Below, in pieces: positions 1 through 64,000 of a DNA stretch of 64,000 nt. The notes under the pieces are model-generated. The model worked only from the letters and a program-made list of their open reading frames with translations. It was not told the origin of the DNA and made no database searches. This DNA comes from Capsaspora owczarzaki ATCC 30864 (lineage: Eukaryota; Opisthokonta; Filasterea), in the NCBI RefSeq assembly GCF_000151315.2, contig NW_011887292.1, forward strand, positions 1,961,181-2,025,180, in the 5' to 3' direction. A program made the position numbers and the translations under genes. The stretch's first letter is position 1. Every line of letters begins with the position of its first letter.

Positions 1-87
1 TCTGCGACTCGCATCATCCTGTACAGCAACCAATTTACACGCGCGCCAACTTAGTTTTTTTTTCTTCCCGCCATCCGCTTTGGCAAG

Positions 88-768
88 CTATCCGAGAAGA
101 GCAAAGGCGGACATCAAGGCCATGGCCATGCCAATCACAGACATGGACACAGTCAGCGCTGCGGAGGCATTGATGTGGAACGAGCCGTGGACGTCCGAGC
201 CGAAATCGTCGCAAGCACCGCCCGATCCAGAAACGCCGATGGTCTGGCACTCGAGGCAGTTGGGCATGCAATCCATCGAGTACCAAATCTGGCCATTGCC
301 AATGTCCATCAAACGAGCATAGCCAGTCGGTGTCGCCACGCAGGCGCCGCTTTGGAGGGTCGTGGCGGACGTCGCGTTGCACGCAGTGCCAAGTGTGGCA
401 GTGATTGTCGTCTCCTTGAGCGGATGGGCGGTGATCCACTTGTCGCCGTTGGTGCTCGAGTAAATGCACGTGCCTGGGGCACCCGTAGTCGTCGACGCGC
501 AGGTGCCGCAAGCGGAGTCGCAGCCGATAGAGTAAGTAACCTGCGTGTCGGAGATGACAACAATCCGGTAGTACGTGTTAATCAGCGCGCTGAAGGTGCA
601 AGCTCCCGAAGCCACATAGTTGGTGGCGGCAAACGGGATGAAAGATTCGCATTGGTCTTCGGTGAAGACGCCAAACGCAGCATTGACAGCAAACGCCGGC
701 TGCGAAAGTGCAACCAACGCCAGCACCATGCACACGGGCATGAAGGCGACAGATCGGGCGATGGCCAT
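88..768 (-). CDS. Cysteine-rich secreted or GPI-anchored surface protein, unknown family
   Basis: Single-exon frame of 226 aa. I chose the ATG at 768; the frame stays open a little further upstream but only with a TTG. The first ~27 residues are a strong signal peptide (hydrophobic core then PAFA). The mature part is rich in Cys, Thr and Ser, with two similar clusters: CDSACGTC near residue 85 and CMPNCLEC near residue 165, each followed by a Gly/Ser-rich stretch and another Cys. The last ~25 residues are hydrophobic and end at the stop with no basic tail, as in GPI-anchor signals. I do not recognise the family. A disulfide-bonded surface protein is inferred from composition only. Confidence 0.7.
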   Translation of the reverse strand: MAIARSVAFMPVCMVLALVALSQPAFAVNAAFGVFTEDQCESFIPFAATNYVASGACTFSALINTYYRIVVISDTQVTYSIGCDSACGTCASTTTGAPGTCIYSSTNGDKWITAHPLKETTITATLGTACNATSATTLQSGACVATPTGYARLMDIGNGQIWYSMDCMPNCLECQTIGVSGSGGACDDFGSDVHGSFHINASAALTVSMSVIGMAMALMSAFALLG

Positions 769-2071
769 CGTGATGGTATCTGCTGTTTTGTTCAATTGAG
801 CTAGTCAAGTTGGGTGAGTGGTTTTAGAAAATGGAGGGGGCGGGAAAGCCCGTCACGAGCGTACATTATTTCTCACTCGTACCCTGGCTTGAAAAACTTT
901 ACGGCAAGCAGTTTGTGGAATGTGAAAAGTGTGAAAGATGAAAAGTGTGAAGTCGTGCCTGCTGGGACACCGCTCACGCGAGCAAATCAGTAATCTGCTC
1001 ACCTCCTCGTCCTGGTTCCACTGTCGTCTTCTCCTTCTCGTCAATGTGTACAGCACACAGACAATGTGGTTTGATGCGCGTTTGCCAGCGACGTTATTGA
1101 ACACTACTTTTCCAAGGGTGAGGTCGTTGGTGCGCAGTTTTGCCTTCCTTTTGAATTCAGATCATTTTGGGAGAAAAATGTTTCGATCGACTTGTTGATT
1201 TCCACATCCCCACGCTACCACAGGCTTTCCCCCGCCCCCCCCATTTTGCTCTGCTCAAACCTCTGATACCCCAGTTTATTGATGAATTTAACAACTCTTT
1301 GCAAGGTGTCTGGCGACTTTATCTCGCGTATTTTGGTAGTTTGGGTGAGAAGTGGTGTGGTGGTTGTTTTTGATCTGGTTCCCACGACCCCACCTCCCCC
1401 TTTCCAGCTGTCTCATAGAAATTCAAAAACTCAAACCTCATCCGCTGGTAGTTTGATGTTAGATTTCCAGCGCAGTTATTGGGCACGTCGCTCATGCGTA
1501 GTCAAGCAAAGTGGTAGGTCTGAATCGGATTTGAGAGTTTTGCTGAAACGCTCAAAACAACACACGACATTGATCAACCCACCTGTAATCCTGAACAAAG
1601 ATAAAAGACTGCGTAATTGTAACGTTGTTGAAATTCCGTCATCTGGATATTCCAGATCTACACGAGCCATCCCAGCAGCGTCCACAGAATTGCCGCAAAG
1701 TGAAAGAACGAAAAGTGAGCACAACTTTCGAGGCAAAAAATCGAGCAACGTAGGGTAGAGAGAAACACAATATCACTGCTCTATACGCATTGTCGATCAC
1801 CCGTTCTGTGTTACTCTCGTTCCCAGTTTCAACTGGACTGCCTTTTCCGATTCGGGCATCGCAGTCCATTTCGATTTTTGTGCGTTTCAATTTGCTTTCG
1901 AGTTATTGTCGCGATCTCTTTTTTTTTTTTTTTTTTCGCTGAAACAACACGCAATGCATACAACGACTTTCATGATCTGCCACTCCAACCCAACCTGACC
2001 AATATTCATGCACTGACTTCTTTCTTCCTGCCATTGGAAATGAAAATCTCGTCCAGAGCCCGCTTTGAGCC
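769..2071. other. Intergenic region, no gene supported
   Basis: This 1.3-kb stretch separates the surface-protein gene (-) from prefoldin 5 (+), which are head to head, so it should contain both promoters. The short open frames in it resemble nothing I know, their codon use is unlike the neighbours, and base composition is more A/T rich. A T-tract of about 17 lies at 1919-1936. No RNA gene was recognised. Confidence 0.5.
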
Positions 2072-3174
2072 ATGGCACAAGCACCAGCAACCTCGAGCAA
2101 CGGAAAGCCCATTCCCTCGCAGGAAGAGATGAGCCTGCTCGCCATGCCCCTTGGCCAGCTCCAGACCTTTGCCAAGCAGATGGACGAGGTACTTGCAGTG
2201 GTTTTGCGCAAAGTCCCCATGCTCGCCCCGGACTGCAAAAACATGCGGCAGGATGACAGTCGCGCACCCAAACTGACCATGCTTGTGCTGTTTGCATTGC
2301 TGGTGGCTGTGCAGGAGGTCCGCTTCCTGATCCAGTCGCTGTCACAACTGCACCAAGCTGTCAAGCGCTTTGAGGAGTCCCGAGACAGCCTTGCTCAGCT
2401 TGGCGACGCCAAGGAGGGTACAGAGGAGCGAGGCGGTTGTTCTGCGCCGTCTTGTCCTTGCACTCTGCTGTGTGCGCTCACGTTACTTTGGCTCTTTTGC
2501 TTGAATGTTTAGGCTCCGATCTGCTCGTGCCGTTGACCAGCTCGGTAAGGACGATGCTCGGAGGGAACTTGACATTGTCAGTCGCGTTGTTGCTGATTTG
2601 TTGCTGGTTTCCACTTGCCATCTACATCTGCCGTTGCACTCCAGCTCTACGTTCCTGGCACGCTCGCCAACGCTGGCAAGGTCATGGTGGATATTGGCGC
2701 CGACTACTATGTTGAGCGAGTGCGTGCTTTTGACTGACTCGTCGATTTTTAGTTTGCGTGACTCGCACACCAGTCTGACATCTCATCTCTCGATGTGGCT
2801 GGTTTTGTGTTTCTCGTTTCTGTTTCTGTAGAGCGTCAAGGACGCATCGGCCTTCTTCAGCCGTCGCATTGCCTTCCTGATGGACAACATTGAAAAGCTG
2901 CAAAAGACCATCGGCACCAAGCGTGCCAACCTCAACTGTATGTCCACGAAACTCTCGCGTGCCCATCCAACTTTGAATCCACGCGTTGCGATGTGTAGAT
3001 TTTTTTTTTCCCCTGGTCAATTCGTTGGCTAATTTGTTTTTGCTTCGGTTTTCTTTCGTTGTTGTTCAATGCGCAGCGCTCCAAGACATCATCGACCGCA
3101 AGACCCAATACCAACAACAGCAAATGCAACAGGCGGCTGCTGCTCAGGGCAAGGGTGTCCGCGCATCCTCATAA
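2072..3174 (+). CDS. PFDN5: Prefoldin subunit 5
   Basis: Subunit of the hexameric prefoldin chaperone, which hands unfolded actin and tubulin to the CCT chaperonin. Six exons: 2072-2188, 2315-2417, 2513-2544, 2645-2719, 2832-2937, 3077-3174. The spliced ~177-aa product has the alpha-type prefoldin layout: an N-terminal helix (LGQLQTFAKQMDEEVRFL), a central beta-hairpin segment with the family motif LLVPLTSS then LYVPG, the following VMVDIGADYYVE, and a C-terminal coiled coil with a Gln-rich tail. The motif order and spacing match animal PFDN5, including LVPLTSS-YVPG. All splice sites are GT..AG and phases agree. The short central exon of 32 nt is the least certain, but it carries the most conserved motif. 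Confidence 0.93.
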
Positions 3175-3532
3175 GCTGCCATCTCAAGACTTGCTCGAAC
3201 AACACTACTTTGTTTCTTGTTTTCGTAGTTTTCTGTGTGCATGTTTTCATTTCCCAAAGAAACACGTTCATTTTCATGTCGTTGCGTCTTCAGAGTTTGG
3301 AATGGGAAGGATGGAGGCGGGCTCCAAACTGTGGAGTGTCATTGGAGTGTCAGCAGCTGCAGCTGCGAAACAAAAACGCGACAAATAACACCACCATGAT
3401 TCTAAAACCTCCACCAAAGGATTTCTCAATTTACTGGTGGTAGCTTGTGTGTGTTTCAGCAAGCAGTCTTTGTTTGGATTTCTGAAACACGACTTTACAT
3501 TTTCGAACTTCTCAAAATTCTCGCATTGAACC
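3175..3532. other. Intergenic region
   Basis: The 358 bp between prefoldin 5 and the next tandem gene hold the prefoldin 3' UTR and presumably the downstream promoter. No gene or conserved element was recognised. Confidence 0.4.
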
Positions 3533-5381
3533 ATGCTCACTGTGGCGGTCACTCTGGCTTCTGCCACAAGCAGCAGTGCTGGAAGCTCGGTTGCCGTCGC
3601 TGGATCTGCTCTGGCGCGACACAGCCATCACCATCTGTTGCGCACTGAGATTGGCTTGACCGCGAAGACATTCTCATGCAATGCATCCTCCACAGCACAA
3701 CAACGGTCGCTTGCCGCTCCATTCGCGACCGACCTCCCGATGCAATTGTGCATGACGGCAGGCGTGTCATTGTGCGTGGCCCCGCTGTCGGCACAGTCCG
3801 TTCTGGCGCCGGTGCATGCCAACCGAACGACGCCGATGGCGGGAGCGGTTGGTCGAAATCCGCCAAGACGCGCGTTTGGTTTGAACGCTGGTTTGCACGC
3901 GGGCGTCGGTCTCGCCTCTGCGTCCTCTGGCGGACTCACTCCGGCCATGCGGGCACAGGTGGCTCATGGCAAGCGTTCACATGCCCTGCTTGGCGGCGGA
4001 TCGGTGCTGCAGAGCGTTGGCGCACCCAGCGACTTCACGACTGCTCAGATTGGCGCTCGGCATTTGGTGACGGAAGCAATCACCTATATTGCGACACGCA
4101 TCGGGTCGGGCTTCATTGCTGGTGCCGGTGTCGCCTGGTCCTACTTGAAAGCTCGCGAAGAATGGCGCAAAAGGTACCCGTCGCAGCTTGCATTTGTCCA
4201 ATTCTTGTGGTTTGACGTTTTGACTTTATGATTTGACTCTGTGATTTGGCAGGTCGTTTCTTCGACGGGTGAATCTCTCACTCAACTCGTTTGGCGAGGA
4301 TGGACACCTTCTTATCCGCACCCTCTTTGAACGAGATCTTCGGTACGGTGCTGCTGCTGCCGCTGGAAAAATTGCAACTTCTGGCCATGTTGTTGCTCAC
4401 TTGTCGTTCTGTTCTACCCCCCCCCTCTCTCTCTCTCTCACAGCGACGTTTTCATGAGCAACTCTCGGGCTGCCACCATCGTGCTCGACGCCGCGCGGAA
4501 AACGACGGCAGAGAACGTGCTGCTGCCGCTGCCCGCGGAAGAATCGTGGTTTATCTACACGACAATCCTCAACGAGATTTCGTCCATGTTCGCCTCGGCT
4601 CATTTGATGCGCGACATGATGTCGCACCCGATTCCTGGCGTGTCGGGTCGTCGAACGGTGATTCGTCGCCGAGCAGTGATTGCAGATGAGGCCGCACCCG
4701 ACCCAAGTCGCAACTCGCTGGGTGTGGACGCTCCGACAGACGCAGAGATGCAGCAAGTGCTCGATTCCATCACCATGGCAGTCAGTAAGACCCCCACTTT
4801 GCCTTCCAAAGACGAAGCACCCAGTGCTGCAACCACGACATCCAGTCCGTCCCCCGTCGCACTTGCACATCAAGCCAGCCATCAAGCCAGCCATCAAGCC
4901 AGCCATGCTGCAAACAGCTCGGCTTCGCGCATGCAATCCGAGCGTTATGTCTTTGCGCTGACACGTGAAATGGCGGATGAAGTGCGCTTTGAAAAGCTTC
5001 GGTAAGCTGAAGCTGTTTGGGTGGTTGAATTCGTGTTGTCAAGACTTGACGATTGACTCATACTTCCCCGGGCTGCTGGGGTGCCAATGGTGCAGAATCA
5101 TGCTCATCAAGGAATCGACGCTCGCAAATTGGTTTAAACTCTTCTCCAGCGAGGCGGTGCAAAACAAGGAGCTGCGCCTTCAGAGCGAGGAGCTGCACCA
5201 GCAAGGTCGGTGGGCTGCCCTCTCGCAATTTGCGCGAAGTTACCACGAGCAAGTCGCTCGCGAGCGTGCCAACGGTGGCTCCCTCGACGTTCGCTCGCAG
5301 CACAATTGGATGCGCATTGATATTCCAATGTTGCAGCCGCTCAGTGCCGCGGTGCCGCACCCGCACTACGTCTCTTCGTGA
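3533..5381 (+). CDS. Conserved-looking protein with organelle-type leader, unknown function
   Basis: Four exons: 3533-4173, 4253-4342, 4444-5001, 5096-5381, about 524 aa. The first ~60 residues are rich in Ala, Ser, Arg and Thr with almost no acidic residues, suggesting a mitochondrial leader. A glycine-rich hydrophobic segment (IATRIGSGFIAGAGVAW, ~190-207) may be a membrane helix. Then comes a dense, conserved-looking block spanning exons 2-3 (SFLRRVNLSLNSF, LIRTLFERDLRDVF, LPLPAEESWF). A low-complexity insert contains HQAS repeats from three copies of a 12-bp unit (about 4868-4903). The last exon resumes with LIKESTLANW. I cannot name the family. Splice phases are consistent throughout. Confidence 0.72.
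4868..4906 (+). repeat. 12-bp tandem repeat, three copies, coding
   Basis: The unit CATCAAGCCAGC is repeated three times in frame, giving repeated His-Gln-Ala-Ser in the low-complexity insert of the unknown protein. It looks like recent slippage expansion. Confidence 0.85.
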
Positions 5382-5962
5382 TTCTTTTGAAATCCCTCTT
5401 TGTTTTTGCTTTGGGTTTTTTTAAGTTTAAGAATAGTACAACTCACCAGCCCTTGACCTGGATCGTCTGAATAACCAACCTACCGACCCGAATTATCGAA
5501 CAAACAAAGCCAAGTCGTCCAAATGCGGACGAGCTCACACATTCAGCCGCGCATTACCAGAAAAGATTTTCCGCCAACGTGCGCGGCTCTTTCGTTGACG
5601 GCGCGGCAAAGAATAACTGCCCCTATTATAATCCAGCACGTGCCTTTCATCCCATGGTCGTGCTTGGTTCGCTCAGGCGCAACATACACTGCTCTACACT
5701 GAGCAATACGATCCCTTTGATCTTGGTCCCTCTTTTCCACGTGGAGATCTCTGGTCTCTTCACTGCTTTGCCTTCCTTCTCCAGAGCTGCGCCTCCCCCC
5801 CCCTCCCCCTTCCGCTCCCCCTTTCTCATGTCCCTACAATGCACTCTGCATTGCCCTGCATCAGTCGATCTGCGCTGTCGCATCTGCACAGTGCTTCTGC
5901 TTGAGTTTTTTTTTTGTCCACTTTTTTATTTCCATGTGCTCGCTGCTGTTGTTGTGCATTGC
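5382..5962. other. Intergenic region between convergent genes
   Basis: Two genes end facing each other here, so the 581 bp should hold both 3' UTRs. It contains pyrimidine-rich tracts and no supported gene. Confidence 0.4.
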
Positions 5963-7499
5963 TCATCGGCCGTCGCCTCGCCGGTTGGACAGCGACGCTG
6001 TGCCGTCATTCGAGACGTACAAGTTCAGCGCTGGCTGTGCGTCGGGATCGTAGTCAATCTCGTCGGCCGCGTCCGTGATCAGGCTGTTGAAGATGTCGTC
6101 CACGACGGCGCGCGCGTCTCTGCGCGACTTTTCGATTTGCGCTGGCACCAGATCGTCCGAAGGTGTCTGTGTGAGTTGCCGGTAAGTAATTTTTGCAGCA
6201 CAAAGGTTCAAAGGTAGTCAAACAATGTCAGTGGGTGAGTTGTTCCAAAAACAAAAAATAAAAGGCCTTTTCCAAACCATGCATCTGAGCAATCCACTTC
6301 GCTTCAAGCTCGGGCGCTTACACGAACATGGCCAAGTCTCTCCAGAGCGTGCACTTCGGCTAATGCCGCTGCGATTGGTGCTGTGGTGAAACGGTCCCAA
6401 AAGCAAAATCAATCAAAAATGCGCACACAAAGATTCTCAGAATCCCAAAGATCCATACCTCCTGCCGCCCGCGGTAGAGTGTCGCCGCTTTTCTCGCTAA
6501 TGTTGTCGTTGATCAAACCAGCCATGGTCGGGTTGCTGAAGGCGTGGTCTGGCGGACGTGGTCTGTTTTTGCAAAGTCAATCATCAGTCATGTTTTCCTC
6601 TCAAACGAAATGCACCTCCACGCAACGCGCAACCGAGCATCCAACCTACGCTTTAAATAATGGGTCTCCGGATTTCAACGTCAATGCCATCGTAATCTTT
6701 GCAACCGCAAGCAATCAAAACCGAGAAATCAGACACAATTTTGTCAAGCACGCACTCCATCGAGACTCCCTCCACCCTCACATACTGTCAAAATTGAATT
6801 GTCCTGGCGTTGTGTCGCACTGTTGTGAGCATTCAGAATGTATCTTCGGACGGTGGAGCCGGCGCCTGCAAATTCCGCCAAATCAACCTGGACGTAGCCC
6901 AGTTTCTCGAATGACTTGCCGCCTTGTCTTTCCTACGACATGAGTTTGCGCACAATGTTCGCGGCAGTATGAGAGTCAAGGGATGTGCTTGTCGCCAACG
7001 AGAAATCGCAACAACGCGGAGCGATTTCGACCGAGCGAACCCATCCAGCACCTCCCGCATGCTGTGCCTTTTCTTTTTCTTTGTAATCCCTTGTGTGCGC
7101 ACATTCTTGCTTGTTTCATTCGTTACCTTGCGCACGGAGATTTTGACCATCCGGGACGCGAGCAGACCCTGCTTGTTGGCGACCGTCGCGCAGTCAAACT
7201 CGAAGCGCTCCTCCCAGTTGGTCGCATGGTCGCGAATGTTTTGTCTGGTCGGACATACGACGAACGCAAGCATGTCATGGTGTGTGCAAGTCCCAGAACG
7301 AGAGTGAGTTTGGCAGGGTCCCACAAGAGACCAGACTGGTGTGTTCAGCCAGCCAGCCAGCGCCAAACCTGGTGGACAGCTCGCGGAACTTGCCGCCATC
7401 GGTCAGCTTGATCTTGCAAAACACGACACCAGAGACGAACGGAATGGACGACAGCGAGTTGAGGTTGAGGACGACGTGGAAGAGGAACTTGTTTTTCAT
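5963..7499 (-). CDS. EEIG1/FAM102-like NT-C2 domain protein
   Basis: Seven exons read on the minus strand: 7499-7369, 7244-7127, 6932-6786, 6696-6650, 6562-6459, 6380-6322, 6166-5963, giving about 269 aa. The product opens with MKNKFLFHVVLNLNSL and PFVSGVVFCKIKL, which mirrors the start of human FAM102A/EEIG1. It continues with the NT-C2 landmarks HATNWEERFEFDC, MVKISVRK, GYVQVDLAEFAGAG, RRYILNAHNS, RQDNSIL and SGDPLFK. NT-C2 domains are membrane- or actin-adaptor C2 folds; in animals EEIG1 is linked to endocytic and osteoclast signalling, so the role here is unknown. It is shorter than the ~380-aa human protein because the C-terminal tail is reduced. An in-frame TGA just before the ATG fixes the start. 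Confidence 0.88.
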
Positions 7500-7667
7500 T
7501 CAATCTGCTGTAGTTGTGGGAGTTGCATCTCACTTTGAGCACAAAAACGACTGGGGGAACAGGTGAGCAAGAACGAGCAACGGTACTTGTATTCATCAAC
7601 AATCCATCAAGCAATTTTGTTTTTATTGTTCAAGGGATTTGGGGGAAGGGATTGGGGGAATGAAAGC

Positions 7668-9794
7668 TCAATTCGGCTCAGGCAAAGAAGTGGGCGAAAC
7701 TGCATCGCTAGAGCTCGCAGCAACTTCGCCGAAAGCAACACTTGGCGGAGGAATTGTGTCTGATGCCAAAACCGCGGCAGTAGGGTCTGTCGATGAGGAA
7801 GCGGGTGCAGCATCGGATGCCGCGTCGAGGGTCGAATCGAGGGCCGTCGAATCAGAAGTCGCCTCGCTCGGCGCATCCCAGGTAATGTCCTCTGGGTTTG
7901 GCGCTGCGGGAAGGAATGGCTCGCCGGGGAAGATCCGGTCAAAGATGGCACGCGCTTCCTCGGCCACGTTTTGGATTGAGCTGTCGCTTGCCATTGGAGC
8001 GCATAGGATGACATTGGCAGGCGTGTCGGTCTGCGCAGCAACTGCAGGCGCGTTTGTCAAAACGTCAAAGTAGGCCGACCACAGCACGACAGGCCGCACG
8101 CTGCTGGGCGCGTTGTGGTCAAAGTAGTGTGCCACAATGCCCCCGAATGCTGCACGAGGGTTGGTCAGCTGGGACGCAAACGCCTGGCAGGTCAAATGCA
8201 CCACCATCGCGCCAGCGGGAGCCGCACCCGCGTTCGCTCCCAGCTCAACCATGTGGACGAGGTGTCGATTGCCGTACGTGTCAGGGGGAATACAAACGAA
8301 CGAAATGCGCGCGTCGGGGTTGACGGGCGGAGCAGGTGCGGGCGTTGCACTATCCGCGCTCGATTCTTCGGCGCCGGGCTCGGTAGCAGCGTTCGACGCG
8401 TCGCCAGCTGCTTGGTCTTTCAAGCCGACAGCGGGGAAGACGGAACGATTCGTGACGAGAATGGCACGCAACGTGACGATTGCCTCGGGATGGTCGCGAG
8501 CAACAGCAGAAGCCGGCAGAACGTGCTCGGGGCTGGCGACGAGCCACGGGGCAAGCATGTGGTGGCCCTCCGTGTCCACAAAGCCGGCGAATGTTGGAGA
8601 CGACACTGACTCGGTTGCGCACGTATCAGCCGGTGTCGAAGGAGACGCGGACGAAGAAACCAGCATGGATGCGAGGTCGGCACGCAAAATGTACGTGCCA
8701 GCAAACACGGCGCACAGACGACAGAATGCCTGAGACAGCTCTGCCACGCCGTACTGCGACCACAGCATTGGCGTGCGGCTGTAACGGCCCAACGACGACA
8801 AGTACTGGCACAAGCGATCGACGCCCTGCTCGACGGTCAGCGCAGCCCTGGACGACAGGGGCTCGCCAGTAGATGACTCGTCCACAGCCGCAATGGCGTA
8901 AAGGACAATGTACAGCAATTTAGGCGACAGTTTGCGCTCGGCGCGAAGCCACTGCACGAGCGACGTGTCCTTGAAGCGGGTAAACTCTGCAAGGACATCG
9001 GGATCCACCTGACTGGCGTCTGTAGGTTGCTGCAAGTAGGGTCCCAGCGCAACGCAGAACGAGAGCAGCTTCATCAGCACCCGCTTGTCCAGCATCCCGA
9101 ACGCAGAGGACGAGAAGACATCGGCGCGAGAGCACGGCACGGGCTGCGGCGCCTCTCCTGCGGGCTCCGACCGGGCAAAGCACATCTGGTCGACCGGCTT
9201 GAACTCGAGGTAACGGCCAACATTCGACGAGATGAGCAGCTCGACAATGCGGCTGCGAGAGAACAGACCGCGAGGCGAGACGTCGAGCGTAAACCGCCGC
9301 GACTGGCGAGCCAACGGTGCCCAGATGTCAGCCGCGGAGGCCAACGGCTGCTCGACAACGGCGTTTCCAATGGGGTAGAAGCGGTCTGCAGCAGCAGGCA
9401 GCGGGCGACGCTCGAGCTCGAGCGGCTGCGATGACGCAGGTTCGCGCAGAATGCTCGAAGCCGAGTCGGCATTCTCGGCCGGTGTTTGGACGCAGGCAGC
9501 CTCCGTCAGTGCTGTTGTCGGCTTATCGTCTGTCGTGCTTGAGCCTGCGGCAGGAGAAGCGCTGGGAGCTGCAGTCGAGCTGCTGGTCTTGCTGGCGGGC
9601 CATTCTGGTGTCAGCACTTGACCGAGCTCGTCCAGCGTGAACGAGCCGCCCGCTGCACCGCCATAGTAGTTGTTTGGGTCGAGATGCAGCACTCGTTTGC
9701 CAGCGCGGGCAGCAGCGGCGGCAACAATGGACTCGACGAGCCCCGTGCCGAGCACAATCACGTCAAACGGCCGCTCGAGCTCAGAATCTGCCAT
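7668..9794 (-). CDS. CHM: Rab escort protein (Rab geranylgeranyltransferase component A)
   Basis: Presents newly made Rab GTPases to RabGGTase for prenylation and delivers them to membranes. Single exon, 708 aa from the ATG at 9794. The N-terminus has the GDI/REP dinucleotide-fold signature DVIVLGTGLVESIVAAA and LDPNNYYGG. The middle has YGVAELSQAFCRLCAVFAG, equal to the GDI/REP conserved region. The C-terminal part is REP-like rather than GDI-like: VVLWSAYFDVLTN, IFPGEPFLP and NPEDITWD match the REP end, and a long Ser/Ala-rich linker (about residues 45-110) sits where REPs have an insert. Human CHM is 653 aa. It is divergent from DNA2 upstream. Confidence 0.93.
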   Translation of the reverse strand: MADSELERPFDVIVLGTGLVESIVAAAAARAGKRVLHLDPNNYYGGAAGGSFTLDELGQVLTPEWPASKTSSSTAAPSASPAAGSSTTDDKPTTALTEAACVQTPAENADSASSILREPASSQPLELERRPLPAAADRFYPIGNAVVEQPLASAADIWAPLARQSRRFTLDVSPRGLFSRSRIVELLISSNVGRYLEFKPVDQMCFARSEPAGEAPQPVPCSRADVFSSSAFGMLDKRVLMKLLSFCVALGPYLQQPTDASQVDPDVLAEFTRFKDTSLVQWLRAERKLSPKLLYIVLYAIAAVDESSTGEPLSSRAALTVEQGVDRLCQYLSSLGRYSRTPMLWSQYGVAELSQAFCRLCAVFAGTYILRADLASMLVSSSASPSTPADTCATESVSSPTFAGFVDTEGHHMLAPWLVASPEHVLPASAVARDHPEAIVTLRAILVTNRSVFPAVGLKDQAAGDASNAATEPGAEESSADSATPAPAPPVNPDARISFVCIPPDTYGNRHLVHMVELGANAGAAPAGAMVVHLTCQAFASQLTNPRAAFGGIVAHYFDHNAPSSVRPVVLWSAYFDVLTNAPAVAAQTDTPANVILCAPMASDSSIQNVAEEARAIFDRIFPGEPFLPAAPNPEDITWDAPSEATSDSTALDSTLDAASDAAPASSSTDPTAAVLASDTIPPPSVAFGEVAASSSDAVSPTSLPEPN

Positions 9795-10236
9795 GATAGT
9801 TGTGTTTGTTGTTGGAGAAAATGAGCAAGGAGTGAACTGGCATACAGCAAAGCTTACAAGATGAATTATTCGAGAAGAATGGAGAGTTTGGGGAAGGCGA
9901 CGAGATGAGGAAATGGCTTGGATTGAGCGAGTGAGATGAAAATTCTGAGATTGCTCAGCCAAAAATGTTCCTGCTCAGCATGCTGCGTTGACGCAGATCG
10001 AGTTCGTTGAGCGCTGCATGATCGATCGACAGGTACGCTTGGATGCATCTCGACGGGGACCATGATCCAGCTTCAGGATCAAAAGTTGCAGGCAATGCTC
10101 AAGCAAAACGAGACAGGCTGTAGATGTAAAATCTCAGATGAAGATGGTCCAGTCATTATTGGTTGTTGCGCATTTTGGACAACCAACAGTTCTATTTGTT
10201 GTTGGGAGACCCAAGTTTGTGTGCTGTGTTGGCGGG
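9795..10236. promoter_or_regulatory. Divergent intergenic region between CHM and DNA2
   Basis: CHM (-) and DNA2 (+) start on either side of this 442-bp gap, so it probably carries both promoters and 5' UTRs. The DNA2 frame extends back to an ATG at 10138 inside it. No specific element was recognised. Confidence 0.4.
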
Positions 10237-10989
10237 ATGGACGCGGCAGACGCAGACTTGCTGGCTGCTGAAGCGCTGCTCGAGGAGGATGGCGCCGCCG
10301 GCTGCTCGCTGCTGTCCAACGCTGTGGATGCCGCGTTGTGCGTTGATGACGACGGACGCGACGTGAGCAATCTGGACGCCGAGATGGCCATGTTTGCAGA
10401 CGCCTGGGACGACGCAGACCAAGCAGCAGCAGAAGCAGAAGACGATTCACTGCTGAAGAGCGACACCCACGGACGCACACAGGACCCCGACGACTCTGCG
10501 CTCGCTGCCGTAGATCTAGCCACGCTGGCCCAGGCTGACTGGTCGGCCGAGTGCAGCGGCGCAGACGGCCAGCGCACGTCGCTCGGAACATCAACGCCAG
10601 ATCGAAACGCGCGCGAAACAAGTCAATCTCCCGCCCTGAAACAGCAACCAGCGCAGGTCGCGCATCCCATGATGATGGAGACCACCTCTGCCCAGACCCG
10701 CAGCGCTTTTACTGATGGAATTCCAGCTGCTGCTGTACCAGGAATGCAAGCTGCCCACACTGCCCCGGAACAAGGAACGCGATCGCCCAAACCGAACGCT
10801 TCGTTGAGTTCGTGCTCGAGCAATCTGTCCGCGTCGTCCGTTGCGAACGCGGCAGAATGCAAACCCATCGACAGTGCGGTGGATGATTGGATGCAAATGA
10901 GCCAAATTGACGAGGACATTATGTGCAGCATGGATTTAGAGGCCATCACTGCGACGTTGCCCAATCTGGGCCATGCAGCCACAATGACG

Positions 10990-11047
<58 letters not shown>

Positions 11048-14000
11048 ATGCTAGCAAGAATGGCACTGCAATTCCAGCACCCACCGTCTCCACGACCATG
11101 CATCGCGCTGCTGATAAACCTGAAACTACTGACTCGATTTTGCAAGCCGCCGCTGCCAACATGCCCCCAACAGTCCTTGCGACAACACCGGCACCCAAGC
11201 ATCCACGACTGGCTCGGGTACTGCGCTTCAACATCACGTATGCCCAGAAGGGAACTGTGGTGGTCACCACGTCGGACAAAAATACCACCGTGCAGCGACC
11301 AGAGCTGACCGTGTTTGCCACGCGTGCCAACGACGGCGTGCAGTGCATCCTTCGCCTCCGTGATAACTGGATTTACACCCCCGTGGCCCCCAACCACGTT
11401 TGCAACCTGGTGTCGACTGCGCCGTATCCGACGGACGATCCTGGCGACTTTGGAAATGACGGCGTCTACCGGCCGCTGGGTGGCGCTCCGATGGGCGACA
11501 TGCTTTCCTTGGATGTGCACGAGTACGTTATTGACGCATCGCCCGCAAGTGCACTGCTTGTGCTCCAACCCGACTGCCTGGTGACTGGCACGCGCGTCGC
11601 CGAGAGCGTCTTTTGCAAACGGCGCGGTGTGTTGAACGAGCGTTTGCGCGGACCCACAGACTACAGTGCCCCAGCACTGTTGTACGGCTCAATGTTGCAC
11701 GAGCTGTTTGAGATTGCTCTGGCGGCAGGGACGTTTACGGCCGAGTTCATCACGCAGCAAGTTGCTCGGGTCTTGTCGCAGTTTATTGAGGAGCTCTATG
11801 GCGTCGGGGACGACGAGAAGGCGGCCACTGTCAAGCTATGCGACTCAATCCCGGCCATACAAGAATGGGCGCAAAGGTTTTACAAGTCCGAGCCTGGAGG
11901 TGCAGAATCAGACGTGCCCTACAACGACGCCCCCGGAAACGCTCAAATCAATCACACGCATCGCGTTGCGATCAGTGCGGTGGTCGATATTGAAGAAAAT
12001 CTTGTGTCTCCTGCGTATGGTCTCAAGGGCAAAGTGGACGCGACCCTGGAGGTCGTTGTACACCGCAAGCCAGTGCTGAAACGAGCAGCGTCAAGTTGGC
12101 GCCCTCCCGGCGCCGCTCCTCCTGCTCCTCCTGCTCCTCCCGCATCCACCCAGCAGACGGAATCAGCCCTTACAACCCGGCACATTGTGCCGTTTGAACT
12201 GAAAACGGGCAAAGCCTCCGGGACGAGCGCCATCTCCCACAGCACGCAAGTCACTCTTTATACACTGCTCATGTCGGATCGATACGAGAAAAATATTACC
12301 AGTGGACTGCTGTACTACCTCAAGTCTGGCACCATGCAGGGTATCACCCACACTGCAGCCGACCTGCGGGGCATTATGATTGCGCGAAACGAGCTCGCAG
12401 TCCACCTTTCTGGCCCCAGGTTTTATCCCGAGATGCTGAAAAGCCCTCGACAGTGCAAGTCCTGCTTTCAATTGGACAACTGCATGATCATCCACAAGGC
12501 TCTTGAGCACGGCAATGCCGAGTCTGCAGGGTTGGATGAAGGCGTATTCGAGGCGAAAACGCAGCATCTGAACGTGCACGAGATTGCTTACCTGCAGCAT
12601 TGGATGGAGCTCATCGCCTTGGAAACGGGCGACGACATGGCTACTCGTCACGAACTATGGACCATGTCCAGCGAAGCGCGCGAAAGTCGCGGGCGCTGCC
12701 TGGGGTCGATGGTCGTTGTGTCTGCACGTCCGGTCTCGAAGGAACCAAACGCACCATGGCGTTACAAGTTTGCCCGTCATCGATCGCATCCGGCCATAGC
12801 TGCGATTCTTTCTGACGAAGCTGACGATCTTGCGGGAGTGGAACTCGACGACTTTTTCACCGAGGACCCTGACGACGGCGACGAGCAGCCGAGCACCCAA
12901 GGCTCGTGTATTCAGCCAACCGCTTGCACTCCCGTGCGTGCCGCTGCGAGACGCCAGTTCCGGCAGTCCATGTCTCCCTCATTACTGGACACGTCGTTCA
13001 ATGTGAATGACCCTGTCATGATCTCACTCAACGATGGAAGCCAAGTCGGCCTGAGCACAGGTAGTGTCAGGGAAATTACTCCAGATTACCTTGTGGTAGT
13101 CGTCGCCAGGCAGCTACAAGCTCGACGATCGTCGCTGGCTGCAGACAAGGCAAGGTCAGCAGCAGCAAGAGCAGCGACCACAGGGGATGGTGCTGCTGCT
13201 GCTGCTCTTGCTGCTGCTGCTGCTTCGGAACTGGATGGACTGCTTCCCGACGACCTGGATATGGCTTCTTCGTCGCAAATGTCATGGGATAATCCCGAGT
13301 CAGCTGCACCCGTCGGTGCCTCGGCTTCAGTGCCAACCCTTCAAGATGATGCGCGAGCAGATGCCCGTTCCGTTCACTCGTCTCATTTTTCGGCTTCTCA
13401 GCACAGCCGCGCGTCCGGCCTTCATTCCTCTGCTGCAAGCTATCTATTTGCGGCATCGAATCCTGGCGGGACGCAGGTGTCAAAGTGCATCCCTCGGCTC
13501 ATCAAACCATCCATGCTGTCGGAGCCCGCGCAGAACATGAATGCCGAGCTGTTCCGTCTGGACAAGGAGGAAATGAGCGTTGGCACTGGACTCACGCGAG
13601 ACAATCTGGCGAGCCTGTTTGTTGCGTCCGCCAACGCTCGCCGTCGAGCCTTGATTGTCGAGTTGGCTGCGCCGACCTTTGACGAGCCTTCCGTCGCGGT
13701 TGCAGCCGTACCCACCGATGCCAATGCTGCCGCTGCTTCAAACCTCAATGTTGACCAGCTGCGCGCCATTGACTTGGTCCAAAGGTGCCGCGATTACGCA
13801 TTGATTCTGGGCATGCCGGGCAGCGGCAAGACAACAACGATTGCCGAGCTTGTTCGCAGGCTGGTAGCGCAGGGTCTGTCAGTGCTGCTTTGTGCCTACA
13901 CGCACACGGCGGTGGATAATATTTTGCTGAAAATGGACGACACAATGAAAGGCGTCGAGTTTGTGCGCCTGGGCAACAGCGATCGTGTCCACCCCAAGCT

Positions 14001-15522
14001 CGCTCATCGCACTGCCCAGCATGCACCAGGCGCCCAAACAGTTGCCGGCATTGAGCAGCTGTACACGCAAACTCCAGTTGTGGCGGCCACCTGCCTCGGT
14101 ATCAACCACCCGCTGTTTACACGCCGACGATTTGATGTCTGCATCATTGACGAAGCCTCCCAAGTCACGCTGCCCGTGTGCCTCGGGCCCCTCCGCTACG
14201 CCGACCGGTTTGTTCTGGTGGGCGACCACTACCAGCTCACGCCGCTCGTCCGCAACCCCACCGCACGCCAAAAGGGCATGGCCGAATCGCTTTTCGAACG
14301 CCTTTCCAACGCGCATCCCGCGGCAGTTGTCTATCTGGAGCACCAGTACCGCATGAACCGCGATATCATGCTCCTGTCCAACACGCTCATCTATCAGCAT
14401 CGCCTCAAGTGTGGGTCTGCGGCCGTGGGCGCGGCCAGCCTGGATTTGCCGCGCCTCCCCGAGCTCGCGCGGGCGCTTTGTCAAGAAGACCTTCAGCAAG
14501 GAGGGACGCAACAGAGCAAACATGATGTTGCTTCTCAGCGAGCTCCCGATCCAGGCGACCTGCTTTTGGGCGACGCAGACGAGTCTCTGTTTGACGCGCT
14601 CCCGTCCGAGGTGGAACGCGCGCTCGAATCTGAACATCACCCTTCCAATTCTGCCGACACTACTGGGCTGCCGCACCCTTCCTTTGCAGCTGGCAAGCGG
14701 CTTGTCGACAGTGGCACGCACTGGCTCCTGGATGCGATTGATCCTGCTCGCAAAGTCGTGTTTCTGGACACTGACCTCGTCCCTGCGCTTGAAGTTCGAG
14801 TGGGAGAGGTTCTCAAGAATGACACCGAGGCTTCGATTGTCCAGCAGCTCATGGCGGCGCTGCTCGAAGCTGGACTTGCGCCCAACGACGTGGGTGTGAT
14901 TTCTCCATACCGCTCGCAGCTCAAGGCGATTCGACACTTGATCAACTCTGTGCAGCGCGGTGTTGAAATGCACACTGTCGACAAGTACCAAGGACGGGAC
15001 AAGGAGTGCATCATTGTGTCGCTGGTCCGTTCAAACGCGGAGAAGAATGTAAGTTGTGTGTGCTCAGTCATCATCTCGGGTTGCTGCGTTGGTGTCGCCT
15101 ATTCGTCACTGCTTGTTGCTCACCTGCAGTTTGACTAAAACTTCGAACGAAACAAAAAAAAAAACGCTTAGCTTGGCGACCTTTTGAATGACTGGCGTCG
15201 CGTCAATGTCGCCTTTACCCGAGCCAAGAAAAAGCTCATTATTGTGGGCTCGCGCTCCACAATTGAGCAAAGCCCTCTGTTGGCCAGCTTTGTCGAGCTG
15301 CTGCTCGTGCAACAATGGATTATCACGCTGCCAAAAGGAGCGCACAGCATGTTTGAAATGCAGCCCATCGCAACTCCACAGCGCAATCTATTCTACCAGA
15401 CCGTGTCCAACCCCATCGTCCTGACGACGCCTCAGCGCCTTGCAGCAGCGGAGCGTCGGCGCGTTGCAGAATCCACTGCGAGTCCGGACGGCCCTCGCAA
15501 GCGCGTTCGGCGGCGATTGTGA
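10237..15522 (+). CDS. DNA2: DNA replication ATP-dependent helicase/nuclease DNA2
   Basis: Processes Okazaki-fragment flaps and resects DNA ends. Two exons: 10237-15048 and 15172-15522, ~1720 aa (human 1060). The Cas4-type nuclease shows YGSMLHELFE, the catalytic pair KVDATLEV (Asp) and FELKTGK (Glu-x-Lys), and iron-sulfur cysteines SVFCKRR plus C-x2-C-x5-C in QCKSCFQLDNC. The SF1 helicase has Walker A GMPGSGKTTT, IIDEASQ, VGDHYQLTP, GVISPYRSQL, TVDKYQGRDKE and, in exon 2, VNVAFTRAKKK. Extra length lies in an acidic, low-complexity N-terminus with 20 consecutive threonines and in Ser/Ala-rich inserts around 13,100-13,450. An upstream in-frame ATG at 10138 exists; I prefer 10237 (GGGATGG context, acidic start), but this is uncertain. 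Confidence 0.95.
10987..11046 (+). repeat. ACA microsatellite encoding 20 threonines
   Basis: One ACG followed by nineteen ACA codons in the DNA2 N-terminal region. Near-pure codon use indicates recent slippage expansion rather than selected sequence. Confidence 0.95.
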
Positions 15523-15675
15523 TCCGTGTTGCACTGTCTATATTGTACTATAGTACTACTCGATGTGTACATTCGTTCCTGGATTCGTTGTGAAGGTTTT
15601 TGCTTGTTTTTGGGAGGGTTTTTGTTTCAGGTCAGTCGAGTCGTTCCAGTCTGATTTTCTGAATCTTGGCGACGC

Positions 15676-17496
15676 ATGTTTCGTTGTGCTTTCAGTCATG
15701 CTCGCTCGGTAGCGCCATTCTCGTCGACCTGCCGCGCATTACAATCACAGAGTAGAATGACTACTGCGTTCACGATGCCTGCTGCTGCTACCACCTATGC
15801 GACACGCGGCGAACTGGGATTGTCGGGCTCCAGCCGGCAATGGAAATCGAGTGGCGCGACCCCAGCCAAGACGGCGCGCCCGCAGCTCTCCCAGCTGGTG
15901 CGAGGGATGCGCGACGTTGTGCCTGCAGTCGCATTGAGTCAAGCACGCGTCACACAGACGTTCGGGGAGGTCACTGCCAACCTGGGCTTTGGCGAGGTCG
16001 AAACGCCGATCGTCGAGCAAGAGTCGCTCTTCAAGCGGTCGATCGGTGCCGATTCGAGTGTTGTCATGAAGGAAATGTACGCGTTCGACGACCCCGATGG
16101 CGGCCGGCTGTGCTTGCGCCCGGAAGGCACCGCTGGAGTGATGCGCGCGGTGCTCCAGCGGCTCGCTGCTGAACCCACCCCGTCCATCAATGCCGACGTC
16201 CACGCGAGTCTTTGCTACACGGGACCCATGTTCCGTCGAGAGAAACCTCAAGCGGGCCGGTACCGTCAGTTTCTGCAGTGCGGCGTCGAGTACCTGGGCT
16301 CGGCTGGCGTGGATGCGGATGGCCTCGTCCTGTACGCTGCCTGGCGTCTCATCCGTGAGCTCGGGCTTTCATCTCAAGTAGTGTTGCAGTTGAACACACT
16401 TGGGACGTCCGCTGAGCGCTACCGCTACGTCCAAGCGTTGCGGGACTATCTAGAACCTCGCGCAAATGAGCTGTCGGGTGAGTCGTTGTCGCGGCTACGT
16501 GGTCGCACGCCTGTCGTGGCGACGGGCTCGGATGAGTTGCGTCAAGAAGCAGCTGGAGCAAGCACCACAAGCGCTGCCGAAGACACGGGCATTGTCGGTC
16601 GTGTGTTGCGTATTCTGGACTCCAAGCACGCCCAGGACCATGCCGTGTTGGAAGCTGCTCCTCTTCTCTCGGACTTTCTAGATCCTTCGACGCACGCGCG
16701 GTTTGCAGAGCTGAAGGAGACTCTGGAAGCACTTGCCATTCCGTTCACCGTCAACCCGCGACTTGTACGCGGCCTCGATTATTACTCGCACACTGTTTTT
16801 GAAATTGTTGCAAATAGCGGGGTGCTCGGCGCCCAGTCCACAGTACTAGCTGGTGGGAGGTACGATGAGCTGTCGCTTGTGCTCGGTGGCAAGCGCAAGG
16901 TGCCGGCTGTCGGATGGGCTGCCGGTGTCGAGCGGCTTTCACTCGCCAGAGCATCGACACCCCAAGGACCGTCCTCAAAGACAGGCCAAGCTGAGTGTGG
17001 TCTTGCTGCACCTCCAGCAGAACAGCCTCTCGGGCCATTTGCAGTCCCCAACTCTGTCTTTTTGTCCTCGCGTCCGAACGCCATTCAAGCGGGGCGGTTG
17101 GCGCGCGTTGGAATTCTGATCGTCCCTCCCAAGCCCGTGTATCCTGATCAGCAACAGAGCGCACCGGCCGCGGTGTCGCCGCAATTGTCACCTTCCCAGC
17201 TCGTGTCGCTTCTCTACCAGACGGTGGAGGAGCTCAATCAGAAGGGGATTTGCACCATTCCCATTCTTGTTCGTTCGCGCGAATGCACAGACAAGCCAGC
17301 AACCAGCTCGCGCTCCGTTCCCATGCTTGGCGATCAATTACGCGCTGCAGCCCGGCACGGCCTGGAGCACGTCGTCCTGCTATATCCTGATCAAGCTGCC
17401 ACCGGCACTGCCGTTGTCCGGCATCTTGCGAGTGCGCATCAGCAGTCCGTTTCGCTCACGTCGCTTGCAACCCATGTGCTTCAGCTGTCGTCATAG
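15676..17496 (+). CDS. HARS2: Histidyl-tRNA synthetase, bacterial/organellar type
   Basis: Charges tRNA-His. Single exon, 606 aa. The first ~65 residues are Ser/Ala/Arg-rich with no clear acidic run, as expected for a mitochondrial leader; GMRDV then opens the catalytic core. Class II motifs are present: motif 1 around FGEVETPIVE, motif 2 LRPEGTAGVMRA with FRREKPQAGRYRQFLQCGVE, the HisRS signatures RGLDYYSHTVFE and GGRYDEL, and motif 3 near VGWAAGVERL. A C-terminal region with LARVGILIVP and LVSLLYQTVEEL is the HisRS anticodon-binding domain. The LRPEGT-RYRQF pattern is shared by bacterial and mitochondrial enzymes. Two low-complexity inserts add length. Only 153 bp separate it from DNA2 on the same strand. 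Confidence 0.92.
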   Translation: MFRCAFSHARSVAPFSSTCRALQSQSRMTTAFTMPAAATTYATRGELGLSGSSRQWKSSGATPAKTARPQLSQLVRGMRDVVPAVALSQARVTQTFGEVTANLGFGEVETPIVEQESLFKRSIGADSSVVMKEMYAFDDPDGGRLCLRPEGTAGVMRAVLQRLAAEPTPSINADVHASLCYTGPMFRREKPQAGRYRQFLQCGVEYLGSAGVDADGLVLYAAWRLIRELGLSSQVVLQLNTLGTSAERYRYVQALRDYLEPRANELSGESLSRLRGRTPVVATGSDELRQEAAGASTTSAAEDTGIVGRVLRILDSKHAQDHAVLEAAPLLSDFLDPSTHARFAELKETLEALAIPFTVNPRLVRGLDYYSHTVFEIVANSGVLGAQSTVLAGGRYDELSLVLGGKRKVPAVGWAAGVERLSLARASTPQGPSSKTGQAECGLAAPPAEQPLGPFAVPNSVFLSSRPNAIQAGRLARVGILIVPPKPVYPDQQQSAPAAVSPQLSPSQLVSLLYQTVEELNQKGICTIPILVRSRECTDKPATSSRSVPMLGDQLRAAARHGLEHVVLLYPDQAATGTAVVRHLASAHQQSVSLTSLATHVLQLSS

Positions 17497-17938
17497 TTTT
17501 TTTCCCTCCCCCGATCACTTGTTTCAGTTCATACACTTTGTACCTTGCCTATTCCTGAACCACAGCACATGTTTGAAACGAGCGCTCTTTCATTTTCCAA
17601 CCCTCGACATCTCTGTCTCTCCCCCGCCTCCACCCGCCGCCCCAAATTCGCTCGTGTTCTGGGCGCCATTCCCTGCCAATGCTGATGTCTCTGGCTTTGT
17701 TCTCATTCAGGTTTGTGCTCGCTGGTTCGAGGACGCCAACAATGATCACGGCAATGATAACTTTGCACGTGCAGTCGCTCCATTTGTATTAATAAAGAAG
17801 CTTTTTTCTTTTTTTTCAGTCGCTTTTTCTCATCGTGTTTTTCTCACTGTATTGAACAACGACGACGACCAAAAACAAGACCAAGACCAACCTCACAATC
17901 TGAATTTCTGAATTCACTCTTGATTAAGCAGCAAAAGC
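17497..17938. other. Intergenic region with possible polyadenylation signal
   Basis: This 442-bp gap between HARS2 and the Sec14-PH gene contains AATAAA at about 17791-17796, about 295 bp past the HARS2 stop, and pyrimidine-rich runs. No gene was recognised. Confidence 0.4.
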
Positions 17939-19496
17939 ATGACGCACGTGAACATCCATTTGGCGCCTGCGACGGAGGCCGAGAAGGAGCAGCTGGCCCA
18001 GCTGCGGTCGGAATTTAACGAGCCGCATCCAGCAATGGAGGGCGAGCAGCTGCTGCTTCGCTTCCTGCGCTTCCACCACCACGACCTGAAGGCCACCGAG
18101 CAGCATGTCAAGCACTTCTTTGACTGGCGCCAGGACTTCCGCATCGACGACCTCACCATTGCAGACGCAAAGCCCTTCCTCAAGACCAATTTGCTCGCCA
18201 TGCTCGACAAGACCGACAGCCATGTCAGTCCTGCTGCTTCTTCTCCTCCGTACTTTGAGTTTGCTGCTTGCTCATTGTCGGTGCCCGGTGGCTGGCTGCG
18301 ATGGGGGAGAAGGAGGGGCGGTGGTGGTGGCGGAACACAATGACAATCTGTAATGCGAACGAACAGCTGTGGTCATTGACGAAACGCGCTCTTTTCCCAA
18401 TGAATAAATGGGTGTGTGGGGGGAGGGGTTGATGGATGTACGGGTTTTGATGGATGCATGGGGTTGATGAAAGAGTCTGAAGCGGTTCACCTCGGAAACA
18501 GACCAAAGATTCTAGATGAACGGATTACTTACAAGAACACCAGCACATCCAAGTTTGCTCATTTTTGTTTCGCTGCTGGATCTCTTTTTGCCCCCATCGT
18601 CACAGGGACGACCGATCGTCATGGTGCGCTGGCGCAACTTCCACCCAGAGTCAACGAACGTTGCGGACATGCTCAAGGCACAGGCGTACTTGTTTGACAC
18701 CTTGTTCAAGGTGTCCTCGCCGGCGCCAATTGACGGGTTTATCGCGCTGTGCGATTACTCGGATTGGGCGCTCAAGCAGTCGAGCCCGCAACTCGTCAAG
18801 TTGACGTTCGATCTCGCTCGTCGCTACCCGTTCACGCCAGTCACGTATGCCGTGAACGTGCCGTGGTACTTTCGCGTCGTGTGGGCGTTTGCCAAGCCAT
18901 TCATGAGCCAGGCAGCCATTGATTCCTTCTCGGTGCTCTCCATGAGCGAGCTCGCTGAGCGCCTCACGCCCGACCAGCGTGAACCCGAACTTGGCGGCAC
19001 GTTGCAGTTCAACTTGGACGAGTGGATTGCCGGGCGATTCAAGGCAGAGGGCATCGACGAGGCCAACCCTGGTGCGCCGCACTTGGCGTTCGACGACGCT
19101 TTGGCAAGGCTCGAGGTTACCTATGGAAGCGTGGCCTCGCACGCGCGTCTGGAGGGCTCGCTGCAAAAGCAGGGTGGAGGTGGCTACTTTGGTACTTCCT
19201 CGTGGAAGGCGCGCCAGTTTGTGCTCGCCCGAGACAACTTTGTCTACTACTTTGCCGACAGAAAGAGCAGCAGCAAGCCTCACCGCACGTTCGATTTGGC
19301 GACCTGCACTGTCGAAGCTGCCGACGAGAAGGCAGACAAGCCCCACACCTTCTACCTCCATGCTGGTGATCGCCGCATCACCCTGGCGGCTGCCTCTGAC
19401 GCGGAGCGCGCGAAATGGATTGAGGCGCTGCAGTCTGCCATCAACGAGCGGAAGGATTCGGCCAAGGCCGAGCAGGAAGTGGCAGCATCCAAGTGA
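17939..19496 (+). CDS. CRAL-TRIO (Sec14-like) and PH domain protein
   Basis: Predicted lipid-binding or exchange protein. Two exons, 17939-18223 and 18606-19496, joined in phase 0 to give 391 aa. Residues ~35-90 form the CRAL-TRIO N helix bundle (LLLRFLRFHHHDLKATEQH). Residues ~95-255 are the Sec14 lipid-binding fold (RPIVMVRWRNFHPE, LTFDLARRYPFTPVTYAVNVPW, PFMSQAAIDSFSVLS). Residues ~290-380 are a PH domain: GSLQKQGGGGYFGTSSWKAR, FVLARDNFVYYF and a final AAASDAERAKWIEALQSA helix with the expected Trp. The Sec14-then-PH order is unusual among named families, so I give no symbol. The 382-bp intron is long for this locus and contains repeated GGGGTTGATGG-like stretches near 18425-18470. Confidence 0.88.
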
Positions 19497-19731
19497 TTGA
19501 GTGTGGGTTTTTTTTTTTTTTGTTTTGCTGTTGTTGTTGTCGCTTTCAGTTTCAGTAGTGGTGATGTGCACATTTGTGCATTACAACGCATCACGTGTAG
19601 CTTCATAAAAGCGCTTGCTGTGAAGCAATCAGCTCTTCGTTTTTAAAATGTTCCGACAACGTGCACAAACAGAATGCAAAGAAGTCTCAACATACATTTA
19701 CTGTATTCATCCAAGATCAGAACCAGATCAA

Positions 19732-22585
19732 CTATTCATCCTCTTCATAGTCCTCTTCCTCGTCTTCGTCCTGAAAGTCCAAGTCCTGATCACCGAATTC
19801 GGGTAGATCTGCAGGGGTGATCTGGCCGGGCATGCCGCCTCCTTCGCTGTTGATCGGGAATCGCAGTGATTGAACGAGCTGTTGCATCAGCGTAGTAATG
19901 CCAGCGTCTGTAGCAGCAGGCCCTGCGGCAGCATTTTGCCGGGCTTGAGGGGCCGGGGCCGCTCGTGGCGCAGGTACAGCGCCAACATGATCCTGTCACC
20001 AGCCCAATGAGTCGATGCAATGGAATGACAAGCTTGTGCAAAAGCACGGGAGGGGGGCTTTTGAGAGGACTTACAGCGGCATAACCTGGCATGAGCGACG
20101 CCATGATAGAAGCCATCATCTCGCGGACGCTCATCGACCTGAGCGCGTGTTGTTCTTCAGGCTGGGTGCGCTCTGTATATTGAGACTCGGAATCGGGTGG
20201 TGGGAGAGGATCGTGCATGTCGAAGCGCGCAGGGCGAGACTCTTGAGTAAGCGCACCAATCGCTCCTTTCAAGTCTACCCCCCAAAAACACAAGATCAGA
20301 CAAAAACACAAACGAACAAAAGCCGTGGTAAGAAACAGACAGTGCACGATGACCACCGGAGCGGACTCGCCCTGCCTCACCTGAAAGAACAATGTGACGA
20401 ACAACGTTGAGAGGAGTTTTGACGTAAAAGGTCTTTCGGACGTGCAGCCCGGCTTCAGACACGGGCGACTTGGCATCGTACAGTTGCATGACCGAATTGG
20501 CCACTCGTAATAGCCATGGAGCCACCTGTGGATTAGTCAAACATGCGGTCAGCATCAGAAGCAGAAGCACCATGACGCACAGCCAGCACACCATAGTACC
20601 TCCGGCTCCTTCCACAGGGAAAAGCTACGCTCGACATAGAGTGTCGTAATTTGATGCAAGTTGAGTTCGGAGGTAGTACTGGCAACATCTTTGAACAGCT
20701 CGTGTCGGAAGACCGCCCCAGGAGCCGAAATGTTACACCTGATCAAAGCAGAGTCAACAAAAGACGATTCAGTACAACGCTTTTGCGAACTCAAAGAAGA
20801 ACGCGATTCACAGAGCACATACTTGTCCAAAAGCATCGGGAGCACATCGGGGAAGTGGAGCATGGCAACTTCAAGTTGCTTGTCCGCTTCGAGAGAAAGA
20901 CGAGCAAACTCGGTCTCGATTTCGGCATCGGACAAGCGCTGAATGTCGAGCTCGGCTGCTTTCGCGGCGGCATTGCCCTTCTTGGACTTGCTGCTGCCAG
21001 CGCCGCTGTTCTGAGTACTGCCGCCTGAAGCGCGGTCGAGGAACTGCTGCGCCAATCGATACTTTGCGAGCGCGATCGAGTAAGCAAAATTGGGCAGCAA
21101 GGAGAGAGACCGAGCTTGGTCCCACTCGGAAAACAAGCGGCACAGCCAAGCCTCCTCCCCAGCGCGCAACGCGTAAAAGTCAATCATCAGCAGGACGCCC
21201 ATGGGGTCGGTGTAGGGGTCGAGCGACAGCATGAACTTGCAATACTCCAGCGCAGTTCGCCAGCAGCCACGTTGACCAATGAGCTGCAGGTAGCGGAAGA
21301 TGGCAAGGAAGACGTCACGGTTTTCGCGCCATCGGTAGGACAGCCGGCACGTGCCGAGCGCTGGGTTGAACAACGAGTGGAAGGACATTTCGAGGGCAAA
21401 GAGAGCCCGCTCGATCAGCTCGAGCGCCATGGGAAGGTCGCCGTGCATTCTCGAAACTTCGCTCAGCTGCACGAGCGATCCAACGTGGTACGGGTACATG
21501 TTGAGCAGATTCGCAACTGCATCAACTTGATAGCTGTTCACTGCCATGAGAAAGTGCTCCTGCACAGTTGAATAGGACGAGGAATGCATGATGCGAAACC
21601 ACGCGTCCTTGGCAGACCTGCGGCGTTCCACCGTATCGGAGCGGGTATCTGGCTCCATTGAAATCCCACCGCGCCCAGACAGTGGCCAGGTGTCTTTTGG
21701 CCCGGCAAGCCAATACGTCCGGCGAACAAGCGGGCGTTGGCCTCGCACATTTCTGCGCACAACACCGCCGCCGCCACCCCGACGCTCGTCCCCATCGTCG
21801 CCAGTCGCGGCAGCTGCGATCGTGGCTGCGCCAAACATGCGACGCATCTCGACATCGGCTTTCATGTTCTTGGCTTCCACAAACAGCACAGGCCTTGCCG
21901 ACGCTGCCGAGCCGGATGCAAACACGGGTGTGTTTGTGTCTGCCGCAGGTCCAGTCCAGACCAGATCGCCGTACTTTTTCTGTACCTCGCGGATGGCGAG
22001 ATCAATTTCGTCCAGCTCTGCAGTCTGCGCGTCGACGCGAGCAGCAGCCGAGCTTGCTGAATCGGCGCGCTCCGTAGCGTTGTCGTTCGAGGCAGAGTCG
22101 CTGGCTTGTGCCTTGCCCTTGCCCTTGGCCTTGGCCTTGGACTTCGCCTTGGATTTCGCCTTCTTGCTTTGGCTTTTGCCCTTGGCCTGGCCTACAGGAG
22201 CGGCGTTTTTGCCCTGTAACTTCTTGGCGTGCTCTTCTGCGCCCTTGTCCTCGTCGTCCTCGTCGAGCTCGCCCTTGTCCTCGTCGCCAATGTCATTGTC
22301 GTTGTCATTGTCGTCATCTCCGTTGCCGCTCATCAGCAAGTCGAATACATTGCCCCGCTGCATGCGCCTTGAGCTTGACGGCACCACTTCGTCCTCGTCC
22401 TCGTCATCGTCCAGTTGCTCCTCGACGTCGCTGTCCTCGTGCTGGTCCTCCGCATCAGCCTCGGACACTGCTTCAGTGCTCGTCTTCTTGCCGCTTGTAG
22501 TCTTGGTGGTCGATGGGGACGCCCGTGGCGGCGGCAGTGGCTGCTGCTGCTCGCTCAGGGCCTTACGCAACGCTCTGGCACTCAT
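19732..22585 (-). CDS. TCF25: TCF25/NULP1 (Rqc1 family) protein
   Basis: Component of the ribosome quality control complex with Listerin and NEMF, from yeast Rqc1 and human TCF25. Five exons on the minus strand: 22585-20823, 20738-20600, 20525-20381, 20274-20075, 19992-19732, about 835 aa. The start MSARALRKALSEQ matches MSRRALRRL of human TCF25. An acidic then Lys-rich N-terminus follows. The core contains TWPLSGRGGISMEP, FLMAVNSYQVDAVANLL, YPYHVGSLVQLSEV, ERALFALEMSFHSLF, RTALEYCKFMLSLDP and LLMIDFYALR. Exons 2-4 carry LYVERSFSLWKEPE, NVVRHIVLS and MHDPLPPPDS, the counterpart of GFDPLPPSD. The protein ends in a run of Asp/Glu. The frame extends upstream of 22585 only without an ATG. Confidence 0.93.
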
Positions 22586-23714
22586 TGCTTTCACGGGATG
22601 GTGACACAATCAGCGAGAAGTGTTTGCTGAAAACAAGGAAGAGTGAATGTCGCCATTGGATCAAATACATGCCATTCTGTAAAGTGGCAGCGGTAAATCA
22701 TGATGCACAGCGGATCAGGCTGAGTTGTTCAGAACAGCAGCAAACCTGTGTTCTGTTTTAGAGGTCAGTTCCTGTTTTTTTATTTTTGATTTTTAGTTGT
22801 TTTTTTTTTTTCAACTCTTTTCGTTTCGTATTCCCTTCTCAAATCGCTTGTTTAAGGTGAGTCGGTGAGTTTGGTGGGTTGGGAAACGGAACGAGGGGTG
22901 AGGGTGAGGGTGAGGGAAATGGGGCGGGATTCACACATGCACGCGCATGGCGAACGTTCAGCACGAGCGGCTCTGCTCGCAACACAAGTGCGTGCGTGCA
23001 ATGCACATGCAGCGGGGTTCATTTGGCGTTGAAGCTGGAGGCGAGGAGGGGCGGCAGATGGGGTGAGAGAGCTGCTTGCTGGGCTTGCTGTTTATGAACG
23101 AGAAACCAAGACCACCAAACCCGCCCTGGACCCACGCTACCGCAGCGTGTCGCGCCAGCAACGACATGGACCACAACCGGCTTTCACATTGATGTGCTTC
23201 GCCGTTGTCGACATGGTGGCTTGCGCGGTCACGGTGGGGGTGTCAAATCGGGCGTCGGTGATATGCTCGGCTGTTAGCACCTGAGTCCGTCGCATTCAAC
23301 GCGTGCCAGCGTTCCCCTATCCTCCCAAAGGGTCTTGCGTATATTATGTCCCATAGCCATGCCTCTCGTGTTGAGCTGGATGGGCGGCTGCTGGTGACCT
23401 GAAGCTGAGCGACCGAGCGCTTTTTGTTTCTCTTATTTCCTTTTTTCGTTTTTTTTTTGTTTTTTTTTTTTTTTTTTTCCCTTTGATCTGGTATTTTATT
23501 GATATTTTCCTTCTTCTTCGTTCCCAAGCAATCTTAACACGTCCATGTCGTGCACCAGCAACCAGCTCAGAATTCACTATCAACCAGACGCTTCAGGGAC
23601 AGGGGGCTTGTTCGATGGAAAACAAAAACGAGCGAAGGGGCGATGACAAGTCCTGTTGCTGCGATGCATTGCATCGATTCGTGATCACTGACGCTTTGGT
23701 GCTCGATTTACAGC
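22586..23714. promoter_or_regulatory. Long divergent intergenic region between TCF25 and the receptor tyrosine kinase
   Basis: 1.13 kb separates two head-to-head genes, longer than most gaps here. It holds T-tracts at about 22800-22811 and 23450-23480 and a G-rich run at 22895-22916. No open frame in it is convincing. It probably carries the RTK promoter and 5' UTR. Confidence 0.45.
22895..22916 (+). repeat. G-rich tract with four G-runs
   Basis: Four runs of three or four G separated by TGA fit the G-quadruplex pattern on the + strand. It lies about 800 bp upstream of the RTK start and 310 bp upstream of TCF25. Confidence 0.7.
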
Positions 23715-26700
23715 ATGCGACGTTGGAATGCCTCAATGGCAAGGGTTGGCACACAATTCTGGAGCATGTTCGTGCTCGTCTGCTTTTTGGTCGGATCTGC
23801 GCACGCCGTCCAATACCGTGCAACATGCTTTGCACGCGCGTTGTATTTCACCCAAGATTCTGGCTGCGGTGATGGAACCTGTACGTGCCGGTCCTTGGTT
23901 TGTTGTGAAATGCGTTTCCATGTTCGTCCTGTGACGCTCATTGATTCTGTTTGCGAACATAAAGGCGACCCCTTCTGCACTGGTTGGGTGAAATTTGCGC
24001 CAAATGGCAACGCAAACTGGAATGCCGGTGTGCTATCAGAAAACAGCAATCCTCGTTGGAACATTGACATCAACTACGGCGCTGTGAGCGACTGGGCAGG
24101 GACGGTGCAATGGTATGTTAAATGCGACGACGACGATCCTTGGCCCAATCCCGACGATATCATGGGATGGAAGACGTTCAATCCCATCACCCTGAACGGC
24201 AATGAAGAGCAAGGCAGCTTGACCACCATTCCTTGGCAAGGTGTCGATCTCGGAGGCACCACTGGTGGCGAGTTCAACATTCCTGCAGTCTACGTCTATC
24301 ATCGCGCCATGTGCGACCAATACTGGTATGGTGCTCGTTGCGGCGAGTACTGCAAAGTCAGCGATCCTCCGGCGTGCACCGCTTGCAATCCCTCATCAGG
24401 CGTGTGCACTTGCTCTGTCGGTTACACGGGCAAAGACTGCGGCACCTGCGTCGCCCCAAACTACTGGCCAGTTGGCACGCCGGGACAAGCCGGCTTCCAA
24501 TGTGTGCACTGCGCGAGTACAAACCTTTCCACTGTGTGCTACACGTGCGGCACAGGTGGCGTCAAAAGCTGCTGTGACGGCTGGACTGGCCCGAATTGTG
24601 ACAGGTCAAACGTGTGCGGCGCGTTCCCGATGCCTCCTTTGAACTCGATTGCCGTCATGAATGTCACTTCTTGTAACTGCAACTTTACTGGATGCATGTG
24701 CACCTATGCATGCAAGTCTGGCTTTTCTGGTGGCTCTGCTACGACGACGTGTCTTTCAAGCGGGCCTTGGAGCTGGAGTTCAACTTTGACCTGCGCGGAC
24801 AGAGACGAATGCGCTCCGGGCGGCGGCAACCAGTGCAATCAAATCTGCAACAACACCATTGGCGACTATACTTGCTCTTGCAACTCGGGATACAGTATCA
24901 ACAACGCTGGCCGCGGTCCGAGCGGATGCACAGACCTTGACGAGTGCTCGACAAACAATGGCAACTGTGGCCAAAATTGCAACAACGTTCCAGGATCGTA
25001 CCATTGTTCCTGCTATGATGGTTTCCGGTTGCAGGGCGACGGCAAATCATGCTCGGAGATTGACGAATGCCAAGAAGGCTTGGACAATTGCGACGGGAAT
25101 GCCACCTGCACCAACACCATTGGCAGCTTTGAGTGCGCGTGTTTTGCCGGATTCGTGGGCAACGGCACTGTTTGCACGGACGTCGACGAGTGCGCCACTT
25201 TGCCTTGCAGTGAGTTTGCTGACTGCGCCAACTTTCCCGGCAACTTTACTTGCACCTGCCAAATCGGTTATGCGGGCAACGGCGTCCAGTGCGTGTTTGG
25301 AAATTCAGCGGCTTTTGCGGAAAGCTCGCGGTTTGTACTCCTTTCTGACGGCGCATCGAGCGCCACCTCGCCCATCCAGTTGCGCGTTGAAATGGTTCCT
25401 GACTTTGACGGTACTCTTGTCCCCTTTAACGTGTCTTCGTTGGATCTCATCCTAGGCGTTGATTACACTGTGGAGACCCCATCTCCGCTGGTCTTCAATC
25501 TCGGCGACACATTCAAATCCATTACGATTGTGGTGATTGGCAATGACAACCCCGAGCCTCTTCGGAGCATCTTTGTTCAACTGCAGGATTCAGTAAGCGC
25601 GTTTAACAAGTCGACAATTGCCGTGGACGCCAATGACAATCCAAATGCAGTGGTACGCTTTGCCGCGGCGTCGCGCGCGTTTCGGGTGGACATTACCGCT
25701 GGCACCTACCCTCTCACGATTGAGAGGTACTCGTATGCATCACTCGTGAATGCCATCAATGTCACTGTGTGGTGCGATTTCCCAGTGCCCCAAAACATTT
25801 CGATCGTGATTCCCGCAAACCAAGCCGCAGCAACGAAGATCATTCAGCTGCCATTCTCGTCCGTGCCTACTCTTGATGTCGTGCACACGTATACCATCGT
25901 TAGTGCCATGGTGATTGGCAGTGGATCTGCCGCGGCCATCGGGTACTATTCGACTTCTCGCGTGACCGTGAACGCACACGACGACCCTTATGGTGTGTTT
26001 GGATTCAGCTTGACTCACGTGTCGGTGGCGGAGAGCTCTACGGGCTTTGTGCAGTTAAAGCGACTCAAGGGCACTCTGGGAACTACGGTCGTCCGCGTGC
26101 GAAGTTTGACTTTGAGCTCAAGTCAAGCCAATGGTGTGGGAATCGCATCCCCAAGCGACTATGCCGCTGTTTCCCAGCTTGTCACTTTCAGCGAAAACGA
26201 TGTCGAGGCCCATGTCTCTATTGCAGTGCTTGCTGATGGTGTCCCTGAGCTGGATGAAATGTTTGGTCTGCTCTTGGAGTATGTGTCCGGACCTGGCCGT
26301 GTCGATGCGACATTGGCGCTGGCGTTGGTCACCATACCCGAGAACGACAATGCGCGTGGTGTTCTCTCAATCACGCGGGTGTCCAGTTGCTTTGAAGAGT
26401 CGCCCCTTGTTGGTGGAGTTCCTCAACCGAACAACACGGTGGCGATTGAAGTCATCCGCTCTGGTGGTCTGTATGGTGCCGTTTCATTTACCTGGTCGAT
26501 GCACAGCGGAAGGTTCAAGAACACGACGCTGTCCGCCGACAATCGAGCATCAGCGCCCGGAGATTGCACGGCCTCGTCAAGTCAAACCGTGATTATTGCT
26601 GCTGGTGTGGACCGTGCACAGATTCAAGTGGTGCTGCTTGCCGACTCAATCCCAGAGTTGGACGAGTACTTTTGGGTGCAGCTGGATTCGGCAAGCTACG

Positions 26701-29362
26701 GCGTGACCATTGACCCAGTCAGCAACTTTACAGACGTTTGCATCGGCATGAACGACAATCCATTCGGATCTTTGGCGTTCGAGCGTGTCAATCTCACGCT
26801 GAGTGCGACGGGCGAGAGCCGTCTGCTTGTTCGCGAGAGCGATGTTGTGACTGTCGCTGTTTCGCGTGTCGGTGGCACGTTTCACCGAGTGTCCGGAGTT
26901 GTCTCCATCGCGCATGAAACAACCAGCTCGGCTGATTTTGCTGACAGCTCCGCTCGCACTGTCACATTTGAACCTGGACAACGTACTGCGTTGGCATCAT
27001 GGACGATCAGCGCAGACAGCACACAGGAGCCGACCGAGCTGTTCAAGCTTGTTTTGACGGCGAACGGAGCCAGCGCTGGTCAGGAAGCAACTGTTCTTGT
27101 TGGCGCGACGTCGTTGGACTCTACCATCCCGTGCGCTATTGAAGCCCAGGATGGTGTAAACGGCGTTTTATCTTTTGTTCAACCGACGGTTTCTGTCGTC
27201 GAAGATACTGGCAAGGTCACTCTGACAGTGCAACGTGTCGGCGGAAGTGCCACAGAAATCAGCTTCCAGACCAACGCAGTGCCTCTTTCCGCATCCGGCG
27301 ACGACTTTGACGCGTCAAATCAAAACAACACGTACACGCTCGCGGTTGGGGAGACATCTGTCTCGTTTGACATTGAGGTTTCAAAGGACAGTGCTCCTGA
27401 ACTCGACGAGACCTTTACTGTGACGCTCGTCAATGTGACTGGTGCGACCTTGTCGTGGATGTCAGTGGCGACTGTGACCATTCTGAGGAATGACGACGTC
27501 AACGGCGTGGTTGAGTTTGCTCCTTCATCGGGTCAAAATCCACTTGTGACGACCATCTCCGAGGACTCTGGCTTTATTCGGCTCCCTCTGTGGCGTGAGA
27601 TTTCACAAGTGGGTTCCGTCACGGTGAGCTTTGTCGTGACAACCGACCTCACGTCTGATCCCGCGTGCGCGTCCCTGTCGGGTTTGGGTCTGTCCTCAGC
27701 CCCAGCAAACCTGACGCAACATGTGGACGCGGCGCCGTTTGTGGTGACGTTTGGAGACGGTCAAAACGAGGCTGAGCTCGCGATACCGTTGCACGACAAC
27801 AGCTTGCTGGATGGCAGTCGAGTCATGTTCATCTGCCTGAAAAATCTGCAAGGAGGAGCGCGCTTTGGTGCCTCTCAAGCGATGGCAATTGTCATTCAAG
27901 ACGACGAGCATGATACGAACGAATCAAGCTCCGCTCCAGTAGCTGCAGCTGCTGCAGGCGCAGCAGCGGGAGGCATCGTGGTGCTTGTCGCCGTCATCGT
28001 TGTGTTGGTTAGTCGAATTCGGCGCAAGCGAACTCGTGTCGTACAAAATGGCGAGCTGATCGCTTCATTCAAGCCTCAGAACGCTCCAACCGGCAATCAC
28101 CAGTCCATGACGCGCAACCCCATTTTTACTCCTTCGGATCCTGAAACTGACTCCCCCTACGAAGTCTTCATTTCCACGCGACGCGCGGCTTCGCCATCCG
28201 AGAAACATGCTGAAGGGCAGGATTCTCCGTCGCCAACCGCTCCGCCTGCGTTTGACGCGATGCGTGCAGCATTTAGTTCGACGCGTGGACAGCAAGAAGA
28301 AGACGTGTATGACTCGGTGTACACGTCAACAATAGATTGCTTCCAGCGAGAGCAAGCATTTTCGCGCGACGAGCTCCAGCTCAAGTCTCTTCTGGGTTCT
28401 GGCAACTTTGGCGAAGTCTGGCTGGCGCATGTGCCCTCCCGATGGCTCGCAAAGCAAACTCGTCAGTCCCGCTCCTCCAATGCGACGACGGTCGCCGTTG
28501 CTGTCAAGACTCTGAAAGCGGATGCCAGCGACAAGAGCAAGAGTGACTTTGCTGGTGAAGCCCAAGTCATGCGCCGCTTCAACCATCCCAACATTGTTTC
28601 CGTTGTCGAAGTTTTTGTCGAGCAGGAGCCCTGGATGCTCGTGCTCGAGTTGCTTCCGTATGGTGACTTGCACAAGTGCATCGAATCGTGCAACGCTGGC
28701 GGATTGACACCCACTGTTGGAGAGTACCTGCACATCTTTTCGCAAGTGGCCAGCGGCTTGTCATACCTTGCTGGACTGCGCTTTGTGCATCGCGATATCG
28801 CAGCACGCAACTGTCTTGTGGGAGCCGGTTTGGTCGTCAAGATCTCCGATTTTGGTTTGTCGCGCGAGCTGGAAGAGCAGAATTATTACCACATGCAGAC
28901 ACGTAGAGCCCTACCCGTTCGTGTAAGTCGCATTTGCTAGTCACAGAGTTGCTGGTGTTTGAGATGGCCGCGACCTAAGTGTTCTTCTTGTCTGCTGTGC
29001 CACAGTGGATGGCGCCCGAGTTTTTGCTTTATCGCAAGTCATCGCCTGCGTCGGACGTCTGGGCGTTTGGCGTGCTCATGTGGGAGGTCTTGTCTGCCTG
29101 TATTCTTCCGTACGAAGGCGTTGATGCGAAAGGACTTGTTCTCTTTTTGGAAAGCGGCCAACGCTTGTCTCGTCCCCCGCTTTGTAGCGATGAGCTTTGG
29201 GAATTAGTCTCGAGCTGCTGGACGTGGGAGGTGACCGACCGTGTTGATGTCGCCCAGCTTCATGTTGCGTTTGCACGAATGTCACTGGACGAATCTGATT
29301 CCGTTCGCGACTTGGGTGCCATCTTGGCTCGAACGAGCTCCGTTCAACCCACGAGTTCGTAA
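23715..29362 (+). CDS. Receptor tyrosine kinase with DSL-like, sushi-like, EGF-Ca and Calx-beta ectodomain
   Basis: Two exons, 23715-28922 and 29006-29362, 1854 aa. Order: signal peptide (1-31); a Cys-containing head (~35-195) ending in a DSL-like module (CDQYWYGARCGEYC to GYTGKDCGTC, ~198-245); a sushi-like module (~300-360); four calcium-binding EGF modules starting DRDECAPG, DLDECS, EIDECQ and DVDECA (~362-528); about seven Calx-beta-like repeats with NDNP/NDDV linkers (~530-1400); a Gly/Ala/Val transmembrane helix (~1412-1433) then RIRRKR; a juxtamembrane region with several Tyr; and a kinase (~1552-1840). The kinase looks active: GSGNFGEVW, VAVKTL, GEAQVM (helix C Glu), HRDIAARN, DFGLS, a YY-containing loop and PVR-WMAPE split by the intron. 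HRDxAARN marks it as a tyrosine kinase. Ligand unknown. Confidence 0.94.
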
Positions 29363-29499
29363 CGTTTTCTCGCTCCTTGTCACCGACGAGCTTATTGCCC
29401 CCGACGACCCCCCCCCCACTCGTGCACATGCTCAAAATAAAAATTTGTCACTTCTGTTCGAGATTCAAATTTGTATATTCGATTGGAACAAAAATGGCA
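29363..29499. terminator. Shared 3' region of convergent RTK and supervillin-like genes
   Basis: 137 bp separate the two stop codons. AATAAA at about 29436-29441 on the + strand could be the RTK polyadenylation signal. No reverse-strand signal was clear. Confidence 0.4.
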
Positions 29500-32400
29500 T
29501 TAGAATAGCCCACTCTTCTTGCGAAGCTCAACCTTCTTCCACTCGGGGTTTGACAAAAAGGCCTCGCGCTTCATCTGATACAAGTCCTCAAAATCGGCAT
29601 CGGAAATGTACTCCTGCTCACAAGCCAAACACAGGCGTCGCATCAGAGTGTGAGTCCAAGAACACAGCACAACCCAATCGCCATCGAAACCATGTATTTC
29701 AACCCACCTCCAAGCAACGAGGATCGACACCAGGAGGGAGCTTTTCGGCGGGAACCTTCAGCTGGGCAATCGGGTAGATTTTCTTGGTGAAGAGCTGCAA
29801 CATGGTCTCGAGCGACGCCACTTCAGCGCTCAGCGAGTGGCGAGGCGTAACGTCCTTGTTGAGCTTGGCAGAGACGCTGTCGTCCCATCCATAGAACAGA
29901 GCTTTGAAGGCTGCAGGCTCATGTCCGCCAAAGACAACGTAAGCCTCGGACGATTTGCGCCGGTCTGTCGCTCTCGGGTCCTTTGGCGAAAGAGTGAAAT
30001 CGCGGTAGTCGCGCAGCGCGTTGACACCCAGAAGCACATCGTCAATGTGGACACCGGCGCCGCACCAAGCGTACAGCTCATGCAGTCCATCAACAAGGAT
30101 GACGGCGTCGGCCAAGAGATCCTCTTGGGTGAGCTTGTCGAGCTCGAGCGCAATGACGCCTGAAGCGTGATTGCGAGAGAGCAACCAAGCTCGAAGATGG
30201 TGGTTTGACTCGGGGCAACGCTTGAGATGGGACGCGTTGGCGTACGACTTGAGCTCAAACTCTGCGGGCTCGCTTCCTTCGTCGACCTTAACGACGGCGA
30301 GCTTGGCGTGTCCCTTGGCACCTGCCACCATGGACTCGGCAACGGTCTCTGCCAACGACTGCTCAAACTTTGCCGAGCCCTTGCCGCGCCAGACAAAGAC
30401 TGAGGATGACTCTCCGTGAACAAAGACAAAGCACGAGTTTGAGGCCAAAAAGGCGGTGCTTGGAGAGGCAAACTGAACGGAACGCGCCAGCGCGCGGTTC
30501 AGGCCTCGCACCTGATACAGGGCCCTGTAAGAGCGCACATGCACGCCGGGCTGCTTTTCGCGAGAGCCGCTCGGCAAAAGAATGTGGTTGACAGACCGGG
30601 GGCCATGGTGGACAACCATTCGGTTTGGCCGCGCGTTGAAAACGCTGACAAAATGGTCGTGCTCCTTGCCCTGAGGAATCATCACTTGCGGAGCACCGTA
30701 TTGCCGGTCAACTTCAATCGCATACATGGCGGAGGCGCCCTTGTCGAGGGGCGAGCAGTCGCGGCCTTGCCAGAGATACAGAATGTACAGGTCGACCTTT
30801 TCGGCAATCTTGTACAAGACGACGTACGATTCGTTGGAGAAGAAATGGCCATGTTCAGACTCGGGCAGCTCGTCGCGCGTCTTGTCAGTCACGTGCCAGA
30901 TTTTCACCTCACCAGTGCCATTGTCCTTGTTGATGAGCCAATCCCAATTCGGGATGCGTGGCTCTTGCTCCATGAGAGCGGGAATGTCAACCTTGGAGAC
31001 CTTGCGGACATCAGCGCCGGTAATGTATGCCGTCTTGTCCTTGCGCTTGATGTTGGTCTGCTGGCGCGGGGCAATGGACATGCCTTCCGCCCAGTTGTGG
31101 AACTTGTCCTTGAATGACGTGTGCTCTGTGTTCTCCTTGACCAGCAGTGCCTTGGTCCACGCGGGTCGCTTGGACCCACCAGGCGCGGGTTGCGGCAGCA
31201 AGACCTGCTCGGCGTGCTTGAGCCCAATGTCACGGACAGCCTCGGATCCCTTGCGACCCTTCCAGAGATACAGCTCACTGCCGGAATCCAGAATGAAGCA
31301 GCTCTCACTGTCGAGCATCTCCACGCCCAAAGGAGCGCCATTCTCATTCACGACCTCGAGTTCGCACGACGTGGCGTTGTCGTCGGTATTCACGCGGTAA
31401 AGGACAATCTGCTTGTCCAAGATGGCGTCGTATGCAGAGTCGTCATCGGCACCAGCAACGATGGGTGCGGCGAGCATCTTTGCCTTCTGATCCACGATCA
31501 TGTCGCTGGGAACGCCAAGGGCAGCCCAAAAGTCGCTGCTCCCGCGCGTGCGCGTGTCAGAGTCATCCTGATCGTCCAACGTCACAATGTTGACCTTCCC
31601 GCCGCAATCCTTGTCCTTGACACGCACGGCAGCCTCGAATCCCTTTGCGCGCACGAGTTTGGAAGCGTCGCGCCCATTCCACAAGAATACTTCACCGGCA
31701 CCGCCATCGAGAATGGCCACCTCGGCATGCGTGAGCTGGTGGATGTTGGGCTCGACACGAATCATGCGGAAGCGACGCTTGCCCTTGAGCACGTAGAGTG
31801 CCTTGTCACGCTTGAGACCAACGAGGCCCACAGAGCCAGACGCGCTGCCAGACCGTGGACGCTCAAACGCGCCAAATGGTGAGCTTGGGCCGGACGACGG
31901 GCTGCTGGGAGCTGGGGATCCAACGCTCTGGTTGACATTCAGTCCCGTCTTCTTCAATGTAGGGAAGCCACCGCTACCAGGCAGACCAACTTGGGCCAGC
32001 AAGCCAGCAGCACCTTTAGCGCCAACTGGGGGCTTGAAGGTCTTTGGCGGGGTCGATGTTGAAGAGGCGTTGGCCTCCTCTTGTTCGCGCAGTTTGATCT
32101 GCAGCTCCATCGACTGTGTCGATCCAAGGGCAATCGTAGAAGGGCGGAGGCCTGCGCGACCGCGAATGCCACCCTCCGCACTAGCGCCGCCGGTCATAGC
32201 AGCAGCCAGAGCAGCCGCAGGGCTAGCAGAAGATGTCGTCGTCTTTTTGAGCGCACGGGGCACGTTGTCGTCGTCCTCGGCTTCGGTCTTCGAGGCTGGT
32301 TCGGTGTTATGGCCAGCAACGTCAAACAAGTCCTGCACATCGGTTCTTGCTTGGAGCGTGCGAACGGGGTTGATGGAATGGCGATTGGAGCGGTTTGGTC

Positions 32401-34691
32401 GAATTGCGGCACGGCCCAGCGTCAAGTGAGTGAGCTTTTTGCTATCAGAAGCAAGAGCCAGATCGCCGAAATCAAGCGACGCGCCATCGTTGCTCAAAGT
32501 CGCCTTTGTCTCGGAGGCGTCTTCAGTGACGGTAAGGCTCGGACGAGGCGCTTTGGTTGTCTCCTCGTCTTCTGATGAGAGGGTGACTTTCTTTTTCGAC
32601 GCGATCGCAGCGGGAGCGCTGGTCGGCTGAGACGGCGGGGCACGCGAGGTCGTGGTGGTGGTGGTGGTGGTGCTGGTGAGATCCTCAATCGCAGCAGCAG
32701 TCGCTGCGCCACCAGCCATCAGTTCCTGTTCCGCAAGTCGCCACATTTCTTCATCGTCAATGTCAGCTTCCGCGATCTTGACTTTTGTTGCAGACGGACG
32801 CTTGGCAGGGGTGTCGTCCTGCGCAGTCGATGCCTCCTTGGCCTTGAGAGCGCGATCTGCCTGAGCTTGGGCTTCCTTTTCGGCAACTGCAGCAGCCGCG
32901 GCTTCTTCTGCTTGTTTGGCCTTGCGAGCACGCTCATCCTTGCGTTTTTGCACGGCTTCAGCTTCGGCAGCTGCTGCTTCCTCGGCCTCACGGGCCTTGC
33001 GAGCACGCTCGTCCTTGCGCTTCTGCTCGGCTTCAGCTTCTGCAGCTGCGGCCGCCTCTTCAGCTTCGCGGGCCTTGCGCGCACGCTCGTCCTTGCGCTT
33101 TTGCTCGGCTTCAGCTTCGGCGGCGGCCGCCTCTTCAGCTTCGCGGGCCTTGCGCGCACGCTCGTCCTTGCGCTTTTGCACGGCTTCAGCTTCGGCGGCT
33201 GCTGCTTCCTCGGCCTCACGGGCCTTGCGAGCACGCTCGTCCTTGCGCTTTTGCTCGGCTTCAGCTTCGGCAGCTGCTGCCTCTTCGGCTTGTTTGGCCT
33301 TGCGAGCACGCTCGTCCTTGCGCTTCTGCTCGGCTTCCTCCTCCTGTTGCTTAGCAGCAGCTTCACGAGCCTCGCGTTCCTTGCGGCGAGTCTCCCGCTG
33401 ACGCTCGCGTTCTGCTTCTTCTTCCTTTTCTTGGCGTTCGCGCTCGGCCTTCTCGGCAGCCTTCTTCTCGGCCTCAGCGAGTTGCTCGGCGTCGGCCTTG
33501 CGCCTGAGTTCCAGGCCGGCCTTGCTCTCTTCTTGGAGAATGCGCTCACGAGCCACTGCAAGTTGTTGCTCATCGAGCTCTGCAGCGGCGCTTGCCTCGT
33601 CGACTGGAGCTGGTGGGCTGTTTTCGGAGGCGCCAACAATGACAGTCAAGTCCTCCGACGAGAAGGAGACCTTGCGTTTGGGACCCAGACCGTGCTCCGA
33701 GCCAGATTTCTTGAGCGACGTCTTGCGGTGGAGGCCACCAGTGGCCTCGGTGTCGGTGGAAGCTCGTCGCGCTGGCGTTGAAGACGGTGAAACGACCGTT
33801 GCCGACGAGTCAATGGCTTGGGAGGAAGCTTCGCGACGCAACGTGCGCTGTCGACAAGACGAAGAGAAGGCAAGTGAGCGATTCGGCAGTTTTACGCCAG
33901 ACTCGTTTGTCAGCAGTATCAACCTCAACATGACTGTGCAGCAAAGACTTGCCTGCTGCTCAAGGGCTCGGAGATCTTCCTCCTCCTTGATTCGGCGCTC
34001 GTCATTCGCACGCTGCCGCTCGCGCCGGCGTTCTTGACGCTCAGCCTCTTCGCGGGCTTGGTCTTCCTCTGCCTTCTTGAGACGTTCCTACAGCAGAAGT
34101 GGTGGATCGCACGACGGTAAACCAACAGTACCAAAAACGTGAATGAATGCGCAGATCAAGTCAAGATTCAAAAACGAGTGTGCAAACTCACTTCGCGGGC
34201 CTTGCGGCGCTCCTCGGTATCCGAGATGGCTGGAGAATCGGGTGCAGATACAGCAGCTGACACGGCACGCTCTGGCACGGCCGAAACCGCAGGTGCAGAT
34301 GACGAGGTTGGAGCAGCAGCCAGCAGATTGTCGGACGACTGCTCGCGCTTGGCTTTGCGCTCCTCCATCCGCGCCTTTCGCTCCTGCACCAAGCATTAGA
34401 CAAGGTAAGACCAATTCATATTCATACGAGTGTTATCAATGTGGGATGCATCTGGATGCTCAAACGCTGAAATGCTCGAATAATAAAAAGAAGCAAAAAC
34501 CGAATTCCTTGCTCTCTGTTTGACTGTGCAGACGCCACTCTGAAACACGCATCATCCCTCCACCCGCGAGAGTTTGTCTATTTGTCTATCTCTCTCTCTC
34601 TCTCTCTCTCTCTTTCCAATAGCATTTCACTCACAGATGTGACAAGAGTGTCATGGCGTAGCGGAATGAGAAAAGACGCCAAAGAGCGAGC

Positions 34692-34735
<44 letters not shown>

Positions 34736-35139
34736 CCAAATCGCCGACTACGAGCGCTGCAAAGTGCAACAACTAGGATGGGAACTCTGAGAATCCATCG
34801 GTGAATGCATGTGTAGACCTCTTCTTGCCACGCACTCCCCCACAGACACACACTCATCTCGGACAAGCTCAAACCAGAAAAAGCTCAAGCAAAAAAAAAA
34901 AACAATCAAAAATTCGATTTGTAAAAAAAATAAAAAAATAAAAAAAATAAAAAAATTTTTCCAACCTTTTCCTGTTGAGCTTCTTCCTCGGCAAGCCTTG
35001 CCATTCGAGCCTCGCGCTCGGCCTGGCGCTTGGCCTTGGCTGCGACACGCTCGGCTTCCTCTTGAGCAAGCTGCTCTTCGAGCTGCCGCCGCTTTTCGTT
35101 GCGCTCGGCACGACGACGCTCAAGCTCGTCGACCTCCAT
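29500..35139 (-). CDS. Supervillin/villidin-like gelsolin-repeat protein with villin headpiece
   Basis: Predicted actin-binding, membrane-cortex protein. Five exons: 35139-34966, 34383-34192, 34087-33953, 33847-29708, 29613-29500; ~1584 aa. The N-terminal ~400 residues are highly charged (Glu/Arg/Lys/Ala), including six tandem ~25-residue units with core QKRKDERARKA, so a coiled coil or single alpha-helix is likely. After a low-complexity linker come about five gelsolin-like repeats (for example GEVFLWNGRDASK, SELYLWKGRKGSE, LYLWQGRDCSPLDKGASA, SVFVWRGKGSAKFEQ, HELYAWCGAG). The last exon is a villin headpiece, YISDADFEDLYQMKREAF to KKSGLF, closing with the Lys-Lys-x-x-Gly-Leu-Phe type end. 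Five repeats plus headpiece fit supervillin/villidin better than villin. The third intron uses a GC donor. The first exon may not be the true start, since the frame stays open upstream to a 3' splice site. Confidence 0.88.
32880..33340 (-). repeat. Six ~75-bp tandem repeats coding a charged helix
   Basis: The supervillin-like gene holds six near-identical units, each with QKRKDERARKA followed by a Glu/Ala-rich half. One unit is a codon longer, and units alternate between two variants (AVQK and AEQK), which suggests duplication of blocks. On the opposite strand the repeat keeps long frames open; those are shadows. Confidence 0.88.
34589..34734. repeat. CT microsatellite and 41-base A-tract inside an intron
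   Basis: Within the 582-bp first intron of the supervillin-like gene, a (CT)n run at about 34589-34613 precedes an uninterrupted A-tract at 34694-34734 (poly-T on the coding strand). Length is likely variable or uncertain in the assembly. Confidence 0.85.
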
Positions 35140-35524
35140 TTGTTGCTCGTGACTTTGGACTGAACGAACTGAAAAAGCAAACTTGGAAACCAAAAAAAAA
35201 AATAAGAAAGAAAAAAGAATACAAAAAAAAAAAAAAAAAAAAACAAGCAAAAAGGAAACAATTGCCATCCGAAGCAAGTCTCAACGCCAAACAACGACGA
35301 TCGCAGTGACATCGTGCAGAGCAAACGAACGCTCCGAATCGCACACACGAAAAATAAAATGCAGAACAAATCCCAGCCAAAAGAAGAAAAAAACCACTTG
35401 AAATTCACACAATAGGAAAATGAACCACAGTTCAACACTCTCGATAGACCCCGTCAACAACAGCAACAACAAAGCCAGTGAAACCCCCCGAACGAGCATC
35501 CGTCCTTCACACATGGCTTGGGAA
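35140..35524. other. Intergenic region between tandem minus-strand genes
   Basis: 385 bp between the end of RMC1 and the chosen start of the supervillin-like gene. It contains A-rich runs (a long A-tract at about 35221-35242), and part may be 5' UTR or a missed first exon of the supervillin-like gene, because a pyrimidine-rich acceptor lies just upstream of its ATG. Confidence 0.4.
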
Positions 35525-38500
35525 TCAAGACTGGAACTGCGTAAGGTGTGGTCCCGAGCGGAAGTGCTCCTGGAAACGTTGAACGTACGCTTCGCAGCGA
35601 TCGTCTTTTGTAAACTCGGGCGACTTGCGATACTTGATGTTACGTTGCTCAAAGAACTTGAAGACCGTGTAGAAGAGCATGTCATCCTTGGTGCTGACGG
35701 CCACCTCGAGGAACTGCCGAGCGTCGGCGGTCGACTCGAGATTTTGGCTGCGAATGTACCTCAAGGCACCCAGAACAGCGCCCTTGGACAAGAACACGTC
35801 CACAATCTCGGCATCCGAGTTTGGCAAGCGCTGGGATGTGCAATATGAGCATGGTGTATCCAGTGAGAGCACACATGCACACACACACACCAAAAAAAAA
35901 AAAAAAAAAAAAAAACTGACAACTCACCTTGAGCATATCCAATGCAAGCTGATAGGCTGGTGGATACGTATTCTCGAGCGACAAGAGCAGACACGCCACA
36001 TGCTTTGAGTCATTGACGACATGATACTGCAGGAACTGATGAAGCTGGTAGTAGCGGTTGTTGCGCACCAGCAAGTTGATGACCAGCTCGTAAAGGTAAT
36101 GCTGAACCGGGATCTTGAACACGCTAAGCGATCGGATGTACTCGACCAGGACAGCAACGAAAGAACGGTACTTGAAGTCCTGAATCAACAACGCAATTGC
36201 AATTCACAGATGCATTCGATCAGTAAATAATTCAATCGAGCAAAGCAGTTGAGCAGCAACAGCAAGGGACCTCTACCTTGGATTCCTCGAGCGGGTGGAA
36301 GACGGCCGAAAACATGTCCGCTTGGTCAATCACGACGCAGCCCTTTCCAAGAGAGCGTTGCAAGCTGGTTCGAGCATCAACAACGGTGCCGCCGGAGAGT
36401 GCAGCGTCCGAAAAGGCGGCATCTGCATCCAGTCCAGCCAGCAGGTTTGTCTGCGACATTGGCTGCTCGCTGGCGACGACGATCGTCCCAGAACCGATCG
36501 ACGCCGAGCGTGGTGACGAAGACGCGAGTGTTGTGGAGGCAGTTGCCGATGAGGCGGCGATTGAGGCGGCTGCGGCCGACATGGATGTGGAGGTCGAAAG
36601 CCATCGCGCAGCGGCAGACATAAACATGGCGGGCTGCTGTTCTGGCAGGGGTAGGCCGTCTGTGCCGATGGAGCTGGATTTGTACACGGCGTTGAGCTGA
36701 TCAAACACAATGGAAATGGTGGACAGCCAAGAAGGGGAGGCTTCCTCCAGCAGAGTCCTGCAAACTTGAAGCAGCACCTGCTTTGAATTTGTGCGCCGCA
36801 GCAAAAAGTCTACGAGTCGATTCTTGTCTGAAATCATATTGACGATTGCATCCAACTTGATTGAAAGCTGATGAGGATGAGGCGACAAACAGAAGCCAGA
36901 AAAGCAAAGGTGAGATTGGAGACAACGGGGGGGGGGAAAAAAAAGCAAGACTGAAACAACTTTTTCACCCTTCCGAAGCCAAAAGAAAAAAAAACGGTGA
37001 AAGCAACCATCTTTGGGTTGTTCTCCTGGAAACAACGAAAAAAAAAACTCACCTGCCACAGAACACCCAGCTTGGCATCAATCACAAGATTTGGCTGGAA
37101 TACCACCCAGCTGACCGCATAAAGTTCGCAGTCGATTGGGTTGGCAGCAGTAGTTGCGCTGTCGGCAGACGGATCGCCCTTGATTTCATTCCGGAGACGG
37201 AAAGGAGCGATGGACAGCGGAGCGAGGACATGATCGAAGATGGGCACTTCACTCGCCACCATGGCGGCATTGCCGAGCAACGACGGATGAGTGGACGACA
37301 CTGGCGAAGCGACTGGAGATGCGGTTCGGTAGGGAGAGGGCGAAACAGGTCGTAGCAGGCCATTGGAGGAATAAACATCGCGCGGAGGCAGTCGAATGTC
37401 AAACAGCATGGACGTGCGTGATTCTTGCCGATGCACCACAATCACATTATCGACCACGTTGATGGCAAACTTGCCGTCCACCTGCAAGTCGAGAATGGCC
37501 TTTTTCGTGACGGCCTCTCGCGTGAGTTGATAGAGGACTGGGAATCGAAAGGACGAGAACGGACAGAGTGTCGGGGTAAGTCACAACATACGTCTTCAAA
37601 GATACGTCTTCAAAAAAGTGCCGAGCACAATCATAACTTCAAGGGAGGGGGAGGGGAGGAAACGCCTTACCAATCTCCGCAGAGCCGCTGCTATGATGTT
37701 GATCTGGAGACAATCCGGTGCTGCGAACGTGCAGGCAGTACAAGCGACCGTATACCATAGCAATGGTAAGGTCGGACTCGTGAAGGCGAGGCTGAACTTT
37801 ATTGTAAGAAGCGGGCAATTCGACGTCGAATCGTGGCAAGCTGGAGACGAGGCGGCGGCGGGACGCACAAAAACAAACAGCTTGGGTGAGTCATTTGGTC
37901 CAGTCCAAACAGCATGTGCCAGCTCGATAGAGGTCAAAAGGAGTGTACGCACCGAGTCATGGCTCCGGACTTGAAGTGAAACCCATACATGACGTTGGCT
38001 TGCAGCGAGGTCGAAACCAGCAAGATACGGTGCTCGTGCGAGTAGTTGTACCAGTTGACCGCAACACTGACCGCCTTGATCAGCTTGAGAGATTGTTTCC
38101 CGGGATCGAGCTTGAATAACTCGATGCCTTGCGTCGTGACAAGAACCAGCTCGTTCATGTAAGTCCAGTGAAATCCGATGATTTGGGTGGCGCTTTTGCT
38201 TTTGCACGAGTAGGTAAACTCCTAAACGATAATACGATGGAGGAGGTGGAGGTGTGAGAACGGCGAATGAATGCACCACCTCGACAAAAGTAAATAAAAA
38301 CAACGAGACAACCCGCGAGACAACCCGCGAGAAAAGGAACGAACGTACTGTGCGATCGTTAATGTTGATAAAATCAATGTCGCGGGCAGTTTTCTGAACC
38401 GTGAGAATCTTCTGGTCGAGCGAGAACTTGACTGACACGATATTACCCTGCGAACAATCAACCAAGGTCAATGTGAGACTGGAGTGCACTTCGCCCGGCA

Positions 38501-39139
38501 CATCCACACACACACACACATCCACACACACACTCGCACAGTCCTAGAAGGGCTATGAGTGGGTGTGTCTGTGGCAACGACAGTACGAAGCGCAAGACCA
38601 ATTCTATCGACACGCACCTTGCCGTGGATGTTGTACCGCATCGGGTTGGACTTGTTGACAGCAAACACTGTGACTTCCGTAGTGTTGTCCTTGTCCCGGA
38701 CAGCAAAGACCTGCAAGAAGGGAGGACAACAAAGCCAACAAAGATGATCAGTGTTGGAGATGGAAAGGTGAACGAGTCAAAGCTCGATGGCGACCTTCCC
38801 CCCCCCCGGCCGTCCAGCACGCGCAGCACATAGATGCCTGGATGAGTTGGGGATTCAGCCTGTGTGCTTTCCGCTCTTGCAGCACACTGGACAGTGACTC
38901 CCACATCAACTCGGCTTGGCTTTTTCTATTTCTTTTTTTTTCTTTTTTTTCTTATTGGGGCTTCATTGCGTTACCTGTCGATTGCTCTCGTCAAAGAACA
39001 CGCTCGCTTGCCGCTCGACTGGCGGAGTGAATCGCAGAGGGTACTCGGGCGAGAGGTACAAGTAGTGCTGCTGGAACGACGCAGCAGTGACGCCACTCGA
39101 CGCCGCCGCTGACGACGACGACGACGACGACGAAGTCAT
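35525..39139 (-). CDS. RMC1: RMC1 (Mic1/C18orf8), regulator of the MON1-CCZ1 Rab7 exchange factor
   Basis: Third subunit of the MON1-CCZ1 complex, which activates Rab7 on late endosomes. Nine exons: 39139-38975, 38710-38618, 38447-38349, 38221-37953, 37840-37671, 37537-37053, 36867-36277, 36179-35928, 35830-35525; ~809 aa (human 657). N-terminal propeller matches include SVFFDESNRQVFAVRD, VKFSLDQKILTVQKTARDIDF, TTQGIELFKL, LPRFDVELPA and KFAINVVDNVIVVH. The C-terminal Mic1 domain has DKNRLVDFLLRR, FVAVLVEYIRSL, QHYLYELVINLLV, LHQFLQYHVVNDSKH, CLLLSLE, LALDMLKRLP, VLGALRYIRS and DDMLFYTVFKFFEQRN. Extra length is a Ser/Ala-rich insert (~530-660). The start codes polyserine from a GTC/CGT-type repeat. 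All phases agree. Confidence 0.93.
35878..35915. repeat. CA microsatellite and A-tract in an RMC1 intron
   Basis: A short (CA)n run is followed by about 23 A (poly-T on the coding strand, just upstream of the exon 9 acceptor on that strand). Similar (CA)n runs occur in another RMC1 intron near 38502-38532. Confidence 0.8.
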
Positions 39140-39361
39140 ATGAGAAAAACCAAAAAAAAAAAAAAAAATGAATGAATGAATGAGATTGCTTTGCTTTGCC
39201 CATTCAGTTCATCCATCAGCTTGCTCCATAGCAAAAATCAAACGCATCCAAGCAATACTTGTAATTGTTAACTTGATCGTGGTAGTGATTGTCGAACTTG
39301 ACACCCGAATTGGGGAGGCTGCAGTCTGCGTTTTTTCGTTTTTGTTTGTTTCGGTGAATCG
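39140..39361. promoter_or_regulatory. Bidirectional promoter region between RMC1 and FARS2
   Basis: The two start codons are 222 bp apart on opposite strands, leaving room only for a shared compact promoter and 5' UTRs. It contains an A-tract (39150-39165), which is followed by GAAT repeats. Confidence 0.5.
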
Positions 39362-40900
39362 ATGGTCGCTGCGCTCGGCGGTCTCGCTCGTCGTCTTGGC
39401 CGTGCTTGCTTGAGATCGGCGTGCTCGAGGCGATGGGCGTCGACAACAACGACGACTGCCACCAAGCCCAGTCATCCTGCAAACCCATCGCCATCGCCAT
39501 CGCCAGACCACATTACGTTGCTTGGAACGGCGTATCCGCGCGACCGATGGACAAACGTGTCGCCGTCCATCCAGGCCAAGCTCGGGCGCGGACTGCTCAC
39601 CGTGCCAAACCATCCCCTGCGCATCATCAAGCTGCGCATCGAGCAGTACCTCAACGAGACGCGCCCTGGCACAGATCCACTGCTTGCTCCACGCGCGTTC
39701 GCCATCGTGGACTCGCTCAGCCCAGTCGTGACAGTCCAGCAGAACTTTGACAGTCTCCTCGTGCCGGCCGACCACGTCTCGCGCCAGCCCAGGGACACGT
39801 ACTATGTCAATCAAAACCAAGTGCTGCGATGCCATACGTCGGCTCATCAGGTCCAGACGCTCCGCGAGGGTCACGATGCGGTCTTGATTGCCGGCGATGT
39901 CTTCCGCCGCGACGAGATTGATGCCTCGCACTACCCCGCCTTCCACCAGATGGAGGGCATTCGACTGTTTTCGCATGACACTCTTGCCAAATACAATCCA
40001 GAGATCGCTGGCTCGCCCATCTTTGAGCAAGCAGGCAGTCCGACCTACGGCGAAACGGCAGCCAAGCAAAAGTCGCACACTGCCCTCGCTGCCGCTGTCG
40101 TTGAGCGAGACCTCAAGGCCACGTTGGATGGGCTTGCGCGGCACCTTTTCGGGTCTGAGATTCAAGTTCGCTGGGTCGATGCGTACTTTCCCTTTACGCA
40201 TCCGTCGTGGGAGATGGAGGTGCTCTTCCACGGCAAATGGCTTGAAGTGCTTGGCTGTGGCGTTGTGCAACAGCAGATTCTGAGCAATGCTGGTGTTGAA
40301 AACAAGCTTGGCTGGGCGTTCGGTCTGGGTCTGGAGCGGCTTGCGATGGTCCTGTTCGGCATTCCCGACATTCGTCTGTTCTGGAGCACTGACTCTCGCT
40401 TTGTTTCGCAGTTCAGCGAAGCTGCGGCACTGAATCCCGGTGCCAACGCAGTCAAGTTCCAGGAATTTTCCCGCTTCCTCTCGCGGTCTAAGGACACGAC
40501 ATTCTGGCTGCCTTCCAGTGGGTTTGAAGACAATGACTTTTTCGAGCTGGTGCGCTCGATTGCGAGTGACCTTGTTGAGAACGTGCAGATGGTATGTGAC
40601 AGAACATTGTGATGCTGTCTGTAATTGTGGGGGTCCTTTTTTTGGTGGTTGGCTGTGAATGTCATTGGAACTCGAATGCTGCGACACTGATTTTTTTGGG
40701 GGGCGGGGTTTTGGCTGCTCTTGCTCGTCTGGGCTCCGCAGATCGACTCATTTGTGCACCCCAAGACCGGCCGTACAAGCAAATGTTTCCGTGTGACCTA
40801 CCGGTCGTACGAACGTGATTTGTCACACGAAGAAGTGAATCTGTTGCACAACGAGATACGCAACCGGCTCGCAGCAGATTTGAAAGTCGAGTTGCGATAG
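39362..40900 (+). CDS. FARS2: Phenylalanyl-tRNA synthetase, mitochondrial
   Basis: Charges mitochondrial tRNA-Phe as a single-chain enzyme. Two exons, 39362-40591 and 40742-40900, 462 aa (human 451). The first ~35 residues (Arg/Ala/Ser-rich) are a mitochondrial leader. Class II core motifs: HPLRIIKLRIEQYL, VVTVQQNFDSLLVP, CHTSAHQVQTLREG, VFRRDEIDASHYPAFHQMEG, then RWVDAYFPFTHPSWEMEV, LEVLGCGVVQQQIL, GWAFGLGLERLAMVLF and IPDIRLFWSTD. C-terminally, RDTTFW-like DTTFWLPS opens the ferredoxin-fold anticodon-binding domain, which exon 2 completes with IDSFVHPKTGRTSKCFRVTYRS. The intron falls in that domain, in phase 0. Confidence 0.95.
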
Positions 40901-41058
40901 AGATGTGTGGTCGTGTACTGTATTTTTCAAAGCTGTGTGTCTGAGTAACATGATGCATCTTCAAAGCAGTCTGGATTTGGATGTGGCAGTCGTCTGTTTC
41001 GTCGTTGACATTGTGAAACACTGCCAGCTCGCTTTTCTTGCCCTCCTCATCTGCCATC

Positions 41059-44000
41059 ATGAACGACCAGCTATCGCATGATCAGCGGACCGCGATGCGT
41101 CAGTACTTGCTCCACAGAAACGAAGTACCTCGCCTGATTGAGTACATCGAGCTAGACGTTGAGACGCAGTCGGGTCGGTACGCCGCCACTGCTCTCACCC
41201 ACCAAGCAGGCGCGTCTTCGCGACTGGAGGATCTCGTCATTGAGTATCGACCAGAGTGCGATGTGCACGAGCTGCTTGACTTTCGTCGTACGGATCAGCG
41301 TTTTGTCGCATGTTTGGGGCTTTGTTGCGAATTTGGCGGGAAGAGGCGACTTGACAATGTTGTCTGGCCGGTCAGCAATGTTCAACGCTGGTGACTCTGG
41401 TGCTTGACTCTGAATACGTGTGCATGTGCGTTTCATTGTACAGCGCGATTGGGATCGATGTGCCTGTCGGCCAAGAGAGCATTCGATGAGCTGTTTCGAG
41501 AGGTCGGTTTTGCAGATCAACGCCAATTCGAGAGACCTTCGCTCGAAACGCCCACCACGGTCCTGGCTTGTTTAGTTCACTCCAAGCGTGTGGTTTGGCA
41601 TGATCTCTTTGCGCTGTGGTGCTTGTAACCCCGTCCTGTGGTCGGACGAGGAACACGGCGCGGATCAAAAAATGCGGGTGGTTTGAAATTTTGGCGGGAT
41701 TTTCGGTTTCGCTCACGAATGCTGTTGGATGCTCGTCTGTTTCAGACCGCCCTCTCGCTGTTAGCAGAGCAGTGTAGCTGTGCCTCGTCCGCTGATCAAA
41801 ACGCTGCCCTCAAAGTCATCGTGGAAGGAAGAGCACTGTTTGTTTGCGTGCAGTTTGAGTTATTCCCAAAGCTGCCAGAGCTCATGTTGCCTAGGCCAGA
41901 TTGGCACATGGACAGCTGCGACTCGCCCATTGCCACCGTGCCTGACGACGCACTTGGATGTCCCTTTCGGGTCCGAGGCCAGGTGGTTGCGCTCACTGGT
42001 GCAACTCAGGCCATGTAAGCCGGATTGGGAACCAACCGAAACCCGCTTGAGTACTCATCATTACACACAGGTCGCACATGAAAATAGTCTGTCGATATTG
42101 CGAGCGTACCGGAAAGAAGCCTTCTTATTTCTATGCCAGTTGCGACTATGCAGAACGTCCGCAGGATGTTATTGCGCGGCACAAGTGAGCGTTCAACCCT
42201 GTTTGTTTTTGTGCCGTCTCTGTGCTCAAGGGACGATACATCCGAATGCCAACAGATGTGTAGTGTGTGATTCCGAGTCGTTCATGCTTGAGGAATGCGT
42301 GCGAGGTCGAAAGACCCAGCCTTTGAGCATTCTCACGCTTGCAGCGGTCGGTCGAGAGCGTCCATTCAGTCAACTTTCGGTCATCGTCCAGGGTATGTTG
42401 TGTGTTTTTCCGCTCGCTGCGCTGCTTCTAGAATACTGAAAATATTATTGTGATTGTACCTCACTTGCGTCGGTGACTGTAGGAGCTCTTTTGACAGATA
42501 ATTTTCCACTGGGTGAGTGAGGGCCAGCTTGCAACGCTGTATGGTCGAGCAGCTAGATTGAATCGGTCCGCTGCCGTTGCCTATGTGTTGAAAATAGGTG
42601 TATATTTGGAAATCTACGGAGTGTTTTTGCCGAGTGCGCATTTCAGTTCGAAAAATCAAGCGCGAGGTCGCCTTCCAAAAAGGCATTTGAAGGTCAGAAA
42701 AAGATTCATTTCGTGGAAAAATACAGGACTCGCAGCTCACACGAATCCACCCGTCGCCTGACTGCCACACTCTCTCATTTGGTTGTCAACACTTAGATCT
42801 TTCAAATTCCAACAGTAAAGCGGCGATCACGCGGCGTAGCTGAGCCCAGCAGCGCAGAGACAAAACTGACCGAGCTCAAACTGTTACATTTTTGTGCACA
42901 GACGGCCTTCAGTCCACCTGTTCTCACGCCAGCATACGGAAATATCATGTCCACAATCACTGACAACACCCTCCGTGAGATAATCCAGCGAGGTAAGTGC
43001 GTTCTGGCAAAACGAGTGCGTTAGTGCTCCCATCCAACCTTAGTCGCCGAATGAACTACAGCGGCAGACACATCCCCGTTCTCCGTAGCAAGCGCCATAT
43101 CACGCATGTTCATGGGTAAGCGCGCAAGCATATCACGAGCGCGCACCACCTCAAAAGCACGCATGCTGACGACTTGTTGGTTTTTGAATTTTGCAGCGCA
43201 CGCAGTCCCGCGCGGCACGTACACACGACTGCGCCTGTTGTGTTTGCTCAGCTTGCTATCACGCGAGACAATGCTGCACTCCACCAGCGCACAGGGCCGT
43301 GCAAACCATACGTCATCTGCCCTGCACCTGCTCGTGCTGCTGCCAGAAGATGATCCGGTTGTGGCGCGGCTCATTGCTCAAGCTGCTACCTATTTCGACG
43401 ATGGCAGGGGTCTGACTCATCAGACTTCAATGGGCTTGGTCCCAACTGCAACATGGGACGCCCAAGCGCCGAATCCGACCATCGCAGGTTCGCAACGCAT
43501 CTTGCCTCTGCGACTTGAAACGTTGTCACATTTGAATTCATTGCGTGGTGTTGATTTGCAGATGGATCCTTGTCGCTCGCAGCTGATGGCGTCTGCTTGA
43601 TTCAGAACGTGTCGCATCTGCGTCCTGCTGAACTTGACACGCTGTACCAAGGTTGGGATGCTGGGGACATGGTTGCGAAAACACTCTTGGAGATTCACCA
43701 CGACTTACACGATTGAACACCAGCAATGACAGTGCCAGAGATTACCGTTTCAGCACAGGCACCTGCTGCCCAGCAACTCAGACACGGCACTGCTCTCCAA
43801 GTCGAGGTAACCACCACAATCCACAGCACTGTCTGGGCCACCACCGACTCGCGGACAGTCACTCGTGAAGGACCTCTTCACGATCGTCATGCTGCTATGG
43901 AAGCACTTGTCCCAGTCGGAACTACTCGATCGAAGGCTTGGTCCGCTCAGAAGTACGCGAAACAAAAAAAAAACAACAAAAAAACAATATCGTTGCCAAC

Positions 44001-44754
44001 AACGTGAAACATAAACTCATTCGACACATGAACCTCATTCAGGATTATGCAAGCAGTCGATCTGATCCATCGTCCTGCTACAGCAGCAAGCGCATCGCTG
44101 GAAGTAGATCGCGCCATCTGTGCACACGTGCTCGACACAGTCCAAGCCCAGAACGACGAGCGCGAGCTTGCTCATGCGGATTCTGTTCGGAGCTTGTTGC
44201 ATACAATTCGTACAGTCACACCCACCCGTCTGCCATTTGACAACGAAGCACAACAGCTGCTACAGGAGTTCTTTGCTGCCTGTCGCCGGGTCCAATCGCG
44301 CGGTGTTCACGCAACAGAGATTCCGTCGCGTGCGTTTTCAACCTTGTGAGTGCCGTTCGGCCACCACATTGCTGAATGCGTCTAGGTCTCCTCTAAGCTT
44401 TGAAATTACTGTATGAGAGTAGTCTCCGCTAACCCTTGTTAAATCGCGCATACACACAACAGAACCAAGCTTGCCACAGCGCACTGCAGATTGTCGTTGC
44501 GACATTGCGTCTCTGTGGCTGACGCGTTGATTGCCATCATGCTGTTCGAGGAAGTCCAGACCGTGCGGACTGGGTACTCGGTGCTTCAACAGCGCCCACT
44601 CGTACACGACCCAGACGCGTTTCAACCGGATGTGAAATTTGATGTAAGACAAGGACTCTACCGTCGAACATACGCGCCAGATCAAGTTCTGCAAACTCAC
44701 ATCGTCTCGACAGCACTCGGCGCACGCAAAGCAGCTCTATCGGCATGTGGTTGA
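41059..44754 (+). CDS. MCMDC2: MCM domain-containing protein 2 (meiotic MCM-like protein)
   Basis: In mouse MCMDC2 supports meiotic homology search and recombination. Fourteen exons: 41059-41287, 41444-41502, 41746-42014, 42071-42184, 42256-42392, 42483-42512, 42598-42692, 42797-42992, 43062-43115, 43197-43487, 43562-43651, 43724-43952, 44043-44345, 44463-44754; ~795 aa (human 681). Matching landmarks: a zinc-finger-like region (CRYCERTGKK, CVVCDSES), VPRGTYTRLRLLCLLSLL against PPGTYNLLKLCLLMSLV, DGVCLIQNVSHL at the Walker B position, and a C-terminal AHCRLSLRHCVSVADALI then MLFEE, equal to AHARLNLRNKVLKEDVLI and LLFE. Walker A lacks the Lys and Walker B the Asp-Glu, as in animal MCMDC2. Every intron phase agrees; the shortest exon (30 nt) is the weakest call. 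Confidence 0.85.
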
Positions 44755-44929
44755 GTTCTGTCAGGCTCACTGCTCCAGCGAATGGTACCACGACGACGAT
44801 GCTCAAGTGCCATAGGCTTTAAGGATGAAGTTTGTTCGTTGACATGTCAAAGAAACTCAAAAAACAGCGCGCTCGCTCTGATGCAAAATACACTCCACTG
44901 GCCATCAACACGGAAATCCGAGGGTAGAT

Positions 44930-47900
44930 TTACGATGACTTGAGAGCCGATGGCGGCTTGTGCGCAACATAACGGACACGTCGACGAGCTTGCGAGCCAG
45001 AAGAACCCGAAGAGCTGCTGGACGGCCCGGGTTCATCGTCTTCACTACCGCTGTTGTCCGCGGGAGCCCCACGGCCCCGGCTCGTTTGCTGCTGCTGAAG
45101 CCGTTGTTGCAGACGCTGCTTTCGCGACACTTGTTGCTTGCCGCCCGCTACCTGAGCTTGTTGCTGCTCACGAGCCTTTGGGCGGAAACCGACTTGATGG
45201 AACTGAAAGTTGCAAGTTTGCCAGCAAGAGCAACGTCAGTGGGGATGCGAGAAATGCCAATGACATTCAAAAAGCAGGAAAATAGTCAACAAACCTTGGC
45301 AGTGGCTTCATGCGAAACGTGGTAGTAGTTTTCGGATTCAACTCGAACAGTCAAGGCGTACTCGCCAGGGTTGTCGGCGAACGGGAAGGCAATCTAGATT
45401 GCCAATTAGAGGCGTTAGTTGAGCAATAGTGTTCAAACTCAAGCAGAAACGCAGAAAAGCAGAAAAGCTGCGTTCCCCCTCCCTCAAGCACAAATGTTGG
45501 AGCATACCTTCACGGTTCGCTTCTCGCTCTTCAAGATCGAAACAACACATCCCAACTTGTACCATTGCAGGGCGTCGGTTTGGGTCACAGTGTTGCCGTG
45601 ACGGCGCGGCGGGGCAATCATCAAGTACCAGCACGGCTCTTCGATTGGCTGTGTTTTGGGGGATGACAGACGCAGATCAGATGAGAAAGGGCAACCTTAC
45701 TGTGACCGAAATGCCCGCACCACATGTTCTCAAAAACTGACAGCAGGCATGAAAGGGGCAGAAATGGCCTCATCGACCGGTTCGGTCTCGGCCTTTTCGG
45801 TCTTCTCGGCATCCTTCGCCTCCTTTTCTTTCGGCTTCTCAGCATCGGCCTTGTCCTTGGGCAAGTCCTCGTCATCCGAGCCAGAGTCTGACTCCTGACC
45901 AACTGCAGCAGTGACAACCTTGGAGCGGATGCGTGACTGCTTGTACTGCTTCTTGTCCTTCTTTGAAGGGTCGGCCGCCTCAATCTTGAGCTTGCCTGTG
46001 GTACGGCGAATGTACTCTGCGGCGCTCACAACACTGAAATCAATCTCGAGCACAAAGTAGTGCATGACCGGGACTGTCACAAGAAGAAAGCCAGATGCCC
46101 AAATAGTGAACACGCAAGTTGGTGACCAAAAATCATGCAAGCACCGAAACCAAACCAAAAACACACAACAAAAAAAGCAAAAAACATACCGACACGCAAC
46201 TCAAAGTACGGGTAGCGCAAAGCAGCAAAGAACGCAGACACAGCCAGACGCTTTTCAGCGGTCAAAAGCGGAAGAAGCGAACTGAAAGTCGCGACCCAGG
46301 ATAGCAGAACGCAGTGAGAAAGCAACGATACAACAATCACAAACAAACAAAAACAAAAAACAAGGTCTCGAACAGCAACCAAAACAATAAAGGCACTCAC
46401 TGTGAGCTTTCGTGCTCCAAAGCTGCTCCCAAGGTTGCCAGCGAGTAGACGGGGGATTTGCGACGAACAAGCGGGAGGGCATCCGCTGTAACGAGGCCAG
46501 GTGTTTGAAGAAGCTCGGCAACAGCGCCTTCGACAAAATCGTCGGAGGCACTGACGACAGCAGTCGACTCGGCAGGCGCGGCCAAGGGAAGGCCACCACG
46601 CGGCCAACTCGCCTGCACGACGCATTGGCGAACCATCAAGTTGGTAAGGACAAGCGACAAGTCACCGCGTTCAGCGTCGTCCTCGCACTGAGCCCAATCA
46701 ACAATGGTGGCGTTTGCCGCGATGCCCAGCATTGCGCGATGCAGCTTGTGCACACGACCCAAGACAATGGTGCGGTCTAACGATAGTACCAACACAGGAG
46801 AGCAAAGCGTAACGGATCAGCGCACAGGCTCTCGATCAAGAACTGACAGAAGCAAACAAACAAACCAAAACAACCCACAAAACAAAACAAACACCAAAAA
46901 CTCACCTTTCGCCATGCCATCGGACAGCTGCACACGTCGGAGGTGCGACCAGAGCAAAACCAACGCGGGAGTAGCAGTCGCTTTCAGGAATACACGATGC
47001 TCCGCTTGCAACTGCGAGTCAAGAAGAAACCAGACAAGACGGAATGAGCTGGCAAACGCATGGAACACGAGCAGATGGAAGCAGCTCAGAGACATACCTG
47101 TTGACGCAAAGAATCAATGTCGGCACGGTTGCTGCTCAATCCTTCATTAAACTCTGGCGCATTGCCATACTGCTCCAGGACGTCTGTTGCAGAAAACGAC
47201 AGTTGTGAGCTCACACTGGCCCGACGACGGAAAAAAAAGAAGGCGCACAAAAGCGCCGTGTCTCACCTTCCATGCTCGCATCAATCGGAATTTGCTTGTA
47301 AAACGCGGCATACGCCTTGACAGATCCGTCAAACGCGCGGTTGCGGCGAAGATAGCTCACGGCCTGTTGGTCAAAGTTGACACGCATCCAAATGAGTAAG
47401 TCAATGTGTCGCCAGTTTCCGCACCCGACAGTGTACACGCACCTTGTACAAACCAAACGCAACAATGAGCACAATGATAGAAAGCTGCCACTTTTCAAGA
47501 CGAGGGAGTGCAAAACCGGCGCTGATGGCTGTGTTTCATGCAATCATAAGACCAAAAGTGGTTAGAAGTGAGAAGACATCAGCGGCAATGGTATCGTGAA
47601 AATTGAAAAGCGCCCAGCAGAGTTCAAGGACTCCCCACCCCCAGGAAAACAGGACAACGAAAAAACAAAACAAAACAAACCAAACCAAACAAACCAAACA
47701 AACCAAACAAACCAAACAAACAAACAAACAAAAAAAAAGGTCGCGTGGCGCTGACACGTCCACCTTTGTCTCTCCACTCAAAGCACCCAATCAATGTCAA
47801 GCATCGCCCTTTACCTCTCGGTCCGTCGGGGTTGTTGTACAGTTCCCAGTTGCGACGTGTTTCGGGGTCGGTGAGTGCGTCATGCGCCTTGGCGATTTTG

Positions 47901-48696
47901 ATAAACAGCTCGCTGGCGACGTCGTTGCCGGGATTGCGATCGGGGTGGTACTTGCGCGACAGATCGCGGTACTTGGCCTTGATCTCTTTCTCAGAGGCAC
48001 CCTACGCATCAAGCACGCAAGTGAGCGAGTCGACAAGGGAGCCGCACATTGCAGCAAAGGCTCAAGCGCGGCATCAGCGATGGAGGGCCAGCTTGAGAGA
48101 GCGGCAGCCAGCCACTCTGAGATGGAGCTGCAAAATCATACATACATGGCTGATGCCGAGAATTTCATAGGGGTCCCAGAGAGGCTCGACGGTCACGGAG
48201 GCCCAGTAGAACAGCACCCAGAACGCAACCCAACCGCCAATGACAATCGAAAGTCTGTCCCGTCCCGGCGCCCGACCACCGCCAAAAACCCAAAGCGTGA
48301 GTGTACAGAGTTGTAATGGACGAATCGGTACAGCCGATGGCTCGCGTGCGTGACTTACAGCTTGATGTTGATGGACTTTTTGGAGGCTGCGGAGTTGGAG
48401 AAGGCGAGGAGCAGGGGCACCGACACACATCGATCCGCATCGCCACAAAGCAAAGCGTCACAAAGCAAGCCAAACAGAACGTCAGTCGAGTGCATCGAGT
48501 CCGTCAGTCGAGTCAGCGATGCACGACTTGTCATGAGACAGCAATAATAATACAAAAAAAAAAAAAAAAAAAAAACCAGAGCCTTTGCAACAAAACGCAT
48601 GGACGAAAGAAACGCAAGGTCGCGACGGCTTGGATGCGCTTGCGTCAGAGCCCCCCTCGTCGGCATCATCGAACACTTGAAGCCGCAACAACGATG

Positions 48697-48731
<35 letters not shown>

Positions 48732-48913
48732 TGGCGGTGGAACAATGCATCCACAAACGTACACTTCTTGTCCAGCTCAGTGCTCGCAGACGGGCGGAGA
48801 GCGGCGTAGATCTGGTTCAGGAGGACGATCGTGGCAGGAACGAGGCCAACGACAAGCAGCGCCTGCACAAAGACAATGTACGCGGACTGATCCGGCGCCT
48901 GCTGATACACCAT
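44930..48913 (-). CDS. SEC63: SEC63, J-domain subunit of the ER translocon
   Basis: Recruits BiP to the Sec61 channel. Fourteen exons: 48913-48763, 48386-48359, 48254-48146, 48001-47815, 47528-47443, 47363-47267, 47183-47098, 47011-46906, 46776-46401, 46281-46190, 46073-45742, 45648-45508, 45393-45295, 45202-44930; ~720 aa (human 760). Three membrane segments (~residues 11-35, 63-80, 172-185) flank a lumenal J domain with DPYEILGIS and KYHPDRNPGND (HPD motif present). The Brl region follows (LPLLTAEKRLAVSAFFAALRYPYFELRV; VPVMHYFVLEIDF). An acidic Lys/Glu linker precedes the final beta fold (EEPCWYLMIAP, ENYYHVSHEATAK). The tail is Ser/Gln/Arg-rich rather than purely acidic. Phases agree at every junction. 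Confidence 0.93.
47668..47737. repeat. Degenerate AAAC-type tandem repeat in a SEC63 intron
   Basis: AAACC and AAAC units alternate for about 70 bp in the intron after the J-domain exon. Simple-sequence expansion. Confidence 0.8.
48698..48729. repeat. CAG/CTG microsatellite in SEC63 intron 1
   Basis: About ten CAG units on the + strand, in the 376-bp first intron of SEC63. It is non-coding in the splice model. A 22-base A-tract lies nearby at about 48554-48575. Confidence 0.85.
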
Positions 48914-49127
48914 CCTTGACGAGAGAGAGAGAGAGAGAGAGAGAAACAGAAAAAAAAAAAAAAAAAGACTGGAAATTGAACGATCAGTCTTTTACTTTGT
49001 ATTACATTGTAACAGCAACACAGCAGATCGGACCTCGGCTTTGATTGACGCAAAGCGGGCTTTCAACTCCAAGCGGCGGAAAAGCGATTCTGGGAATTGC
49101 ACGATATTGCACAAAAGACAGCAAAGG
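48914..49127. promoter_or_regulatory. Bidirectional promoter region between SEC63 and CCDC174
   Basis: 214 bp between opposed start codons. It contains a (GA)n run at about 48921-48943 followed by an A-tract. Probably a shared promoter. Confidence 0.5.
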
Positions 49128-51404
49128 ATGGATGGAAGCGACCAGGACGACTTTGGTCCGTCGCCAACAGCGAGGACGACGACTGACATGTATGGTCGGA
49201 GCATCAGTGGCCGAGGTGCGACCACCAAGGAGATCAAAGTCAACGCTTCATCTGTACGTATGCCCTCTATCTTGCTCTTGGTCGCAGCTGTGCGTGCGTT
49301 GACTCAATCCCATTCCCGTCTCTCTCTCACCCTGCTCCAATTGCCAGCTCGTCGACCTCAAAGCCGAGCTGTTCAAGCGCCAGGAGCACATGAATCGCAC
49401 TGGAGCAGCTGCTACGCTGGTACCCTCCAGCACCAAGGTGAGCGGGTCGAGTCTACAGTAGTGCCTCGACAATCGGTCGCGACGCAGACCACTCTCGACA
49501 GTTGTCGACTGTTCGACTGTGACACTTGAGCTGACATTGGCGAAATCTTGTTGTTCATTTAGTTGAAGCCATCATTGCTTGTCAAGCAAAACAAGGGCGT
49601 GCAGGACCGGCAGCGACGAGATGCGGAAGCTCGTGCAGCCGTCGTCGCCATGAACCGCGAGATCGACCCTGATGCATTGGTTCACTCACGCGCAGCACTG
49701 GAAGCGAAAGCTGCCATCTATGATCGCATTCACCGCGGCGAGGGCTCATCCGCAGGTATGCTGTTCCCCCCCCTCTTCGGTTTACGACTAGACTTAAATG
49801 GTGTTGCTGCACACTCTGCTTACTCCAAGCACTTGCATTATTCGTACACAGAGCAACAAAAAAGCGATCGTTATTTAGTGGACTTTGAGGTCAAGTCATT
49901 TAAACCAAGAGTACGGCTGCGTATTTTGCGTGTGCCCAACGTTTGCTTCGCAATCGTTTCGTGTTGCGCGTTTGATTTCACTGACGAACGTCGCTGGGAT
50001 GACAGGTTGATAATCACACGTCGCAAGACGAGCTAGTTGATCCAATACAGCTTGGCGAGGCCGCGTTTGGCGATCCAGACGAGCAGGTCGAGTTTGTAGA
50101 TTATCTCGGGCGGACACGAACGTGTCGTCGTGCCGAGTTGCCGCAATTGCTGGCCGCCGACCGACGGGACCGTCTCCACGAAATCAAAAGCTCAGATCGG
50201 TCGGGCAATAGTCGAAGGCGACGACGATCGAATTCGTTGTCCGACGAGGATGAGAGCAGACGCAGTCCTCGTCGCGATGATGATCGCTATGCCGCCGTCC
50301 CTCCTCCAAGTTCCACTGGTGGGAGTGAAGATACGTACGTGTGCTGGGTGAAACCAGTTTTTTTTCTGGCCATTTTTTTGTTTCTCTGGCGCGTGCGGTA
50401 CGAGTCTGTGATGATTGACTCACACTTGCTTCTCAAATTGCCTCCGTTTTCCAACCTCAAATCCAGGCCCTGGGATCCAAGCAAGCGAGACTATGAGGAT
50501 CGAAGACACCGTCCAAGGAGCCGATGGGACGAGCAACAGTCCGAGCAACCCACGGGGCCAATCCACTTTGAAACTGTTCGATCTGGAGGTATGGGGACTA
50601 TTCAATGATGGCCTCTCCTTTGCTTCTTGCCATTCGTCTTGTGTTGCTCAATTGGGACTGGTTCGCGACTGCAATGCGTAGAAATTCGAACACTTGGTGC
50701 TGGTTATTACCAATTTTCGACCGATGCGACAGAGCGCCAACTGCAACTCGATTCATTGAAGGCATTGCATCAGCAGGTACGGTGCTTTTGTCCTGCACAC
50801 AAGATGACAAGATGCTTGGCCACTTCGGCCATGCTTTTTTTTTTTTGTGGCACGACTGACTTTTTTGCTTTCGCTCGACTCTCTGGCTGGCTTCACAGAC
50901 ACTTGAACAGCGCAAGAAGCGCGAAGGTCTCTCCAAGTTGAGGGAGTCGATGATTGCCCGGCGGTTGGAAATGGTAAGACCGCGGGGTGTTGCCCCTCTG
51001 ACCGAAAAAAAAAAAACCAAACAAAAAATCGAGCTGCCAAATCTCATCGCTGGATGACGGTTGTTGCTTGGTGGGAGCAGATCCATCAGCGGAAAGAAGC
51101 AAAGCTGCAGCGTGCCCAAGCTCTACACCTTGCTGGTGATGATCAGGTTGTGGAAGCTGAGGACGATCCAGCGACGAGCGAGCAGCAGAGTGACCGCTTT
51201 GCGCATTCCGAAGGGCCTGAGCCCGATTCGCTCGCCAATCGCCCCGATGCAGACATGTCACATGAAGGCAATCCTGCTACCGCGCACAATAGCGACGATA
51301 GCAGTGACAGCGATTCCGAGAATCAGCCGACGATGGATATCAGTCAGCTACTCGCCTTTTTCAAGGCCAAAGCTGCTGCACACGATGCCTCGCAAGATGA
51401 ATAG
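49128..51404 (+). CDS. CCDC174: CCDC174-like exon-junction-associated nuclear protein
   Basis: Human CCDC174 is a nuclear protein reported with the exon junction complex. Nine exons: 49128-49253, 49348-49437, 49563-49755, 49852-49889, 50006-50334, 50467-50588, 50682-50776, 50899-50973, 51081-51404; 463 aa (human 467). Family landmarks in order: SSLVDLKAELFKRQEHM, KPSLLVKQNKGV, DRYLVDFE (human MYLVDF), FVDYLGRTRTCRRAELPQLL, GPIHFETVRSGE, RTLGAGYYQFSTD, and EQRKKREGLSKLRESMIARRL, then an acidic Ser-rich tail ending with a helix MDISQLLAFFKAKA. The middle holds an Arg/Ser-rich region (RRRRRSNS), unusual for the family and suggestive of splicing factors. The final 109 bases are part of a tandem duplication. 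Confidence 0.9.
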
Positions 51405-51600
51405 GGAGTCGTGCAGGGTAGATGCTATTCAGAAATCAAACTCTGTCGACGATAGCAGTGACAGCGATTCCGAGAATCAGCCGACGATGGATATCAGTCA
51501 GCTACTCGCCTTTTTCAAGGCCAAAGCTGCTGCACACGATGCCTCGCAAGATGAATAGGGAGTCGTGCAGGGTAGATGCTATTCAGAAATCAAACTCTGT
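51293..51600 (+). repeat. Perfect 154-bp tandem duplication over the 3' end of CCDC174
   Basis: Copy 1 (51293-51446) and copy 2 (51447-51600) agree base for base as I read them. Copy 1 includes the last ~37 codons, the stop and 42 bases of 3' UTR; copy 2 lies wholly downstream of the stop. 154 is not a multiple of three. Confidence 0.93.
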
Positions 51601-52221
51601 GTACTTCATTCGCTGTTAACGGAAAAAAAAAAAAAGCCATCGAAAAAGTCGAAAACGCCAGAAAATAAAACGAAACGAACGAAAGCAAATAGTAGTGTAA
51701 GATTGTTCCAGCCAGCTATTCTGCCCTTGCTCATGGAAACGAGCAGCACAGATGAAGCGCCAATTGGAATTTCTCTGCTGACCAAGTGTCGGCACAGCCT
51801 CATCAGGCACTCTACGGCGTCTGCAACAAAAAGGGTTGAGTGAAATTTCTTCCGCTCAGCCCTCCCATTGCAGAGGATGCCGTAGATAAAAGCAGCGTGC
51901 TCGGCTTATGAGGCCAGGTCTCAACTGCCGAACAACCAAAACCACAGACCCGATCAAGCCAGTACAGGCAAAGCCAAGGCGAGCATCCGCTCGATCCGCT
52001 GCTATTTGAGCTGCAGCGAGCGACTTTCTGCCTGGCTTTCCTGAATTGCTCGAGCGGCCATTTTGGGATGATTCAGTCTCTTTGTGCTCGCACGTCCCGA
52101 ATTTCACAAGCGAACGTCCCCCGCTCGCCGCCCTCCACTCTCAAGAGTCCAAGTTTCAAGCACCACAAGCATTCACACACACACACACACACACTCAGCT
52201 TCAGAAATTACCGTGCAGACA
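51405..52221. other. Intergenic region between CCDC174 and REXO4
   Basis: 817 bp containing the second copy of the 154-bp duplication, an A-rich run at 51620-51635, and a (CA)n run at 52173-52192 just before the REXO4 start. No gene recognised. Confidence 0.45.
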
Positions 52222-54390
52222 ATGAAGAACACGGGCAAGCCAGCAGCAACTGCAGGCCGCACGAGGTCAACCGCGCCCACGAGGACTGCTGATCGTGCTG
52301 CATCCGGACACAAGCCGAACACAGCCCCGGCGAAGAAGAAGGCAGCAGCAACAAAGCCTGCTGGATCTGCAGACAAGACGCAAGCGGCTGCCGCATCTGC
52401 TGCAGGCGGCGTCGAGGCGCCTCGTGCTGCAGTCAGCAAGCCCAAAGCGCACACAAAGAAGCCAAAGGTGGCTGAGCCTGTTGCCCCGCTTCCCGCCCTG
52501 CCCTCCAAGCCCGGCGATGTTTCAGCCAACTGGAAGGCGCTCATGGCGGTCAGTGGGTTTGTGTGTTGCGGCGATGGAAGGAAACGAGGCGATTCACTTG
52601 TTGCTTGACACCATCTTTGTGAATCCATTGCTGCCTCATGGCACAGACGCTGCCCCCGTCCAAGCCACAAACTACCTTCAAGCGTCGCCGGGACATGAAG
52701 CGTCAAGAAAACGACCAAGATTCGACCGACGCAACCGGAGCGCGGAAACGGTAAGCCGGAATGGTTTGCGCTTGGAGCATTTCGGAAGAATTCTCACAAC
52801 TCACGACGAAACCCTTGCAGAGTCGCACTCGACGAAAGTGCCGCTGCGGAACCTCTTAAACGAGGCAAGACCAAGCGAGTTTGGAAGGACTTGTCATCGC
52901 TGATTGCTGGAGACTTTGCTGGGTACGAGATTCATCCCTTGTGCTTGTGTTTTGTTTTGTTTGATTGTTTTGGTTGGGGGGTGGGGGAACAGCAGATCTT
53001 GTGATTGCGTTCACTGATCGAGGCTTGTGTTTGAAAAACAGACCGACAAAGTTTATCGCAGTCGATTGCGAAATGGTCGGTGTTGGAGAGCGAGGCGAGC
53101 GTAGCGCCTTGGCACGTGTTTCGGTGGTCAACTACTTTGGCCAAGTACTGTACGATTCGTTTGTCAAGCCCCAAGAGCGTGTCACCGACTATCGCACCCG
53201 CTGGTCTGGAGTTCGACCAAAGGATCTCGTTAACGGTACGAGTGGCCAAAGTATTTTTGTGTTTTTTTTTTTTTGCCTCTATTTTTCGTTTGCTCACGCC
53301 CTTGAAAAATTGTTCCACCTGATCTTCACCTTCAGCTGTTACGTTTGCTGAAGCACAAAAAGCCGTGTCCGCCATCATTCGAGGACGAAAGTTGGTCGCG
53401 CACGCTGCCTCGAACGATCTGCAAGCAATGCTTTTGTCGCATCCAAAGCACGACTTGATAGACACGTCCTTGTTCCGCCCATTCAAGCAGTACTCCAAAG
53501 GTCGGACGCCTGGTTTGAAGCGTTTGGCCATGGAGCTGCTCGATGTCAACATCCAGATTGGCGAGCACTCTTCGGTGGGGGTCTTTTTTTTTTTGAGTGG
53601 TTGGAGTTTGAGAGCTTTTTGTCGCCGATTCCGCTCTGAGACATTGTGCTCATAATGTTGCTTTTGTTTCCTCTGGTAGGTGGAAGACGCTCGCGCCACA
53701 ATGGCCATCTTCAGGAAGATTCAACCCGAATGGGACAGCACGAAAAACATGAAGCCGTCCGAGGTGCGCCGTCTGAAGGAAGATCGCGTTCGCCGCAAGC
53801 AGCACCAAGCCGACAATGAGAGCGACAGCGACGAAGATGATGAAGATGATGACGAGTCCGAGGAGCAAGATGTGGCAACGGTTGAAGCGATCATGGCTGC
53901 TCGTTTTGGCAACGATGATGACGACGAGCCCTCTGATGCTGGACGCAAGGAGATGGATTATGAAGAATGGACTGCTCGCAACGCCGAGAAGGCCCAGGCA
54001 AAGCTCAAGGCACGCGCAGACGGTATTGCCAGCAGTGTCGACAGCATGCTTTCTTCAGGACGCGCCATGCCGGCGACCAGCGCACCCACCCCATCGCGTT
54101 CGGTGTTGGCCATCGAGATGAACGTCAAGCCGGATCAGGTGGCGACCTCAGCGCTCCGACGAAAGCAGCAGCAGAGCAAGGCAAAATCGTCCGCGCCCGC
54201 TGTGGCAGCGCCCGTTGTTGCCTCCAAGCTGACTTCCAGTTGCAGCGTTGCATTCGGTGGCGTGGTGCGCAATGGTCAAGGTGTCGTTTCCTCGTCTGCG
54301 ACAGCCTCAGCGTCAGCCAACCTGCTCATGAACAAGTTTATGCAAGCGGCCCAAAAGTCAAAGACGTCTGCCACTCTATCACGCTGGTAG
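52222..54390 (+). CDS. REXO4: REXO4-type DEDDh 3'-5' exonuclease
   Basis: Nucleolar exonuclease; the yeast relative Rex4 acts in pre-rRNA processing. Six exons: 52222-52548, 52647-52750, 52821-52922, 53042-53235, 53336-53574, 53680-54390; 558 aa. A Lys/Ala-rich, likely nucleolar-targeting N-terminus (1-110) precedes KRVWKDL and the exonuclease core: [20 protein letters not shown] (Asp and Glu), [27 protein letters not shown] (Asp), [12 protein letters not shown] and [12 protein letters not shown] (His and Asp). All five DEDDh residues are present. After the domain comes a ~230-residue tail absent from human REXO4 (422 aa): an Asp/Glu run, then Ala/Ser-rich sequence and a Lys-rich end. The chosen ATG is the first in frame after a (CA)n tract. 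Confidence 0.92.
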
Positions 54391-54597
54391 ACCCGTTTTG
54401 TTTCGTTGCTGTTGTATTCGACAGACTGCATCACGTCAACTCCACCTCCCTCACCATCACCATCACCACCACCATGCACCGATGCTATGAAGTGGCGCGG
54501 TGCACATGTTTCATGATTTGGTTGTCACTGGAACACAATATGCTGTAGAAAAACAAAACAAAAACACTGATGCAAAAAGGCAACAAGGCCTGTGTCT
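54391..54597. other. Short intergenic region between convergent genes
   Basis: 207 bp between the stops of REXO4 (+) and the sigma-1/ERG2 gene (-). Contains a CACCAT-rich run; nothing else seen. Confidence 0.35.
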
Positions 54598-55554
54598 TCA
54601 AATTTTGCCACGCAAGAGCTCACGTACAACGGCAACACCGTAAATTCGGAGGGTTTTCGCAAGCGTCATAAAGTCGGTCGTGCTGAAAATGGTGTCGGCA
54701 ACGGCAAACAGGATGGTGGACGGAATGACACCGCGTCCCAACTCGAGCATGTACGTTCCGCTGGTCCACTGCACACCCGTGACTTCGCCACGGGCATGGT
54801 AGATGGTATCACCCGCCTTGTGGACGACGCTGCGGACGGTGCCTTCCGGCCACTGGCGGAACTCGCCCGACAGCATTGTGTCCCAAATGTCAGCCCAATA
54901 GCGACCCGAGTTTCCCGAAGTGTTGAGTTCTGTGCCAAAGATCAGCACGTATCTGTGGTTATGGAGCGCAATGGATGTTGTTTCATACGGGGGTCAGCGA
55001 TCGACTGTGCTCCGAGAGAGAGAGAAAAGCAGTTCAGAGCAAAAGTGGCGCGATTTTGCGCATTTTCAAACGCACGCTCAACTCACTCAGTCAAGGACGC
55101 GTGGAGCAGACCGAAGGTGCCCATCCAGCCACCCGCGTTGATGAAGATGAACTCGACCTCCGGCAGGATGTGATCCGGGTACAGGCGGCGGAGCTCGGTC
55201 GTGATGTTGGCGAACGCCGTCTCGCGATCCAATTGATCTGCTGCGCTCTCCAAACACCCACCAAAGCTTCGCAGTGAGCAGAAGCCCGCACAGCCACACA
55301 TCCCCAGCCATCCAGTTCCACCATGCCCAGAATGATTGAATCTAGTCACATCTGGCGCTCAAGGACCAAGAACATGGGCCCCTCCCTGAATGCATGCTCG
55401 CTTTACCAACGCAACGCTCGGCAATCTTTTGGAGCTCGGCTTGGTCAAACAGGTAGGTCTTGTGGTCGAGATAGTACTGCAAGCCCATCGCAAAGACGGC
55501 GAGAATAACGGCAATCGAGCCAGCGTACTTGAAGAGCGATCCGAGCTTGCCCAT
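54598..55554 (-). CDS. SIGMAR1: Sigma-1 receptor / ERG2 C-8 sterol isomerase family protein
   Basis: ER membrane protein of the family that includes fungal sterol C8-C7 isomerase Erg2 and animal sigma-1 receptor. Three exons: 55554-55407, 55240-55087, 54952-54598; 218 aa (human 223). An N-terminal membrane helix (~9-27) is followed by [70 protein letters not shown], and FSTTDFMTL with a hydrophobic end. The two acidic residues essential for ligand binding or catalysis are kept (Asp in WDT, Glu in LELGRGV). Sequence alone does not separate isomerase from receptor. The exon 1-2 junction was set by GT/CAG and phase; a nearby alternative exists. Confidence 0.92.
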
Positions 55555-55811
55555 GGTGATCAAATTTGAAATGAAGAGAGTCTAGCCCGACTTGCACTGC
55601 TTGACTGATCAACAAGCTTTCAAACAAAGCCAAATGTTACACCCGAGAGGGAGGAATAGGTAGATACGAAATATATTGAGCACTGCGCTAACAGATTTGG
55701 GTTGGGGTGTAACACAGAGGGGGCCCCAAAAACAGTGCAAAATCAGTGAAAATACTATCCGCACACACTCTCTTTTCGACTCTCCTGTAGACCTTCTTGC
55801 CATTTAGTCTC
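55555..55811. promoter_or_regulatory. Bidirectional promoter region between sigma-1/ERG2 and the ATPase gene
   Basis: 257 bp between opposed starts. No clear motif; a run of G then C occurs near 55720. Confidence 0.4.
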
Positions 55812-57173
55812 ATGGGGTCTCGGCCAGCTTGGATGAGTTTCTGTCTTTCCAGGAAACAAACCTCTCTAGCTGCGAAAATAGCCAACAAATGGCGCGCCAA
55901 AAATGGCGCGAAAATGGCCAAAACAGATGATGTACTCTTCTTGACCATGGTCTTTGCTCAACTTGTTCGTCGATACTTGACCTTCAAGGCTGCGACTGGG
56001 ACTTGTCTCCTCATCGGTGGCTTCTACGGCTACAGCCATTACATTAAACACGCCGACGACCGTCTCAACGAGCGTGTGAGCGCTGCTGGTGTGGCAACGG
56101 CATATCTTCACAAACACCAAGAGTATGAGACCAAGAGCCCGGAAGCCCTCAATTGCCATGCCGCGGCTCAAAAACAACTCGGCTCCTTGCTCGAGCAAGC
56201 AGCTAGTGTGATCCTGGTCGGCGGCAATCGCGGCAGTGGCAAGACGTGGACCGTCCGCCACGTCCTGTTCCGTCACCTTCAGAAGAACCCGGACAAGCTG
56301 GTCTATGCACTCACCACGGCGGGTCCAATGACGGAAGCGCGACTCGTTGATGCTTTAGTCGACACATTCAACCTGAACTCGCCTTCCAAAGTTCGCGACG
56401 TGACTGTCGGCTCTGCCGGACTCGGCATGACTTTGGTTCCAGCTGATGCTCAGCCAACAGACCGCTACCGTCAAGCTATCAAAGCCATTGACAAGTTCCT
56501 TGATCAGCAAAAGAAGGAGAACAAGGCTGTGTTGCTGGTGGTGGACGACCTCGAGAACTTTGGCGCAAGCGAGACCGATCGGGACATTGCCCTCGCGCTG
56601 ATGAACCAGCTCCAGAGCTGGGCGATCGATGAGAAACTCAAAGTCATCGCAATTTCGAGCTCTCCTGTGGCCAGCGACTCGCTGACCGACAACTTGCATG
56701 GAACCCAAATGCATCGTGTTGACATTGACGCCCTGAACAGGGACGAGGCCGTGGCTTACACGAAAGCACTTATGAGCATCCAAAACGCCCCCAACACCGT
56801 CACACCCGCATTTCTGGTGGAACATGTCGGCGTGCTGCCAGCCCACCTCTGCGCCGCCGTTGCTCGCTTGGCAACCATCAGTGGGCCCCAGCTAGTTGTC
56901 GAGCTGCAGCGCGACGCCAAGAAACAGCTTGTCCGCACAATGGTGCACTCGCATCGCGTGGGCGATACAACGTTTTACCCCGTTCTCCGTGCGATTCTGA
57001 AGAAACAGCTGAACATCCGTCACCCGCTCGTGCTCTCTACATCGCTTGAGCTGCTGGAGAAGAAGGGGCTGGTCACCTTCAACATTGAAACAATGGTCTA
57101 CACATTTGTGTCCCCCGTCGTAACGGCTGCCGCTAGTGACTTGGCTCGACAGAGCTGGTGGCATTTCTTCTAA
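55812..57173 (+). CDS. Membrane-anchored P-loop ATPase, archaeal-ATPase/STAND-like
   Basis: Single exon, 453 aa from the ATG at 55812 (an internal ATG at 55914 would give 419 aa). A basic N-terminus is followed by a hydrophobic segment (~65-80, TCLLIGGFYGYSHYI) that could be a membrane anchor. The P-loop domain has Walker A GGNRGSGKTW, Walker B AVLLVVDDLENF, a sensor-like VIAISSSPVA, and HRVDIDALNRDEAVAYTKAL, which resembles the lid of archaeal-type ATPases (ATPase_2) and STAND NTPases. The C-terminal ~90 residues (LNIRHPLVLSTSLELLEKKG) look like a winged helix. No classical AAA second region of homology was seen. Function unknown. Mitochondrial or ER membrane location is inferred only from the N-terminus. 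Confidence 0.8.
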   Translation: MGSRPAWMSFCLSRKQTSLAAKIANKWRAKNGAKMAKTDDVLFLTMVFAQLVRRYLTFKAATGTCLLIGGFYGYSHYIKHADDRLNERVSAAGVATAYLHKHQEYETKSPEALNCHAAAQKQLGSLLEQAASVILVGGNRGSGKTWTVRHVLFRHLQKNPDKLVYALTTAGPMTEARLVDALVDTFNLNSPSKVRDVTVGSAGLGMTLVPADAQPTDRYRQAIKAIDKFLDQQKKENKAVLLVVDDLENFGASETDRDIALALMNQLQSWAIDEKLKVIAISSSPVASDSLTDNLHGTQMHRVDIDALNRDEAVAYTKALMSIQNAPNTVTPAFLVEHVGVLPAHLCAAVARLATISGPQLVVELQRDAKKQLVRTMVHSHRVGDTTFYPVLRAILKKQLNIRHPLVLSTSLELLEKKGLVTFNIETMVYTFVSPVVTAAASDLARQSWWHFF

Positions 57174-57515
57174 AGGCTGTCGACTCAAGACACCCCTCCT
57201 GGTGTTTTGTTCTTGTTCTTGTTCTTGTGTTTGTTTTGTTCTTGTGTTTGTTTTGTTCTTGTGTTTGTTTGTTTTTGTGCTTTTTGTTTTTTTGTTTTTT
57301 TTCGAACATGTAGCTGGGTTACTTTGAGCCGTTTCTTTTTCGAATCCAGGCATTGGCCTTGAATTTGGCAAATTGAAACTTTCGTTTTCTCGAGAGAGAG
57401 AGAGAGAGGTTGAGGACTGCATGGTGAGCGGAGCGTTTCCCAAACTGAACGAAACCCCGACTCGCCCACTCTTCTTCTTAACTCTGTCGCAACATCTCGT
57501 CGAAACTTGTACCAC
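57174..57515. other. Intergenic region with minisatellite
   Basis: 342 bp between two tandem genes. A repeat of GTTTTGTTCTTGTGTTT units spans about 57203-57275, and a (GA)n run lies at 57393-57409 before the next start. Confidence 0.5.
57203..57275 (+). repeat. 17-bp minisatellite, about three units
   Basis: Units of GTTTTGTTCTTGTGTTT follow one another just after the ATPase stop, in what should be its 3' UTR. The first unit carries extra GTTCTT insertions. Confidence 0.8.
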
Positions 57516-59339
57516 ATGCTCCAAACACCACGGTTGCGCGATCTCGGCAACCTCGAGCGCTGGGCAGTGGCTCGACAGCTGAGCAAGGTGTACTCGAGCT
57601 TCTCAATGTGCGGGGAGGTCGAGCTGGACGAAACCGCATTGCTCCGGCGTGAACCATCCACCGATGATGCCGCATCCGCTCGCACTGTTGCCATCCAGCA
57701 GGCCGTTCGCACAGGAATTCGCAGCATCTGCAACATACACCCGATGCTCAACATGGCGTTGGTGGATGCAGCAGGCGTGCCGCCGGGATTTGTTGCTCTG
57801 CCGGACGCGGCGGAACTCGTTCCATGCGACGTGCATTGCTCGTCCCTCCACAGCGGCAGGAACAGCACAGTTGCCACTGCGCCAGGCAACCCCGAGACCG
57901 ATGCTAGTGGTCGGTTTACTACTGCTACAGCTGCAGCTACAGCAGCAGTCTCGTCGTCGTTGTCGTCGACGACCACAGGATTGTCAGTGGAAACCACACC
58001 GGCACAATTCCCACCGCTGCTGTCCACCCTGAACCACGATGCGCCCTTGTGGCTGACGCTGCTGCGCAACGAAGGCGCCAATAGCTTCAAGATGCACGAC
58101 CCGACCTTGCCGCTGTGGCGCGTTATTGTCACGGTGGACGACGATGCCGCTCCGCCGTCGTCCAAAGTTGCCTGCGTGGCAGAAGAAAGCTCCGCATCTG
58201 AGAGTCATCGGGTGGTTCGCTGCCACGTCATCGTCACGTTTCACCACACGATTGCCGACGGGCTTTCTGGCGTTATTGTCATGCGAGATCTGATGGATGC
58301 CGTTGCTGCGTACTTGGAAGGCGGAGTACATCCCGCAACCACTGCCGATCCAGTTTCGCAGCCTGCACTGCAACCGCTCCCAAGCGTGGACAGCCTCGTT
58401 GACATTACACCAACAGCGTACACGCTGGTTTCTGCAGTCGTACAGAAGCTGCTGCTGCCTCGAGTCATTCAACAGTGGCTGTTTGCGCCCAACTTTTACG
58501 TTGGCGAGCAGCGGCTCGAGTTGGAGCAGCTCCGCAATCCTCCCCAGCACCAGCTGACGCTGGCTGCCATCCCGCCGGAGCTCACCAAGCAACTCGTCAA
58601 TGCTGCACGCCAGCACAACACGACCGTCCACGCCGTGGTCATGACCGCAGCCAACTTTGCGTTTTACGGCTCGCGTGAGCAAAGCCACACTGCAGCTGCC
58701 GCTGCTCCCTTGACAACCCAGATCGGCAGTGCATCGTCGCTTCGCAACGATTCTTCCAGCGTGTCTCGGCTGCCTGCGGGGTTTGACTTTGCCAACGCAG
58801 TCGGGTATTTTGTGTGCGGAATCGAGACCCGCCACACCACCTTGCCACAGTCCTCGTTTTGGACCGAAGCGCAGTCTGCGAGGGCCGAGCTTACCAAGGG
58901 CCTGCATCCGGCCAAGCAGACTCTGGGCCTGCTCGGATTCCTGAAAGGCGATTGGACGGACTACATCGAGTCGCACATGACTGTGATGCCAAACGGAAAG
59001 GCCAGCACGTGCAGCATCTCCAACCTCGGCCGCGCCGAAACCATCATGGGCAACTCCAAGGCTTCAACGAAAGGATGCTCTGGCTCCAAAAGCCACAACG
59101 TCAGACTGAAGACGTTGACATTCTCCCAGTCTTACGACCTGATCTCCTCCCTTGGCAATGTGAATGTCATCACTCTGAATGACACGATGCACATTTCCAT
59201 GGCCTACTCGCATCATCTGTTGCCGCATGCCCAACTCGAGCGCTGGTGGCCCATCTTTTTGTCCAGTTTGCAGTTGTGCGTGAGTCGCTCTTCCCTCACT
59301 CTTGAGGAGGTGCTCGCAGCTGTTCGACGGGCTGCCTGA
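57516..59339 (+). CDS. Alcohol acyltransferase / condensation-fold enzyme (AATase-like)
   Basis: Single exon, 607 aa from the first in-frame ATG at 57516. The start RDLGNLERW resembles the opening of alcohol acetyltransferases (PF07247 type). The catalytic signature HHTIADGLSG (~residue 240) is the HHxxxDG motif of the BAHD/condensation superfamily, where the second His is the general base. The second lobe has LTLAAIPPELTKQLVNAARQ, TVHAVVMTAANFAF, and near the C-terminus SISNLGRAE and VNVITLNDTMHISMAYSHHLL, matching the conserved strand pairs of that fold. Ser/Thr-rich inserts occur near 57,900 and 58,700. Acyl donor and acceptor cannot be told from sequence; a wax-ester or acetyl-ester synthase is as likely as a lipid-conjugating enzyme. 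Confidence 0.85.
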   Translation: MLQTPRLRDLGNLERWAVARQLSKVYSSFSMCGEVELDETALLRREPSTDDAASARTVAIQQAVRTGIRSICNIHPMLNMALVDAAGVPPGFVALPDAAELVPCDVHCSSLHSGRNSTVATAPGNPETDASGRFTTATAAATAAVSSSLSSTTTGLSVETTPAQFPPLLSTLNHDAPLWLTLLRNEGANSFKMHDPTLPLWRVIVTVDDDAAPPSSKVACVAEESSASESHRVVRCHVIVTFHHTIADGLSGVIVMRDLMDAVAAYLEGGVHPATTADPVSQPALQPLPSVDSLVDITPTAYTLVSAVVQKLLLPRVIQQWLFAPNFYVGEQRLELEQLRNPPQHQLTLAAIPPELTKQLVNAARQHNTTVHAVVMTAANFAFYGSREQSHTAAAAAPLTTQIGSASSLRNDSSSVSRLPAGFDFANAVGYFVCGIETRHTTLPQSSFWTEAQSARAELTKGLHPAKQTLGLLGFLKGDWTDYIESHMTVMPNGKASTCSISNLGRAETIMGNSKASTKGCSGSKSHNVRLKTLTFSQSYDLISSLGNVNVITLNDTMHISMAYSHHLLPHAQLERWWPIFLSSLQLCVSRSSLTLEEVLAAVRRAA

Positions 59340-59510
59340 GCAATTTTCAACCTGGGTTAATCCATAGATGGACAATAACACGATAGAGAATGCTCAAGTC
59401 ATTGTTGTTTGATCATTGTTTCGGCTCTTGTGTCTGATTCGTTTTTGAAAAATTGGAAGACAAAATTACGCATGCTATCTTGCAGCTTGGCAAATTACAC
59501 ATCGCACCAT

Positions 59511-62129
<2,619 letters not shown>

Positions 62130-62445
62130 TGGAAGAAACAAAAAGTAGGAAAGAGTGAAAGAATGAAAAAGGATGAAAGAGAAAAAAAAGAACGGGACAA
62201 AACAAAACGCAAAAGAACAAGAACTGAGCTCAATCCCATTCATTCTGCTCATCATTGGCTAGTGAATCACCGGCTTGGTTCTCGATGCATTTACGTGTCT
62301 TATTTCAGCCTGCAAATACCTCCCTCCTTGTCAGTGGCTGGATTTCCCCAATACAACGCCAATGCATTGTGTATTGAAATCCATTCATCTTTTTTTTTTT
62401 TTCTTTTATCTTCGACCCTTTTTTCCTCTTCACGTGGCCTGTACA
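62130..62445. promoter_or_regulatory. Divergent intergenic region between mannosidase and NUP98-like genes
   Basis: 316 bp between opposed starts, with a T-tract near 62389-62402 and a pyrimidine-rich stretch next to the NUP98-like start. Probably both promoters. Confidence 0.4.
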
Positions 62446-64000
62446 ATGTTTCGCCCCAACACCGGCGGTGGTGAGTGTTGCATGCATCCACACGCAATGC
62501 ATTGAACGATAGAGAGAGAGAGAGAGAGAGTCAGAGAGAGAGTCAGAGAGAGAGACAGACAGAGGCCCTCAACAAAGATCGTTGAAGCGTCGACCGCGTC
62601 TTGTTTCCCCCTCCCCCTCCAAAACACCCGCCGACGACGCGATCGCTGCTCTTGAGGTCCCTGCTTTTGTTCCTTCTGCACATGCCGTGTCTCTTTGGGT
62701 CTGAGGAGTGAGCGGGACAAGGGGGGGGGAATGGTCGGGACGAAACCGCCTCGTCCTCGTGTAGGATTTTTTTTTTTTTTTTTTTTTTTTGGCTCTGTGG
62801 CTGTTGGAGAGTGGCGTTCCCAGTGGCAGTGGGTGGCATGGATGGATGTTGAAGGGAGCGTTCGCATGAGCTTGCGTAGGCATACAGAGTTGCCTGCCCC
62901 CTTTCCAACACGCCGCCGCCGCCAGAGAGTCGCCCCGCTTCGGGCTCACGCTCAGCCGAACCGCGCCACCAACGAAAGCCAGAGATCGCTCGTCTTGGAA
63001 GCGACCAGCCCCAGAGAGCGCCGTCATCGCACCACACCTTGGAAATCGCGTTTTGCTCAACACCATTCGTGTTACTAGGTGCAAGTTGGTTGTGTATGCA
63101 TCGGGCGAAACGCAGCGCGGTCGCTTGAGCTGTTCCCCTGAACGTTCGCTGCCGTTTTTGCGCGCGCTTTTTTCCCCTCCGTTCACATGTCGTAAACCAC
63201 GGTCAGGCTTACTCACTCGATGAGCACTGTGTTTTTGCTTGTTAGGATACTACGCAGGTGCCGGCGGAGCTGGCGGTGGCTTTCGTCCCGCCACAGGCGG
63301 CTTTGGTTACGGTACGTTCAAGATGAACTTGAGGTTGACAGTCTGATTGATGCGAGGGGCCTCACGTCGCATTGGACAATCAATCACATGTTGCTACACA
63401 GGCCGAGGTACAAATGCTTACGGTGTTGGAGCCGGAGCCGGTGCAGGTGCTGGAACCGGTGTCGGCTTTGGCCGTGGCGCGGGCGGCTTTGGCGCAGGAG
63501 CCGCTGCTGGCGGTTTTGGTCGAGGTGCCGGCGCCGGCGGCTTTGGTGCTGGTGCGGGCGCAGGCGCAGGTGCAGGCTTTGCTGGCGGCTTTGGCCGAGG
63601 GGCGGGAACTGCTGCGCAGCAACAAAACGCGTTCGTGTTTGACGAGGGTGTCGGCAACATGTTCTCCGTCACTGCCACCCCCGACTATGGCGGCTACAGC
63701 TTTGAAGAGTGGCGCTTGAACGATTACATGAACGGCCGCAAGCCGCCTCCGGCCATGGCAGCTCCTGCGATGGGTCAAGCAGGCGGCATGGGCATGGGCG
63801 CTGGAATCGGCATGGGTCGCGGCACTGGCCTTGGCGCTACCGGTGGCATGGGCATGGGTCAGGCTGGCATGGGTCAGGCTGGCATGGGCATGGGCCAGCA
63901 AGGCATGGGCATGGGTGCTGGAATCGGCATGGGTCGCGGCACCGGCCTCGGCGCAACCCCCGGCATGGGCATGGGACAAGGACTCGGCATGGGTCGTGGT
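62446..64000 (+). CDS. NUP98: NUP98-like nucleoporin, N-terminal part (continues past window)
   Basis: Exons: 62446-62470 (MFRPNTGG plus one base), 63246-63311, and 63402 onward, open to the window end, ~230 aa visible. The sequence is Gly-rich with GGFG/GFGRG repeats (FG-repeat type). It then has VFDEGVGNMFSVTATPDY followed by YSFEEWRLNDYMNGRK, a close match to the GLEBS motif by which NUP98 binds RAE1/Gle2 (human SFEELRLEDYQANRK). After it come repeats of GMGMG, GQAGMG and GIGMGRGTGLGA. GLFG tetrapeptides typical of NUP98 are absent in the visible part. Intron 1 is 775 bp. Identification rests on the GLEBS-like motif; the autoproteolytic C-terminal domain lies outside the window. Confidence 0.75.
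62471..63245. other. Long first intron of the NUP98-like gene with simple repeats
   Basis: 775 bp, the longest intron here. A (GA)n run with GTCA interruptions spans about 62511-62562, and a T-tract of about 24 spans 62767-62790. An antisense frame covers much of it, but it has no recognisable domain. Confidence 0.6.

Follow-up and report, generated by a model that had tools for sequence, protein, structure and literature searches.

The stretch of DNA analysed here (64,000 nucleotides of the Capsaspora owczarzaki ATCC 30864 genome, referred to as the window) holds a gene for a receptor tyrosine kinase (RTK) at 23715-29362 on the forward strand, with the frame and coordinates that the original prediction had given. 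Both a membrane span (hydropathy) and a tyrosine kinase domain (PF07714) were present in the window gene, on which its assignment to the RTKs was based. The RTK gene is flanked by two genes on the reverse strand, one for a TCF25 homologue (20558-22609; PF04910, E 4.5e-92) and one for a gelsolin-repeat protein (29702-34087; PF00626, E 1.3e-33, three stretches) with the internal charged repeat RKDERARKAREAEEAAAAEAEAEQ.

All features of the RTK gene described in the following lie on the forward strand. Exon 1 (23715..23880) was taken from the open reading frame, with its 3' border placed according to the phase-1 intron common to the paralogs, and would encode a signal peptide (approximately residues 1-32, judged by eye) as well as the first strand of a C2 domain. 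It is followed by intron 1 (23881..23964; 84 nt, phase 1, in frame, and without a stop), which was placed on the basis of the paralog heads. The putative C2 domain (23811..24299, minus intron 1) was delineated by its CDP, NPRWN, and DxD motifs, a PF00168 match below the gathering score, and the profile of the head family. Two DSL-type modules come next: module 1 (HRAMCDQYWYGARCGEYC...GYTGKDC; 24300..24440) was assigned from a PF01414 match below the gathering score and from the family profile compared with the DSL of Notch ligands, and module 2 (24507..24605) from a PF01414 match of the module alone (E 0.0018, 19 bits). Strand SDWAGTVQWYV, the DSL-like stretch VYVYHRAMCDQYWYGARCGEYC, and the terminal GYTGKDC, all pointed out in the original prediction, were found in the sequence as described.

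Downstream of the head, four calcium-binding EGF-like repeats (24798..25292; PF07645, E 6e-17, four stretches) and six Calx-beta stretches (25300..27912; PF03160, E 8.6e-29) were recognised, both with approximate limits. The transmembrane segment (27954..28019, approximate end) was placed at the hydropathy maximum, residues 1414-1432. The tyrosine kinase domain begins on one exon (28374..28922; PF07714, E 9.4e-46) and continues on the last exon up to the stop (29006..29362; open reading frame 28979-29362); the intervening kinase intron (GTAAGT...CACAG; 28923..29005) was read by eye and would join PVR to WMAPEF.

Hidden intron 1 and the head family in the genome

The predicted intron 1 of the window RTK (GTACGT...AAAG, 84 nt) is free of stops and hence resembles protein when translated. 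At the same place, a phase-1 GT...AG intron was readable in nine out of nine window-like heads, including the window itself (borders being a reading from the sequence), with lengths of 70, 75, 80, 84, 84, 89, 90, 220, and 227 nt, and in six of these nine the intron blocks read-through, since it contains a stop or its length is no multiple of 3. The spliced window head would read QYRATCFARALYFTQDSGCGDGTC joined to DPFCTGWVKF, i.e., ...SGCGDGTC followed directly by DPFCTGWVKF.... An early cysteine cluster, GDGTCTCRSLVCC, had been put forward as a likeness to the N-terminal MNNL domain of Notch ligands; all of its residues past GDGTC are a translation of the intron at 23881-23964. Because splicing of intron 1 would remove the residues after GDGTC, the compared cluster would for the most part not exist in the protein, and it was rejected as evidence for MNNL. 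Other heads of the family were without this intron and had a phase-0 intron directly before the G-[ST] strand instead.

The genome (27.46 Mb, 29 contigs) was searched with three heads of the family as queries, which gave at least 19 gene loci with a C2-DSL-type head. Seventeen heads were spliced and used, with a first alignment and profile of 14 heads and a later profile of 17; the profiles do not include the heads at C17:460129 and C12:515215, because the exons of both are interrupted, and the former, though outside the alignments, was counted among the nine heads with the phase-1 intron. These two heads (C17:460129-460873 and C12:515215-515779) are possibly pseudogenes or assembly errors. 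Among the candidates scored, at least 11 of the 19 heads had a kinase match on their own strand at a distance of 1.1-4.4 kb downstream. At three loci (L023, L024, and L053), the same head type caps shorter receptors, with the kinase approximately 1.1 kb downstream and a head intron that precedes the G-[ST] strand and is in phase 0. Elsewhere in the genome, Notch LNR repeats (PF00066) were detected at three places (C10:722023-722661, C1:1118363-1118617, and C1:437017-437286), with seven of the eight matches above the cut-off.

For six of the remaining eight heads, no kinase was found in the expected stretch by tblastn with the window kinase, a query that did detect kinases at other loci. The stretches in question (L075-L083) are C14:155750-156800, C1:25400-26050, C1:64150-65200, C1:1135150-1136350, C1:2166200-2166900, and C1:39400-40100. 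The frame of the head in these six siblings reaches a stop via a tyrosine-bearing tail, and the portions of the tails that were read hold 3 to 11 tyrosines. For three of the six, the reading covered the complete tail as well as a hydrophobic span, which was recognised by eye; these tails of 232, 254, and 170 residues contain 17, 18, and 8 tyrosines, respectively, and one of them ends with three SEYDNV repeats. An RRRR and ELNPLH motif was also read in the three kinase-less siblings with a hydrophobic span. The reading of the six siblings as carriers of the C2-DSL head without a kinase where one is expected is supported at the level of the genomic sequence, though an additional exon joined by splicing might still supply a kinase. 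The last two heads (C8:1362113 and C8:1357857) were placed neither with the kinase-bearing nor with the kinase-less group; about 1 kb downstream of C8:1357857 the sequence is still rich in cysteines, with sushi-like repeats as judged by eye.

The C2 domain and its probable relation to the Notch-ligand head

The original prediction had proposed a Notch-ligand head on an EGF/Calx-beta RTK. Its order of a C2 domain followed by DSL was supported by the family profile and the PDB matches, and its MNNL domain in the strict sense was not. On balance, we favour the reading that the C2-DSL head and the tip of Notch ligands are one and the same ancestral cassette, carried here on kinases. When the 14-head profile was searched against 177,635 PDB sequences, 55 matches were obtained at E ≤ 10, comprising 11 Notch-ligand sequences, 41 C2-domain sequences, which matched in the N-terminal part of the head, and three others. 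With the DSL removed, all 37 PDB matches of the C2 part, the best of them with E 0.015, were to C2 proteins and stand for some 15 distinct proteins, with synaptotagmin-1 occurring many times, the C2 nature of each matched sequence being partly presumed; there was no Notch ligand among these 37, and the column-shuffled C2 profile used as a control matched one unrelated chain (E 0.098).

NPxWN together with DxD constitutes a C2 signature, and both motifs were visible in the alignments of the C2-part profile to C2 proteins. Judged from the sequences of the 17 heads alone, acidic residues of the calcium type are present in loops 1 and 3: D25 of loop 1 is Asp in 16 heads and Glu in one, and of the acidic pair in loop 3, D79 is Asp in 12 and Glu in 5, while D81 is Asp throughout (17/17). 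The assignment of the N-terminal domain to the C2 domains is supported at the family level.

The MNNL profile (PF07657) matched none of the 14 heads, and its search of the genome returned no match, giving nothing in the controls either. The four known Notch ligands taken as a control match MNNL strongly, yet they miss Pfam C2 at E ≤ 10, and because Pfam C2 is blind to them in this way, the MNNL null weighs little. According to the available parts of PMC3888931 and PMC5538765, the N-terminal domain of Notch ligands is structurally a C2 domain, with 10% identity to the C2B of Munc13 (PMC3888931). Since Notch-ligand C2 structures escape Pfam C2, Pfam cannot decide between C2 and MNNL.

In direct profile alignments (hhalign), the C2 part matched MNNL alone with E 0.016-0.019 over 16-17 columns, i.e., over the single W-x-G-T strand, and the real score of 19.7 was higher than that of 200 out of 200 shuffles (maximum 16.3) and of 44 reversed versions (maximum 13.3). 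The whole head scored 67.3 against Notch ligands, as compared to 50.4 for the DSL alone and a mean of 56.9 (maximum 65.2) for the DSL with shuffled C2 columns.

These scores bear on the main alternative, namely that a canonical C2 domain of the synaptotagmin/PKC type and a DSL were fused independently in this lineage, giving the same order as in the Notch-ligand head by another history. We regard such a fusion as quite possible, if somewhat the less probable course of events. None of the 200 shuffles attained the score of the real head, which argues against it, whereas three of 37 versions with rotated C2 columns reached or exceeded that score, which argues for it. It is likewise favoured by the window clade, where the C2 part brought no gain (51.0, as compared to 51.5 for the DSL only), the gain being due for the most part to the L003 clade (71.2 vs 54.7) and to L020 (36.3 vs 27.3), and by the intron position, which differs between the two head types. 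The likeness of the C2 part to canonical C2 domains rather than to MNNL (Pfam C2, E 0.0094 on the window head, and the 37 PDB matches) points in the same direction, and the failure of Pfam C2 to see the Notch-ligand domain despite its C2 structure (PMC3888931) points in the opposite one.

Features common to both groups stand against an independent fusion. In the heads as well as in Notch ligands, a strand enters the first cysteine of the DSL without a linker (by eye), and an aromatic-x-G strand followed at an offset of 12 by an acidic residue is common to the heads, Jagged1, Jagged2, and Serrate. In each of the 17 usable heads, D79 follows an aromatic residue of the x-G strand at a distance of 12 residues; the residue at this offset is Asp in Jagged1, Jagged2, and Serrate, and His in DLL1, two DLL4 sequences, and fly Delta. 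By our own residue count, the Asp in Jagged1 is Asp140, which coordinates calcium according to the available text of PMC3888931. Homology of the C2 part with MNNL rests on one strand, the Asp spacing, and the domain order, and is not proven; it was kept as likely only, because the rotation control weakened the argument. A common origin of the head's C2 with the Notch-ligand C2 is accordingly proposed as likely at the level of sequence.

The DSL-type modules and the fold of the N-terminal domain

Pfam DSL (PF01414) matched module 1 of the window with E 0.0046-0.0053 and 17.4-17.6 bits, which falls short of the gathering score (24.2). The profile check suggested in the original prediction came out in two ways: when a 107-residue cut that spans the two DSL-type modules was scanned, the match was above the gathering score (31.1 bits, E 2.8e-7), and on longer pieces of the window head it was below (18.3-19.2 bits). 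For the window protein of 1735/1741 residues, no PF01414 match was listed at E ≤ 10. Because the window protein by itself scores weakly in Pfam DSL, the DSL claim is carried by evidence at the family level. The family DSL profile aligned to the DSL of seven Notch-ligand sequences with E 2e-11 over 46 columns (hhalign), and in the PDB search with the 14-head profile, ranks 1-9 were all taken by Notch ligands (E 3e-7 to 9.6e-4), with two more ranked lower. The best of these matches were fly Delta (3e-7), Jagged2 (1e-6), DLL1 (5.5e-5), DLL4, and Jagged1. Homology of the DSL in the head family to that of Notch ligands is considered well supported by these profile comparisons.

That the cysteine-rich part is a generic EGF or laminin-EGF module instead of a DSL appears very unlikely. 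EGF_laminin did match pieces of the head (E 0.009 and 0.024), and the weak DSL scores of module 1 alone, the longer pieces, and the long protein would fit such a module. Against this, DSL outscored EGF_laminin in every scan that showed both and, in the cut with both modules, rose above its gathering score. The DSL cut-off was also passed at seven places of sibling loci, six of them being the second module. Moreover, the nine top-ranked Notch-ligand sequences were placed ahead of any other EGF protein, namely SCARF1 (E 0.022) and Tie2 (E 0.15), which together with a phosphorylase make up the three other matches of the 14-head profile.

For the N-terminal domain, scores of single sequences were weak: Pfam C2 (PF00168) gave 16.6 bits on the window head (15.8 bits in another scan; gathering score 22), listed 3 of 14 heads at E ≤ 10, and in an unspliced search at E ≤ 0.001 matched 62 genome places, none of them at a head locus. 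AlphaFold in single-sequence mode produced models of low confidence for the unspliced window head (pLDDT 42.6) and the post-intron part (pLDDT 43.6), and Foldseek with the latter model returned 408 matches, none at E ≤ 0.001. The reading to which these weak scores and the lack of a confident fold would lend themselves, i.e., some other beta-sandwich that resembles C2 by chance, is very unlikely in view of the uniform C2 identity of the 37 PDB matches as opposed to one unrelated chain for the shuffled profile, the NPxW and DxD motifs, and the Asp that 16 of the 17 heads have in loop 1.

Relation to known systems and proposed role of the head

Notch ligands (Delta/Serrate/Jagged) resemble the Capsaspora receptor in the C2-DSL-EGF order at the extracellular tip, in the DSL homology, in the strand running into the DSL, and in the acidic residue at the offset occupied by Asp in Jagged1, Jagged2, and Serrate. 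They differ in that the Capsaspora C2 is closer to canonical C2 domains in sequence and is without an MNNL match, and in that the Capsaspora receptor has two DSL-type modules, followed further along by Calx-beta domains and a tyrosine kinase. The C2 domains of synaptotagmin, PKC, cPLA2, AT3G17980, and perforin share the loop motifs and the sequence profile with the head C2, whereas the latter is predicted to be extracellular, contains cysteines, and is fused to DSL.

A DSL-bearing Capsaspora RTK is already known: the available part of PMC4810162 describes a 'Delta-like' RTK that combines EGF repeats with two DSL domains, attributed to Suga et al. 2013, so that the DSL part is not new. With two DSL-type modules, EGF repeats, and a tyrosine kinase, it very likely belongs to the same gene family; that part of the account makes no mention of a C2, Calx-beta domains, the hidden intron, or kinase-less siblings. 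Among the literature matches listed, in the portions available, none named a C2 on a Capsaspora DSL receptor or its kinase-less siblings. In the accessible text of PMC6040629, MNNL and DSL are reported together only from animals and one choanoflagellate, and DSL by itself from some other organisms; DSL is recorded there for two ichthyosporeans. The choanoflagellate Delta candidate (S. dolichothecata, PMC6040629) likewise has MNNL and DSL outside animals and is unlike the present receptor in that its MNNL is detectable with Pfam, that this text reports no kinase for it, and that it lies on a partial contig. For Creolimax, the available part of PMC4739763 records no DSL among the secreted proteins.

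The probable reading of the RTK tip is a C2 domain, with acidic residues of the calcium type in its loops, that leads without a break into the first of two DSL-type modules; this cassette would act through receptor clustering. The C2 apex would bind, with calcium, an anionic surface such as phospholipid, by analogy to Jagged1, DLL1, and Serrate, for which calcium- and C2-dependent phospholipid binding is described in the available text of PMC3888931. The DSL face would bind a protein partner, possibly the EGF repeats of a sibling receptor, be it on the same cell or on one next to it, by analogy to the DSL of Notch ligands, which contacts the receptor (PMC5538765, as far as available). Such binding may lead to clustering, upon which the kinase-bearing members would phosphorylate themselves as well as the tyrosine tails of kinase-less siblings, and the phosphorylated tails could then serve as SH2 docking sites.

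More tentatively, and as an idea somewhat more doubtful than not, Notch ligands might descend from a kinase-less member of a pre-animal system that paired C2-DSL receptors with a kinase and C2-DSL receptors without one, in which the cassette was first a sensing tip and from which the head for combined recognition of lipid and protein was kept. A C2-DSL pair in a filasterean would move the origin of the head before the split of animals and choanoflagellates, and the signalling head of Notch ligands may therefore be older than animals. Calcium- and lipid-dependent clustering of receptors would provide a testable ancestral role apart from Notch, and the kinase-less siblings with their tyrosine tails hint at a system of receptor and docking co-receptor in a single-celled organism.
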